This document shows positions 1-64,000 of a stretch of 64,000 nt of DNA, piece after piece. The translations under genes and the position numbers were made by a program. Under the pieces are notes generated by a model. That model saw only the letters and a list, made by a program, of their open reading frames with translations. It was not told where the DNA came from and searched no databases. The DNA is taken from the NCBI GenBank assembly GCA_015069015.1, contig SVJK01000004.1, positions 1-64,000 on the forward strand, written 5' to 3'. The first letter of the stretch is position 1, and each line of letters starts with the position of its first letter. This DNA is from Oscillospiraceae bacterium. GTDB lineage: Bacteria > Bacillota > Clostridia > UMGS1810.

Positions 1-133
1 TTCAAAATTTGTCAAGTCTTTTTCGAAATAATTTTTAATATTTACATAAAAAAAAGGGGGCAAGCTCATTAAATGAACTTGCTCCTCTTAACTTAATGAT
101 ATTGATTAATTTACACCCCCTTTTTGTGACTTC

Positions 134-411
134 TAAGCAGTTGCGTCAGTATCCGAACTCGCCCAAAACAAGTAAAATAGATGTTTTCCTTCGTTGTCGG
201 TCTTGAAATACGTCAGTATTCCTGCGACCTTCCGCCTTGAAAAACAAACAATTTTATCTTGTTTTAGGTTCAAAGAATTTTCGGTGTAGTGTTTTTGCGG
301 CAATGCGAGGCAAAAACACAGTAAATGCTGACGCATTTGCGAGTATTTTAACAAAGCAGTGGCGTAAAAACACACACCCAAAACGGGTTCGGATGCTGAC
401 GCAACTGCTTA
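134..411 (+). mobile_element. MITE-like element copy 1 (278 bp, ~27-bp terminal inverted repeats, TA at both ends)
   Basis: Left end TAAGCAGTTGCGTCAGTATCCGAACTCG; right end is its inverted copy CGGGTTCGGATGCTGACGCAACTGCTTA (2 mismatches). Second copy of identical length at 15533-15810 in opposite orientation. Confidence 0.8.
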
Positions 412-438
412 AGCCGTGCTCTGTCAATTCACAGTCTG

Positions 439-1245
439 TTAAAATCCGATAATATTTTTAAGTGTCTGCATTTTTTCTTCGCTTGGAACTTCAAATTCTT
501 CCCTCTTCATTCCAAGGGCTTCATATTTGTGTTCGCCCATGGCGTGATAGGGCAGAAGTTCGATTTTTTCGCATTTTTCCTTTCCTGAAACAAAATTTTT
601 GATTTTTTCCATTTCTTCCTCTGTGTCATTTACCCCCGTGATAACCGGCACTCTTATCCAAAGGGGAACATTTGAGTCTAAAAGGCGGGAAAGGTTTTCA
701 AGTATCAATTCGTTTGAAACACCTGTATATTCTTTGTGAACAGAAGAATCCATAGATTTTATGTCGTACAAAAAAAGGTCGGTGTAAGGGATAACCCTTT
801 CAAAATGTTCCCACGGAATATGCCCTGCGGTATCAACTGCGGTGTGTATTCCATTTTCTTTGCACTTTTTCAGGATTTCCAAAAGGAAATCTGTCTGAAG
901 CATACATTCTCCTCCTGAAAAGGTTACACCACCGCCGGAATTGTCATAGAAAGTTTTGTCTTTTATTACGATTTTTAAAATTTCATCGGTTGTATAATCT
1001 TTTCCGCAAATCTCCCTTGCATCATTATAGCAAAAGAAGTTTTCGTCAAATTCTTCAATATCTTGGCATCTTCCGCAAAGGGTGCATTTGTTTTTGTAAA
1101 ACATAATTTTCTTTTCTTTTTTCTGGCTTTCGGGATTGTGACACCACTTACACCTGAGATTACAGCCTTTGAAAAAAACGGTTGTCCTGATTCCGGGTCC
1201 GTCAACAAAAGAATTTCTTTCTATGTCAAAAATTAGTGCGTGCAT
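439..1245 (-). CDS. glycyl radical enzyme activating protein (radical SAM)
   Basis: [28 protein letters not shown] (CxxxCxxC) and short auxiliary Cys cluster CTLCGRC. Start moved to ATG at 1245 with GGGAGG RBS; the longer ORF-track start overlaps the upstream gene. Confidence 0.9.
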   Translation of the reverse strand: MHALIFDIERNSFVDGPGIRTTVFFKGCNLRCKWCHNPESQKKEKKIMFYKNKCTLCGRCQDIEEFDENFFCYNDAREICGKDYTTDEILKIVIKDKTFYDNSGGGVTFSGGECMLQTDFLLEILKKCKENGIHTAVDTAGHIPWEHFERVIPYTDLFLYDIKSMDSSVHKEYTGVSNELILENLSRLLDSNVPLWIRVPVITGVNDTEEEMEKIKNFVSGKEKCEKIELLPYHAMGEHKYEALGMKREEFEVPSEEKMQTLKNIIGF

Positions 1246-1285
1246 TTGATTTCCTCCCATAGTGCAAAATGTTGTTTCGCTGATT

Positions 1286-3424
1286 TTAATGTATTTGTGT
1301 CCGTGCAATGATATTATCCTGAAGAGATTCTTCAAGTTCAACAAAATATGCAGAAAATCCGCTGACTCTGACTCTTAGGTTTTTATACTTTTCAGGATTT
1401 TCTTTTGCATTTATCAGATCTTTTTTGCTGACACAGTTTATCTGCAACTGTGATCCGCCGTTTTTAAAATAGGTTTCCACAAGTTTAACTGTCTTTTTAA
1501 AGTTTTCTTCGTCATATATAAGTGCAGAATCAAGGTTTATATTGGTTACGGTCACACCGCTGAAATGTTTTGTCGGATCAGATTTGGCAACGGAATTTAA
1601 AAGGGCAGAAAGTCCGTTTTTGTCTTTGCCGTTTGTCTGACCGATGCCGATGCAGTCAAAAGGCGCTCCGTCAAATCTTCCGTCAGGAGTAGCTCTTGAT
1701 GTGGCACCAAACCATTTTTCATATTCTCTGTATCCGGGGGTTGTGCTTGCAAGATAGTGTTTCCCGAAAACGTCGGTTTTGTCTTTTGCAAATTCAAAAG
1801 TGCTTGTTGTCACCATTTGTGCAATAGCGTCGGACATTTCATCATCATTTCCGAAAAATTTTGTTCTGTTTAAAATAAGATTTCGCATATCTTCATGGTT
1901 TTTCCAGTTGTTTTCAAGGGCTTCAAGAAGATTTTCCATGGTAATTATTTTTTCTTCAAAAACCAGTTGCTTTATAACAGTCAGAGAATCAATGGTGCAT
2001 ATCAGACCTGCGCCACCGCCAAGTTCGCTGATTCCAAGAGCACCGCCTTTGGTGAGGGAAACTCCGTTTTCTATGCATCCGTCTAAAAACAAACTTCCCA
2101 AAATACATTCATCTTTTGCTCTGGAAAGGTTTTGCAGGTTGTCAATTTCCATTGCTCTTTTTAGTGTTTTATGAAGTTCCTCTTCGTATATTTCATAAAA
2201 CTCATCAAATGTTTTTGCCTTTAATATATCTTCTTTTCTGCCATAGAGAGTATCGGTCAGGGGTTTTGCCTGATTTGAAGAATCGCATCCGTACCACATG
2301 GCACCCGGAAGAGTGATAAGGTTGCATCCTGTCATTGAATAGTCCACAGCCTTTTCCCACGGAATGCCGCAGTTCATAAGACCTTTGATTTTTGCCTCAT
2401 CATTGGCAAATGCAATGCGTTTGTTTTTGTCGTGTCTTTCAAAATCCATAATCCGCTCTAAAACAGAAGTGGGGGTTTTCTTTGTCCATCTGAAAGATAT
2501 CTGGGGAACATAGAGGGGAAGTTCCATCAAAGCTTCCATAATCAGGTCGGAGAGTTCGTTGTAACCGTCTTCGCCGTCTACGGTATAACCGCCCACGGAA
2601 AAATGACTTTGTCCGCCTTTTCTTGAATTTGGGAGATTATAGTCAAATGCACCCTGAATTTTTATGAAACATTCCTGCAAAAGTTCCTTTGCATCATCTC
2701 TTGTGATGACACCGGCCTTTATGTCATCCTGATAGAATTTGTATAGCCACCTGTCGGGAAGTCCGATTCCGTCTCTCATAAAATCAAAACAGAAATACAG
2801 GCACTGCAAAGCCTCGTAGAAATTTCTTGCAGGATGGCGCGGAACTCTTTTTACATTTTCATACATTTTTTCAAGTTGTTTTTTTCTTTCGGGATTCTTT
2901 TCAAGTTCAAAAGCCTTTTTGCATTCTTTGGCACATTTTTCCTGCCAAGAGATAATACCGTCGCATAACATGAGGCAAGCCTTTAAAAACTCAGTTTTAT
3001 CACTGTCATCTCTGAACTTTTCCATAGATTCCGAGATTTCTTTTTTTAACCCCTCAATACCGATTCTGATAACTTTTCCAAAGTTCGGAGTTGCGTGCTG
3101 ATAGCCAAAAAATTTAAGGTTTTCAATGGGAATATGCTTTTCATCTTCAGAAAATGTGTTCCACATTTCATTTGTGTGATGTAGCCCTGATTTTAGCGAA
3201 AAGTCTGTGGGATACGGACATTTATCAAAACCGAGAAGCCCTACAAACATTGCGTTTTCAGGGATATGAACATCCTGGGATTTCATATAGTCACAAACCC
3301 TTTTCGTCTGGAGTATCCTTTCAGGCAAAAGCAAATCCATCCTGTCATAAATGCATTCTTTGCTTTCGGGATAGAAAAATTCTTTTAAAACAGAGTCTGC
3401 CATATTTTTTATTCTTTCAGTCAT
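1286..3424 (-). CDS. glycyl radical enzyme, PFL/diol-dehydratase-like family, unassigned substrate (GRE1)
   Basis: C-terminal glycyl radical motif RVRVSGFSAYF; active-site Cys in MTGCNLITLPG; adjacent activase. RBS supports ATG at 3424. Confidence 0.9.
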   Translation of the reverse strand: MTERIKNMADSVLKEFFYPESKECIYDRMDLLLPERILQTKRVCDYMKSQDVHIPENAMFVGLLGFDKCPYPTDFSLKSGLHHTNEMWNTFSEDEKHIPIENLKFFGYQHATPNFGKVIRIGIEGLKKEISESMEKFRDDSDKTEFLKACLMLCDGIISWQEKCAKECKKAFELEKNPERKKQLEKMYENVKRVPRHPARNFYEALQCLYFCFDFMRDGIGLPDRWLYKFYQDDIKAGVITRDDAKELLQECFIKIQGAFDYNLPNSRKGGQSHFSVGGYTVDGEDGYNELSDLIMEALMELPLYVPQISFRWTKKTPTSVLERIMDFERHDKNKRIAFANDEAKIKGLMNCGIPWEKAVDYSMTGCNLITLPGAMWYGCDSSNQAKPLTDTLYGRKEDILKAKTFDEFYEIYEEELHKTLKRAMEIDNLQNLSRAKDECILGSLFLDGCIENGVSLTKGGALGISELGGGAGLICTIDSLTVIKQLVFEEKIITMENLLEALENNWKNHEDMRNLILNRTKFFGNDDEMSDAIAQMVTTSTFEFAKDKTDVFGKHYLASTTPGYREYEKWFGATSRATPDGRFDGAPFDCIGIGQTNGKDKNGLSALLNSVAKSDPTKHFSGVTVTNINLDSALIYDEENFKKTVKLVETYFKNGGSQLQINCVSKKDLINAKENPEKYKNLRVRVSGFSAYFVELEESLQDNIIARTQIH

Positions 3425-3573
3425 ACAAATCACCTCGTGTTTATCATATCAAATGTTTGGGGTGATTAGAATGTATCTTGTTGCATATTTGTGTTTTATG
3501 GAACAAAAATATTGAATTGTAAGTGGAATTATGGTAAAATTCAAGATAATAAATTAGTATAGGATGTTATAAT

Positions 3574-4404
3574 ATGTTCAATTGCGAAAAAATTTCAATA
3601 AAAGAAATAAACTACATATTCCGTAAATCCGATGATCCAAACACTCCTCATATGAAATTTCCCACAGCCAATTTTTCAAATTATGAGTTGATTTATAAAC
3701 TCAGCGGAGATGTTTTGGTTCACTACGGTGACAAAACCCAACGGGAGCGCGCAGGGGATATCAGATTCATTCCGCCCTCAACTGATAAAGAAGAGCATCC
3801 GGGCTATAGAGTGGACATTACAGAACCTGCCGAAGGCATTATTGTAGGATTCACCTCTGATTCACAGCTTCCCCATGAAATGATTGTGAAGAATTTTTCG
3901 AAGAATAGTCACATAAAAAACTTATTCATTCAGGCAGAGAAACTGTGGATTTGCAAAAAAGGCGGATGCTACTATAATGTCATGTCTGTTCTGTATGAAA
4001 TTCTTGCAGAAATTTTTGCTGATAATTACCAATATGCCGATTCTTCAAAATTTGAGATAATAAAGCCTGCTGTTGACTATCTTGATGAACATTTTTTTGA
4101 GAATGATATAAATTATAAGAGTCTCTGTGAAATGTGCGGAATAAGTTATAAATATATGTCGACACTTTTCAAAAAGTTTCTGGGTGAATCTCCCAACAAA
4201 TATGTGATTTCCAAAAGAATAGATTTTGCCTGCGAACTTTTGGTGGGAAGATATGACTCCATTGGTGAGATAGCATACAAATGCGGATTTTGCGACGAAT
4301 ATTATTTCAGCAGAGTGTTTAAAAATCACGTGGGCGTTTCGCCGTCGGGATATGTGAAAGAAATACACCTGAAGGTGCATGAAATGAAACCTTCGGTTTC
4401 ATGA
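3574..4404 (+). CDS. AraC family transcriptional regulator (AraC1), divergent from GRE1
   Basis: C-terminal double HTH typical of AraC (CGFCDEYYFSRVFKNHVGVSPSGYVKE); last ~13 codons lie in a hairpin array. Confidence 0.9.
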   Translation: MFNCEKISIKEINYIFRKSDDPNTPHMKFPTANFSNYELIYKLSGDVLVHYGDKTQRERAGDIRFIPPSTDKEEHPGYRVDITEPAEGIIVGFTSDSQLPHEMIVKNFSKNSHIKNLFIQAEKLWICKKGGCYYNVMSVLYEILAEIFADNYQYADSSKFEIIKPAVDYLDEHFFENDINYKSLCEMCGISYKYMSTLFKKFLGESPNKYVISKRIDFACELLVGRYDSIGEIAYKCGFCDEYYFSRVFKNHVGVSPSGYVKEIHLKVHEMKPSVS

Positions 4405-4521
4405 CCATAATGAATTCCAAAGGAAATCATATCATGACAACTGCGTTGTCATTTCATGGCGGAGCCATTCATGTGCCGTATGGCACATTTCATTCGGTGA
4501 GTTTGCAAAACAAACTCACCG
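4363..4521. repeat. modular hairpin array, copy A (7 hairpins)
   Basis: Consecutive palindromes at 4363-4380, 4384-4402, 4410-4430, 4434-4452, 4456-4468, 4471-4488, 4495-4521. Same hairpins in reverse order and orientation at 50694-50957. Confidence 0.9.
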
Positions 4522-4582
4522 CAAAACTCCAATTTATTCAATTATACAATTAATGAGACAGCCCCTTCCAACCATGCATTTA

Positions 4583-5662
4583 TTAATCCCAGTCTTCTAT
4601 TTTCCACTCATCGAGCCAATCGATATATACCATCCCGTCAGGATGTTCGTCGCTTGGCTCTTCAAACTGAAGAGGCAGCCAGACATAGTCAGCCATGGCA
4701 GTATTCTCAGGGATATTGCCGTATTTTTCACTCAGCATGGCAAATTTTTCCTCATCCCTATCCTGACTGAAAATCATGCGGTAATATTCAGCATATTCTT
4801 CATACTTTAAGTCCATGTATCCGGGCATCCACCTGTCTGCACAGGCAATATACAGATTCTTCTTTCCCGGCACTTTGAATACGGACGAAATCTGCGAATG
4901 AAATGACGTATTTGTTTTATCATTTCTGTGAGGATTTCCAAGTACTTTAAAAGGCCCGTGATAAGAGCTGGCAACTGCAACCTCAGAAGGGTTGGGGAAA
5001 TATGCGGTAGTTCCCGACGTGATCAGATACTGCTTGTTGTTATATGTAAAGTGCGCCGTTGCTTCTCTTACATATGGCGGACAAGGATGGGGAAAATGTG
5101 TGCTGTAGTAGCCTGTTACGTCGGTATAATCAGGCGTTAAATCCGCACAAATCGTTTCGCTGTGCACTCTTTCAAAATAGTAGTATCCTTTTCCGTCAGG
5201 TGCTATAGCCAAGTCGAAATCTCCTGCATTCATACCAAGGGGCTTTAGTCTTTTCTTTACAATTTCATAGGGTCCTGTAATTTTATCGGCAGTCAGAACC
5301 GTTTCGGTTTGCTCGCCGCTTTTTTCCATGATTTTGAGCCAGCAAACGAATTTTTTTGTTACGCTGTTATAAATAATATGGGGTCTGTCCATACACGAAC
5401 TTGGATGAAGAGGCGACTCTTTGTCCTCTAAATCCGGCGGAATAATAAGCCCCAAATCTGTCCAGTTATATAAATCTTTGGAACTGTAGCATCTTACGCC
5501 CCAGTGCCATATACCGTTTTTTCCATCGGTTTTCTCTTTGTTTTCGCCATAAAAATAATATGTACCGTCAACATAAATCACAGAACCGCCGTGTGCGTGA
5601 ATTCTGTTGCCGTTTGTGTCAAGCCAAACCTTTCCCGGTCTGAAAGAGGTGTATTTTTGCAT
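4583..5662 (-). CDS. glycoside hydrolase family 43-like (five-bladed propeller) protein
   Basis: WLDTNGNRIHAHGGSVIYVDGTYYFYGENKE and WGVRCYSSKDLYNWTDLG resemble GH43 enzymes. Start chosen at 5662 behind AGGAG. Confidence 0.75.
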   Translation of the reverse strand: MQKYTSFRPGKVWLDTNGNRIHAHGGSVIYVDGTYYFYGENKEKTDGKNGIWHWGVRCYSSKDLYNWTDLGLIIPPDLEDKESPLHPSSCMDRPHIIYNSVTKKFVCWLKIMEKSGEQTETVLTADKITGPYEIVKKRLKPLGMNAGDFDLAIAPDGKGYYYFERVHSETICADLTPDYTDVTGYYSTHFPHPCPPYVREATAHFTYNNKQYLITSGTTAYFPNPSEVAVASSYHGPFKVLGNPHRNDKTNTSFHSQISSVFKVPGKKNLYIACADRWMPGYMDLKYEEYAEYYRMIFSQDRDEEKFAMLSEKYGNIPENTAMADYVWLPLQFEEPSDEHPDGMVYIDWLDEWKIEDWD

Positions 5663-5921
5663 TAATTTCATCTCCTGATAAATCTGTTTGTATGCAAGCA
5701 ATTATATGCCTTCATGACGTGAAAGTCAATGACCGCAGAGGTCAAAAATCTTACTTAAACCGGCATTATTTGCAAAGTTTCGATTTTCTGAGCCATTTCC
5801 TTTGCAAGGCTTATCTCCTTTGTGTGGAGGGTGCACCAAAATTCTTTAATCTTACTAAATTGTTTATATATTCCATTATCTTTGTTTTTGGTGATATAGG
5901 CGTGAATTCGTTTTTGGTAAC

Positions 5922-8042
5922 TCAGCATTTGTGGGAAGTCCTTTCGATAATATCGTCCTGAATACTTTCTTTGAGTTTTACAAAATATTCTGAAAATCCC
6001 GTCACACGCACACGAAGGTTTTTGTGCTCGTCGGGGATTTTTTTTGCATTTATTAAATCTTCTTTTGAAACATAGTTAAGTTGGAAGTGCATTCCTCCGC
6101 ATTTAAAGTATGAAGTGAGCATATCCACAAGTTTTTCAAAATTGTCATCATTTCTCACAAGGGACTCTTCAACTGTGATGTTTGAAACTGTTGAACCGCA
6201 GGAGACTGCGTGGGAATCTGCTTTTGCAATGGATGAAAGAAGAGATGTGAGACCTTCTCTGTCTTTGCCGCCTCTCTGGGAAAGACCAAAGGAGAGAACA
6301 TCACCGTCAAATCTTGTGTCGGGGGTGGCTTTGGTTTTTTCACCAAACCACTTGAAATGTTCGTTGTAGCCTGTATGGTCACCAATGACAATCGGATAGC
6401 CAAAAACACTTCTTTTTCCTTTGAGATATCTGTGGATACTGTCATAAATACGTCTTGATGTGTCGTTGGAAAGATCGGTATCATTTCCAAAGAATTCGCA
6501 CTTTTTCTCTATCATCATGCGAAGGCGGTCATACCCTTTCCAGTTTGCCTTAAGGGCATTTATAAGTTCTTTCATTGTTATGAGTTTTTTCTCATAAACA
6601 AATTGTCTGACAACAATTATGGAATCAATCAGGTTAACCATTCCAAGAAGCATGGGGGATGATACTGCAACATCTGTTCCGCCCTTTGTCAGGCTCTTTG
6701 CGTTTTCTATACAGTCATTGAAAAATATGCTTGAAACATAGTTTATGTCACGGCTTCTGCAAAGGTTATATTTGTCGTCATAGTCATAGATAATATCAAG
6801 GTCTGAAAAGAGTTCCTTTTCAAAAATTTCATAAAAGTCTTCAAATGTGGGGGCGGTTTCTATTGTTTCGCTTTTTTTGTGAAACAGGGTGTCAATGCAT
6901 CTCAAAATGTTTCCCTTGCTTGTAGATGCCGATATTGCACCGGGAAAAGCAAGTTCATTGCATCCCACAAGGGTATAGTTTATTGCTTTTTCAAAAGGTA
7001 TGGAACAAAACTCCACAAGACCTTTCATTCTTTTTTCATCGTTTGTAAAGGCGATTCTTTTGAACTTATCATTTCTTTCACAATCCAGAACAAAACGAAA
7101 ATCTTCTCTTGAAGTTTTTGGTGTCCATCTGAACGAGACTTCGGGAATATAGGTCGGAAGTTCCATAAGGCTTTCAATGATAAGTTTTGAAAGGTCTGTA
7201 AATCCGTCTTCTTTATCCTTTGTATATCCTCCCACGCAAAAATGAGACTGCCCACCCTTGGTTGAATGAATTCCGGGAGTGTTTCGTGCCTGGGGCACGA
7301 GAAGAAATTCCTGCAAAATCTCTTTGGCTTCATTACGGGTTATAACTCCGTTTTGAATGTCTCTGTCATAGAATTTTTGAAGATATCTGTCCAAAGTTCC
7401 GAAACTGTCGGGGTTGAAACTGTAGCAAAGACAGATGCACAAAACCGCCTCATAAAAATTCTCTGCCCCTTTTTCGGGAACGTTTAAAAGTGCTTTTGAA
7501 AGTTTTTGGAGGTTTTTTCTGTACTGTGGGTTTTGGGTGGTCTCAGAAAGTTTTAGTGCTTCCAGTGAACACTTGTGTGCCCATTTTATGATGGATTGGC
7601 AAACTTTTTTTGTGGCAATGAGAAAATCTTGTTTTTCAGGCTCTGAATGGATTTTAAGGGATTTTTCTATGTCATCTGTAATTCCCGATATGCCTCTTTC
7701 AAGGACTTTGTGATAGTCTCCTGTGGCGTGTTGCCATTCCATGACAGAAATGTTGTCAATTTGTTTTAAGTAAAACTCATCCATAACCTTTCCTGCCTCC
7801 GTATGTCCTGCTACATTGAAGGCATCCCCCACGCAGGAGCCGTCAAAGGATAAAAGGCCTGTGAGAGTGCAGAATTCCTTCAGAACAGGAGTCTGATTTT
7901 CAATATATTCGCAGATGCGTTTTGATTCCATTTCCGTTTTTGATAAAAATATGTCCTCACGGTCATATTCGGTTTTTACGGGTGTAGGGAACATTTCTCC
8001 TGAAAGTGTCATCTGTACAAGTTTTTCTATTCTTTCATTCAT
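5922..8042 (-). CDS. glycyl radical enzyme, PFL/diol-dehydratase-like family, unassigned substrate (GRE2)
   Basis: RVRVTGFSEYF glycyl radical motif; active-site GCNELAFPG; paralogous to 1286-3424. Start inferred at MNERIEKL. Confidence 0.9.
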   Translation of the reverse strand: MNERIEKLVQMTLSGEMFPTPVKTEYDREDIFLSKTEMESKRICEYIENQTPVLKEFCTLTGLLSFDGSCVGDAFNVAGHTEAGKVMDEFYLKQIDNISVMEWQHATGDYHKVLERGISGITDDIEKSLKIHSEPEKQDFLIATKKVCQSIIKWAHKCSLEALKLSETTQNPQYRKNLQKLSKALLNVPEKGAENFYEAVLCICLCYSFNPDSFGTLDRYLQKFYDRDIQNGVITRNEAKEILQEFLLVPQARNTPGIHSTKGGQSHFCVGGYTKDKEDGFTDLSKLIIESLMELPTYIPEVSFRWTPKTSREDFRFVLDCERNDKFKRIAFTNDEKRMKGLVEFCSIPFEKAINYTLVGCNELAFPGAISASTSKGNILRCIDTLFHKKSETIETAPTFEDFYEIFEKELFSDLDIIYDYDDKYNLCRSRDINYVSSIFFNDCIENAKSLTKGGTDVAVSSPMLLGMVNLIDSIIVVRQFVYEKKLITMKELINALKANWKGYDRLRMMIEKKCEFFGNDTDLSNDTSRRIYDSIHRYLKGKRSVFGYPIVIGDHTGYNEHFKWFGEKTKATPDTRFDGDVLSFGLSQRGGKDREGLTSLLSSIAKADSHAVSCGSTVSNITVEESLVRNDDNFEKLVDMLTSYFKCGGMHFQLNYVSKEDLINAKKIPDEHKNLRVRVTGFSEYFVKLKESIQDDIIERTSHKC

Positions 8043-8187
8043 ATCTGATACCGCCTTTTTTGTTATTAACACAATAATATCAGATTGAGTGAAGATGTAA
8101 ATGCACATATCATTTTATTTGCACATTTAGATACAAATTGTGTTGACTAAAATCCCCCTTTGTGATATCATCGCATCAGGTGATATT

Positions 8188-8970
8188 ATGAATCAGGAAT
8201 TTATTATAACAGGAATAGACAGGGTAATCCTTGTGGGAAAAAATGAATATCCCCAAAGCACCATAAGTTTTACAGACCAACTCAAAAGCCACGAAATCAT
8301 ATACCACTTCGGAGGAAAATCCACAGTATATTTTAACGGAAAAGTTCTGAAGGTGGAAAAAGACACCATACGTTTTTTGCCAAAGGGCGAAAACAGAGAA
8401 TATATTGTTGAAAAGGAAGAAAACGGTGATTGCATAGATGTATTTTTTGATACTGATGTTCCTTTGACAGATGAGGCATTTGTCATAAACAACATAGGCC
8501 GTACAGACATCGGTGTAATGTTTAAAAAACTTTTTGCCATCTGGGTTTCAAAAAATGAGGGATACTATTTTGAATGTATTTCACTTCTTTATAAAATCTT
8601 TGCCACAATCCGTAAACAAAATTACATCCCCGAAAATCAGTATAATCTCATAAAGCCTGCAACAAAGTATATTGAAGAGAATTTTCTCACAAAAAAAATA
8701 TCCGTAAAATATCTTGCGGATATTTGTAATATAAGTGAGCCATATTTAAAGAAACTTTTTTACAAAAGATTTGCCATGTCTCCCTTAAAATATATTATTC
8801 AACTTAAAATCAATCACGCCTCCGACCTTTTAAGGCTCGGAAGATATAGCGTGGGGCAGGTTGCAGAACTTTCAGGCTATGAAAGTCTCTATTATTTCAG
8901 CCGCCAGTTCAAAGAATATACCGGCATAACGCCTTCTGAATTTATTGAAAAGTATGTGTCTTCAAAATAA
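8188..8970 (+). CDS. AraC family transcriptional regulator (AraC2), divergent from GRE2
   Basis: AraC-type HTH (VAELSGYESLYYFSRQFKEYTGITPSEF); start at ATG 8188 behind AGGTGA. Confidence 0.9.
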   Translation: MNQEFIITGIDRVILVGKNEYPQSTISFTDQLKSHEIIYHFGGKSTVYFNGKVLKVEKDTIRFLPKGENREYIVEKEENGDCIDVFFDTDVPLTDEAFVINNIGRTDIGVMFKKLFAIWVSKNEGYYFECISLLYKIFATIRKQNYIPENQYNLIKPATKYIEENFLTKKISVKYLADICNISEPYLKKLFYKRFAMSPLKYIIQLKINHASDLLRLGRYSVGQVAELSGYESLYYFSRQFKEYTGITPSEFIEKYVSSK

Positions 8971-8985
8971 AAGTGGCAACACAGA

Positions 8986-9050
8986 ACAAGGGACTGTCTC
9001 TTTAATTGTATATTCACACTTATTATACAATTAAAGAGACAGTCCCTTGT
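8986..9050. terminator. 27-bp perfect inverted repeat between convergent genes (bidirectional terminator-like / repeat element)
   Basis: ACAAGGGACTGTCTCTTTAATTGTATA (8986-9012) and exact inverse (9024-9050), 11-nt loop. Diverged half copy at 4542-4569. Confidence 0.75.
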
Positions 9051-9059
9051 CTTTTGGCT

Positions 9060-10328
9060 TTAAAAATCTATTTGCAACACAAAACTGTCCTCTTTTGCTT
9101 CAAAGTTATAATAGGAATTATACTTTTCGCAAAAAGCCACGATTGAGCGTGTACCAAAGCCGTGACCTGCCTCACCCGTAACAGGGATTCCGTTTTTATC
9201 AAACTTTGCATTACCATCATAACTGTTTGCAATCTGAAACATAAATTTCGGTTTAAATATTACTTTAACATCAATCCATCGCTTTTGTGCGTCAAGCTTC
9301 TCACAGGCGTGTATTGCGTTTTCGATGGCATTTGCAAATACTGTTGCAAGTTCAATATCATTTACAGTAAGTTCCTCCGGGAAACGGATGGATGTTGTAA
9401 CCTTGATTCCTATGTTTTCGGCTCTGGCAAGATATGAAGAAAAAACCGCGTCCAGCACAGCATTTTCGCAATACCTCTTTACCTTTGTTTCGTCTAAAAG
9501 CTCACCGTATTTTCCGGTCATGGCAAGAAGTTCATCATACTGCTTCGTTTCAACCAGTCTTGAAATGGTTTGAAGTTTGTGCCTGAAATCGTGTCTTTCC
9601 TTGCTGAATTTGTCGTTGGCAACCGAAAATTCTTCGATACGGCTTTTAATATCCGAAACCTGCACCCTTAATATGTTTTCCTGCTCTTTTGCCCTGTAAA
9701 CATTTTGTTGGTGCCTCAGTGTGGTAAAAATGTGTATGTAGGAAACCGGCATAAGAATAAGCAAAATTACAAAAACAGGCAGATATTGCGGGCGCTCTGT
9801 AATAGCAGTCGGATAACTCATGGCAAGCGTTATTGCCACATAGAACATAAGACCTGTGAGAGCAAATATGCCCCAACCCTTTTTGACCTGATTTTGTATG
9901 TCCTGATATATTGACCGGAATTTTTTTATAACAAGCCATTCAAGTAAAGGATAAGCCAAAAGCCTTACTGAAAACATAAACCAGTAACCCGGTATGTAGT
10001 GGTCAATTATATTTGTTATATATATGATTTCAAGTGCCAGTGTATCAATTATGCAGAAGGTGAAAAAGAAGCGTCCGTCACGGTGCTTTGCCAGTATAAA
10101 AAAGAAAATGAGGCTTGGCAGACTTAATGTTACAAGCATTCTTTGCATATAACCTTCAGAACCGCACACAAGAAACAGTATAAAGTTTAACATTATTAAT
10201 GGCAGCATTGCTCCAAGGGTGAGATTTATCGTTTTTTTCTTCGGATAACGGGAGTCAAATAAAAACATAAACATCACAAGAGTATGTATAAGCGACCACA
10301 TAACCGAAATATCCCTGAGTACTGTCAT
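9060..10328 (-). CDS. sensor histidine kinase with GHKL ATPase domain (AgrC-like)
   Basis: Multiple N-terminal TM segments; KERHDFRHKLQTISRLVETKQYDELL; N-box AIENAIHACEKL; G-box GHGFGTRSI. Confidence 0.88.
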   Translation of the reverse strand: MTVLRDISVMWSLIHTLVMFMFLFDSRYPKKKTINLTLGAMLPLIMLNFILFLVCGSEGYMQRMLVTLSLPSLIFFFILAKHRDGRFFFTFCIIDTLALEIIYITNIIDHYIPGYWFMFSVRLLAYPLLEWLVIKKFRSIYQDIQNQVKKGWGIFALTGLMFYVAITLAMSYPTAITERPQYLPVFVILLILMPVSYIHIFTTLRHQQNVYRAKEQENILRVQVSDIKSRIEEFSVANDKFSKERHDFRHKLQTISRLVETKQYDELLAMTGKYGELLDETKVKRYCENAVLDAVFSSYLARAENIGIKVTTSIRFPEELTVNDIELATVFANAIENAIHACEKLDAQKRWIDVKVIFKPKFMFQIANSYDGNAKFDKNGIPVTGEAGHGFGTRSIVAFCEKYNSYYNFEAKEDSFVLQIDF

Positions 10329-11065
10329 ATTCCGTTCACCTCACTAAAACTAAAACTCACCCATGCATTATGCAATTCGCGGCATAACTTTTTACCTGTG
10401 AAGATTTTGTCCGAACTGTCAAAGGTGATTGTTTCGTTTTGTACACTTGAAATGTGGTACAAATTAATAAGCAGGCTCTTCCCGCAGAAAACAAAACGCT
10501 TATCTGAAACAAGGTCTTTTACCGTGTCACCAAAATTTGTGCGGATATAAACACTTTCAATTGTCTTGCCGTCACGCAGATGATATATGACTGTTCTTTT
10601 GGCAAGTTCCGCATACACAAGATTATCAAAATTCAACTTGACACTGCCCTCTTTCGTCTTAATGAGCGTAAATTTATTCTTTATGTCGGAAACGGATTTT
10701 ACCACCTTATCAAGAGAAGAAATAAATTCCTCCTCCGATGCAGGCTTGATTATGTAATCTGCGGCATTCACCTTGTAGGAAGCAACTGCAAATTCATCGC
10801 TGGTAGTAAGGTAGATAATTCTCTCATCATAGCCTTTTTCCCGCAAAGCTTTGCCAAGTTCAATGCCATTCATTCCGGGCATAATGACATCAAGGATATA
10901 TATGTCAAAACCTCCGCTTTTGTTTACGGTGTCAAGCAGTTCCTCCGCGTGGGTGAAAGATGCAACCGTAATTTCCTTTGATTTATGCTGCATAGCATAT
11001 TTTTGAATAAGTTCCAGAATCTGCTCCCTGTAAAACACTTCATCGTCACATATTGCTATTTTCAT
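10325..11065 (-). CDS. LytTR family response regulator
   Basis: REC domain MKIAICDDE...YILDVIMPGMNGIEL plus LytTR-like C-terminus; overlaps the kinase gene by 4 bp. Start at 11065. Confidence 0.9.
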   Translation of the reverse strand: MKIAICDDEVFYREQILELIQKYAMQHKSKEITVASFTHAEELLDTVNKSGGFDIYILDVIMPGMNGIELGKALREKGYDERIIYLTTSDEFAVASYKVNAADYIIKPASEEEFISSLDKVVKSVSDIKNKFTLIKTKEGSVKLNFDNLVYAELAKRTVIYHLRDGKTIESVYIRTNFGDTVKDLVSDKRFVFCGKSLLINLYHISSVQNETITFDSSDKIFTGKKLCRELHNAWVSFSFSEVNGI

Positions 11066-11181
11066 TTTGCACCTCTTTTCCAACATACGTTTAGTATAAT
11101 ATTATACCAATCTTCCCGGTTTTTCAATAGATTTTCAAAGAAACTCAAGAAAAATGCCAAAAAATGTTTCCGGGGCAAATT

Positions 11182-11242
11182 CTTCGCAAAATGATGTCAA
11201 TTTTTCGCAAAGCAACGCAACCGGGAATTATTGTAGTATAAT
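11182..11242 (+). promoter_or_regulatory. putative LytTR-activated promoter
   Basis: Direct repeats CTTCGCAAA (11182-11190) and TTTCGCAAA (11203-11211), 21-bp periodicity, just upstream of a poor -35 and TATAAT at 11237-11242. Confidence 0.6.
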
Positions 11243-11314
11243 AGTTTTAATTTAATACAACATGTAAAAACAACAGATAATTTTAAATTTTGCACTAAAA
11301 AGGAGGAATAACAT

Positions 11315-11704
11315 ATGGCACTCAGCAATGAAGCATTGGAAAAGAAAGCGAGTATTGAACTCCTTAAAAATGTACGGATAGCAATATGCGGAAATCTTCC
11401 CACCGCCTGCAAAGCTCTGCGTGATATGGGCGTCACTAAAATTGACAAGTTTGACGACGGAATTGATGCCTGTTTCAGGCTACGGCGCGGAGAAGAGTAC
11501 CATTTGATTCTGGTTTATGCTCCGCAAGCCGAGGGCATTGATGCAGATATGCCCTATAAAATAAAATGCGACGATAACTGGAAAAGCGTTCCTATAAAAC
11601 TGCTTAGTGAACCGGCGTGTGACAGTGCACTTATTGAACTTGAATCCGCTGTGCGCACCATAGCAAAATCACAGGCAGAAGATGCGAAAATGAATAATGA
11701 GTAA
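11315..11704 (+). CDS. hypothetical protein (possible degenerate receiver-like fold)
   Basis: Strong RBS AAGGAGGAATAACATATG; 129-aa ORF; alternating beta/alpha pattern by eye. Confidence 0.75.
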   Translation: MALSNEALEKKASIELLKNVRIAICGNLPTACKALRDMGVTKIDKFDDGIDACFRLRRGEEYHLILVYAPQAEGIDADMPYKIKCDDNWKSVPIKLLSEPACDSALIELESAVRTIAKSQAEDAKMNNE

Positions 11705-11748
11705 AAATTGAACTTATAGGCACAAATATATTTGAAAGAGGAGATTTT

Positions 11749-14034
11749 ATGAAAACAAAAAAATATTTTAAAAAGTTGACAGCGTATATTTTAACTTTAA
11801 TTATGCTTATAGGCATATTTTCTGCAAAAATCAGCGTTTTTGCACTGACAGGGGAAGATGTTGATTTATCCTCTCTGTCAGAAAGTGAGAGCAAATCTGA
11901 AGAGTTTGAAAATTATTCTTATGTGTGGACTGTAGAAGTAATTGACGAAGAACAAGTAAAAACGCTGGAACTCACACTTGACGGTGCAAGCATAAATACG
12001 CTGACACTTCCCTGCAAGGACAGCGGAAAACTTTATATCGTCATAAATACCCTGAGTGATTCATATATAGAAACCATATGCCAAAGCCATGTTTTCCCAT
12101 ACCCTATCCAATGGGATTCCATAACCCTTAAAGGAGACGGTGCTCTTGAATTAGGATATATGGAAACACAAGGCGGTGGTAACAACCATATTATTACAAT
12201 TTCCGAAGGGGTAAATGTAAGCATTACAGGTGAATATGCAAGTATTAATTTCGGAACAAGCGGTAGTAACTATTCTACCCTTAATGTAGACGGAACTCTT
12301 TCGGTTAATGGTGATGTATCATGCGGACAGGCGATAATCGGCACCAACGGAAGCTTGATTTGCAACAGACTGAAACTTGGCGGAACAGGTGCATTTGATA
12401 CCGATGGAGAAAAAGACACCTTGGTTTTAAGAGATGGCGGTGCATTTGAGGCTAAAGGCGATGCTGATTGGTATGACAATGCAACAAATGAGCTTTATGC
12501 GGCTCTGTTTGTACAAGTGGAATCGGGAAGTACTTTGACGGCAGAAGAAATTATAAATATCCCCGATGGCGTTCTTTCTTCAGATTGCACTCTCTATCGC
12601 GGGGACAACTTTGCAACTGTTGATGACGGCGAAGAGCAACCCATGGGAACAAGTTTTATCACAGGTGTTATATATGCGGCAACTTCGTTGAAACTCTCTG
12701 CAGGACCCGAAACTTATACGGTTATATGGAAAAATCATGACGGCGCAGTCCTTGAAACAGACGAAAATGTCGGGTACGGAACAATTCCGACATATGACGG
12801 CGAAGAACCTACAAAGCCGTCAACGGCAGAATATACCTACACCTTTGAAGGATGGACACCTACAGTTGAAGCGGTGACGGGAAATGTTGAATACACAGCA
12901 ACATTTACTGAAACCCCTGTTGCATTGCCCGGCGTTTATATAATAACCTTTAATTCAAACGGCGGAAGTGATATTGAAGCCGCAACGGTTAACGAAGGCG
13001 AGAAACTGTCAAAACCCGACAACCCCACCAAAAGCAGATACATCTTCGCAGGATGGTATGAAGATGATACGCTTACAAGCAAATATAACTTTGACAATGC
13101 TGTAACATCAGATTTTACACTCTATGCAAAATGGCAGAAGAAATCATCAGGTTCGGGCGGCGGTGGCGGTGTTACCCGTTATACGGTGAATTTTGAGACA
13201 GACGGTGGCACAAAGATTCCATTGAGTTCCGTCACCCGAAACGCAAAACTTATAAAACCGGAAGACCCCGTGAAAGACGGTTATATCTTTGACGGTTGGT
13301 ACACAGAAAAAGACTTTGAAAATCTTTATGATTTTCAAAGCAAGGTCACAGAAAACCTTACTCTTTATGCAAAATGGAGAAAAACGGCTGTGACTGATAT
13401 TTTAAACACAAGTGAGCATTTTGCATATGTTAAAGGCTACAGTGACAATACCGTTAGACCTGAAAATAATATTACAAGAGCAGAAACAACAGAAATTTTC
13501 TTCAGATTGCTGAATGAAGATACAAAAAATGCCAATCTTGTTTACACAAACAACTTTGCCGATACAGATGATGATGCGTGGTATAACACATCTGTTTCCA
13601 CAATGGCAAAACTTGGGATTATAAAAGGAAAAACCCACGTTGCGTTTGCTCCCGCTGACTTTATCACAAGAGCAGAATTTGCGGCAATCTGTGCAAGATT
13701 TGATGAGTCGGAATTTGACATTGACGATACCTTTGCAGACATATCGGGGCACTGGGCAGAAACCGAAATTTACGAGGCGGCAGCCCATGGCTGGATAAAA
13801 GGTTACGAAGACGGCACTTTCCGCCCCGATGAACTTATTACCAGGGCACAGGCAATAACAATGATTAACAGGATGCTTGGCCGCACACCCGAAACCGTGG
13901 ATGATTTAAAGGATGATATGATCAGATGGAAAGATAACCTTGACGAAACCGTGTGGTATTATATCGCAATTCAGGAAGCGACAAATGACCATAGCTATGT
14001 TAGAATTGATACCGGAAACGAGAAATGGAATTAA
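11749..14034 (+). CDS. secreted surface protein with InlB B-repeat-like modules and C-terminal SLH domains
   Basis: Signal peptide; FNSNGGSDIEAATVNEGEKLSKPDNPTKSRYIFAGWYEDDTLTSKYNF type repeats; three SLH motifs (e.g. WIKGYEDGTFRPDELITRAQAITMINRML). Confidence 0.9.
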   Translation: MKTKKYFKKLTAYILTLIMLIGIFSAKISVFALTGEDVDLSSLSESESKSEEFENYSYVWTVEVIDEEQVKTLELTLDGASINTLTLPCKDSGKLYIVINTLSDSYIETICQSHVFPYPIQWDSITLKGDGALELGYMETQGGGNNHIITISEGVNVSITGEYASINFGTSGSNYSTLNVDGTLSVNGDVSCGQAIIGTNGSLICNRLKLGGTGAFDTDGEKDTLVLRDGGAFEAKGDADWYDNATNELYAALFVQVESGSTLTAEEIINIPDGVLSSDCTLYRGDNFATVDDGEEQPMGTSFITGVIYAATSLKLSAGPETYTVIWKNHDGAVLETDENVGYGTIPTYDGEEPTKPSTAEYTYTFEGWTPTVEAVTGNVEYTATFTETPVALPGVYIITFNSNGGSDIEAATVNEGEKLSKPDNPTKSRYIFAGWYEDDTLTSKYNFDNAVTSDFTLYAKWQKKSSGSGGGGGVTRYTVNFETDGGTKIPLSSVTRNAKLIKPEDPVKDGYIFDGWYTEKDFENLYDFQSKVTENLTLYAKWRKTAVTDILNTSEHFAYVKGYSDNTVRPENNITRAETTEIFFRLLNEDTKNANLVYTNNFADTDDDAWYNTSVSTMAKLGIIKGKTHVAFAPADFITRAEFAAICARFDESEFDIDDTFADISGHWAETEIYEAAAHGWIKGYEDGTFRPDELITRAQAITMINRMLGRTPETVDDLKDDMIRWKDNLDETVWYYIAIQEATNDHSYVRIDTGNEKWN

Positions 14035-14100
14035 ATTATAAAAATGCGAAATTCATTCCTCACTCCGCATTATAACGGAAAGATGGTGATTTAATTAAAA

Positions 14101-14216
14101 CCAAAAAGAATAATAGTTGTGTCAGAAGGAGCAAAGCTTAATCTCACCATAAAGGGTAACGGTAGAATTTACAACTCATCCACCTTGTTCCGATTAGGAA
14201 TGTGTATGTTTTGAAA
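14101..14216 (+). pseudogene. possible fragment related to the N-terminal part of the 11749 surface protein
   Basis: Open stretch RIIVVSEGAKLNLTIKGNGRIYNSSTLFRLGMCMF* resembles ITISEGVNVSITGEYASINFG of the 11749 product; no start codon or RBS. Confidence 0.35.
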
Positions 14217-14227
14217 TGATTGAATAA

Positions 14228-14259
14228 GGGCATACCGCCGGTCAAAAAGCGGTATGCCC
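14228..14259. terminator. strong hairpin between convergent genes
   Basis: GGGCATACCGC / GCGGTATGCCC, 10-nt loop. Confidence 0.6.
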
Positions 14260-14392
14260 TCAAAATTTCCTTGTTTTTCAGATTTTAAAAACAATTATAT
14301 TGCCGTGCAAATTTTTTTGAAAAGCAAATTTGCTTTTCTTGCTATATAAGAATTTTCATAGAATTCAGTTTGAAGAAAAGATGTATATCAAA

Positions 14393-15508
14393 TTATTCTT
14401 GCGTAGTAGCGTCAGATTTATCCTCTGCTTTGACGGGAACTTTAGGTTCGCTGCTTGAAAGACTTTTCTTATATTCTTTAGGACTCATTCCGCTCATTGT
14501 CTTAAAACTTCTTGTGAAGTTTTCGGCATTCATATATCCGAGAGTTCTCGACACCTCTCCCACAGACATATTGGAGTGGGAAAGGAGTTTTTTTGCCTGT
14601 TCAAAGCGTATTTGTTTAACAATTTCAGAAAAACTTGATCCTGAAGAGGCTTTTATTTTTTTGGATATATACTGGGGAGAATAATTAAAATGCTTTGCCA
14701 TATTCTCTAAGTTCACATCTGCAATATTTTGTTCAATATAGGTTATAAACTCATCCGAAACAGTTCCTGAATATTTTGAGGAACTGTTTTGTATTATGCT
14801 TGACTCATAACGCCTTAAAAGTCTTGAAAAAAGAATGATTGCCTGACTTTCAATAACCTGTGTTTTATATATATTTTCAAAATGATGCTCAATATACATT
14901 CCTAAAATAAGTTCTTTCAGATCTTCATCATTGTTTGTGCAAAATCTCAGGAATCTGTTGGGATCATTTCCGTAGAGAGATGATGAAAAGAAAGTGGAAA
15001 CAGGGTTTTTCTCAAAGGAAAAATTTGACCATACATTTGTGAAGAAACTTTTTCTTATGTGCATATTGAGAACAACGCTGTTGGATGACACCCACACGCC
15101 GTGATATACACCCGGGGGAATAAGACACATCTCTCCTGCTTTCATTTCAAATCTTGAATCTGCAGTAATGTGCAGGCAACTTCCCTGAAGCACAATGACA
15201 AATTCAAAAAATGTGTGCTTGTGGTTAAAAACGGGAGTGTAGCGCTGATGACGGAAAATTGTGACAGAAGCATCCTTGTTCGAGCGGAAAAAGTGGTGGG
15301 AATCTGTGATCTCATCAGGAAGAACAAAGGCGTGTTCCGGTGCCTGAGTGGCGAAAACGGAATTGCGGGTTATAACATCCATAAAGTCAAAAGAGTCAAG
15401 ATATTCATTGTTTGCATACTTTTCTCCTCTTTGATTAAACACTCTCTTATAAAACACTTCCGTATCGGAAAGTTTCTGAAAATCCTGCATAAGTTCTGTG
15501 GTATTCAT
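14393..15508 (-). CDS. AraC family transcriptional regulator with cupin-like N-terminus (AraC3)
   Basis: HKHTFFEFVIVLQGSCLHIT cupin-like segment; C-terminal VGEVSRTLGYMNAENFTRSFKTMSGMSPKEYKK HTH. Confidence 0.9.
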   Translation of the reverse strand: MNTTELMQDFQKLSDTEVFYKRVFNQRGEKYANNEYLDSFDFMDVITRNSVFATQAPEHAFVLPDEITDSHHFFRSNKDASVTIFRHQRYTPVFNHKHTFFEFVIVLQGSCLHITADSRFEMKAGEMCLIPPGVYHGVWVSSNSVVLNMHIRKSFFTNVWSNFSFEKNPVSTFFSSSLYGNDPNRFLRFCTNNDEDLKELILGMYIEHHFENIYKTQVIESQAIILFSRLLRRYESSIIQNSSSKYSGTVSDEFITYIEQNIADVNLENMAKHFNYSPQYISKKIKASSGSSFSEIVKQIRFEQAKKLLSHSNMSVGEVSRTLGYMNAENFTRSFKTMSGMSPKEYKKSLSSSEPKVPVKAEDKSDATTQE

Positions 15509-15532
15509 AGATGTTACTCCTTCCTTTTGTGA

Positions 15533-15810
15533 TAAGCAGTTGCGTCAGCATCCGAACCCGTTTTGGGTGTGGATTTTTACGCCACTGCTTCGTTAAAATA
15601 TTCTCAAATACGTCAGTATTATCGGATATTTTGCCTCCCATTGACGCAAAAATCCCACACCGAAAATTCTTTGAACCTAAAACAAGATAAAATTGTTTGT
15701 TTTTCAAGGCGGAAGGTCGCAGGAATACTGACGTATTTCAAGACCGACAACGAGGAAAAACATCTATTTTACTTGTTTTAGGCGAGTTCGGATACTGACG
15801 CAACTGCTTA
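15533..15810 (-). mobile_element. MITE-like element copy 2 (278 bp), opposite orientation to copy 1
   Basis: TAAGCAGTTGCGTCAGCATCCGAACCCG ... CGAGTTCGGATACTGACGCAACTGCTTA; same internal sequence as 134-411 reverse-complemented; begins 25 bp upstream of the AraC3 start codon. Confidence 0.8.
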
Positions 15811-16003
15811 ATCAGATAATATCTGTGTAAAAAAGTGTAACATAATCTGTTGTGACATGTCAATCGAATGTCCGATAATGACAGAAAACTGTGTTTGTTA
15901 TGACATAAACAGTACAGACATAAGTGCAAAGATTCCCTGTTTTTCTTGCTTGTTAAATGCTGTAAAAAAAATTAAAATTAATGTATAAAAGGAGAATGGG
16001 ACA

Positions 16004-16918
16004 ATGAACATAATCGAACTTAAATCCGGTGAAAGCACTGCAAAAATTAATCTCTCCAAAGGCGCCAATTGTGTAAGTTTGCATATGAACGGTCTGAATA
16101 TTTTGAGACAGACAAACTCAGACGAACCCGACAATCCATTTCTTTACGGAATGCCGCCGCTTTTTCCGGTGAACAGAATCAGCGGAGGAAAATTTGTCTT
16201 TGAGGGAAGAAATTATGACTTCGGCATTAACGAAGAATCCACCTCCTGTCAGCTTCACGGGGAATTGCACAGACAATGTTTTACTCTTGCAAAATCGCGC
16301 AATGACTATGCTTTGTGCATTTTTAAATCAGAGGGAGAGTATATGAATTTTCCCCATTCCTTCACTTTTGAGACAGAGTATGAACTAAAAAATGGCAGCC
16401 TTCATATCAGAGTGGGTATTGAAAACCGCTCAGACAAAAATATGCCTTTCCTTTTTGGATTTCATACAACCTTTAATCTGAAACTTTCAGACACTTCAGA
16501 TATTAAGTCTGTAAGAGTCGGAGCCCTTGTGGGAAAGTGTGTTGAAAGGGACAAAGACTATCTTCCGACAGGGGAAAAGTATGCAGATGACAAAATCACA
16601 GGTGATCTTTTAAAAGGCAGATTTATTCCGGCAAAAGTGCCTGTCAGCCGTCACTATGAGGTTTTGGACGATGGAAAAATGTTTATATATGATCTTGATA
16701 TGAAAAAGGGAATTATCTATGAAAACGACACAGCCTACACTCACAGACTTATATATAACGGCAGTGCTGATGAATACATATGCTTAGAGCCCCAAAACTG
16801 CATAGTGAATGCACCAAATATCTCAGGTGAATATGTTCCTTTTGTTTTACCCGGAGAAAAGAAAAACCTATTTTCATCAATCACTGTTTTTGACGGCTCA
16901 CAAACTTCTGATATCTGA
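16004..16918 (+). CDS. aldose 1-epimerase / galactose mutarotase-like protein
   Basis: MNIIELKSGESTAKINLSKGANCVSLHMNGLNIL...MPPLFPVNRISGGKFVFEGRNYDF...LHGELHR pattern; RBS AAGGAGAATGGGACAATG. Confidence 0.75.
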   Translation: MNIIELKSGESTAKINLSKGANCVSLHMNGLNILRQTNSDEPDNPFLYGMPPLFPVNRISGGKFVFEGRNYDFGINEESTSCQLHGELHRQCFTLAKSRNDYALCIFKSEGEYMNFPHSFTFETEYELKNGSLHIRVGIENRSDKNMPFLFGFHTTFNLKLSDTSDIKSVRVGALVGKCVERDKDYLPTGEKYADDKITGDLLKGRFIPAKVPVSRHYEVLDDGKMFIYDLDMKKGIIYENDTAYTHRLIYNGSADEYICLEPQNCIVNAPNISGEYVPFVLPGEKKNLFSSITVFDGSQTSDI

Positions 16919-17224
16919 CAAAATCAAACATTGATGTCGGATAATGACAGATTTGAGGATTGTTTCAATAACTTTTGTTGGCAATGCACAAAAACCATAC
17001 ACCCTATTTGACAAAACCCACAAAAATCGCAGAAAACCCTTGTAAAATATGCTTTTTTCGGTCAGTACAATGGAAAGTTCTGACATTGTGTGAAATGGGG
17101 CGGTGTGATAAAATTATAGTATGATGTACAGGTGCCCCAGTGTCCTGATATCACTGCATTTTCAGTATGTATGAAAACAAAATCCATTCATTTTATAAAA
17201 GCAAAATTACGGAGGTAAAATCGT

Positions 17225-19876
17225 ATGAAGAAAAAAATCACATCACTTGTAATGGCTGTTGCTATGATTTTGTCTGTTTCGGCCACTGTGTTAGGCGCAG
17301 ATGTCAATGATGCTTCCTATGAAGAAAGCACCAAACTTTTGAGCGCTCTTGAAATTGACAAAGGAATAGAAAAAGGAGACGACGATGCTCTCACCAGGGC
17401 AGAGTTTGTTGCAATGGCGGTAAGACTCATCAATGCCGACTCTCAGTTTGAAGCGGTATATGACGACGTCACGGAAGAAACCCCCTTTGCAAAAGAGATT
17501 GCAACTGCAAGGAAACTCGGAGTTGCAAACGGTGTTGGTGAAAAAACCTTTGCACCCTCATCTCCCGTAACCTACGGTCAGGCGGTGAAGATGATAGTTT
17601 CAGCCCTCGGTCTTGATAAGCCTGCAATTGTGGGCGGTGGTTATCCCACAGGATATTATGTTGTTGCAAGAAACCTCGACATCTTGTCCGATGTGTCCTA
17701 CGGTCACGATAAACCTCTCACATATAAAGATGCAAAAGCACTTATCCATAGCACTCTTCTTTCAAACTTTGTTGATGTTGAATCCGTAAAAATTGACACC
17801 CCCGAAAGTATTCTTTATTACAAAGAAACAGACACAAAGGTTATCACAAAGTTTTTCTCCTACTATGTGGAAGAGGGCGTTGCCTGGACTTCGGGCAGAG
17901 CCACCATGCACCTTGGCGTGGGAAAAGATGACGAAATTGAAGTTGACGGAGAAAAATTCATATATCAGGGAGATGACATTCAAAGTTATCTCGGTCTTAA
18001 AGTGACAGTTGTCTATGATAAATACAGAAAAGCAATTGCAGTTATTAAGTCATCAGACAACAAAGTGTACGAACTCAAAAAAGAAGACATTAAAGAATAT
18101 ACAGGTTCCTACATTTCCTACTACACCCCCGACAACAAAGTTAAAAAATACACCTTCGATTCAGGCTATACAAAACTTCGTAACTGGAGAGTAACAACAG
18201 AAAACGGTTTCAGTTTCGATGACGGAAAAATTGTTCTTATAGACAATGATTTCGAATCGGGAATCGATGTGGTACATATTCAGTCTCCAAACACAATTTT
18301 CATAAGTTCCGTATCAGACAACACTGTTTATGACAAAAACGGAGAAGATCCCGTTAAACTTGAAGACGCAGTTGCTATCGTAAACGGAAAAGATAAAAAG
18401 TTTGCCCGTGCAGATGAACTTTTGCCGAATATGATTCTTTCTGTATATAAAGACAACGACGGAAATGTTACATATGCAGAGGCAGGCTATAACATTCACC
18501 ACGGTGCAACCGTTGAATCTCTTGAAACAAACTATGTTACCATAGACGGCACGCTTTATGAAAAGAGTGCATATTTCAAAAAATATTACAACGACAAAGA
18601 TATAGAAGTCGGAAGCCGTATCACCGTATATTTTGACAATCTCGGAAAAATTGCGGCAATTGAAAAATATTCAGGTCAGGGCGTTGGCGGAATGAATTAC
18701 GGCTATCTTTTAGGTGCAAAATTCGACGGAAGTTTCGGCAATGTCAAACTGAACGTTCTCACAGCACAAAATGTGAAAGAAACATTTTCCTTAAAGAGCA
18801 AAGTCATTGTTGACGGAGTGCCTATGAGTGCATCATCGGACAGTGTAAAAAATGCACTTATTAATCCAAACACCGGAAGATGTGCATATATGCTCATAAA
18901 ATACAGTGCAGATGAAGATAAAAACATCACAAGAATTGACACTCCCTCATTCAGAACAGAAGAAAAATTTGAAGAAAAATATGCAGAGTCTGACTGGAGC
19001 GTTGATAACTCCCTCACCTGCTTTGTTGAAAAAGGAAAAGCAATGTACAGAGGAACAGGCAACTTCTTCCCCTATTGTATATATGCATCACCCATTGTGT
19101 TTGAAGTTCCAAAAGACCTTGCCCGTTTCCCCGATCTTGTATATGATGCTGAACTTTTCAGCGTGAGACAAAAGGGCTTTACAGATAATGACAAGGTAAC
19201 ACTTGACCTTTATGACTATGATGCAGGATTTGCTCCTGCGGCAATTGTTAACTATTCAATGGAGGGAAGCGGAATTTCACCGGTGGATGTTAAGATCGGT
19301 TCACCTGTGGTATTTGTAAATAATGTTACAAAAGCCCTGGATGCTGAGGGCGAAAAAACCTATGCAGTAACCGTTTTCAAAGACGGAAAAGAAGAAAAAC
19401 TTTTCATAGCATCAGGCATTGTTCCCTATTTTGAAGATAAAGACCTCATCCCCTCAAAGGGCGATGTTATGCAGTATGAACCGGACGGTTTTGGAAATAT
19501 TGCAGGTATCAACCTCATAAAATACAACAAAGAAACAGGAGTTTTCAACATCGACTTTTCAAAAACAGGTAATACCATTATTTCTCAGAACACCTTCGTT
19601 TCAGGAAAGATATATTCAGTATCACCAACCCACATCGGATTTAAGGCATCATCCAAACCAAGTCCCTTCTCAGGGGTTGACCTTAATAATGACATCATTT
19701 TCAAATCATCATCCGCTCAGAAATATGTAATATATGATGTGGAAAAAGACGAAATGAGAGCCGGAACCTATGCAGATGTAAAAACAATTCTTTCTGTTGG
19801 TGAAGATGAAGCGAGCGATGTAATAATGTTCTTGGATTGGTCACACCCGAAGATTATCGGCGTATATAACAGATGA
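17225..19876 (+). CDS. S-layer homology (SLH) domain protein, ~880-aa family
   Basis: Signal peptide; SLH motifs near N-terminus (LTRAEFVAMAVRLINAD; GVGEKTFAPSSPVTYGQAVKMIVSALG); paralogous to 60716-63358. Confidence 0.85.
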   Translation: MKKKITSLVMAVAMILSVSATVLGADVNDASYEESTKLLSALEIDKGIEKGDDDALTRAEFVAMAVRLINADSQFEAVYDDVTEETPFAKEIATARKLGVANGVGEKTFAPSSPVTYGQAVKMIVSALGLDKPAIVGGGYPTGYYVVARNLDILSDVSYGHDKPLTYKDAKALIHSTLLSNFVDVESVKIDTPESILYYKETDTKVITKFFSYYVEEGVAWTSGRATMHLGVGKDDEIEVDGEKFIYQGDDIQSYLGLKVTVVYDKYRKAIAVIKSSDNKVYELKKEDIKEYTGSYISYYTPDNKVKKYTFDSGYTKLRNWRVTTENGFSFDDGKIVLIDNDFESGIDVVHIQSPNTIFISSVSDNTVYDKNGEDPVKLEDAVAIVNGKDKKFARADELLPNMILSVYKDNDGNVTYAEAGYNIHHGATVESLETNYVTIDGTLYEKSAYFKKYYNDKDIEVGSRITVYFDNLGKIAAIEKYSGQGVGGMNYGYLLGAKFDGSFGNVKLNVLTAQNVKETFSLKSKVIVDGVPMSASSDSVKNALINPNTGRCAYMLIKYSADEDKNITRIDTPSFRTEEKFEEKYAESDWSVDNSLTCFVEKGKAMYRGTGNFFPYCIYASPIVFEVPKDLARFPDLVYDAELFSVRQKGFTDNDKVTLDLYDYDAGFAPAAIVNYSMEGSGISPVDVKIGSPVVFVNNVTKALDAEGEKTYAVTVFKDGKEEKLFIASGIVPYFEDKDLIPSKGDVMQYEPDGFGNIAGINLIKYNKETGVFNIDFSKTGNTIISQNTFVSGKIYSVSPTHIGFKASSKPSPFSGVDLNNDIIFKSSSAQKYVIYDVEKDEMRAGTYADVKTILSVGEDEASDVIMFLDWSHPKIIGVYNR

Positions 19877-19890
19877 AAGGAGCAGATTCA

Positions 19891-21649
19891 ATGAAAAAAT
19901 ATATAAGTTTATTACTTTCACTTCTTATGATAATGTCATCTTTTGGCACAATTGCCTTTGCATCTGAAGATGCTCCTGAAGGCAAAATGCCCATATTCTA
20001 TGTGTTCCAGAGAAATTTTGATTCAACTCTTCCCGGAGCAACACCTCCTGAGACAACTTATAACGGAAACACTTTTGAAGTAAGACCAAATCCTGTGGGA
20101 GAGGGAAATGTTCTCTACTGGAAATCCACAAATTCAGTGTCAGGTTTCACAAACGGCTCGGTATATACCTCTCAGAATCTTATTTTCACCTTTGAAGTTA
20201 TGTATCTTGACACAACCGGTGCAAGCCTCACTCTTATGCCTCATGCTCTTGACAGAAGAGCAACAGTAATTGTTTCTGTTGATTCAAGCGGAAACATTGT
20301 GGGACCCGACGGAAAAATTCTTGAATTTATGGGCGTGAGAGACCGCTTTACAAGAATCACTTTGGATGTTGACATAAAAACCGGTCTTTGCGATATCTAT
20401 GTTGATGCAGTTAAAAAAGCATCACAGATTAATACCGCCCTTGCAAATTTCACAGACGTTGGCGAAATCAGATTAAACCTTGGCGGCGGCGAAGGATATC
20501 TTGATAATTTCTATATATATTCAGCAAAGATGCCCATAGAAGTTGCAGAGGCAAAGGGAATTGAATGGACAACATCCACAACCCTTTCCGAAAACGGAAT
20601 GATAGCATCTGATGAAGAACTGAAAGAACATATGGAAGGTTCCCTTGCCGTAAGCAGTAACAAAGGGAAATATTATTACGACGGCAAGAACTCTTCGTGA
20701 CTGTATGCAACTTGTATATGAAGACGGCCCCAAAAGAGACCGCAGGCTGTGGCTTGGGGACTTAAGACTTCAGGCACTTGTGAACTATGCAACCTTTGGT
20801 GACACAAACCTTGTAAAAAAATGCATATACCTTTTTGCAGGTCTTATGTCAGATGATGGCAAAGTACCCTCTTGTCTCTACATTGCCCCAAATCCAAAAG
20901 ACGGCGAAATATATCTTGCAGACTATTGCATGATTCTGATGGCGTGTCTCTGGGACTGGTGGGAATTTACAGGGGACAAAAGCCTTTGCGAGGAAATTTT
21001 TGATGTGGCATTTAATCAGTTTGAAATCGTTTTTAAAGAAAGACTTCTTCCCGACGGCACCATAAGAGATGATGATTCCTGGTGGATTTTCGTTGACTGG
21101 GATGACTACAAACTCCCAAGGTCTCTTGCCGCAAGTGCAGAATTTGCATATTTTCTGACCTATGCCATAAAAATGGCGGAACTTCTCGGAAAAGAAGAGG
21201 AACTTTCCAAGGCAAAAAAATATTATGACATCATAACAAAATGTGCAAAGGAAAAGTATTTCAACAAAGACAAAGGACTTTTTGAAGATGAAGGAAAGGT
21301 GTGCTGGAACACCAACTGCTTTATGGTTTTATCAGGGGCTCTTTCAAAGGAAGAAGGCATCAGCATAATGAAAAATCTTCGCTCTTCCAAAGATGCTCTT
21401 GTTCCTGTAACACCCTATGTCTATCACTATGTGGCACAAAGTTATGCAGACCTTGGAATGAAAGAAGAACTTGAAGAACTTATTTTTGACTATTGGGGCG
21501 ACATGATAAGAAAGGGTGCAGACACTTTCTGGGAGTCTCACAAAAAAGACGATCCTTTCTTCTCGCCTTACGATGACTCGGTTCTTGTAAGCGCCTGTCA
21601 TGCCTGGAGTTGCACACCGATGTATTTTATAAAGAAGTATTTTGAGTAA
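19891..21649 (+). pseudogene. LamG-like + GH78-like (alpha/alpha barrel) secreted protein interrupted by a 1-nt frameshift near 20680-20700
   Basis: ORF 19891-20700 ends ...YYYDGKNSS*; the next frame reads RTLRDCMQLVYEDGPKRDRRLWLGDLR (GH78-like) continuous with ORF 20705-21649. Confidence 0.7.
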
Positions 21650-21786
21650 AGTGGCAATGGTATAAATTAGAGTTTATCGTACTAATGATGAAAAAACGCC
21701 ATAGCGAAAGGCTTCTCCTAAAGGCGAAGGCTTCGCAGCATTCTATTCTCTAATCCCTAATTTCTAATCACTATGTGGAGGTAACA

Positions 21787-24700
21787 ATGAAAAGACTAAT
21801 TTCTCTTATTATCACATTAATAATGACACTATCTTGCATGATGTCATTTCAGATTCCGTCATTTTCCCAAGGTGAGACAAGCCTTGTCATATCACCAGCC
21901 GACGGGCAGACAGTTTATGCAGGAAAAGACATCACCTTTTGTGCAAAAGTTCCCAAAGACAGCGTCGCAGTAGCATTTTCTCTTGACGGAAAAGATATGG
22001 GAACACCTGTGACAGACGACGGTGAAAACTATAAAATAACTCTTGATTCTTCAATTCTTACCGATTCAGAACACACATTCAAAGTTGATGCGGCACTTGG
22101 TGAAGATGTAATAACAAAAACATCAGAGTTTAATTTATATTCCTATGAAAATACTGTTGTATATAACGATTTTCAGTTTAAAGGCACAACTGCAACAGAG
22201 GCAGATATCCAGGCGTGCGAAGCAAACGATTCTTCTCCTGCAATCTGGAGTCTTGGCACTTCGTGCAGTGCCGGAAGTGATGAAACCGGCAACAAATGGC
22301 TTCACTTTGAACAGCATCTTTCCTCAGCAGGCTATCCTGAAATTCGAATCGGACTTAACAAGCAGTTTTTCGGATATGATGTTGTAGGTGCAAATAGCGG
22401 TATTTCAGAGGGCGTTGTAACAACAGAATTTGACATAAAAATGAACCTTGCATCGGGAATGACTCTGAACGGCTCCGGTGCTCACGGTACAACTTTTTCA
22501 AGTTATTATGGCACAACGAATGTATGGAGACTTTTCAATTCAAACGGCACTCTCGGTAACTCTTCAAAAACCTACACCCATGGCGAAAATGCCAAGTGGG
22601 GACACGTTAAGATTGTAACCGACTACACAAACAACATCTGGGCATATTACTATAACGATGAACTTATCTACCATGACACAAGAGCACTCAGCCCCTATGG
22701 AATAATAAATCAGTGGGATATGTACGGTCTAAAATTGCAGTGCTACGGCACCGATGTAAGTTATGATCTTGATAATTTCAGAATTTCCCACAAATTGACA
22801 AACCCCATAGGCTTTGCAGATTTTAAAAATGTGGAATTCAAAGATTCCGAGTACTCCGGCGGTGTGGGAAGAGTTGACCATATGTTTACACCAAGATGTT
22901 ACGGATTTCTTTCAGATTCTGCAACCTCAGATTTTAACCTTTCAGAAGGAACAGACGGAGGCACAGATAAGGCGCTGAGAGTTTGCCCCAACACCGCAGA
23001 GTATCCCAACTGGAGAATATATTTTCAGAATAAGCCCTACGGCAACTCTTCAACCGGAGTTTTGAAAGCATCCTTTGACATATACTTTGAAGAGTTTTAC
23101 AAAGTAAATCTTTCAGACGGTTTCGGTTTTTCTTTTGGAACAGAAATTTTCTCGGCCACTGGAAATGCGGGAAATCTTACATATGAGAAAAACAAATGGT
23201 ACAAAGTGGAAGTTCTGACAGATATGGACAATAAAAAGGCATATGTTTTTCTTGACGGAATTCTGATATCAGAACCTGAAATTACAGCCAACATACTCAC
23301 AAGAGAGTTTTTCCAGTTTACAATATTTGGTAATAACAAAGCAGAGGATAAGGGAGTAAGACTTGATAATATAAGTTTTGAATATATAAATCTTCCAAAA
23401 CTCAAAAAAGCAGCAGAGGTAACCTCCGACTCCTCTCTTCTTCCTGTTTCATTCACATCTCCCTTCACATCCATCAAAAAAGAGGATGTTAAAGTGAAAG
23501 TTAACGGAGAAGACGTAAATGTTTTGTCACTTTCCCAAAGCGGAGCAGACATAACCGTTGGAATCAGCAAAGCTGTCGGAACAGATTCCACAATTGATAT
23601 GACAATCCTTTCATCGGCTCTTACAGGAAGTGTTACTCCTCTTACAAAGGATTACTCATTCACCTATAAAGTCGCGGAAAATGTGGGATTTAATCCCATT
23701 GAACTCACCTACACAGGCGGAGTGGCAACAGCCCACGTAACAGGATATTTTGATGCAGCAACCCTTTCTTATGACCTCTATCTTGCAGCCTACGATTTTG
23801 GCGGCAGCGGAAGTTATGAACTTACAAGAATAGAGAAAACACCCATTACCCCCACACCCGGAGAGAATCTGTCAGAAAAGGCAGAACTTTCCTCACTGAA
23901 AGAAAATGACCGTATACTCAAGGCATTTTTATGGAATGAAAATATGGTACCAATAGACAAACAAACACTTGAAATTAATACAGACGTAAGCGGTGAAACA
24001 ATCATTGCCGATGTTCTTTCTCACTCAGGACAAAACGTTCACCCAAGACTCATGCTCACAGAGAATGATTTTACAAGAATCAAAACCGTTGATGATACTG
24101 TGTACAAAAAAGGTATAGACGGACTTATTGCGGCAAACAGAAGCAAACTCAGCAAAAATTCTGACGGCACATATGTTGTTCCTCTTTGCGAATATGAAAT
24201 AGCAGACGGCATAAGACTTTTGCCTGTATCAAGAGAAATGCTTTCGAGGGTAACAAGCCTTGCAATGACCTACAAACTCACAGGCAATGATGCCTATGCC
24301 GAAAGATGTTATGCTGAACTTGCAAATGCGGCATCATTCCCCGACTGGAACCCCAAACACTTCCTTGATGTAGGAGAGATGTGCAACGCTTTTGCAATCG
24401 GCTACGACTGGATATATGACTGGATGAGCGAATCCCAGAGAGAAGTTCTCTACACAGCAATGGTTGAAAAAGGTCTCAGGCAGGCTATGCAGGATTACAC
24501 AGACGCCGAAAGATACAGAACCTACAAATGGTATCAGGCTAATCCCGGAAACAACTGGAAATTTGTCTGCAACGGCGGTGTCAGCAATGCTGCTCTTGCC
24601 ATATTTGATGAAGAGGGTGTGGACAAAGAACTTTGTGCAGATGTTCTTGGTTATGCTTTTGAAGATGTATATAAAGCGGCAAGAAATCTCTACCTGGAAG

Positions 24701-25827
24701 ACGGAAGTTTCATTGAAGGCTTCACCTATTGGACATATGCTTCAAACTACTTTGCATACTACACCTCCGCACTTCGCACTTCAACAGGTAAAGACTACGG
24801 TCTGACAATGTACGATCCCATAAAGGAATCTGTATATTATGTAAAAAATATTTCTTCCAACCGTTTCATATCCTTTAACTTCGGTGATGCAGTTGAAACA
24901 AACCTTTGCAATCCTGTAATTTTGTGGTTTGGTAAAACCTACAGAGCATATGACATTTCAGCACTTCGTGCTGATTACATAAGACCTGCAGGTGTGACGC
25001 CAAATCCCATGGATCTTCTCTGGTACAACCACGAAGAATATGAATCACCCCTGGGAAGCAATCTCTACTACGGCAGAGAGGGAGGCAGAGAGGCATCCTT
25101 CAGAAGCAGTTGGGACAAAAATGCACTCTATGGTGCAATTCACTATGGCGACAACGAAGGCTCTCACAATCAGTCAGACACAGGTGTGTTTGTTATAGAA
25201 TATGGCGGAAAGAGATTCTTCAATGACCTCGGTCAGGATAATTACAACGTAAATGACTATACAAAAGCCTACCGATATCGCACAGAGGGACACAACACCA
25301 TAATAATGAAATCACGTTTCTATCCAACCTATGGCAACCAGTCCACAGACTCTGTGTGCAGAATTCAGCGCTTTGAGGGATCGGATGCCGGTGACTCATT
25401 TGCAATTGCAGACATCAGTGCAGCATATGGCGGCAAGGGACTTGTGAGAGGTATGAAACTCACCGCAGATAAAAAGGCAATTATCATTCAGGATGAACTT
25501 ACGCCGGGCGCTCTTTATGAGGGTTACTGGTTTGGTCACACAACTGCGGACATCACCCTTTCAGATGATGCAAAAAGTGCAGTTTTAGACATTGATGGAG
25601 TGAAAATGTGGGTTGGAATCCTTACAGGACAGACATTCTCTGTTATGGATGCAATTCAACTCAGTTCCTCTATGATTCAGGAAGGTCAGATTGACAACTC
25701 GCAGTTCAAAAAACTTGCAATCAAATTTACAGGTAACACCGACATAAGTGTTGCAATTATGCCTCTTGGAAACGGCGAGAATGCTCCGTCTTCAATTCCT
25801 GAATTTAAAAAATTGAGTGAATGGTAA
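21787..25827 (+). CDS. large secreted heparinase II/III-like polysaccharide lyase with LamG-like modules
   Basis: Signal peptide; HPRLMLTENDF; KHFLDVGEMCNAFAIGYDWIYDWM; NNWKFVCNGGVSNAALAIFDEEG; GSHNQSDTGVFVIEYGGKRFFNDLGQDNYN; RBS GGAGG at 21777. Confidence 0.85.
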   Translation: MKRLISLIITLIMTLSCMMSFQIPSFSQGETSLVISPADGQTVYAGKDITFCAKVPKDSVAVAFSLDGKDMGTPVTDDGENYKITLDSSILTDSEHTFKVDAALGEDVITKTSEFNLYSYENTVVYNDFQFKGTTATEADIQACEANDSSPAIWSLGTSCSAGSDETGNKWLHFEQHLSSAGYPEIRIGLNKQFFGYDVVGANSGISEGVVTTEFDIKMNLASGMTLNGSGAHGTTFSSYYGTTNVWRLFNSNGTLGNSSKTYTHGENAKWGHVKIVTDYTNNIWAYYYNDELIYHDTRALSPYGIINQWDMYGLKLQCYGTDVSYDLDNFRISHKLTNPIGFADFKNVEFKDSEYSGGVGRVDHMFTPRCYGFLSDSATSDFNLSEGTDGGTDKALRVCPNTAEYPNWRIYFQNKPYGNSSTGVLKASFDIYFEEFYKVNLSDGFGFSFGTEIFSATGNAGNLTYEKNKWYKVEVLTDMDNKKAYVFLDGILISEPEITANILTREFFQFTIFGNNKAEDKGVRLDNISFEYINLPKLKKAAEVTSDSSLLPVSFTSPFTSIKKEDVKVKVNGEDVNVLSLSQSGADITVGISKAVGTDSTIDMTILSSALTGSVTPLTKDYSFTYKVAENVGFNPIELTYTGGVATAHVTGYFDAATLSYDLYLAAYDFGGSGSYELTRIEKTPITPTPGENLSEKAELSSLKENDRILKAFLWNENMVPIDKQTLEINTDVSGETIIADVLSHSGQNVHPRLMLTENDFTRIKTVDDTVYKKGIDGLIAANRSKLSKNSDGTYVVPLCEYEIADGIRLLPVSREMLSRVTSLAMTYKLTGNDAYAERCYAELANAASFPDWNPKHFLDVGEMCNAFAIGYDWIYDWMSESQREVLYTAMVEKGLRQAMQDYTDAERYRTYKWYQANPGNNWKFVCNGGVSNAALAIFDEEGVDKELCADVLGYAFEDVYKAARNLYLEDGSFIEGFTYWTYASNYFAYYTSALRTSTGKDYGLTMYDPIKESVYYVKNISSNRFISFNFGDAVETNLCNPVILWFGKTYRAYDISALRADYIRPAGVTPNPMDLLWYNHEEYESPLGSNLYYGREGGREASFRSSWDKNALYGAIHYGDNEGSHNQSDTGVFVIEYGGKRFFNDLGQDNYNVNDYTKAYRYRTEGHNTIIMKSRFYPTYGNQSTDSVCRIQRFEGSDAGDSFAIADISAAYGGKGLVRGMKLTADKKAIIIQDELTPGALYEGYWFGHTTADITLSDDAKSAVLDIDGVKMWVGILTGQTFSVMDAIQLSSSMIQEGQIDNSQFKKLAIKFTGNTDISVAIMPLGNGENAPSSIPEFKKLSEW

Positions 25828-25978
25828 AGAATTTTTATAATATAAAAAACACCGTGAATCTGATATGCACCCCAAAAGCCAGACACTTTCAGATGTGCAT
25901 ATCACTTGTGACGTTGCGTTTTCAATCATTGCATAATGGTCGATGTGCAATTTTGGGACAATTATGCAAAATTCATTG

Positions 25979-26007
25979 TTGACATCTTGATTTTAAAGTG
26001 CTATAAT
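25979..26007 (+). promoter_or_regulatory. sigma-A type promoter for the T-box/trpB transcript
   Basis: TTGACA (25979-25984), 17-nt spacer, TATAAT (26002-26007). Confidence 0.75.
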
Positions 26008-26019
26008 TAAAAAAAATAA

Positions 26020-26270
26020 ATATCACTAAACCGATGAGGCAGAAAAAAGTCAAAACAAGTCTTTTTAAGCGAGTGGATTATGGTGAGAGTTCCGCAAAGA
26101 CCTTTGAGTAATATGGGCTGCCGAGGGCGACGTCAAATGCGTCGACGTGAGACCTGCGTAAAACGGTCGGGGATATGATGGTATCTCACAGAGAAAGAAA
26201 TCAAGGTGGCACCGCGGACATATAAATTCGCCCTTGAATTGTCATATGACAATTCAAGGGCTTTTGTTTT
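26020..26270 (+). ncRNA. T-box leader
   Basis: Canonical T-box AAGGTGGCACCGCGG (26203-26217) followed by terminator GCCCTTGAATTGTCATATGACAATTCAAGGGC + T-rich tract (26230-26270); 5' boundary approximate. Confidence 0.92.
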
Positions 26271-26343
26271 CAGTAATCCGATATGACAATACGGAAACAC
26301 AAATACCATCCCGTGATATAAAAAGAAACAGGAGGAACATAAA

Positions 26344-27576
26344 ATGAAAAATTTCAGAGATTTTGAAACCTATCTTAAACACTTTCCCACAGAGGACGGA
26401 TATTTTGGTGAACATGGTGGAGCATATCTCCCCGAATCCCTTATACCTGCTTTCAAAGAGGCTGACGATGCCTATGAGGCAATTTGTCACAGTGCACAGT
26501 TCATAAATGAACTCAGAAGAATCAGAAAAGAATTTCAGGGACGCCCCACCCCTGTGTATCATTGCGAAAGACTTTCCAAACTTTTCGGAAACTGTCAGAT
26601 ATACCTGAAAAGAGAAGACCTGAATCACACAGGTGCTCACAAGCTTAATCACTGTATGGGTGAAGGGCTTTTAGCAAAATATATGGGCAAGAAAAAACTC
26701 ATTGCCGAAACAGGTGCAGGTCAGCATGGTGTTGCTATTGCTACAGCTGCTGCATATTTTGGTATGGAATGTGATGTGTATATGGGAGAGGTTGACATTG
26801 CAAAACAGCACCCCAATGTTATCAGAATGAAAATGCTTGGCGCAAATGTTATTCCCGTAACCCACGGTCTCAAAACGTTAAAGGAAGCTGTTGATGCGGC
26901 GTTTGAGGCATATCTCAATGAATATGATAATGCCATATATTGCATAGGCTCGTGCCTCGGACCTCACCCCTTCCCGAAAATGGTGAGAGATTTCCAGTCG
27001 GTTATCGGAATTGAAGCAAGAGAACAGTTCCTTGAAATGACAGGCATTATGCCCGATGCGGTAACTGCTTGTGTCGGCGGAGGATCAAACTCTCTTGGTA
27101 TGTTTATTCCCTTCCTTGCAGATCCTGTTGAAATATATGGCGTTGAGCCCCTCGGAAAAGGCTCAAATGTTGGGGATCACGCAGCTACAATGAAGTTTGG
27201 TACAAAAGGCAGACTCCACGGCTTTGATAGTTACGTTTTGCAGGATGAAAACGGTGAACCGCTTCCTGTATATTCAATTGCAAGCGGTCTTGACTATCCC
27301 GGTGTCGGACCGGAACACGCATATTTAAGAGATGTGGGCAGAGTTAAATATGATGCGGTAACAGATGAAGAAGCAATGGAGGCATTTTTCCTCCTCTCAA
27401 GATATGAAGGAATCATTCCTGCCATCGAAAGTGCTCACGCTGTTGCATTTGCCATCAAATATGCAAAAGAACATAAATCAGGCTCAATTCTTGCTTGCCT
27501 TTCGGGAAGAGGAGACAAGGATATTGACTATGTTTATGAAAACTACGGTTGCGGTGAAAAGTTTAAACTTGACTGA
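26344..27576 (+). CDS. trpB: tryptophan synthase beta chain (stand-alone)
   Basis: PLP motif [38 protein letters not shown]; downstream of the T-box. Confidence 0.9.
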
Positions 27577-27753
27577 TTTACGCATGGAATATGGCGTTTT
27601 GTGGGTTGAAACGAAAGAATTTCACAAAAGATAAACACTTCGGACAGGAATAAATTTACGTTGACGGAAGTTCCCGAATGTGATAAAATTTTTATAGCAA
27701 TCCGATAGTTCTGTGAAGGCTTGATGCATTGCAAGAAAAAAGAGGTGAATTTT

Positions 27754-29040
27754 ATGAAAAAAATATTATGTGTGACACTTTCTGTGATGATTTGTCTTTG
27801 CGCAACAGTATCTTTCGCATTTGATGACGTGAAAGAAGGACACTGGGCAAAGGAATATATTGATGCTCTTGCAAAAACAGGAGTTATAGAAGGTTATGAG
27901 GATTTAACTTTCAGACCTGAAAATAATGTTACAAGAGCAGAGTTTGCAAAAATTCTTTCTCTTTGCTTTAAACTTGATTCAAAAGAGGTTGAGTTTGAAG
28001 ATGTTAACAATCACTGGGCAAAAGAATATATTGAAAAATGCAAGGGCATAATTCCTTCTGATGAAAAGATGTTTTCCCCGGATACAAATGCCAAAAGATG
28101 GGAAATTGCATCTGCACTTTCAGATGTTCTTGGTCTCAGACCTTTTGAAAAAACTTTGGACAAGATGTATTCTGACTTTGAGACAGTACCTGAAGAATAT
28201 CGCCCGAAGGTGGCATCTGCATCTGAAACAGGCATAATCGAAGGCTATGAAAACGGAGAAATCAGAGGAGATCTTCCTGTTACAAGAGCAGAAATCTGCG
28301 CTCTTGTAACAAGAGCACTTGACCATAAGGAAAAAGATGACGGGCAAGGTAAGGAAGATGTTGACTCTCCCCCGGTTTCCGACAAAGAAGAAGCAGACAA
28401 GGAGAATCAGGAAAGCGATAAGGACGGAAACATTGCAGGCCTTGAACACATATACACCCTTGTTCCTGCAAAAAATTTGCTTCTTGTAACATCATCAAGA
28501 GAAACAAGAGATGAAAAAACAGGAGACAGGGCAGTTCGTCTCACATATGTTCTTTCAGGTGATGATGAAGAGTTCTCGTCTGTTCTTTTGGAAAGTTCGG
28601 AAATCGATGTTCTTGGCGCAAGGGATTCTCTTTTTGACATAGAAAAGGGAGATATTTTGATGATTGACAGCGGATTTCTGAGACACATTGACAGGATTTT
28701 TGTTCTTTCAAGTCTTGGTGAGGATATAAATCAGGGCAAAAATGTTTACATTCCAAACGGTTCAAAAATTGGTGAAAAAGGCTCTGACAGAAAATATGAA
28801 CTCATTGCAGGAAAAATAGACTCAAAAAAATCAAGGGATAAAGCAGTTGTTGTAACTCTTGATAACGGAGAAATTGTGAGCATTCCGAGAAGTGTGGATA
28901 TTAATATATACCATCCTATGCTAAAATTACCCTGGGAAAGTGCATCACCAACTGCGATTTCAACAGAGGAATCAGTTCTTTTTGCAAGGTATACAGATGG
29001 TGTTGTGACAGATGCTGTAGTTGCAATATATGAAAGATAA
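27754..29040 (+). CDS. SLH domain-containing secreted protein
   Basis: Signal peptide; DVKEGHWAKEYIDALAKTGVIEGYEDLTFRPENNVTRAEFAKIL and two further SLH motifs; RBS AGAGGTG. Confidence 0.88.
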   Translation: MKKILCVTLSVMICLCATVSFAFDDVKEGHWAKEYIDALAKTGVIEGYEDLTFRPENNVTRAEFAKILSLCFKLDSKEVEFEDVNNHWAKEYIEKCKGIIPSDEKMFSPDTNAKRWEIASALSDVLGLRPFEKTLDKMYSDFETVPEEYRPKVASASETGIIEGYENGEIRGDLPVTRAEICALVTRALDHKEKDDGQGKEDVDSPPVSDKEEADKENQESDKDGNIAGLEHIYTLVPAKNLLLVTSSRETRDEKTGDRAVRLTYVLSGDDEEFSSVLLESSEIDVLGARDSLFDIEKGDILMIDSGFLRHIDRIFVLSSLGEDINQGKNVYIPNGSKIGEKGSDRKYELIAGKIDSKKSRDKAVVVTLDNGEIVSIPRSVDINIYHPMLKLPWESASPTAISTEESVLFARYTDGVVTDAVVAIYER

Positions 29041-29044
29041 ATGA

Positions 29045-29090
29045 ATAAATAAAACAACCCGAATTTTTAAATTCGGGTTGTTTTATTTAT
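29045..29090. terminator. rho-independent terminator
   Basis: Perfect 22-bp stem ATAAATAAAACAACCCGAATTT / AAATTCGGGTTGTTTTATTTAT. Confidence 0.85.
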
Positions 29091-29189
29091 GGGAAACTAC
29101 ATGATTTTAAGTTGGCGTAATGTATATAACATTACGCCAAAGATACATAGTGCATATTCTGCTTGAATTTTGTTTGTTTTTAATATGTC

Positions 29190-30332
29190 TTATGCTTTTC
29201 TGCGGCAGACAATATGTGAAGAAATTCTTATGAGGATGTACCACGCCACGCAGAAAAACACCATATAAAGCAAATATATGGGATGATATATACTCATCAG
29301 ATAATAGTAATTTGGTAAAATGTATTTTAACCATACAAAGAAGTCAACGTTGAAAAATATGGGACACATTATGAGCGTAATTATCACAACAGGTACTATC
29401 AGTGCCCCGAAGAGGGAAACATTTCGGATAACTGTGCAAAGAAATGCACAAAACAGTCCGGAACAAATACAGAAAAGAAGCATAGCGGAAATTTCTATCA
29501 ATACGTCTGTAAATAAGTCGGAAAATGCAAGGGAGCAAAGGGCTGCGATTCCCGAAAGGATAATTGCACCAAAACAGGAAATGAACGAGGGGACATAGTG
29601 TTTATCTTCTCTGATGTGTGAATAAAGCCCTTTTCTTTTTTCACCGACAAAATATAATCCTGCACTGAGGCCGCAAAGAAGAACAAGGATTGACAAAAAT
29701 CCCCGTATGGGAGAAAGAAGATAGTTTGCGCCAAGAACATTAAGAGCTTCGTCACTGTCCTCATTTTTTATCTGTATAACTGCACCTTCATGTGCGGTAT
29801 TGTCATAGGTTTCTTTTATTCTTTCTTCGCTTATGTTTCCGTTTTCTGCAATTTCCGTGAGGACATAGTCCTTGTACATTTCATAGGTCAAATACGAAAA
29901 AGTTTTTCCGTAAAGCTTGCCCCTTGCAAGTTCAAGAGCCACGCTGTTTTCCTTTTGATACACATCAATCAAAGATACTACCTTGTCCTCGCGGGCAATG
30001 GATTCAAGTCTTTTTGAAAAGTCATCCTTCACAATCCATGCCACATCGCATTTTCCTCTTTCAACAAGTTTTCGGGCTTCACTTTTTGTATCGGCAATGG
30101 TATATTTTATGACCGATTCTTCCGAAATCAGAGAATTGCAGGCTTGTATCGAAAGCTCGTCTTTGCCCGGATAGATTGCAACATTCACAAGACCGTTTTC
30201 GGATGAAAACGCACTATTCAATATCGGACCGGAAATAATGATGATTACAAGCAAAAGAGGGAAACTCAATCTGTATAAATGTTTTTTGGTGAGCATATAC
30301 AGCCAGATTAGTGATTTTTTAAATTTTTTCAT
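29190..30332 (-). CDS. ABC-2 type transporter permease
   Basis: N-terminal TM, large extracytoplasmic region, C-terminal TM cluster; overlapping operon with another permease and an ATPase. Confidence 0.8.
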   Translation of the reverse strand: MKKFKKSLIWLYMLTKKHLYRLSFPLLLVIIIISGPILNSAFSSENGLVNVAIYPGKDELSIQACNSLISEESVIKYTIADTKSEARKLVERGKCDVAWIVKDDFSKRLESIAREDKVVSLIDVYQKENSVALELARGKLYGKTFSYLTYEMYKDYVLTEIAENGNISEERIKETYDNTAHEGAVIQIKNEDSDEALNVLGANYLLSPIRGFLSILVLLCGLSAGLYFVGEKRKGLYSHIREDKHYVPSFISCFGAIILSGIAALCSLAFSDLFTDVLIEISAMLLFCICSGLFCAFLCTVIRNVSLFGALIVPVVIITLIMCPIFFNVDFFVWLKYILPNYYYLMSIYHPIYLLYMVFFCVAWYILIRISSHIVCRRKA

Positions 30333-31567
30333 ATGCTGTCACTCTCCAATCTCTTTTTTCTTCCAAGACATGATGCAACAAAAAGAAAAGCACAGTATGA
30401 TAGGACAAGCAAAAACTCCTTTAGACCAAGAGATGAGGACATACATTTTCTGATATACGAAAAACCGGCGCCCAAAGGCAGAGAATCTGCAATAGAAATT
30501 ATAGTGTCCGGGAAGAAACTGTTGGGATAGAAGCAGCCGGAAATATATCCTCCCGCCAAAATCATAATAATTTCAAAAAGAACTGCACCAACCATACTGT
30601 CGGTGATTTCAAAAATGAAGAAGTGTAAAAGACACATCATAAGTACAACCGGAACAATTTTAATCGTGAAGCTTATAAATTCCAAAATACCTGCACCCTC
30701 AAGTTCGCTTATGCCAAAACCGCTGTCCCCAATGAATATGCCAAGGGATATTGCACCCACAAAAATAATCGACATACAGGACAGAAAAAAAGGCTTAAAT
30801 TCGCATCTTATCTGGGTTGGTATTCCTATACCCCTGCTTTTTAAAAGCTTTTGGGAATCTCTGCTTTTATTTCCAAGTATTGCACAGCAGGCAAGCCCCC
30901 AAAGAGAAAGGAAGAAAACTACAAGCGCACCAACATAATACCCGCCAAGAGAAAGGTTGTCTTTGAATCCGACTATGGATGTGTCATACATATCATCCCT
31001 TGCAAGAAACATTTTGATGATATCTTCGTTCATCGCTCGTGCACGGGACCCAAGACCTTTTTTTATTCCCTCTTCTTTTGCTATTGTTCTCATACTGTAC
31101 ACAGCTCTTTGAACTTCCACAACAAGCTCGGAAATGGTGGTGGTAAGCTCGCCTGTCAACGCTGTACCGATATTTATGGTGTTTTTGCTGATAACATAGT
31201 CGGCGGGGTTATTTTCGCCTCTTTGTATTGAGTTGGTAAATCCGGGCGGGAAGAGAATATATCCGTGGATTTCTCTTTTTTTGAGTGCTTCTTTAGCTTC
31301 AGGAAGTGACATTGTGGCAAAATCAATGGAGAATCTTGAGGAATCAAAATTTTGGATTGCGTAAATTCCAAGCTGCAGATAATCGTCATCAACATCTCCT
31401 GTCGCTGCGACTTTAAGCTTTTTTGTTTTATCTTCTCCACTGCCTAAGGCAAGAGATGCGGCAAGTAGTGCAACTGCCAAAGTGAGTACGATAACTGTCA
31501 GTATCACAGGAAAACGGATGAAAAAACGCTTGGATTGGAGTTTGGAATATCTTTTTTTCATAATCAC
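30329..31567 (-). CDS. ABC-2 type transporter permease
   Basis: Same topology as the downstream gene; 4-bp overlaps on both sides. Confidence 0.8.
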   Translation of the reverse strand: MIMKKRYSKLQSKRFFIRFPVILTVIVLTLAVALLAASLALGSGEDKTKKLKVAATGDVDDDYLQLGIYAIQNFDSSRFSIDFATMSLPEAKEALKKREIHGYILFPPGFTNSIQRGENNPADYVISKNTINIGTALTGELTTTISELVVEVQRAVYSMRTIAKEEGIKKGLGSRARAMNEDIIKMFLARDDMYDTSIVGFKDNLSLGGYYVGALVVFFLSLWGLACCAILGNKSRDSQKLLKSRGIGIPTQIRCEFKPFFLSCMSIIFVGAISLGIFIGDSGFGISELEGAGILEFISFTIKIVPVVLMMCLLHFFIFEITDSMVGAVLFEIIMILAGGYISGCFYPNSFFPDTIISIADSLPLGAGFSYIRKCMSSSLGLKEFLLVLSYCAFLFVASCLGRKKRLESDSI

Positions 31568-32226
31568 AAACTCCTTGCAAGTTTTTGTATATCGCCGTCA
31601 TATTCAAATGGGGAGAGAACTCCGTCTTTGAGTATGTAGATGTTATCGCAAAGGGGAAGTTCCCCCGCATCGTGGGTTGCGAGAATTACAATTCCGCCGC
31701 TTGCTTTAAATTGGCTGATATATTCATTGATTTTTTCTTTGCAAACAATATCAAGGGCGGCGCTTGGTTCATCCATAAGAAGAATTTGGGGATTGTTTGC
31801 CACACTGCATCCTATGGAGAGTCTTTTTTTCATACCACCTGACATTTTGCATACCCTTGTTTTAAGAAAATCCCCCACGCCGAGCATTTTTAAAACACCG
31901 TTTTCAAGGGATTTTTCCATTTGATCCTTTTCATACCACAAAGAAAGGTTGTCCCTGGCAGAAAGTTCTTCAATAAGGGGAGTTCCCTGAGGGACATATC
32001 CTACAATAGCATTTCTTTTCTTCTCGTTTTCAAAAAGGTTTTCGCCTGACACAAGAAATTTTCCACAGTCGCATTTTAAAACTCCTGCAAGTATTGACAA
32101 AAACGTTGACTTGCCACTTCCGTTTCCGCCTATTATACCAATGCAACTTCCCCAAGAGGCAGAAAGTTCAATGCCCTTGAGGACTTGCTTTTTCCCGTAA
32201 TTCTTTTTAAGTGCTGTTACTTCCAT
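31564..32226 (-). CDS. ABC transporter ATP-binding protein
   Basis: Walker A GGNGSGKST, signature MSGGMKKRLSIG, Walker B ILLMDEPSAALD. Confidence 0.95.
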   Translation of the reverse strand: MEVTALKKNYGKKQVLKGIELSASWGSCIGIIGGNGSGKSTFLSILAGVLKCDCGKFLVSGENLFENEKKRNAIVGYVPQGTPLIEELSARDNLSLWYEKDQMEKSLENGVLKMLGVGDFLKTRVCKMSGGMKKRLSIGCSVANNPQILLMDEPSAALDIVCKEKINEYISQFKASGGIVILATHDAGELPLCDNIYILKDGVLSPFEYDGDIQKLARSL

Positions 32227-32265
32227 AAAAATATCTCCTAATATTTTAACGATACCGATTACAGA

Positions 32266-32299
32266 AAAAGGGTTTCTTCATACTTGAGGAAACCCTTTT
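32266..32299. terminator. rho-independent terminator
   Basis: AAAAGGGTTTC / GAAACCCTTTT stem between the ABC operon and the zinc-ribbon gene. Confidence 0.7.
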
Positions 32300-32382
32300 A
32301 AATTATATTTGCAATAATACAAGAATGACTGTTTATAATCTCTTCTTAAATTTCAAGCGATTCTTCGAAAGTTTTGAAATCA

Positions 32383-34377
32383 TCAATATTCATCATAGCT
32401 GTAATAATCGTCATAATCGTCATAATCATCATAATCATCATAATCATCATAATCGTCGTAGTCGTCATAGTCGTCATAGTCGTCATAGTCATAGAGGTCG
32501 TCATCTGTATACTTTCGTTGTGTCGAATTTTCCACAGATTTCTCCATCATTTTTGTAAGAGATGAAGGAGCCCCTGCATCTTCAAGATTATCAATGATTT
32601 CATCAAGGTCAAAGTCTGATGGGTCTACATCGTCTGCATCCACATAATCTTTTGGCTTTTTGATTTTTGATTTGTCGGTATATTCACCTGACATATTGAT
32701 TGCAACAAAAAGTTCATCATCATACAATAAGGATATTTTTCCTGTTGATGTTTTGGTGTTGGAATTTGTTTCTACAACGAGTTCTGCCCTTGTTAAAAAG
32801 TCAATAACTTCGCGGTCAGCACCCGACATTTTTGCAAATTTTTCGATGTCCTTACTAAGTGAAAGGGTGAATTTTCCGCTTACAACACCTTTGTCGAGGT
32901 TCTTTATGTTGGCATTTTCCGCTTTCATTTCAAGAATATCCATGCCGCCAAAGCTTATTTTGTAATCAGCATTTATGGTGTCGCCTTTTTTGGTTCCTGA
33001 ACCCTCTATAATGAGTTTCTGTCCCTGAGCATCTATGCTGATTTCTGAACCTATTTTGTTTCCGTTTTCCACGGAAGCCACTTTAATTTCAGCATTTGCA
33101 TCGGGAATATCCATTCCGAAACCGATGATTTCGCCTTTGTTGTTTATCCATACAAGAACGTCAAATGAGAAGTCGCCGAGGTCGTCGGGATCCACATTGT
33201 TCATTTCCTTAAGTGCCTGTTCAATTCCTGAGTCATAAAGTTCTATTATAGTTTTGTAATCCATAGGAATCTGACCGGAGAAGGAGTTGCAGACATTTTT
33301 GATGATGCCCTTTATATCGGAGTCATTTTTGGCTTCTTTGAGAACGGCTTTTGCAATTTTAATCAGAGTTTTTGCATTTATTTCGGCAGTCACAAGTGTG
33401 CATTTCTGAGATACTCCACCTGCTTTGAGGGTTGCACTCTTATCTTTTGCTTTGTCAATGCTTTCAGCTACGGCCACAGCATATCTTTCAATTATTCTTT
33501 CAATCACTTTTGTGTCGGGAATAACCTTATCGATTGTTTCAATGGCTTCAAGCAATGAAGAATACATTGAAGTAAATTCGGCAAATTCATATCCCATGTC
33601 GAGTCTTACATATTCGTCTGTTACCTGAGGTATTGACAGAAAAAGTTCGCCGTTTTTCAGGTCTATGTATTCATTAAATGAGATAATATCTTTACCGTTT
33701 AAGGATGCATTTGCATTCATTCCGATGCTATCTTCCGTAACGGAAACATCTGCATCGATGCCTGCTTTGTCAATCCAGCTTATGGATGCTGCTTCAGCTC
33801 CTGCTTCCCTTTTAATAAGATCCTTTAACCCTTTTCCTATTTCGATTTCATAGTTTGCCGATGCATTCAAAGGAAGGGTTGGGGTATTTCTTAACAAATC
33901 GACAAATGTGCCGATACTATCCGAAAGGTTTTCTGCGCTGTTTTCAACAGCATATGCAAGATAGCCTTCGGTTGAACGGAATGTCTTGTTGACCCAGTTT
34001 GATATATAGGGACCTGCAAATGCATAAAGCCCCACTGTAACAACAAGAACAGCTGCAACTATTGATGCAAAAAGCTTAAGACCTTTTTTTCTTTTTTTCA
34101 CCGGAACAAAATTCGATTCCCCATTGTTAAAATGTATATACCCCTGTTGTTGTACAGGTTCGGTCTGCTGTGGTGCCACCTCTTCGGTAGCAGAAACACC
34201 GTTGCTCTTTTCCTGAATGATTTGTTCTTGGGGAGAGTCCTGAACAGTTACGTTATCTGCAGGTTTTTCAACCGGTGCAGAATCTTCAGCCGGCATACTT
34301 GTGTTAATGGGTGTGCCGCATTCGGGACAGAAAGCGCTGCCTTCTGTTAAGTTTTTTCCGCAATTTCCACAAAACAT
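32383..34377 (-). CDS. zinc-ribbon membrane-anchored protein with C-terminal (DDY)n acidic tail
   Basis: MFCGNCGKNLTEGSAFCPECGTPI zinc ribbon; single TM (LKLFASIVAAVLVVTVGLYAF); tail YDYDDYDDYDDYDDYDDYDDYDDYDDYDDYYSYDEY. Confidence 0.85.
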   Translation of the reverse strand: MFCGNCGKNLTEGSAFCPECGTPINTSMPAEDSAPVEKPADNVTVQDSPQEQIIQEKSNGVSATEEVAPQQTEPVQQQGYIHFNNGESNFVPVKKRKKGLKLFASIVAAVLVVTVGLYAFAGPYISNWVNKTFRSTEGYLAYAVENSAENLSDSIGTFVDLLRNTPTLPLNASANYEIEIGKGLKDLIKREAGAEAASISWIDKAGIDADVSVTEDSIGMNANASLNGKDIISFNEYIDLKNGELFLSIPQVTDEYVRLDMGYEFAEFTSMYSSLLEAIETIDKVIPDTKVIERIIERYAVAVAESIDKAKDKSATLKAGGVSQKCTLVTAEINAKTLIKIAKAVLKEAKNDSDIKGIIKNVCNSFSGQIPMDYKTIIELYDSGIEQALKEMNNVDPDDLGDFSFDVLVWINNKGEIIGFGMDIPDANAEIKVASVENGNKIGSEISIDAQGQKLIIEGSGTKKGDTINADYKISFGGMDILEMKAENANIKNLDKGVVSGKFTLSLSKDIEKFAKMSGADREVIDFLTRAELVVETNSNTKTSTGKISLLYDDELFVAINMSGEYTDKSKIKKPKDYVDADDVDPSDFDLDEIIDNLEDAGAPSSLTKMMEKSVENSTQRKYTDDDLYDYDDYDDYDDYDDYDDYDDYDDYDDYDDYYSYDEY

Positions 34378-34508
34378 AGCAATTCTCCTTTGATTTTAAA
34401 TTCATTATAACAGCATATATTTAAAGCTATTTTATGAGTTAATTATACACATTTTTGTCATTGTTTGTCAAGAGTTAACCTGAACGGAGTTATCCGAATC
34501 TCCGACGG

Positions 34509-35435
34509 CTACCGTAATATGCAGGCAAAATATGCAACGTACAGCATGAGAAGAAGTATTCCTCCCCATTTTTTGAGTTCGCCTTTTCTGAAGGTAAGAA
34601 GTAAAAGAAGAACGCTTGTGCCAAGAGATACAAGAGAATCGAACATAAACTCCTTGTCATAGGGCACAGGTATTATTATTCCTGAAATACCCACAATAAA
34701 AAGGATATTGAAAATGTTACTTCCCACGATATTTCCGATTGCAATATCGGCATTACCTTTTCTTGCGGCTGTCACGGATGTGAAGAGTTCGGGGAGTGAT
34801 GTGCCCAGTGCCACAACGGTAAGACCGATAAATCTTTCCGAAAGACCGATTTTTTTTGCAATGAAACTTGCACTGTCAACTGTGAGTCGACTCCCTAAAA
34901 CTATTAGTACAAGACCCACAATTGTCAGAATCACAGATCTTGCCACAGTCATTTCCTTTATGTCCTCACCACTTTGGTTTGAACGTATTGCGCTTATAAT
35001 CATATATGCTAAAAATCCAAGGAAGCAAGCAGATATGATAATTGCATCAATGTGTGAAATTGTTCCGTCATAACCCAGAGCCAAAAGAAGAGCTGATGAG
35101 CCTATCATAATCGGAAGATTTACATATATAACAGATTTTGAAACGGTTAGTGTGCATATAACGGCAGACAGTCCGAGAATTACGAGAACATTTAATATGT
35201 TGCTTCCGAGGATGTTCCCAACAGTAATATCCGCACTTCCTTTGAAAGCGGCAGAAATGCTTACGGCTGCCTCAGGGGCACTTGTTCCCATTGCCACAAC
35301 GGTAAGCCCGATTATAAGCTGAGGAATTTTGAATTTTGCCGCAATTGAGGCTGCACCGTCAACAAAATAATCAGCACCACGAACAAGCATAACAAATCCT
35401 ATTACCAGAATGAGAAACTGAAAAACGAATTCCAT
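34509..35435 (-). CDS. calcium/sodium antiporter (CaCA family, YrbG-like)
   Basis: Two alpha-repeats: VAMGTSAPEAAVSISAAFKGSADITVGNILGSNILN and VALGTSLPELFTSVTAARKGNADIAIGNIVGSNIFN. Confidence 0.93.
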   Translation of the reverse strand: MEFVFQFLILVIGFVMLVRGADYFVDGAASIAAKFKIPQLIIGLTVVAMGTSAPEAAVSISAAFKGSADITVGNILGSNILNVLVILGLSAVICTLTVSKSVIYVNLPIMIGSSALLLALGYDGTISHIDAIIISACFLGFLAYMIISAIRSNQSGEDIKEMTVARSVILTIVGLVLIVLGSRLTVDSASFIAKKIGLSERFIGLTVVALGTSLPELFTSVTAARKGNADIAIGNIVGSNIFNILFIVGISGIIIPVPYDKEFMFDSLVSLGTSVLLLLLTFRKGELKKWGGILLLMLYVAYFACILR

Positions 35436-35494
35436 AAAAACCTCCGATTACTTTTTTTATTGTATGTCATTATATCATTCGGATATGACGAAAG

Positions 35495-36640
35495 TCAAGA
35501 AAAGTTTACGGTAACTATCTCACAATCCGTGCCAACTCTCATGGGCATTCCCCAGTTCCCCACACCTGATGAGACAATAACGTGAGGACTTGCGGAGTCT
35601 TTTTGGTAATGACCGTAGTCTACTGTATACATAAGGTCGGTAACAAGACTTATGGGGAATAATGCTCCTTTGTGGGTGTGACCGCACAAAATAAGGTCTG
35701 CCTCGGTGCCATATTCGTGAATATGTGAAGGATTGTGATCCATGACGATTACAGGAAGGGAGTTGTCTTTTCTCTCAAAAAAAGACGAAAGATCTTTTCT
35801 TTCCTTGCCATTGTATCCGCCGATGGAATGTGCGTCAAGTCGCCCGATGAGTATGAGACGGTTATCTATGATTGTGTAATCATCATCAAGAAGACGGATG
35901 TTTGCTTTTTCAAGGAAATCCAACATCTGATTATGGGTACTGCCGCCGTCGTGATTTCCGAGGCAAACATACACGCCATATGTGGAACGTATTTTTCTTA
36001 AAGTCGAAATTGCTTTGTCGGGGTCTTGGACAGAATCAAAATCTGTATCAAAAAAATCTCCGGCAATGCAGACGATATCGGGATTTTCTTCGTTAATGTT
36101 TTCTACTGTTTTTTCAAGCTGACCTTCGGAGCCTACAGCACCGAGATGAAGATCGCTTATAAGAACAAGATTCAGGTCTGAAATATCCTTTTTTCCCTGT
36201 AAAGAGACGTTGTAGGATGTGTGCTTGATGTGCAGTGCGTGAAAAAAACCATAGACGCAGGTGCAAAGAGTCAGAGCAAGAACACCTGCAGTCATAACTC
36301 CCTTGTAAAGACGGTGGTTTGTAAATGACAGTTTCAAAAGTCGAAAAATAATCATCAACAGATCAGATGCCACCGTAAACATCAGCAAATAGAAAAAAAC
36401 ACCCATAGTGTAGGCACATATTATTGCGAGGATATGTTCGACGGTTCGTGGAAACGGGATCATAGAGCGTGCAAACCCAACCACCAGAATTGAAGCAAAC
36501 AAAATGATGATTACAAGAATGGGTTTGAAATTAAGTTTCGGGAAAAACGCATTAAGTCCCTGATAAAGCCTATAGGCAATATACAGGCTCAATGCGGACA
36601 ACACCGACAGTGTTATAAGAACTGCAAAAGCTATAAACAT
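35495..36640 (-). CDS. calcineurin-like metallophosphoesterase, membrane-associated
   Basis: LISDLHLG, GDFFDTD, GNHDGG, GHTHKG motifs; N-terminal TM helices. Confidence 0.92.
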   Translation of the reverse strand: MFIAFAVLITLSVLSALSLYIAYRLYQGLNAFFPKLNFKPILVIIILFASILVVGFARSMIPFPRTVEHILAIICAYTMGVFFYLLMFTVASDLLMIIFRLLKLSFTNHRLYKGVMTAGVLALTLCTCVYGFFHALHIKHTSYNVSLQGKKDISDLNLVLISDLHLGAVGSEGQLEKTVENINEENPDIVCIAGDFFDTDFDSVQDPDKAISTLRKIRSTYGVYVCLGNHDGGSTHNQMLDFLEKANIRLLDDDYTIIDNRLILIGRLDAHSIGGYNGKERKDLSSFFERKDNSLPVIVMDHNPSHIHEYGTEADLILCGHTHKGALFPISLVTDLMYTVDYGHYQKDSASPHVIVSSGVGNWGMPMRVGTDCEIVTVNFS

Positions 36641-36898
36641 GACACAGACTCCTTATAAATGACTTTTACCGGATTGTTACCATTTATTATACCAATTATT
36701 ATACCATATAAACATGAGCTGTGCAATGTAGCACATTTTGAGAATGAAAGATTAATGATAGATGTAATTAACAAATTTTTGGTGCCCTGTTCTTTTAAAT
36801 TATGTATATATGCACATATTTATTGTTATAATTTGCACATATTGTGTTATTTTTATGTTTACACCACAATATATTGTGATTTTTTAAAAAAATAGGTG

Positions 36899-36927
36899 TT
36901 GACAAAATATGTAAAGTATTATATAAT
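36899..36927 (+). promoter_or_regulatory. sigma-A promoter of the pfl operon
   Basis: TTGACA (36899-36904), 17-nt spacer, TATAAT (36922-36927). Confidence 0.85.
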
Positions 36928-36935
36928 ACAGATGT

Positions 36936-37036
36936 CATACAACTGACGGATTATGCAGAAATACCTGCAGGGGAGTATGACCTTTGGTAGCCGACCGTCT
37001 GGGCAGACAGAAATTGCCCTGTGGCGGCTTTTTTTT
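36936..37036 (+). ncRNA. ZTP (pfl-motif) riboswitch with terminator
   Basis: AACTGACGGA...GGGGAGTATGACC...GCCGACCGTCTGGGCA matches recalled ZTP consensus features; then TGCCC...GGCGGCTTTTTTTT, upstream of pflA. Confidence 0.85.
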
Positions 37037-37046
37037 GGGGGTTAAT

Positions 37047-37769
37047 ATGGCAAAAGGAAAGATATTGTCAATTGAATCTATGGGGCTTGTGGACGGCCCC
37101 GGCATAAGAACTGTAGTGTTTTTTAAAGGTTGCCCCCTGAGATGCCTTTTTTGTCACAATCCCGATTCTTGGGATATGTCGGATGGAAGCGAAATTTCAT
37201 CTGATGATCTTTTAAAAAAAATTCTTCGCTTCAGGCCTTATTTTGAAAGAAGCGGAGGGGGAGTCACATTTTCGGGAGGAGAACCTCTTTTACAAAGGGA
37301 TTTTCTTCTGGAAATCTTAAAAAAATGCAAAGAAGAAAAAATTCACACCTGTCTTGACACATCAGGTGTGGGTGTGGGTGGATATGATGAAATTTTAGAA
37401 CTTTGCGATCTTGTTCTTTTTGATGTTAAAGCAACAGATGAGAACTCCTACAAAAAAATGTGTCAGAGGGAAATGGGAGAGTGTGAAAATTTTATTGAAG
37501 CACTAAAAAGAGTCAGACCCGAAACAATCATAAGGCAGGTTGTTGTCCCCGGAATAAATGACACAGACGAATATATGAAAAATCTTAAAATTTACATAGA
37601 AAACGAGATTCCTTTTTATAAGGATGTTGAACTTCTTCCTTTTCACAAAATGGGAGAATATAAGTATAAGGCACTTGGAATTAATCCTCCTTTGGAAAAA
37701 ACCGATGCGATGGACAAGGAGAAGTGTGAATTTTTCAGAAAAAAATACTTTGGAGGAAAAACGCTATGA
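37047..37769 (+). CDS. pflA: pyruvate formate-lyase activating enzyme
   Basis: [33 protein letters not shown]; no auxiliary cluster domain; directly upstream of pflB. Confidence 0.93.
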
Positions 37770-39994
37770 AAGAGAGAAAAGAGTTTAACGGCGGAATATG
37801 GCAAACGGAAATAAATGTCCGTGATTTTATACAGAATAACTACACTCTTTATGAAGGCACAGGCAAGTTTCTGTCCGGCCCCAGCAAAAAAACAAAAAAA
37901 GTCTGGGACAGATGCGTTGAACTTCTGATGGAAGAGAGAAAACGCGGCGGGGTTTATGATGTGGAAACAAAAAGAATTTCCGGCATATGTAACTTTGCTC
38001 CCGGCTACATTGATAAAGAAAATGAAACAATTGTGGGACTTCAGACAGATGCTCCCTTAAAGAGAATGGTAAACCTCTATGGCGGAATGAGAATGGCACA
38101 GCAATGTCTTGATAAATACGGCTACGTTCTGGATGCAGACATTCATTCTCACTTTGCACAATACAGAAAAACTCACAATCAGGGAGTTTTTGATGCATAT
38201 CCCACAGAGGTGAGACTTGCAAGAAGTGCAGGACTTTTAACAGGTCTTCCCGATGCCTACGGCAGAGGAAGAATTATCGGTGACTACAGAAGAGTTCCTC
38301 TCTATGGAACCGAAAGACTCATTGAAGACAAGCAAAACGACCTCAAAAAACTTGAGGGTGATATGACAGATTCCAACATAAGACTTCGTGAGGAAATTAA
38401 TATGCAGATACAGGCTTTGAAAGAAGTTGAACGTATGGCCCAGACTTATGGCGCTGACATCACAAAGCCTGCGGTATCGGCGAAAGAGGCAGTTCAGAAT
38501 CTCTATCTTGCATATCTTGCAGGAACAAAAGAGAATAACGGTGCTGCAACAAGTATCGGAAGAACATCAACTTTCCTTGACATATACATTCAAAGAGATT
38601 TGGAAGCAGGAATCATCACGGAAGAAGAAGCGCAGGAACTTGTTGACCAACTCATAATAAAACTCCGTCTCATAAGACACCTTAGAACACCTGAATATAA
38701 CGAACTTTTCGGCGGAGATCCCACATGGGTGACTGAATCTGTGGGCGGTATGGGGCTTGACGGAAGAGCCCTTGTTACAAAAACATCTTTCAGATATCTT
38801 CACACCCTCATAAATCTCGGTACATCCCCTGAACCAAATCTTACGGTGCTCTGGGATGAAAATCTTCCTGAAAACTTCAAAAAGTTCTGTGCAGAGATTT
38901 CAATTAAAACAGATTCCATTCAGTATGAAAGCGACACTGTTATGAGACCTCTCTACGGCGATGACTATGCAATTGCCTGCTGTGTATCTGCAATGAGAAT
39001 GGGCAAACAGATGCAGTTCTTTGGTGCAAGATGCAACATTGCAAAAAGTCTCCTTTATGCAATAAACGGCGGAGTTGATGAAATCACGGGAGTGAAAGTT
39101 GTCCCCGGAATAGAACCCATAACCGATGATGTTCTTTCCTATGAAAAAGTTTGGGAAAACTATGAAAAAGTGATGGAATTTGTTGCAGGAATGTATGTTA
39201 AAGCAAATAATATCATTCATTATATGCATGATAAATATGCCTACGAAGCAAGTCAACTTGCTCTTCACGACACAGATCCCGAAAAACTTATGGCATTTGG
39301 AATTGCAGGCCTTTCTGTTGCCGCTGACAGTCTTTCTGCCATAAAATATGCAAAAGTTCTTCCCATAAGAAATGAAGACGGTATTGTAACAGATTATGAA
39401 ACTGTCGGAGATTTTCCCAAATACGGAAATGACGATGACCGCGTGGATATGCTTGCAGTTGACATTGTTAAAAAGTTCAGTTCAGAACTTAAAAAGCATA
39501 AACTCTACAGAAATGCAAAACACACCCTTTCTGCCCTCACCATTACAAGTAATGTTATGTACGGCAAAAAGACAGGCACAACCCCCGACGGAAGAAAACA
39601 GGGCGAACCTCTTGCTCCCGGTGCAAACCCGATGCATGGAAGAGACAAATCAGGGGCATTGGCATCTCTTAACTCTGTTGCGAAAATTCCCTACAAAGAT
39701 GTTTGTCAGGATGGTGTTTCCAACACATTCTCCATTGTTCCCTCGGCTCTTGGAAAAACCAAGACTGAGAGAGTGGACAACCTTGTGAACATTCTTGACG
39801 GATATTTCTGTCAGGGTGCACAGCATCTTAATGTTAATGTTTTAAACCGTGATATGCTTATTGAAGCCTATGAAAACCCCGATAAATATCCTATGCTCAC
39901 CATAAGGGTTTCGGGATATGCGGTGAACTTCCACAGGCTTTCAAAAGAACAGCAACTGGAGGTAATATCACGAACATTCCACGAAAGAGTGTAG
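37766..39994 (+). CDS. pflB: formate C-acetyltransferase (pyruvate formate-lyase)
   Basis: Adjacent active-site cysteines [22 protein letters not shown]; glycyl radical motif [11 protein letters not shown]. Confidence 0.95.
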
Positions 39995-39996
39995 GA

Positions 39997-40090
39997 AGAC
40001 TTCCAAAAATCGAACGCACCGCAAAGTGCAGAAAAATAATAGACGCTCATTTTAAAGAAACTAAATCTTTAAAATGGGCGTGATTTTTTA
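39997..40090. repeat. ~93-bp direct repeat copy 1 (contains terminator hairpin)
   Basis: AGACTTCCAAAAATCGAACGCACCGCAAAGTGCAGAAAAATAATAGACGCTCATTTTAAAGAAACTAAATCTTTAAAATGGGCGT; near-identical copy at 40436-40528. Confidence 0.85.
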
Positions 40091-40162
40091 TGTAGTTTTT
40101 GGCAATAAGCCAAAAACAGAATTTAGGCACTTTGCTTACTTCGGAAACGCTCATTGCCGTAT

Positions 40163-40380
40163 CCTTATAAAAGGTTTCTGAACCGGAAAAATTATTGATG
40201 TGGTATTAGCAATAGTATATAAGATGAATATGAATTGTGCAGTAAGGAATTTTCAACGAGAAGATTTTCGTTTGAACGAGGCGAAAGCACAGCAAATCCT
40301 TTTTATGGATTTGAGAGCATTTTAACGAAGGTCAAGCGAAATCTTCCGCTGAAAATCCGGTTTGGAAACCTTTTATAAGG
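40163..40380. mobile_element. 218-bp palindromic MITE-like element
   Basis: Ends CCTTATAAAAGGTTTCTGAACCGGA and TCCGGTTTGGAAACCTTTTATAAGG; interior also self-complementary around AAATCCTTTTTATGGATTT. Confidence 0.7.
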
Positions 40381-40435
40381 TAAAAGTACTGCCTGCTTCA
40401 CGTTTCCTTGTCTGCGTCCGTTTTTGATTGTCTTC

Positions 40436-40528
40436 AGACTTCCAAAAAGTGAACGCACCGCAAAGTGCAGAAAAATAATAGACGCCCGTTTTAAAGAAAA
40501 CAAATCTTTAAAATGGGCGTATGTTTTT
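40436..40528. repeat. ~93-bp direct repeat copy 2 (contains terminator hairpin)
   Basis: Matches 39997-40090 with few substitutions. Confidence 0.85.
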
Positions 40529-40541
40529 ATCTTATCCTTTT

Positions 40542-41933
40542 TTAAAATTCCGCATTTCCCACGGTTCTGGGGAAAGGAATAACGTCTCTTATGTTTGACA
40601 TTCCCGTAAGATACATAACCGCTCTTTCAAATCCAAGGCCGAAACCTGCGTGTTTTGTACCGCCGAAACGTCTGAGTTCAAGATACCAGGAGTAGTCTTC
40701 TTTTTTGAGTCCCATCTCTTTCATTCTTTCAATGAGAACATCTTCTCTTTCTTCTCTCTGGCTTCCGCCGATGATTTCGCCGATTCCCGGCACAAGACAA
40801 TCCATTGCGGCAACGGTTTTTCCATCGTCATTGAGTCTCATATAAAAGGCTTTGATTTCCTTTGGATAATCTGTTACAAAGACAGGGCGTTTGAACACAA
40901 CCTCTGTCAGATATCTTTCGTGCTCTGTCTGAAGGTCGCTTCCCCAATGAACAGGGAAGTCAAAATTGTCGTTGTTTTTTTCTAAAATCTCAATAGCCTC
41001 TGTATATGTGATTCTTCCAAAGTCCGAGTTTGCAACATTTTTTAGTCTTTCAATAAGCCCCTTGTCCACAAATGAATTGAAAAATTCCATTTCTTCGGGA
41101 GCGTTTTCAAGGCAATAGTTAATGACGTATTTAAGCATATCTTCCGCAAGAGCCATATCGTCTGAAAGGTCGGAAAATGCAATTTCAGGCTCAATCATCC
41201 AAAACTCTGCTGCGTGACGGGTGGTGTTTGAATTCTCTGCTCTGAAAGTGGGCCCAAAGGTGTATATGTTTCTGAATGCAAGGGCATAGGTTTCCGCATT
41301 TAACTGTCCGCTGACAGTTAAATTTGCACTCTTTCCGAAAAAGTCCCCGGAAAAATCCACCTCGCCGCTATCTGACAGGGGAAGAGAATTCATATCAAGA
41401 GTTGTGACCTTAAACATTTCTCCCGCACCCTCACAGTCGCTTGCGGTGATGATTGGTGTATGAACATAAACAAATCTGCGCTCATTAAAGAATTTGTGAA
41501 TGGCAAAGGCTGCAAGAGAGCGTATTCTGAAAACTGCGCTGAAGGTGTTTGTGCGGGGGCGAAGATGGGCAATTGTCCTCAGGAATTCAAAAGAATGTCT
41601 TTTTTTCTGCAAAGGATAATCAGGTGATGAAAGGCCTTCAATCTCAATTTCCTTTGCTTTAATTTCAAAGGGCTGTTTTGCATCAGGGGTAAGAACAAGC
41701 GTGCCACATATGTTAAGGGAAGCACCCACGTTCATTGATGCAATTTCGCGATAATTTTCTATTATATCCTTTTCAAAAACCACCTGTATATTTTTGAAAA
41801 AAGTTCCGTCGTTAATTTCGATAAACCCAAAAACATTGGATGAACGGATAGTCCTTATCCATCCTGATATCTTAACTTCCTTTTCGCTGAAAGTTTCGGG
41901 GCTTGAATATATTTCTTTTACAGTTGTTTTCAC
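40542..41933 (-). CDS. asnS: asparaginyl-tRNA synthetase
   Basis: Class II synthetase with N-terminal OB fold ([24 protein letters not shown]), [53 protein letters not shown]. Confidence 0.95.
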
Positions 41934-42129
41934 GTCTGACCTCCATAAATTCCTTTATGTCTTAATGATATAATTATGATACACCAAAAGAAAAATAAAA
42001 TCAACAATTATATTTCCCTGAGACTCTCTTTGTCACTTTTTGCTTTATTTTTTGATAATTTTTTATTTTGCTTGATTAATTCATGTTATGAGAGTATAAT
42101 TTAAAGAGGCAATAAAGGAGGTTGGGTAT

Positions 42130-43146
42130 ATGATATATCTCATTTCCCCAAAAAAGAAGCAGTACAAAGCAAATCTTCACTGTCACAGCACCTTTTCCGA
42201 CGGAAAAAGAACACCAAGGGAATTAAAAGATATGTACAAGAAAAAAGGATATTCAATTCTGTCCATAACAGACCACGAGTGTCCAAAGTCTCATTCATAT
42301 CTTGACGATGAAGAATTTATAACCGTAACGGGTTATGAGGCATACATAAGAAAAGACAAAAACGCAGCTTATGACTTGTACGAAAAAGAAACACATCTGA
42401 ATCTTTTTGCCAGAGATTCGAAAGATGAAACCATCATATGTTATAATGCGCCTTATTGTAAGTATTTGTCAGAAGAGAGAAAGGAAAGCTTGATAAAAAA
42501 AGGCTCTCAGGTCACAAGAGAATACAGTGTTTCATATATCAATCAGTTTATAAAAGAAGCAAAAGAAAACGGATATATTGTTGCCTACAATCACCCTTGC
42601 TGGTCGATGGAAGATGAAAAAAGCATAATGCAGTATGAAGGTTTTTTCAGCATGGAAATGTGCAACTATTCTGCATACAAATCAAATGCCGTTGAATATA
42701 ACGCAAATCTCTATAACAAACTTTTGTATAACGGAAAAAAAGTTTTCTGCCACAGTGCAGATGACAATCACAATGGCTATCCCGATGACCATCCAAAGTG
42801 TGATTCCTATGGCGGATTCACGATGATTATGCCAAAGGAATTTACCTATGATTACATTTTTGAGGCAATGGAGAAGGGAGAAATGTATTCATCAATGGGG
42901 CCTACTTTCAAAGAAGTTTCAATGGATGGCAGAAAAATTCACATTGAGTGTTCTCCTGTTGATAATATCATAGTGTACACAGGCAGTAAGTCGCCCAAAA
43001 AAGTTTATGCAAAAGATGGTGAAACAGTCACGTCAGCAGATTTTGAAATTGATGAAAGAGCGATTTTTGTGAGAGTGTCCATAGGTGACAAGTTTGGAAA
43101 AAGAGCAGACACAAGAGGATATTTCAGAGATGAACTGGAATTTTGA
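42130..43146 (+). CDS. PHP domain-containing protein
   Basis: ANLHCHSTFSDGKRTPRELKDMYKKKGYSILSITDHE; RBS AGGAGG. Confidence 0.85.
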   Translation: MIYLISPKKKQYKANLHCHSTFSDGKRTPRELKDMYKKKGYSILSITDHECPKSHSYLDDEEFITVTGYEAYIRKDKNAAYDLYEKETHLNLFARDSKDETIICYNAPYCKYLSEERKESLIKKGSQVTREYSVSYINQFIKEAKENGYIVAYNHPCWSMEDEKSIMQYEGFFSMEMCNYSAYKSNAVEYNANLYNKLLYNGKKVFCHSADDNHNGYPDDHPKCDSYGGFTMIMPKEFTYDYIFEAMEKGEMYSSMGPTFKEVSMDGRKIHIECSPVDNIIVYTGSKSPKKVYAKDGETVTSADFEIDERAIFVRVSIGDKFGKRADTRGYFRDELEF

Positions 43147-43182
43147 TGTGTCAGAAAAATAATACATAAAGGAAGAATATAA

Positions 43183-44079
43183 ATGGAAAACTTTAAAAAA
43201 CTATATGCAAATCTTCATATGCACTCGATTCATTCCGACGGTGAATTTACCCCCACAGAACTTGTTGCAATGGCAAGAGGCGAAGGGTATGGGGCAGTTG
43301 CTCTCACAGACCACGATGCCATGAGCGGAATTGAAGAATATATTGATGCATGCAAAAGAATGTGCATGGAATATATCACAGGAATAGAATTTACCTGTGT
43401 CGGTGATGACCACTTTCACATAACAGGCCTTGATTTTGATATAAATGACAAGGGCATAAGAGAATACTGTCGTCTTATGGCTGAAAGGGAAACTTTCAGA
43501 ACAAAAACTCTCTTTGACATTGATATTGAAAAAGGCATCATAGAGGGAATAGACTGGGAAGATGTTAAAAGAGCCAATCCCGGTGTTGAGTGGCTTTGTG
43601 TTGATCATGTGTTCAGAACCCTTTTGAAAAAGGGAGACGTGACAATGAAAGACTATGACAATTTCAGAAAAACTGCTTTTGGTTATGGCCCTGAAAATCA
43701 GTTTGTATATGACATTATGCCAAGCAGAATCTGGGAGGTTCATGAGGTTATTGAACTTATTAACAATGCAGGAGGAATTGCAACAATTGCTCACCCCAAA
43801 AATCAACTTCAATTTGTTCCGGATCTTGTGAAAATGGGGCTTAAAGGTATTGAAGTGTGGCACCCAGACCTTAATGACGAAGACTCTTATGAGGCAGAAA
43901 AAATTGCAAAAAAATACAATCTCTACATTTCAGGCGGAACAGACCACCATGGTCTTTTGGGTGGCATGGACAGATTTGATCCCGATGGGAAACTTCGTCC
44001 GCCGTTTAATATTCCTTCACAAAAATATGGGACATCCGAAGAAAACTTCAGGGCAATAAAGGATAGGATTTACGGATGA
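43183..44079 (+). CDS. PHP domain-containing phosphoesterase
   Basis: ANLHMHSIHSDGEFTPTELVAMARGEGYGAVALTDHDAMSG; TIAHPKN; GGTDHHG. Confidence 0.9.
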   Translation: MENFKKLYANLHMHSIHSDGEFTPTELVAMARGEGYGAVALTDHDAMSGIEEYIDACKRMCMEYITGIEFTCVGDDHFHITGLDFDINDKGIREYCRLMAERETFRTKTLFDIDIEKGIIEGIDWEDVKRANPGVEWLCVDHVFRTLLKKGDVTMKDYDNFRKTAFGYGPENQFVYDIMPSRIWEVHEVIELINNAGGIATIAHPKNQLQFVPDLVKMGLKGIEVWHPDLNDEDSYEAEKIAKKYNLYISGGTDHHGLLGGMDRFDPDGKLRPPFNIPSQKYGTSEENFRAIKDRIYG

Positions 44080-44936
44080 ACAGTTTAAAAATCGGTGCAT
44101 ATATTTTAAGACCGTATTCAAGAACAGAAAACCACATAAAAGACATTAAAGAGGCAATGATAGATTTCATTGTCTCTATGAATTATGACATAAAAACCCT
44201 TGACCTTTTTGAAAAATACTCAATTGGTGCAATTCTCTCGGATGTTCTTCCTCATTGGTGGGGCGGAGACGGTGAAAAAAGCGGTGAGATGGAAAAGAGT
44301 TGTCCTTTGGGAAAATATAAAACTGCACTTGATGAATATGTTCATCATAGTGCAGTTTGGGGAATTGATATGGGAGACGAGATTTCATCAAAGGATTTTC
44401 CTTATCTTGAAAAAATAGTAAACCTCTTTGAAACAAAAAATATCACACCTTTTCCCTACACAAATTTATACGCCAACTACGGAGTGTATGCAACATCTGA
44501 CGAAAGCGAAAGGCAAAGGCAGTGGGGATGCAAAACTTACAGAGAATATATAGAAAGATACTGCCAAACCGTTCCTCTTGACTATGTGTGTTTTGACCAC
44601 TATCCCTATTCCTGCGAAAACACAGATTTGTACCTTGAAAATCTTTCCATTGTGTCAGATGCGTGCAAAAAATACGGAAAAGAAATGTGGGTTGTGGGGC
44701 AGGTGAGTTCATCTGATAAGAAGAAAGTCATATCTTTGGAGCAGATGAGATTTCAGATTTTAAATGCCATAAAATATGGTGCAAAAACCTTTATGTGGGC
44801 GTGCTATACAGGAGGGTGGTGGCACAATCACCCCATTTCGCAAACAGGTGAGAAAACATCTTTGTATGAAGATTTAAAAAGGGTAAATGCCGAGGCAAAA
44901 GAATTTTTTGAAAAGACAGGTAAAACAGTTTTATGA
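44076..44936 (+). CDS. hypothetical TIM-barrel protein, possibly glycosidase-like
   Basis: 4-bp overlap with the PHP gene; VWGIDMGDEISSKDFPYLEKIV and PLDYVCFDHYPY segments suggest a (beta/alpha)8 fold. Confidence 0.6.
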   Translation: MNSLKIGAYILRPYSRTENHIKDIKEAMIDFIVSMNYDIKTLDLFEKYSIGAILSDVLPHWWGGDGEKSGEMEKSCPLGKYKTALDEYVHHSAVWGIDMGDEISSKDFPYLEKIVNLFETKNITPFPYTNLYANYGVYATSDESERQRQWGCKTYREYIERYCQTVPLDYVCFDHYPYSCENTDLYLENLSIVSDACKKYGKEMWVVGQVSSSDKKKVISLEQMRFQILNAIKYGAKTFMWACYTGGWWHNHPISQTGEKTSLYEDLKRVNAEAKEFFEKTGKTVL

Positions 44937-45006
44937 AATGAGAACATAAAAAGCCAACCGATTTTTACGGTTGGCTTTCTATACTATGTATAATTATGCG
45001 ATAATA

Positions 45007-46536
45007 TCATATGAGGTTGCGTTTAATCTTTCCTGTAGATGTTTTTACAAACTCTTCAACAGTATATTCAATTTTTCTGATTTTCTTGAATTCTGCCAAA
45101 GTCTTATTGATTTCTTCAATTTCCACACCGATTTTTTCTGTGTTTGTAAGTTCTTCGTCATACACAACTTTTGCGCCGATAACAGCCTTTTCGCCTGTCA
45201 TATACACAACAGATTCCAAAACTCCCTCAATTTCATTGATTTTGGATTCAATTTCTTCGGGGAACACGTTTTCGCCGTTTGGAAGAACAATAACGTTTTT
45301 CTTTCGACCGCAGATGAATATGTATCCGTCAGAGTCAATTCTTCCAATGTCTCCTGTGTGGAAATATCCGTCATATATGGGTGAGGGTTCGTCTTTGTAG
45401 CCAAGCATGATATTGGGGCCTTTTGCAATAATTTCGCCAATGCCCTCATCGTCCGGCTCAAAGATTTTGACCTCAACTCCCGGAAGCGCTTTGCCAACAG
45501 AGCCTGCACGCATATTTTCGGGATTTTCGGCAGAGAGTACGGGGGCTGTTTCAGAAAGTCCGTAGCCCTGAATGAGAGTCATGCCGATGTCATTATAAAA
45601 GTCTGCAGTTTCCTTTGAAATTGCGGCAGCGCCGGTGATGATAAGGCGGATTCCTCCACCCAGTTGTTTGTGGATTTCGCCAAAAAGTTTTCGTCTTATG
45701 TCAATTCCGAATTTTCTTAAAAATCCCGAAAGTTTTCTTGCAAAGTTAAATTTTTTACCTCTGCCTGTTTTTTCGATGTGTGACAAAATGTTTGCTTTCA
45801 TTTTGTCAAGAATAAGAGGAACTGCAACAAAGGCAGTGATGGTATAGTCTGTGAAGGCTTTTTTGATTCTCAGACCTTCGCAAAAAGCAGTGCATGCACC
45901 ATGGTAGAAGTATACTAAAAAGCCTGTGATTCCAAAGGCGTGGAAGAAGGGGAGAAGTGCAAGATATCTGTCTTCCGCTCTGAAGTCTTCCCACTTTGAA
46001 AGACTTTCCACGTTTGACACAAAGTTTTTGTGTGAGAGCATAACCGCTTTTGAATTTGCGGTTGTTCCTGAGGTGAAAAGAATGATTGCAAGGTCATCAC
46101 TCATCTTTTTGGGAAGTTCAAAATTGCCCTCTTCTTCCAAAGATTCAATTTCGGTAAAGGGGATTTTTATTTCTGTTTCCTGACAAAGACATTTTTCTTC
46201 AATGTCGGGTGAAAACAAGATTGCTTTTGCATCACTTCTTTTTACTATACGGCTGTATTCTTCCGCAGGCAGTGATGCATCAAGGGGAACAACAACGCAT
46301 CCTGCATAAATTGCAGAAAGGAATGATACCACCCATTCATAGGAATTTTTTCCGCTGATGATGACATTGCAGTCTGTAATTCCTCTTTTTTTAAGCCCTG
46401 TTGCCGTACGGATGATTCTTTTTTCAAAATCTTCAAAGGTAACAGTGAAAATTTTTTTGTTTTCTTTCAGCATAAAAGCATTTCTTTTGGCAAATTTTTC
46501 ACAGGTTGTGTGTATGAGTCCGGATAAGTCAGTCAT
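45007..46536 (-). CDS. AMP-dependent acyl-CoA synthetase/ligase
   Basis: ILFTSGTTANSKAVMLSHKN, QGYGLSETAPVLSAE, GYFHTGDIGRIDSDGYIFICGRKKNVIVLPNGENVFPEEIE; RBS AGGAGG before ATG 46536. Confidence 0.93.
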   Translation of the reverse strand: MTDLSGLIHTTCEKFAKRNAFMLKENKKIFTVTFEDFEKRIIRTATGLKKRGITDCNVIISGKNSYEWVVSFLSAIYAGCVVVPLDASLPAEEYSRIVKRSDAKAILFSPDIEEKCLCQETEIKIPFTEIESLEEEGNFELPKKMSDDLAIILFTSGTTANSKAVMLSHKNFVSNVESLSKWEDFRAEDRYLALLPFFHAFGITGFLVYFYHGACTAFCEGLRIKKAFTDYTITAFVAVPLILDKMKANILSHIEKTGRGKKFNFARKLSGFLRKFGIDIRRKLFGEIHKQLGGGIRLIITGAAAISKETADFYNDIGMTLIQGYGLSETAPVLSAENPENMRAGSVGKALPGVEVKIFEPDDEGIGEIIAKGPNIMLGYKDEPSPIYDGYFHTGDIGRIDSDGYIFICGRKKNVIVLPNGENVFPEEIESKINEIEGVLESVVYMTGEKAVIGAKVVYDEELTNTEKIGVEIEEINKTLAEFKKIRKIEYTVEEFVKTSTGKIKRNLI

Positions 46537-46893
46537 TTTTTCCTCCTGGATTTCTGGATTTTGGCATATCTGCAGACCTGAAATTTTGTCTGTAGTTAAT
46601 TTTATGCATTTCGACAATTTGAGATGTTGAAAAATCAACATCTTTTGATATTATATCCTTTATTTTCCCTTTTGTCAATGTTTTTCGAAGAAAATAAATA
46701 TATTTTTAGTCATGTTAATTTTTGAAAGCCAAAACATTTCAAAAAAATTGCAAGGCAGAACAATCATATACTGAGGTAAAAATTCCAAGAAGATGACGGT
46801 TTTGTCTATTTACTTTTTAAAAATATGTGGTATTCTATACATTGGCGAAAGATGGAATGTTTGGTATACAAACTTTTAAAGAGGTGCGGACAT

Positions 46894-48195
46894 ATGGATA
46901 CTGTTGATAAAAACAAGTTTGATTCCCGTGAATACAAGCGGTCGAGAGTGATGTATATTGCTCAGTCAACTTTTGAATATTTTGTGACAATTCTTGCAGG
47001 GGATGTATTTTTAGCAAAACTTCTCACTCATATGGGCATAAGTGATGCTATGATCGGAATAATTTCTTCTCTCGTAAATGTTGCTTTTTTGTTTCAACTT
47101 CTCACAATGGTTTTGAATGTTAACCCAAGAAAGCATAAATCTGTTACCATCCTCGGTCAGATGATAAGTATGGCGATGTATGCATCTTTATTTATGCTTC
47201 CTTTTCTGCCTGTGTCAGATGGGGCAAAACCCTTTGTGGTAATGGGAGTTATGCTCACGGCACAGATATCCATTCAACTTGTTTCACCCTATCTTTTCAG
47301 ATGGGCAAATTCCTTTGTTTCCCCCAGGCGGCGGGGAAGGTTTTCTGCGGTGAGAGAAATCGTATCTTTGGTTTCGGGAATCATATTCACCCTTACAGCA
47401 GGTGCCATTGTTGACCATTTTGAAGGGCTTGACAATATACGCGGTGCATTTTTGTTTATTGCCATATCAATTCTTGTTATTGCTGTTTTAAATTTCATAT
47501 CCCTTTCGTACATAAAAAGAGACTTTGAGGTAAAAGAGGATAAAGGTGAAAAAGTTCCTTTCGGGGACATAATGAAAAACACCTTCGGGAACAAAAGTTT
47601 CAGAAATGTCATAATTATGACAACGCTTGTGAGTATTTCAAGATATTTTTCATTAGGGTTCATAGCAACTTTCAAAACAGTGGATCTTCTCTATAGCGTT
47701 ACTGCAATTCAGGTCATAAATATGGTGGCAAATGCAGGAAGAATTCTGGTTTCTGTTCCCTTTGGAAAATACTCTGACAAAACAAGTTTTGCTGACGGAT
47801 TGAGACTTGGATATATTTTGGAATCAGTCGGACTTCTGGCTCTTGTCTTTACCACAAATTCAACAAGGTGGGGAATTATAGTCTACAGCATCTTCTACAA
47901 TATGAGTTTTGCAGGCACCAATCAGAATTCTTTCAATATAACCTACAGTTATGTGGATCAGAAATATTTTGTATATGCCATGGCGATAAAAACTGCAATC
48001 AGCGGAAGTTTGGGATTTTCCACAGCCCTTGTGGCAGGGAAAATACTTTCCTATATTCAGGCAAACGGAAATGTTTTTATGGGAATACCCATGTACGGAC
48101 AGCAATTCCTTTCCTTTGTATCTTTGATTATAATGATTGTCAACATTTTGTTTATACATTTTGTTATTAAAAAACAGGAAATAAGAATTCAGTAA
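46894..48195 (+). CDS. MFS-type membrane transporter
   Basis: About 12 hydrophobic segments; start at 46894 behind AGAGGTG. Confidence 0.75.
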   Translation: MDTVDKNKFDSREYKRSRVMYIAQSTFEYFVTILAGDVFLAKLLTHMGISDAMIGIISSLVNVAFLFQLLTMVLNVNPRKHKSVTILGQMISMAMYASLFMLPFLPVSDGAKPFVVMGVMLTAQISIQLVSPYLFRWANSFVSPRRRGRFSAVREIVSLVSGIIFTLTAGAIVDHFEGLDNIRGAFLFIAISILVIAVLNFISLSYIKRDFEVKEDKGEKVPFGDIMKNTFGNKSFRNVIIMTTLVSISRYFSLGFIATFKTVDLLYSVTAIQVINMVANAGRILVSVPFGKYSDKTSFADGLRLGYILESVGLLALVFTTNSTRWGIIVYSIFYNMSFAGTNQNSFNITYSYVDQKYFVYAMAIKTAISGSLGFSTALVAGKILSYIQANGNVFMGIPMYGQQFLSFVSLIIMIVNILFIHFVIKKQEIRIQ

Positions 48196-48446
48196 AAAAA
48201 TCCGGTGAAATTAAGATGCCGATCGGAAACAGATTCCGACCGGCATTTTTTAATGGAGAGAAAAACAATTTATATTTTTCTTTAAAATAAATATTTTTCA
48301 TAAAACTGCATAAAATTTATAGGTAAAATAAATTCGGAAACTATTGACAAATTGACAAAATTGCTTTATCATTGTACATAGTTACTCAAAACTTGCACTA
48401 TCTTCCAAAAATGATTGAAAATCAGGGAAGATTATGCTCGAAAGGA

Positions 48447-49130
48447 ATGATAAATATTTTTAATGCGTTGAATTTTTTTGATCTCTCAAAGAGTATGGCG
48501 GGAGATTTTTTAAGTGGATATGAAAAAGTGTGGGATGCACTTCCCGATATCAAAGAATTTGTCACATCTTTGGGAAAAAGCCTTGATAAAAACATATATG
48601 ATGAAATAAAAGAAAATGTGTGGGTGGCAAAAAGCGCCAAAGTTGCACCAACGGCCTTTATTGATGCGCCTTGTATTGTTGGCGAAGACTCTGAAATCAG
48701 GCACTCGGCATTCATAAGAGGCTCAGTTTTAATCGGCAAATCCTGTGTTGTGGGTAATTCCACAGAAATGAAAAATTCCATAATTTTTGATAATGTTCAG
48801 ATTCCCCACTATAATTATGTGGGGGACTCCATCCTTGGCTATAGGTCTCACCTTGGCGCAGGGGCGGTAACGTCTAATGTGAAAAGCGATAAAACACTCG
48901 TTACAATAAAATGCAAAGACGAAAAAATAGAGACTAATCTCAAAAAATTTGGTGCAATTGTAGGTGATTTTACCGAAGTTGGCTGCGGAAGTGTTCTTTG
49001 CCCCGGATCTGTGATAGGAAAAGATTCAATAATATATCCTCTTTCAAGAGTGAGAGGATTTATTGAGGAAAAATCCATATTCAAGGATGAAAATAATATA
49101 GTTAAAAAGCAGGAAAAATCTGCACGCTGA
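48447..49130 (+). CDS. left-handed beta-helix (hexapeptide repeat) protein, GlmU C-terminal-like
   Basis: Hexapeptide repeats VAPTAFIDAPCIVGEDSEIRHSAFIRGSVLIGKSCVVGNSTEMKNSIIFDNVQIPHYNYVGDSILG; adjacent to glmM. Start codon uncertain. Confidence 0.75.
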   Translation: MINIFNALNFFDLSKSMAGDFLSGYEKVWDALPDIKEFVTSLGKSLDKNIYDEIKENVWVAKSAKVAPTAFIDAPCIVGEDSEIRHSAFIRGSVLIGKSCVVGNSTEMKNSIIFDNVQIPHYNYVGDSILGYRSHLGAGAVTSNVKSDKTLVTIKCKDEKIETNLKKFGAIVGDFTEVGCGSVLCPGSVIGKDSIIYPLSRVRGFIEEKSIFKDENNIVKKQEKSAR

Positions 49131-49212
49131 GCCTGAGGCGTGATTTGATATACATCTTATCCGGCAAAAAACTCTGCGTGGTTTCTTTTATAGCAAAAAA
49201 GGAGGAAAAGAA

Positions 49213-50553
49213 ATGGGAAAGTATTTTGGTACAGACGGATTCAGAGGCGAAGCAAACAAGACTCTCACAGCGGAGCACGCCTTTAAAATAGGAAGATATC
49301 TTGGCTGGTACTATGGAAAAGAGCATAGATGCAAAGCGGTTATCGGAAAGGACACAAGACGCTCAAGTTATATGTTTGAATATGCCCTTTGCGCAGGTCT
49401 GACATCATCGGGCGCTGATGCATATCTCCTTCACGTTACCACAACTCCCTCTGTTTCATATATTGCAAGAACGGAAGATTTTGATTTTGGCGTGATGATA
49501 TCTGCAAGCCACAATCCCTATTACGATAACGGCATAAAACTCATAAATTCCAAAGGCGAAAAAATGTCTGAGGCAATTTTGGACGAAATAGAAAAGTATA
49601 TTGACGGCGAAATTCCCGAAATTCCCCTTGCTCTTGGTAAAGATATCGGAAGAACCGTTGACTATTCAGAGGGCAGAAACAGATATACAGGCTATATTAT
49701 CTCCCTTGCAAGACACTCTTATAAGAATTTGCGCATAGGTCTTGATTCATCAAACGGAAGCACATGGATGCTTGCAAAAAGCATATTTGACACTCTGGGA
49801 GCCAAAACCTATTGTATCGGAAATTCACCCGACGGCATCAACATCAATGAAAACTGCGGCTCAACCCATATTGAATCGTTGTGTGAACTTGTGAAAAAGG
49901 AAAATCTTGACATTGGATTTGCCTTTGACGGCGATGCTGACAGATGTCTTGCAGTGGATAGCGACGGCAAGGTTTTAACAGGTGACCACATTTTGTATTT
50001 CTGTTCAAAATATATGAAAGAAAAGGGCGAACTTGAAAAGAATACTATTGCTGCAACTGTCATGTCAAACCTTGGACTTTTCAAAAGTCTGGAAGAAATG
50101 GGAATTGAATGTCAGGTGACAGATGTGGGAGATAAATTTGTGTACGAGGCAATGACCAAAGGCGGATTCTGCCTTGGCGGAGAAGAATCGGGGCACATAA
50201 TCTTTTCAAAATTTGCTTCAACCGGTGACGGACTCATAACTGCTCTTAAAATTATGGAAACATTCATTGAAAGCAAATGCCCCTCATCAAAACTGTCTGA
50301 TGGATTCACCCTCTATCCCCAACTTACGGTGAACGTGAGAGTAAAAGATAAAAATGCGGCACTGTCTAATCCGAATGTGCAAAAAGCAAAAGAAAAAATA
50401 GAAAATGAACTTTCCGGGAACGGCAGAATATTGGTGAGAAAAAGCGGAACAGAACCCCTTTTAAGGGTTATGGTTGAAGCAGAAACAAAAGAAAAATGCG
50501 AGAAGTTTTCAAATTATGTGGCAGATGTAATAAGAGAAAACGAATCAGAGTAA
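49213..50553 (+). CDS. glmM: phosphoglucosamine mutase
   Basis: GKYFGTDGFRGEAN, catalytic MISASHNPYYDNGIK, FAFDGDADRCLAVD, VRKSGTEPLLRVM. Confidence 0.93.
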   Translation: MGKYFGTDGFRGEANKTLTAEHAFKIGRYLGWYYGKEHRCKAVIGKDTRRSSYMFEYALCAGLTSSGADAYLLHVTTTPSVSYIARTEDFDFGVMISASHNPYYDNGIKLINSKGEKMSEAILDEIEKYIDGEIPEIPLALGKDIGRTVDYSEGRNRYTGYIISLARHSYKNLRIGLDSSNGSTWMLAKSIFDTLGAKTYCIGNSPDGININENCGSTHIESLCELVKKENLDIGFAFDGDADRCLAVDSDGKVLTGDHILYFCSKYMKEKGELEKNTIAATVMSNLGLFKSLEEMGIECQVTDVGDKFVYEAMTKGGFCLGGEESGHIIFSKFASTGDGLITALKIMETFIESKCPSSKLSDGFTLYPQLTVNVRVKDKNAALSNPNVQKAKEKIENELSGNGRILVRKSGTEPLLRVMVEAETKEKCEKFSNYVADVIRENESE

Positions 50554-50632
50554 AAATCAGAGCAAGATTTTAAAGAATCTGTTTTACACAAATAATAATT
50601 ATAAAATCCATCCTAAATATCTTTAGACAAAG

Positions 50633-50668
50633 AACCTCTTCTTGAAACTTGTCAGGAAGAGGTTTTTT
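50633..50668 (+). terminator. rho-independent terminator downstream of glmM
   Basis: AACCTCTTC...GGAAGAGGTTTTTT. Confidence 0.75.
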
Positions 50669-50693
50669 CGTGGAATGATAAATGGGAGTTTAG

Positions 50694-50957
50694 CGGTGAG
50701 TTTGTTTTACAAACTCACCGAATGAAATGTGCCTTTCGGCACATGAAATGGCTCCGCCATGAAATGACAACGCAGTTGTCATGATATGAATTCCTTTGGA
50801 ATTCATTAAAGTTAAAACTCGCCAAAGCGAGTTTTTTCCATAATGTCTGCATAGCAGACATTTCATGCTGCGAAGCAGTATATCATGAAACCGAAGGTTT
50901 CATTTCATGCACCTTCAGGTGCATTTCATTCTCACTGATTGAAAATCAATCAGTGAG
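50694..50957. repeat. modular hairpin array, copy U (11 hairpins)
   Basis: Hairpins at 50694-50720, 50727-50744, 50748-50760, 50764-50782, 50786-50806, 50814-50835, 50843-50861, 50865-50881, 50885-50903, 50907-50924, 50931-50957; mostly 3-4 nt loops and 3-nt GAA/TTC/GAT/ATC linkers. Confidence 0.95.
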
Positions 50958-51354
50958 TTAAACTCTGGGTTCACAAAAACATCCCAAAAGTCGTTTTTGT
51001 CCATTGTGTCGCTAATTTCATATTGAATTGAATATTTCCCCATGATATAATAATTAATATGCTGCTTTTGCAGGATATATTTTGGAAGTATTAATTGCAA
51101 AAATCCAATGCAAAATTTCTGTAATATTTTTTATATAATCGCAAAAAAACAGTGGAAACTACATTATATTTTTTGTAAAATGAATGTGTACCTAATATCC
51201 AATGGTGCAAAATCTGTGTAAAATGTAAAAAACAGACACTTGAGATGTCAAGCAGGGACACACAACAAAACATCTCAGGCTATAGCAAATGTATAATTTG
51301 ATAGTGTATAATAATTGTAGAAAGCTGGGAAAGATAATAACCTTTATATAATAA

Positions 51355-51376
51355 AAAACCCGGAAAATCCGGGTTT
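51355..51376. terminator. terminator hairpin downstream of lacI-type gene
   Basis: AAACCCGGAAAATCCGGGTTT. Confidence 0.65.
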
Positions 51377-51430
51377 GGAATATTTGTATTCAAGTGAATT
51401 TTCATAATGCAGGAAACATGTAATGTATCA

Positions 51431-52501
51431 CTAATCTTCCTCAATATCTTCCTTATAAATACCGTCAATATTGGAACTTATAACAATCTGAGGGCAGATT
51501 TCAATTGCTTTTGAGGGCTCCTTATGTTCTGCAAGATATTCATACATTGCTTTAATTGCGGTTGTTACAAGTTCTTTAGTATCCTGATATATTACACAGT
51601 CAAGAATTCTGTTTTTAATAAATTCAACAGAATGGTGGTTGATGTCTGAACCTACAATTTTGATATCTTCACCCTTGTCACGGATGTATTCGCAGGCTGC
51701 AATAAGATTTGATGTAGTGCAGTATATACCCCTTATATGTTCATTTAAACTGTTTGAATTTTTGAGAATCTGATTCATTATATCGTAACTGTCAAGAGTT
51801 TCAAAAACTCCCACAACATTAATGTGTTTAACGTGCATACGGAATTTTTCCGAAACACTTATAAATCCTTCAACTTTGAGCCTGTGCTCCGGATCGTTTT
51901 TGTTGCTTACAAAAACGATAATGTTTGATTCAAGAGGTGCCATAAGCGCCATCATATGAGCAGCAATCTGACCGGAACGGTAGGCGTCGGTATGTACTGA
52001 ACAGATGATTTTTTCACTATCCAGTGAGGGGTGTCCGATAATGGTAACTTTAATGTCTGTGCCCTCAAGTTCATTTAAAACCTGATCCATTCCAAAGGGA
52101 GGAACGGCATACATAACAATACCGTGAACATTGTCTTTCACACACTTTTTGAAAGCAAGTCCTATTTCACGTACTGAGTTGACGTTTTTAACTTTGTAGT
52201 AAATAGCCCTGACATTATAATCCATAAGCCGTTCAAACTCTTTGTCAATTGCTTTTTTGGCAACGGAATACTGCTCCGGCGGATTGGTTGGAATGACAAC
52301 TCCGATTACAATTGTTGACCTTGCCATGCATTGGGCAACTTTGTTCACCTTATAGCCAAGTTCGTCTGCCGCATCCAGGATTTTCTTTTTCATTGCCTCT
52401 GAGATTCCGCTTTTGTTGTTTATGGCTTTGTTGATAATACCGTAGGAAACACCCAGATGATTTGCAATATCTTTTATTGTAACTCTCTTTTTACTTTCCA
52501 T
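51431..52501 (-). CDS. LacI family transcriptional regulator
   Basis: VTIKDIANHLGVSYGIINKAINNKSGISEAMKKKILDAADELGYKVN HTH plus periplasmic-binding-like domain; RBS AGGAGA before ATG 52501. Confidence 0.93.
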   Translation of the reverse strand: MESKKRVTIKDIANHLGVSYGIINKAINNKSGISEAMKKKILDAADELGYKVNKVAQCMARSTIVIGVVIPTNPPEQYSVAKKAIDKEFERLMDYNVRAIYYKVKNVNSVREIGLAFKKCVKDNVHGIVMYAVPPFGMDQVLNELEGTDIKVTIIGHPSLDSEKIICSVHTDAYRSGQIAAHMMALMAPLESNIIVFVSNKNDPEHRLKVEGFISVSEKFRMHVKHINVVGVFETLDSYDIMNQILKNSNSLNEHIRGIYCTTSNLIAACEYIRDKGEDIKIVGSDINHHSVEFIKNRILDCVIYQDTKELVTTAIKAMYEYLAEHKEPSKAIEICPQIVISSNIDGIYKEDIEED

Positions 52502-52684
52502 TATGTTTGTCTCCTGTAATTTTGATAATACATATACTAACATAAAATAATGAATTTGTCAAAACACATAGAAAACCAGGCAGAATCTGCACCCTGTGGT
52601 AAAAGTAACCCGAATACATCATATACTGCAAGTGTATCTTATGGGATTTCAACTAAAAGTTGAAATTTTTAAAATGACAGCGGG

Positions 52685-52704
52685 TTTGTGAATCGTTTCA
52701 CAAA
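52685..52704. promoter_or_regulatory. LacI-family operator-like palindrome
   Basis: TTTGTGAATC|GTTTCACAAA (9/10 symmetric, central CG) in the lacI / heparinase-like intergenic region. Confidence 0.5.
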
Positions 52705-52941
52705 AACTTGCGTGCATTCATTACGAAAAAGAAACGCCTGTGAAATCATCATGAAACAAAAATGTGCGTACAAAATGGTAAAAATTACTAAAAAATCCAT
52801 GTATACGCACAATTAAAAAACCATTCATTGGTTAATTTGCACAAAAACCTTAAAATTTTGTGGTTTTTAACAAAAATACTCAACTTTTTTGACGAAAGTA
52901 ACGAAAATGCGCGGTTTGGCGGTAAATCCAACAAAAACCTG

Positions 52942-52970
52942 TTGAACAATATCTTGTTTTAAGGTATACT
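52942..52970 (+). promoter_or_regulatory. sigma-A-like promoter with ~295-nt leader before the 53272 gene
   Basis: TTGAAC, 17-nt spacer, TATACT. Confidence 0.5.
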
Positions 52971-53034
52971 GATATTCTAATATAAGTGTGCAGTCAGTAT
53001 GTGAATTCCGGCATGTTTTACAAGTATCATTTTA

Positions 53035-53080
53035 ATAATAAATCGAAAAAAACGAATATAATAAATCGAAAAAAACGAAT
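53035..53080 (+). repeat. two perfect tandem copies of a 23-bp unit
   Basis: ATAATAAATCGAAAAAAACGAAT at 53035-53057 and 53058-53080. Confidence 0.9.
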
Positions 53081-53271
53081 ACTTTTTTTGCGTAGAATTA
53101 TACTTTAAAAAATTCTTTTGGTATGATAGAATTTATTTACATTAAAATTACATAAATTCAATCAGTTATAATTATTAAGAAACTTCGCAACGAATTTCAA
53201 CAGATATGCCGCAAAAAACACGTAGAATGTCTTAATAGATTACTGTATAAATTTAAAAGGAGGAACAAAGA

Positions 53272-56200
53272 ATGTTCAAAAACATCAGGAAAATTGTAAG
53301 TTCTTTTCTGACAGCAGCTCTCATTGTATCAAGTTTTTCTACTATGGGAATTGCCGCAGAAGAAACTGCGAGAAAAGTTATTGCGTCAGACAATTTCCAG
53401 TCTTACACAAAAGGCGCTTCAACCGTTGGAGATTACGGCGGTGCAGCCAAAGGAAACCTCTGGAAACTTGAAGAAGACGAAACCGGCAACAAATATTTTG
53501 CCATGACGGTTAACACCACAAGCGATGCCCACCTTGACGGAACTTTCGGTGAGGCAATGACCGGCAAGTTTGTGTTTCAGTTTGATATGAGATTCCGTGA
53601 CTACGGCCCTGTTGCCAAATGGCTCTATTTTATGGACGATGGCGGAAATGATATTTTTATTTTAGATATCAACCCCAACGGAACAATCACAACCCATAAC
53701 GGTGTGGCAATCGGTAACTATGCTCTCAATATGTGGTACACGATTGTTGTGGAACTTGACTGTAAGGCAGGAATGATGAACATTAAGTTCAACAATAAAT
53801 GGAGAGTTCTTGATCATCCCATTGGCGAATGTTCTCCTTCAAAGTGGAGATTCCATATGCGTTCACCCTCAGGTGAAAGTACGGTTGATCTTGATAATAT
53901 TTCTGTATACACAGGAGCATATACTATGGAAGAAATAAAACAGTCAGAAGAGGAAACCACACCAAATGCATCAACTTCAACTTCAGACCCCTATGCAGCA
54001 AAATATGACCTTAGTGCAATGTATATTGGAAAAGATTCCACACTTGTTAAAGGTCAGCAGGTATACATATCACAAAACGACGAAATCGTTCCCTATAAAA
54101 ACGGTGAAGTTAAGATGGTACCCGTGAAGGCGTTCACAGAAAGTCTTGGCGGAACAGCATCCTGGGATCCTGCAGATTCAAGTGCAACATTCACCGCTAA
54201 AGGAAAAACCGTGAAACTTTTTAACGGCAAACGTACTTGTATTGTTGACGGAGTTGAAAAAACACTCATGTGTCCCGCTGATGTCGGAGCAGGCAATGTG
54301 TTCTATGCTCCCGCAAAGGATCTTTGTGAATTTTTCGGTCAGTTCTTCCACGAAGAAGATAACGGTCTTATTATCTATAGTGACAATGACCACTCAAAGG
54401 ACCTTGACTGGGTAGGCAACATGAAGTTTATGAGAAATCTTTGTGAAAGTTTCATGTTTGATGACGTAACCGGTGCAGAAATGACTGCAAAGATTGTGGC
54501 AAATCATCCGAACAATCATCATCCCCGTCTCATATTCACAGAAGAAAAATTTGCAAAAATCAGAGCAGAAATTAATGATCCCAACGGTGACCCTGTATAT
54601 AAGAAGATGTTCAACGAACTCAAAAGTCACTGCGAAGGATATATGAAACAGACCCCCTCAGGTTATGAAATCAGAGACGGAATCCGTCTTCTCTATGTTG
54701 TAAGAGAAAATGAAGACAGAATGCTTGCTCTTGCAATTCTCTATAACCTTACAGGTGAAGAAAAATATGCAAGAAGAGCATATGAAGAAATGTATGTATC
54801 CTCCTGCTTTGTAGATTTTAACCCCTATCACTTCCTCGATGTTGGTGAAATGGCGGCGTGCCTTGGTCTTACCTACGACTGGATGTATAACTGGATGGAT
54901 GACAATCAGAGAAGAATCATCCGCGAAGCAATCATCAAAAAAGGTATCTATCCCATCATAGAAGACTTTGACGGTCTCCCAAGAAGCCGCTCCTGGAACT
55001 GGAGAGGCGAACTTGCCGACAACTGGTGTCTTGTTATCTCAGGCGTTGCAGTTGGTGCAATGGCTGTTGTTGACGAAGCATATGACCTTGACAGGATAAA
55101 CTGCGAAAGAGCAATGGAACAGTGCCTCATTGACATAAGAAGAGCCCTCAGTCTCTTTGCTCCCTACGGTGCATATGAAGAAGGTTTTAACTACTGGGAT
55201 TATGCAATGAGATTTTATGTTCAGACCATGGGATGTCTCGAAACTGCAATAGGCGATGACTTTGGATATTCCGATGTTGTGGGAATGTCCATGACACATC
55301 AGTATTTAAGTGCTATGAACGGTTCTGTTCAGGCATTCTCCTACCACGATACAGGTGAAGCCGGAGTAACATGGCACTCACCGGTTCTGTGGCTTGCAAA
55401 AACATTTAACGATCCTTCAATTGCACAGCCAAGAGTTGAGCAGATGAAGAGATCAAGTTCAGGTAAAACAAATATTATCTGGGATTTCTATTTCTACGAT
55501 CCTGCATTTAACAATGTTTCAAATGCCAACAGACAACTTGATGTATCTCTTCCCATAGCAGAAGTTGCAACAATGAGATCAGGCTTTGATGTTCAGGATA
55601 TGTGGCTTGGTCTCCACTGTGACGATCCAATCGGCGGTGAAGGTCATGACCATATGGACTCAGGTGTATTCGTTCTTGATTCTCAGGGTGTCAGCTGGTT
55701 CTTTGACCTTGGTGCCGACGGCTATAACATCGGTAACTACCATCAGGCCTACCGTGTAAGAGGTGAAGGACATAACCTTGTAATCTTTAACCCTACTGCC
55801 AACTATTCACTCAAATATGGCGGTAATGCGTATATGGAAAAATTCAGCAGCGAAGCACAGGGTGCTTATGCAATAGGTAATCTTGACGATGCACACAGAG
55901 ACGATATCGGAGTTATATCCCACAGGCGTGGTGCAAAACTTGATGATATGAGAAGAGTTGCAACAATTCAGGATGAAATAAGACTTTCCAAACCTGCTGA
56001 CATGTACTGGTTTGCTCACACAAGAGCAGAAATTGAGATTTCAGAAGACGGAAAGAGTGCAATCCTTACCCGTCAGGGCAAGAAACTCCTTGCAAAAATT
56101 ATAAACGGAGAAGGTGCAACATTCTCAGTTATGCCTGCAGCTCCCTTCCCACAGTCACCTCAGAATCCAAAACAGGCTATCAACACCGGTGTAAGTAAAC

Positions 56201-57009
56201 TCACAATTCATATTCCTGAAGTTCAGAATATTGACCTTTGTGTAAGTTTTGTAGACTATAACGATGCATACTATGACGGTATGTATAATATGGAATATAA
56301 ACCTCTTGATGAGTGGGATATCCCCGACGGTGAACTTGCAGATACAGGAATTGCCCTTGCAAGCGGAATCTATGTAAACGGTGAACTCATTCCCGGATTT
56401 GATCCCTACAAGGATGTATACGCTCTTGGCGGTGAAAATCTTGAAGAGGCTATGAATAACGTAACTGCAACAGGCGATGGCGAAATCATCATCAAAAAGG
56501 TTGAAGGCACAGCAGGAACAGTTTCAGTTCTTGTAATGGGAACAGGCTACCAGAGACCTAAGATATACACCCTCAAGTTCAATATGGGCGGCGGAATCGG
56601 AGAGCCTGCAGGAAAATATGTTCTCCAGCCTGTAAAAATTGAGGTTAGTGACATTCCTCAGCCTGTAAATGCTCCTGAAAACCTTGCCGATGGCGATCTT
56701 ACCACAAAATGGGCAGCAGAGGGCATTCAGTGGATTCTCTATGACCTTGGTGCCGTGAAAGATCTCGACAGCGTGAGCATAGCATTTATGGAAGGAGACA
56801 TAAGAACTGCTCAGTTTGAAATCTGGACATCAGAAGACGGTGTAAACTTCAAACAGTGGTTTGACGGCGATGCAATGCCCACACTGGAACTTGAAAACCA
56901 CAAACTTCCCGGAGCAAAAGCACAGTATGTGAAAGTTGTTGTAAAAGGTTATAACAACAATCCGGGCAACTGGAACTCCGTAATGGAACTTAGAGTTTAC
57001 GCAGCATAA
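53272..57009 (+). CDS. secreted heparinase II/III-like protein with LamG-like, copper-amine-oxidase-N-like and C-terminal F5/8 type C-like modules
   Basis: Signal peptide; HPRLIFTEEKFAKIRAEI; YHFLDVGEMAACLGLTYDWMYNWM; GEGHDHMDSGVFVLDSQGVSWFFDLGADGYN; NLADGDLTTKWAAEGIQWILYDLG discoidin-like end. Confidence 0.87.
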   Translation: MFKNIRKIVSSFLTAALIVSSFSTMGIAAEETARKVIASDNFQSYTKGASTVGDYGGAAKGNLWKLEEDETGNKYFAMTVNTTSDAHLDGTFGEAMTGKFVFQFDMRFRDYGPVAKWLYFMDDGGNDIFILDINPNGTITTHNGVAIGNYALNMWYTIVVELDCKAGMMNIKFNNKWRVLDHPIGECSPSKWRFHMRSPSGESTVDLDNISVYTGAYTMEEIKQSEEETTPNASTSTSDPYAAKYDLSAMYIGKDSTLVKGQQVYISQNDEIVPYKNGEVKMVPVKAFTESLGGTASWDPADSSATFTAKGKTVKLFNGKRTCIVDGVEKTLMCPADVGAGNVFYAPAKDLCEFFGQFFHEEDNGLIIYSDNDHSKDLDWVGNMKFMRNLCESFMFDDVTGAEMTAKIVANHPNNHHPRLIFTEEKFAKIRAEINDPNGDPVYKKMFNELKSHCEGYMKQTPSGYEIRDGIRLLYVVRENEDRMLALAILYNLTGEEKYARRAYEEMYVSSCFVDFNPYHFLDVGEMAACLGLTYDWMYNWMDDNQRRIIREAIIKKGIYPIIEDFDGLPRSRSWNWRGELADNWCLVISGVAVGAMAVVDEAYDLDRINCERAMEQCLIDIRRALSLFAPYGAYEEGFNYWDYAMRFYVQTMGCLETAIGDDFGYSDVVGMSMTHQYLSAMNGSVQAFSYHDTGEAGVTWHSPVLWLAKTFNDPSIAQPRVEQMKRSSSGKTNIIWDFYFYDPAFNNVSNANRQLDVSLPIAEVATMRSGFDVQDMWLGLHCDDPIGGEGHDHMDSGVFVLDSQGVSWFFDLGADGYNIGNYHQAYRVRGEGHNLVIFNPTANYSLKYGGNAYMEKFSSEAQGAYAIGNLDDAHRDDIGVISHRRGAKLDDMRRVATIQDEIRLSKPADMYWFAHTRAEIEISEDGKSAILTRQGKKLLAKIINGEGATFSVMPAAPFPQSPQNPKQAINTGVSKLTIHIPEVQNIDLCVSFVDYNDAYYDGMYNMEYKPLDEWDIPDGELADTGIALASGIYVNGELIPGFDPYKDVYALGGENLEEAMNNVTATGDGEIIIKKVEGTAGTVSVLVMGTGYQRPKIYTLKFNMGGGIGEPAGKYVLQPVKIEVSDIPQPVNAPENLADGDLTTKWAAEGIQWILYDLGAVKDLDSVSIAFMEGDIRTAQFEIWTSEDGVNFKQWFDGDAMPTLELENHKLPGAKAQYVKVVVKGYNNNPGNWNSVMELRVYAA

Positions 57010-57095
57010 ATCAGATAAAGAATGAATCCGGCGGGAGCAAAAGACTTTGTTTCCGCCCGGAATCGGATTTAACTACCTATTACAATAGGAAAGGA

Positions 57096-60000
57096 ATGAA
57101 ACAAATGGCAAAACAAACAAAAAGACTGCTTGCTCTTTTTATAGCATCTGTTATGTGTTTTTCACTTTGTGTACCTTCACTTGCAGAAGATACTGAAGTC
57201 AAAGATGAACCTCTTTTCTATGACTTCAACACAGATGATCCAACATCCTATTTTGCAAGTATTCCCGGCTGGAATTTATCAACCACAAAAAGTGCATTTA
57301 CTATCCACTCGTGGGAAAAGGATTCTCCGGATGAACAGGAGTGGGGAAATAGCCTTAAATATATAAACGGTGCAGGTAATGAGCAGGCGAGAGTCGAAGT
57401 CGGAAGCAAGGCTTATGACAGTGTCGGAATAGAGTTTTCTGTCCGTATAGACTCTGCCTCAAACAATATGTACGTTGATTTTCGTAATGAAAAAGACATA
57501 TATGCGGTAGTCTTTGATACAAACAAAAGAGTTAACTTTTTCTCAACCACCATTGCAAACTACGAACTTGAAAAGTGGTATGATGTAAAATGTGAACTCA
57601 GCGTGGCTAACAAATATGCCTGCCTCTGGTTTAAGGAACACTCTTCAGACACCTGGGATGTGTATAATCAGTTTGGCATCGAAAAAATTACAGGCACAGA
57701 AATACAGAGAATGATGTTTGAAATTCACGGCGGAGCAGACAATGACGGTGGTGTGAAATATATAGACAATCTGAAGGTATATCCGATTGCAGACGGTCTC
57801 AAGCCTTCGCTTTCAATATATAATGATGATTTTGAAGATGGAATTAATCATGCATCAAGCGTAACTGACTACAGTAAAATGTGGAAATCAATGAACACCA
57901 ACTCTCAGACAGAAATCACAGCAGAACCTCTTGAAGGCTATGAGGGTAAAGTTCTTAAATTAAAAGATGTTTCATCTTCTACTGCCCAGGTGAATCTTAC
58001 AGTAGGAAAATATCCTTTCTCAGATGCAAATGCACCTGATGTACGTCATCTTATGACCTATAAAATGGGTTCAAGTTTCAATGGCGGAATTGCATGTGTG
58101 TATATGAAATATGTTTCTCCCCAGAGAAATTCCAAAAGTGAAGTGAATCTTCTCACCTTAAAAGAGAATCAGGTAATAATGGAAGACAAAGACGGTTACC
58201 ACACATTCGATGCAAAAATCGAACCCGGTAAACTCTATGACGTAACCTATCTCTACGATGCAAAATCAAAAGTTGCAGTTCTTTCCGTTGTTGACGGAAA
58301 CGGAGATACAATTTCAAAATTCCTTGATCTTGGACTTTTTGATTCAGAATATGGCTATGTGTATAACATAGAATTTGCAAACGGCTCCGTAGGTGAGAAC
58401 ACAGTATATGTTGATGATTTTTCCTGGGACATCAATTCGGTAGAATTTGAACTTTCAGATTGCTATGTTAAAAGCGGAAATTCAGACGATTCAGACCTTG
58501 ACGAAACTGTAGTTTTTGAATATACAGATATGGTTGAGGAAAATATCGAACCTGTAGTTACAGTCAAAAAAGACGGTGCAGAAGTTGATACTGCCTACAT
58601 AGTTACAGGAAAAGGCAACGCAGTTCAGGTTGCATTTGATGAACTTGAGAGAAATTCTTCCTATGAAGTTTCTCTTTCGGGAATAAATTCAGTTTTTGGA
58701 GATTCATCATCTAAAAACACAGTAAGTTTTGTCACATCAGACTATGCGGTAGATGTAGAAACCATTTCCGTATCAGACGGCGTTATAACTGCAAATCTCA
58801 AGGGCGCATTCAAAAATGGAACAGAGGCATATATTGCAGCATCAGCATATGACAGTGACGATAACATAACAGAAGTTAAACTTCTTCCCATAGAAGTTCC
58901 CTACAGAGATGCATCTGCAGTAACTTTCACACCCGAATTTGAAGGTGACTACAGTTACATAAAAGCAGTTGTTATAAGAAACTTTGCATCTGCAATTTTC
59001 TATTCAGCCAATGTTCCCACAGATGGCGGAGAAATTGAAGATGGCACGCAAGACGAAGAATATGAAGCAATCACTTCAATAGAAATAGACGAAGACACTT
59101 TCACAGTTTGCGGTGAAAATATTTCTAAAGACAGTTCTGTCATTGGAATTCAGGTTCTGAAATCAGGAAAAACATGGACAGACCTTTCGGGATTTGATTA
59201 TGAAAACGGTGACATCACCGAAATCCTTGCAGGATTTGATTCTGTGGCAGATGTGGAATATGGTGAAGGCTATTCATTCACACAGAAACTCTCCGGCGGT
59301 GATATGCCTGCATTCAGGGTTCGTTTTGGCGATGGAATCATCACCTATTATGATCCTGTCTTAATGGAAAACATCAATAATGCCCAGACTGCAGACGAAC
59401 TTTCAGAAATTGTTAAAGCAGACTCGGCAGTATGGGATGAAATGTGCGCAGTTGTTGAAAATCTCGAAGATGACGAAGAAGCACTTTTCTGGCAGATTCT
59501 TTTAGATACCAAAGACAATTTGAAAGATGAAGGCAAAGCCCTTTCACTTCCTTCCGAGGTGACAGAACTTGCACCGGGAGTATCTGCCCTTGCAAGACTC
59601 AAAACTTCAGGAAAAGATGAACTTAAAAATCTTTTTGACACACTTGCAGATGAGGGAATATTTGAAACAAATTCCTATGAAATATATGCAGGAGTCGGAG
59701 ATTTTGAAGGTTTCGGAATGTCTGCTTCCCAGAAGGACTCTTTTACAGCCCACATTCAGAAAAACGTAAGAGACTATGAATATATAGAAGATTTTGTCAG
59801 AGACTTTGACGAAAACGCAGTATTTTATGCGATAAAAGACGGTTCAAAACAACGAATCAACAAAATCCTCACCACATCAGATCTTTTAGATTCAGATGAA
59901 TTCCCCACATATGAAACTTTGAATGCCACAAAACGCAACACCGTATGTTCAGAACTTGGCACAAGCAAACTTTTCACATCAATAGAGTCTCTTGAAGATG

Positions 60001-60701
60001 CCGTTGAAAGTGAATCAAAAGCAGCCAAGAAAATTAAAGAAGAAAACGGTGGCGGCGTAGGCAGCGGTGCAGGCGGTGGTGCAGGCGGCGGTTCATATTC
60101 CAACAACAAAGGCCAGCCTGTTGTGTCTGTCGGCGAAGAAGATAAAGAAGAAGTGAAAGTCCTTTCCTTTGATGATATCAAAAATGTTGAATGGGCACAA
60201 AAAGCAATCAATGCTCTTGCAGAAAAGAAAATCGTATCCGGTGACGGAAAAGGAAGTTTCAGACCAAGCGATTTTGTCACAAGAGAAGAATTTGTAAAAA
60301 TGCTTGTTCTCACTCTTAACATTTCCACATCATCTGCTGATGAAAACTTTGATGATATCACATCTTCCGATTGGTGTCGTCCCTATGTTGCAGCGGCAAT
60401 TTCCAAAGGAATTGTAAACGGCATAGACGAAAATAACTTTGGTAAAGGAAGAATAATCACAAGAGAAGAAATGGCAACAATGACCTACCGTGCATTATCT
60501 GCTATGGGCATAATGCTCGGCGGTGCCCATAAAGATGAATTTGCAGATATCGGTTCAATCAGTGACTGGGCAAAGGAAGCTTGCGTGAAGATGCAGGAGG
60601 CAGGCATCATAAACGGTATGGGTCAAAACCACTTTGCACCAAAAGAAAATGTAACAAGAGCACAGGCAGCAAAAATACTCTATGAAGTATTATCAAGATA
60701 A
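57096..60701 (+). CDS. large SLH-anchored surface protein with LamG-like modules and Gly-rich linker
   Basis: Signal peptide; GGGVGSGAGGGAGGGSYSNNKG linker then three SLH motifs (IVSGDGKGSFRPSDFVTREEFVKMLV etc.). Start could be the ATG at 57105. Confidence 0.87.
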   Translation: MKQMAKQTKRLLALFIASVMCFSLCVPSLAEDTEVKDEPLFYDFNTDDPTSYFASIPGWNLSTTKSAFTIHSWEKDSPDEQEWGNSLKYINGAGNEQARVEVGSKAYDSVGIEFSVRIDSASNNMYVDFRNEKDIYAVVFDTNKRVNFFSTTIANYELEKWYDVKCELSVANKYACLWFKEHSSDTWDVYNQFGIEKITGTEIQRMMFEIHGGADNDGGVKYIDNLKVYPIADGLKPSLSIYNDDFEDGINHASSVTDYSKMWKSMNTNSQTEITAEPLEGYEGKVLKLKDVSSSTAQVNLTVGKYPFSDANAPDVRHLMTYKMGSSFNGGIACVYMKYVSPQRNSKSEVNLLTLKENQVIMEDKDGYHTFDAKIEPGKLYDVTYLYDAKSKVAVLSVVDGNGDTISKFLDLGLFDSEYGYVYNIEFANGSVGENTVYVDDFSWDINSVEFELSDCYVKSGNSDDSDLDETVVFEYTDMVEENIEPVVTVKKDGAEVDTAYIVTGKGNAVQVAFDELERNSSYEVSLSGINSVFGDSSSKNTVSFVTSDYAVDVETISVSDGVITANLKGAFKNGTEAYIAASAYDSDDNITEVKLLPIEVPYRDASAVTFTPEFEGDYSYIKAVVIRNFASAIFYSANVPTDGGEIEDGTQDEEYEAITSIEIDEDTFTVCGENISKDSSVIGIQVLKSGKTWTDLSGFDYENGDITEILAGFDSVADVEYGEGYSFTQKLSGGDMPAFRVRFGDGIITYYDPVLMENINNAQTADELSEIVKADSAVWDEMCAVVENLEDDEEALFWQILLDTKDNLKDEGKALSLPSEVTELAPGVSALARLKTSGKDELKNLFDTLADEGIFETNSYEIYAGVGDFEGFGMSASQKDSFTAHIQKNVRDYEYIEDFVRDFDENAVFYAIKDGSKQRINKILTTSDLLDSDEFPTYETLNATKRNTVCSELGTSKLFTSIESLEDAVESESKAAKKIKEENGGGVGSGAGGGAGGGSYSNNKGQPVVSVGEEDKEEVKVLSFDDIKNVEWAQKAINALAEKKIVSGDGKGSFRPSDFVTREEFVKMLVLTLNISTSSADENFDDITSSDWCRPYVAAAISKGIVNGIDENNFGKGRIITREEMATMTYRALSAMGIMLGGAHKDEFADIGSISDWAKEACVKMQEAGIINGMGQNHFAPKENVTRAQAAKILYEVLSR

Positions 60702-60715
60702 GGAGGGGATAAATT

Positions 60716-63358
60716 ATGAAAAAAATATTTTCAGTTGTTATAGCACTTTCATTGGTTTTGGCAACTTTTTGCATATCCCCCGTGTCCTATGCTGATGAAA
60801 GTTATTCGGAAAAAGCAATAGAAGTTGTTGCAAAACTTGGACTTATGGAAGGACGTCTGACATATAGTCCTGACATTGAAATAACCAGAGGAGACCTCAT
60901 AGCATCGGTTCTCAACCTTTGTCCTTCAGAGTCTCAGGCAGGGAATTCTGTTTTCACAGACCTTGAAAAAGACCATCCCAATTTTACAGCCATTATGACA
61001 GCTTATAATATGGGACTTGTTGCAGGTTTTGGTGACGGAACTGTTCGCCCGGATGATGCGGCAACAGTTTCACAGGCAATGAAACTTATTTATTATGCCC
61101 TTGGCTATAAGGAGTTTCTTTCACAGGTCACAAGTCCTGCCCAGGCAGTTGAAACAGCAAATGTGGGTACCTTTAGTGATACAAACTCATCGAAGATTCT
61201 CACATCGGGAAAACTTGCAGACCTTCTCGTGCAGGCAGGAGAAAGTTATCCTCTTGAAGCACAGCAGATCACAAAAGACGGCAATGCAACATTCAAATAT
61301 TATACTGCAAAAGAAACAGTTTTAGAAAGATATTATGACATTGTAAGAGTTGAAGGCGTGGTAACATCAGCCGGCGGAATGAATCTTATTGCCGGACAAA
61401 GTTATAATTCTGACTGGATTGTAATTGCAGGAACAGTTCTTAAAAAGGATGCGGTAAGTGCAGATTCATTCTTCGGTCAGAGAGTTGTTGCATATTACCG
61501 TCAGCACAGTGATATGAAAGACAAACGTCTTGTATGTCTTTATTCCTATAACAACACCGTTCACGAAATTTCAGCCGAAGACTATGACGGCTATACAGAC
61601 GGAAAACTCTACTACGAAGTGGGCGATATGGAATATGAAGATATAGACCTTAGTTTTTCATCGGCAGATATGTTTGTAAACAATGTTTTGGTTGCAAATC
61701 CCGAAGAGAGTTATTTTGATATCAATTCAGGAAAAATCACTCTCATCGATAACAACCTTGACAAAAAGATTGACGTTATCATAGTTGTTGAGTATGAGAC
61801 ATATGTTGTTGAATCCGTAAATGCATCACTCAATGCAATTTTTGGAAAATATAACGACGAGGCACTTCTTTTAAATGAATATACAAATGTCAGCATGCTC
61901 GATGAAAACGGCAATGTAATATATCTTGAAGGTCTTTCACCAAATGATGTTCTCTCTGTTGTAAAAGCGGGAGATAAGTCAAACATCTCTCTTGTATATG
62001 CCTTCACGGAACTTCGCGGAACCATTGAAGAAACAAGAGAGTCAAACGGCAAATTCTATGTGACAATTGACGGGAAAGAATACAGAGTAACAGATGATTG
62101 TTATCACTATGAAGGCTCTTTCCTCACAGTTGGCAGAGTAGGTCTTTTCCCGCTTAACACTGCGGGTGAAGTTGCAACCTACAGATCATACGGGGAACTT
62201 GCCCGCTTTGGATATATCATTCAGACAAAGCAGACTCCCGGAATGACAAGCACAGTAATGTCAAAGATTCTTGACCAGAATGGTGAAGTTGTCATATATG
62301 AATATGGAAAAAATGTTAAAATCGATGGCAAGGTGAGAAACTCTGTTGATGCAACACAACTTCTTAACGGAGTTCTCGTTTCCTACACAGTGTCTGACGG
62401 AATTATGAAAACTGTTGACACTCCCTTTAAAAAGGTTTCAAACGGTACAAACGTAACCTATGAAGGCCTTGGCGAAGACGAAAGCCATCTCAATTCTCTC
62501 CAGCTTTACTTTGACGGATATGAAGAGGGAAAAGTAAAAGAAAAGTATAAAGGAACATCCGGTATTCTTGGCGGAATGGTTGCTCTTGATAAATCTGCAC
62601 CAATATTTGTAATTCCTGTGGGTGATGCTGTTCAGGATTCCGACTATAAGGCATATCCTACAAGCCAGTATCTGAGACATGACGGAGATTATCAACTTGT
62701 TGCATATAAAATGAAAGACAGAAGTCTTATTGCAAGTGCGACAGTGGAATACACAACGCCGGCAGGTGCAAACGAAACTGTTAATCCTGATACAAGCCCT
62801 GTAATTGTTGAAACTGCAAGAAAAGTTCTTGATCCAAACGGTGATCCCGCTACAAAGATTGTAGGCTATCAGCAACAGTCAAAAGTGGAACTTTATCTCA
62901 CAGAAGAACTTGAAAGAGAAATCAAGCATACAATCCATAGCGGTGATATCATAAAAGTTTCCTACACCAAAGAGAACTACATCAAAGGTATTGAAGTTCT
63001 CTACTGTTACGAAACCCGTTCTATGGTTGGTGCAAATCCAAGCGCTGAAAAGACTGCACTTTTCCGTGTTATGCAGGCAAATGTGTACAAGAGGGTTGAT
63101 GACATGATAATCTCAACAACACAGGAACTTGTTCCGGGCACAGACTATGAGGGAAAAGAAATTGCTAACGAGGAACTTCGTAACCTTTCAACCTACACAC
63201 TCTTAAAATATGACGAAAGAACACAAACTGTTTCAAAGGCTTCAGTAACAGATGTTGTATCCTTTGAAGATACAGGTTCAATATGTTCAGAACTTGTTGT
63301 ATATGACAGATACGGCGATCCGAGATACATCTATGTATTCAACGATCCCAAAGATTGA
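60716..63358 (+). CDS. SLH domain protein, ~880-aa family, paralogue of 17225-19876
   Basis: Signal peptide; VAGFGDGTVRPDDAATVSQAMKLIYYALGY; RBS AAGGAGGGG. Confidence 0.85.
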   Translation: MKKIFSVVIALSLVLATFCISPVSYADESYSEKAIEVVAKLGLMEGRLTYSPDIEITRGDLIASVLNLCPSESQAGNSVFTDLEKDHPNFTAIMTAYNMGLVAGFGDGTVRPDDAATVSQAMKLIYYALGYKEFLSQVTSPAQAVETANVGTFSDTNSSKILTSGKLADLLVQAGESYPLEAQQITKDGNATFKYYTAKETVLERYYDIVRVEGVVTSAGGMNLIAGQSYNSDWIVIAGTVLKKDAVSADSFFGQRVVAYYRQHSDMKDKRLVCLYSYNNTVHEISAEDYDGYTDGKLYYEVGDMEYEDIDLSFSSADMFVNNVLVANPEESYFDINSGKITLIDNNLDKKIDVIIVVEYETYVVESVNASLNAIFGKYNDEALLLNEYTNVSMLDENGNVIYLEGLSPNDVLSVVKAGDKSNISLVYAFTELRGTIEETRESNGKFYVTIDGKEYRVTDDCYHYEGSFLTVGRVGLFPLNTAGEVATYRSYGELARFGYIIQTKQTPGMTSTVMSKILDQNGEVVIYEYGKNVKIDGKVRNSVDATQLLNGVLVSYTVSDGIMKTVDTPFKKVSNGTNVTYEGLGEDESHLNSLQLYFDGYEEGKVKEKYKGTSGILGGMVALDKSAPIFVIPVGDAVQDSDYKAYPTSQYLRHDGDYQLVAYKMKDRSLIASATVEYTTPAGANETVNPDTSPVIVETARKVLDPNGDPATKIVGYQQQSKVELYLTEELEREIKHTIHSGDIIKVSYTKENYIKGIEVLYCYETRSMVGANPSAEKTALFRVMQANVYKRVDDMIISTTQELVPGTDYEGKEIANEELRNLSTYTLLKYDERTQTVSKASVTDVVSFEDTGSICSELVVYDRYGDPRYIYVFNDPKD

Positions 63359-63401
63359 TAGATAAAAAGTTTTGCTATTTATCTGCTCCTAAAAAATAGA
63401 T

Positions 63402-63453
63402 GGATTCAGTGCCACTCTCCGGCTTCCCCCGGAGAGTGGCGGAATCTGAATCC
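63402..63453. terminator. long composite hairpin downstream of the SLH gene
   Basis: GCCACTCTCCGG / CCGGAGAGTGGC inside an outer GGATTCAG / CTGAATCC stem; no T-tract directly after. Confidence 0.5.
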
Positions 63454-63609
63454 GTACACAGGATGATATGTAAAAGTTAATAAAGACTTTGTTGATTTTT
63501 ACATATTATCATAAAAGACATTCATTAAAAGTCTTGACAACACCTTATAGTATTTGATAACATTAATTATTAGGCACAATTTAACGAATTGTGCCAGAAG
63601 GAGTCAAAA

Positions 63610-64000
63610 ATGAAGCTTTTAACGCTTGAAGAACATCGCGATAGAAAAGCAAACATTTTGTATGCCGAATCAAAAGTTAAAAAGTATCTTCGCAGAGAAA
63701 GAGTGCATGATTACCTTCCCGGACAGGTAATATACAATCTTGGTGAATATCCTGCACCCTTTTCAATCCGCCCCACGGAATATGACTATAATCTCATAAA
63801 GTCACTTTCTGAAAAAGGGGTGGGACTCATTCAGATTCACGAAGAATGGAACGATGCCATAAGAGTTCTTGGTGCAGATAAATACACCTCTCACGATCCC
63901 GAAGGATTAAAAGAGTTTATCAAACTCTGCCACCGGTTCGGCATAAAAATCATTCCATACTTTTCAAGTTGTTTTTTTGATGAGAGAGATCCTGATTTCA
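63610..64000 (+). CDS. 5' part of an ORF truncated by the window end; possible TIM-barrel carbohydrate-active protein
   Basis: ATG 63610 behind AGAAGGAG; open to the window edge: MKLLTLEEHRDRKANILYAESKVKKYLRRERVHDYLPGQVIYNLGEYPAPFSIRPTEYDYNLIKSLSEKGVGLIQIHEEWND...FGIKIIPYFSSCFFDERDPDF. Confidence 0.7.
   Translation, partial: MKLLTLEEHRDRKANILYAESKVKKYLRRERVHDYLPGQVIYNLGEYPAPFSIRPTEYDYNLIKSLSEKGVGLIQIHEEWNDAIRVLGADKYTSHDPEGLKEFIKLCHRFGIKIIPYFSSCFFDERDPDF

Follow-up and report, generated by a model that had tools for sequence, protein, structure and literature searches.

What is an unbroken row of short hairpins, each with a different stem, and where did it come from? The question is raised by positions 50694-50957 of a 64,000-nucleotide stretch of DNA (the window) from contig SVJK01000004.1 of an Oscillospiraceae bacterium, whose draft genome assembly (GCA_015069015.1) has 2.15 Mb in 101 contigs. 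An earlier annotation made by a model from the letters alone (the sequence-only reading) had described the locus, and we followed it up by computational analysis of this genome and of other Clostridia.

Architecture and identity of the array

The array consists of 11 hairpins set end to end in 264 bp (Table 1). Ten of these are perfect (stem of at least 5 bp, loop of 3-4 nt), with stems of 5-12 bp that together cover 205 of the 264 bp, compared with a mean of 13.6 bp and a maximum of 62 bp in shuffled controls (n = 500), while the eleventh, ATGCTGC-GAA-GCAGTAT, includes a single G-T pair. The modular array of 11 hairpins described in the sequence-only reading is therefore real, and its coordinates and quoted stems were correct on recheck, but parts of its grammar need revision. 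The ATG/CAT boundary that it took to be constant is present in 8 of the 11 hairpins (once as ATG/TAT) and absent from the central hairpin and the two caps. The linkers are ordered by half, with (T)GAAA(T) on the left and the reverse complement ATTTCA on the right, which makes the array an inverted repeat of hairpins around the central one. The unit is also larger than claimed, as a terminal inverted repeat (TIR) lies outside each cap. The array is indeed not a CRISPR, as had been stated, given that the stems differ from one another, the linkers measure 3-7 nt, and near-identical direct repeats with unique spacers are absent. No ORF is present in the window copy, and when the array is folded as DNA, the plus-strand hairpins stay local, as do nearly all of those on the minus strand (about -80 kcal/mol).

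Table 1. Positions of the array, its ends and related features within the window
Feature	Position	Strand	Remark
Left terminal inverted repeat of TIR/TA element, ATAAATGGGAGTTTA	50678-50692	+	one mismatch vs ATAAATTGGAGTTTA
Cap hairpin CGGTGAGTTTGT-TTT-ACAAACTCACCG	50694-50720		also in elements with other interiors
Array hairpin 1	50727-50744		element sense is the minus strand; right half in that sense
Array hairpin 2	50748-50760		
Array hairpin 3	50764-50782		
Array hairpin 4	50786-50806		
Central hairpin AAAACTCGC-CAAA-GCGAGTTTT	50814-50835		counterpart of the hairpins bracketing the gene in the full-length relative
Array hairpin 5	50842-50862		compensatory TCTGC/GCAGA to TCAGC/GCTGA in other copies
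Array hairpin 6	50865-50881		one G-T pair, retained in every copy having this hairpin
Array hairpin 7	50885-50903		
Array hairpin 8	50907-50924		compensatory changes at three pairs in other copies
Cap hairpin CTCACTGATTGA-AAA-TCAATCAGTGAG	50931-50957		compensatory changes at five pairs
Right terminal inverted repeat, degenerate	50958-50972 (about)	-	family consensus TAAACTCCAATTTA
Rfam RF01706 Gut-1 match, three hairpins	50855-50931	-	58.8 bits, gathering score 50
Second element copy	4353-4537	-	without the central hairpin and two neighbouring hairpins

The sequence-only reading knew of no established name for such an array, but part of it matches the covariance model of a named family, Rfam Gut-1, above its gathering threshold. 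Gut-1 was described in 2010 as a candidate non-coding RNA from human-gut metagenomes only (PMC2864571). We found matches in 66 of 392 genomes of the class (46 genera). Gut-1 also occurs in metagenome-assembled genomes from goat, deer, buffalo and other guts and is not restricted to the human gut. The Rfam model is a three-hairpin fragment of longer arrays, and the window array belongs to this Gut-1 superfamily of arrays. Its linkers, (A)TGAAAT(G)/(C)ATTTCA(T), have the same core as the Gut-1 linker GUGAAAU with a different edge. Linkers are largely uniform inside an array and vary among arrays (GTGAAAT, GTGATAT, GCGATAT, GCTAAAT, etc.), so that the grammar is not confined to ATG...CAT. FasX, rsmX and TD-1 were rejected as identities, their weak Rfam matches being far below the gathering scores. 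In the open-access literature, the 2010 motif paper was the sole one that we found on Gut-1, and none connected hairpin arrays to four-helix-bundle genes or to tRNA ends; these absences carry little weight given the limit on access. Arrays in one other genome (G205; L186, L217 and L232) are very long and GTGATAT-linked, with up to 12 units per run, many of them identical, and have no tRNA or four-helix-bundle gene within the fetched stretch. Elsewhere in the window, a ZMP/ZTP riboswitch lies at 36929-37011 (Rfam RF01750, 57.6 bits).

Dispersal, ends and stem conservation

Besides these relatives in other Clostridia, the sequence-only reading had proposed looking for further copies in the genome and for compensatory change in the stems, and both exist. 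Array DNA has 37 matches in the source genome, with the best copies 98, 97 and 95% identical, and the array recurs about 20 times. Several copies lie at contig ends, where repeats that disrupt assembly would be expected. Entire hairpins are lost in some copies, and at some loci the left or right half stands alone. TAAATTGGAGTTTA...TAAACTCCAATTTA forms the ends of several full copies, with TA on either side, and members of the family end in TA/AATTGGAGTTTR...YAAACTCCAATT/TA, i.e. in terminal inverted repeats with TA flanks, of which the right TIR is degenerate in the window copy. Counts of this TIR pattern in three genus members were 14, 80 and 83, compared with zero for the reversed-pattern control, and one TIR type encloses several unrelated interiors. 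Where both neighbours of a copy were called by simple ORF calling, 7 pairs were converging, 7 tandem and 1 diverging. No exact empty site was found; one relative has a glmM orthologue without the array, at 70% gene identity. Contigs C29, C56 and C70 were discarded as candidate autonomous elements because they hold ordinary genes and their shared ends belong to a 178-bp element. Seven genomes of the genus contained no DDE_3 (IS630) transposase, and a search of DDE_3 in the genus and of Y1 gene neighbourhoods yielded no enzyme that moves the element.

Some loci depart from the common form. G000:C29 (L028:1703-1880) and G001:C135 (L038:1502-1660) represent one insertion site in two species with shared outer TIR variants (AATTGGGG..., CAATTATATT) but interiors that bear no relation to each other, as though the contents of the element had been swapped. 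In genomes G001 and G005 (L146-L165, L141, L041 and L044), the same TA-flanked TIR surrounds GGCTCCCTT..AAGGGAGC repeats and runs of AATGAATAATG and AATGCAAAATG, and its interior is also seen there as a 52-bp single hairpin. In one array copy of the source genome (L015:1727-2114, G000:C53), two hairpins of the right half are separated by about 115 bp of foreign sequence.

Across 14 aligned copies, 97.0% of cells are paired, falling to 31-39% in slid structures, and 12 pairs are changed on both sides, compared with 2.4 ± 1.3 in shuffles (0 of 500 reaching the observed number). In some hairpins, the loop orientation flips between copies (AAA/TTT, GAA/TTC, AAT/ATT). Template switching could yield both the compensatory changes and the loop flips, so that covariation alone is no proof of an RNA function. 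The same process underlies a reading of the array as a mere MITE, with inner hairpins grown by slippage and palindromes kept by template switching without selection, which would account for entire hairpins being lost at linkers as well as for the flips and the compensatory-looking changes. It is nevertheless quite unlikely, for many Clostridia families have retained the order of hairpins, the halves, the loop type and the place upstream of a single protein family.

A four-helix-bundle protein partner and tRNA ends

The protein family in question is PF05635/TIGR02436, the four-helix-bundle protein of 23S rRNA intervening sequences, whose genes several arrays adjoin. Among 77 named Clostridia loci selected by protein similarity only, regardless of arrays, 66 have an array within 400 bp upstream of the gene, compared with 1 of 79 downstream and 12 of 403 same-contig control windows. 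The array signal peaks at -300 to -50 from the gene and is near zero elsewhere, and Rfam Gut-1 itself lies upstream in 19 of 20 loci checked. The source genome has seven PF05635 matches, four of them full-length (on contigs C53, C48, C88 and C2) and all four with arrays upstream. Arrays are almost never seen at more distant PF05635 genes of the class. In the other direction, the gene was found within the fetched stretch at only 12 of 90 Gut-1 loci, and most arrays are therefore gene-less. In the full-length relatives, the protein scores 96 bits (vs 33.8) for PF05635, and the predicted fold (pLDDT 95) is closest to 2RLD and 2GSC (S23) and then, at low sequence identity, to Avd of diversity-generating retroelements (8UB7/4DWL). 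The likeness of PF05635 to Avd was noted earlier (PMC10053308). Close relatives of the protein also occur in fecal phage records MT835590.1 and MT835815.1 and in the IMG/VR viral contig L423, the last with an array upstream of the gene.

Strong promoter hexamers are present between array and gene in 27 of the 77 loci (1.8% when shuffled). With a small protein gene directly downstream of a repeat array, the arrangement recalls a type III toxin-antitoxin pair, in which a repeat RNA precedes a small toxin gene and solo arrays would be spare antitoxin. However, the protein is folded like S23/Avd and unlike a nuclease toxin, the array has the promoter on its downstream side, and the repeats are not identical units, all of which makes this reading exceedingly improbable. 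We also considered a REP/BIME-like repeat moved by a Y1 (RAYT) transposase that recognises single-stranded DNA hairpins. The short hairpins with a constant foot, the BIME-like inverted halves, the dispersed intergenic positions and the presence of RAYT-like genes in array-rich genomes would suit it, but none of the 26 Y1 loci examined is flanked by arrays, whereas four-helix-bundle genes are, and we judge it very unlikely.

The full unit is laid out as terminator hairpin, hairpin array, promoter, S23/Avd-like gene and, often, one variable gene after it. In 62 of 80 loci, a same-strand tRNA gene lies within about 650 bp upstream, with nearly every isotype represented, and in several of the 18 loci where no tRNA was found, a contig end truncates the sequence. 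Of 42 tRNA junctions examined, nearly all read ...CCA, 0-3 nt, GAAAA-hairpin-TTTTC, AAYGAAAT or a variant, then the array, and similar terminator hairpins stand behind different tRNAs. Pairs of units behind differing isotypes (n = 51) align from the tRNA end (median -3 nt, scattered) to the stop codon of the four-helix-bundle gene (median -6), where the conserved unit ends, and no integrase gene is present. A second copy of at least the last 14 bases occurs in the same locus at 9 of 102 CCA-terminator-array junctions, compared with 0.6% (12 of 2021) in the control, as with tRNA-Gly in L361 (21 nt) and tRNA-Lys in L212 (17 nt). Downstream of the protein gene, the tRNA tail recurred only in L375 (a whole tRNA) and as two 12-nt matches. 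Arrays and units also neighbour tmRNA genes. Their positions are behind tRNA/tmRNA genes or intergenic; none was seen inside 23S rRNA, and no window-type array was found behind a tRNA gene.

In L310, L319, L335 and L424, behind tRNAs, AATGAATAATG-type or similar imperfect inverted repeats replace the array upstream of the four-helix-bundle gene, and this sequence type also fills TIR elements in G001 and G005. In L178, L180, L335 and L423, a conserved 24-27 nt (CATCTAAACCATTCGGCTCTTCCA; CTGCATCTATTATGAACGTGAAAGCCA) occupies the unit start in place of the tRNA tail and is perhaps an old tRNA or tmRNA fragment. In L375:1664-3090, a whole tRNA-Arg gene and its upstream region are duplicated 1.3 kb apart, with a unit after one copy and a different terminator after the other.

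As for the variable gene, 72 of 149 four-helix-bundle genes (some loci overlap) are accompanied by an ORF that has a ribosome site before it and starts between -25 and +80 relative to the stop codon. Without duplicates, these are 67 ORFs in 54 protein clusters, 28 with a -4 overlap, and the Pfam calls include DUF4279, GNAT, HAD, MazG, pyrophosphatase and nucleotidyltransferase. Units also occur in tandem behind one tRNA, three in L364 and two in L359, and with this cargo they resemble a cassette array. We tentatively propose, at a little short of even confidence, that the arrays are recombination or insertion sites of an undescribed cassette system of gut Clostridia, in which hairpin arrays folded in single-stranded DNA, together with an S23/Avd-like protein and exchangeable single-gene cargo, would insert in tandem at tRNA/tmRNA 3' ends with no integrase of their own, and of which the window array may be a stripped, self-spreading derivative.

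A probable DNA-level role, proposed origin of the window copy and comparison with known systems

Loop composition bears on whether the arrays act as DNA or RNA. Among 3-4 nt loops, TN(N)C makes up 153 of 207 in the part of the array far from the gene and GN(N)A 85 of 141 in the part near it, compared with 125 of 775 for both types combined in control hairpins, and the loop-closing pair is C-G in 344 of 397 hairpins. C-GNA-G is a very stable DNA triloop. The third base of GNNA loops is R in 91 and Y in 104, without the purine preference of RNA GNRA, and GN(N)A loops on one strand lacking that bias favour a role at the DNA level. Loop types, C-G closing and promoter position together favour it too. 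Mismatched pairs are more often G-T than A-C (36 vs 23), which points weakly to an RNA role; as a wobble-asymmetry test for RNA, these counts gave no clear outcome and the test was set aside.

The array could alternatively be a structured non-coding RNA, transcribed and acting as such, in line with the filing of Gut-1 in Rfam. Its Rfam score exceeds the gathering threshold, Weinberg et al. (2010) rated Gut-1 'Y' as an RNA (PMC2864571), the stems covary, G-T is slightly above A-C among mismatches, and the RNA fold energy is about -121 kcal/mol. In full-length units, however, the terminator is upstream of the array and the promoter points away from it, so no simple transcript would run over the array. 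Stems and linkers vary among arrays while the palindromic form is kept, the GNRA bias is absent, and because loop orientation flips between the halves, neither strand has a single loop type. We regard an RNA role as unlikely on these grounds.

The origin of the window copy is illuminated by a relative that lies about 14.6 kb away on this contig, beyond the window end (G000:C2:65552-66164), in which a four-helix-bundle gene lies between two half arrays. Its gene-bracketing hairpins are TTAAGGAA[AAAATCGA..TCGATTTT] and [GAAAATCGC..GCGATTTTC]AACCATAA, and the centre of the window array on the minus strand is TTATGGAA[AAAACTCGC..GCGAGTTTT]AACTTTAA. The two match, at this one locus, over about 48 bp at 88% identity and in the central hairpin. 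The window array is probably a solo copy, gene-less and non-autonomous, of a mobile element built from DNA mini-hairpins. Judging from this single locus, the nested layout would have lost the gene that lay between its bracketing hairpins, so that a single central hairpin remained, and the gene-less array may then have multiplied as a MITE-like insert. In single-stranded DNA, each half array would fold into a series of short C-GN(N)A-G hairpins, which the four-helix-bundle protein, with its Avd fold, might hold, and the folded DNA would be the insertion substrate for an enzyme acting in trans. The picture of a modular array with Clostridia relatives drawn by the sequence-only reading stands, but the context lay beyond what that reading could see: a dispersed repeat whose full-length relatives bear four-helix-bundle genes, often behind tRNA genes.

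On this reading, Gut-1 is no longer an orphan RNA motif but belongs to a widespread mobile unit. The S23/four-helix-bundle proteins, which had been known from rRNA intervening sequences with no function assigned to them, gain a constant and testable genetic partner, and tRNA ends are indicated as landing sites that a very small element uses in many uncultured gut bacteria. Should the cassette proposal hold, this would be a new route of single-gene exchange among gut bacteria.

Each of several known systems shares some of these features. Gut-1 (PMC2864571) shares the variable-stem hairpins and the core of the constant (G)UGAAAU linker that joins them, but is modelled in Rfam as a human-gut RNA of 77 nt and three hairpins, whereas the arrays here are longer and inverted, occur in many Clostridia genera including those of the ruminant gut, and are tied to a protein gene and tRNA ends. 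The 23S rRNA intervening sequences with an S23p ORF (e.g. in Coxiella, PMC4990558) are likewise small and selfish-looking, with complementary flanks, a PF05635 ORF (shared by the full-length relatives only) and insertion at stable-RNA genes; they lie inside 23S rRNA as one long stem cut by RNase III, while our units are at tRNA/tmRNA 3' ends or intergenic and have an array of short hairpins as the flank. Bacterial MITEs have TIRs, TA flanks, no coding capacity, high copy number and intergenic positions in common with the window element, but here the interior consists of hairpins in a set order and is related to an element that encodes a protein, the TIR encloses several unrelated interiors, and a partner transposase was not found (DDE_3, seven genomes of the genus). 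REP/BIME-RAYT systems share constant-foot hairpins, inverted arrangement and a repeat-linked gene, but that gene is here S23/Avd-like and not Y1, and stems differ within one array. Finally, tRNA-targeting integrative elements and integron cassettes show an exact tRNA 3' junction, occasional tail duplication, tandem units, swapped cargo and folded-DNA sites, as the units here appear to do, but our units are only about 0.6-1.2 kb, have no integrase and stand behind almost any tRNA isotype.
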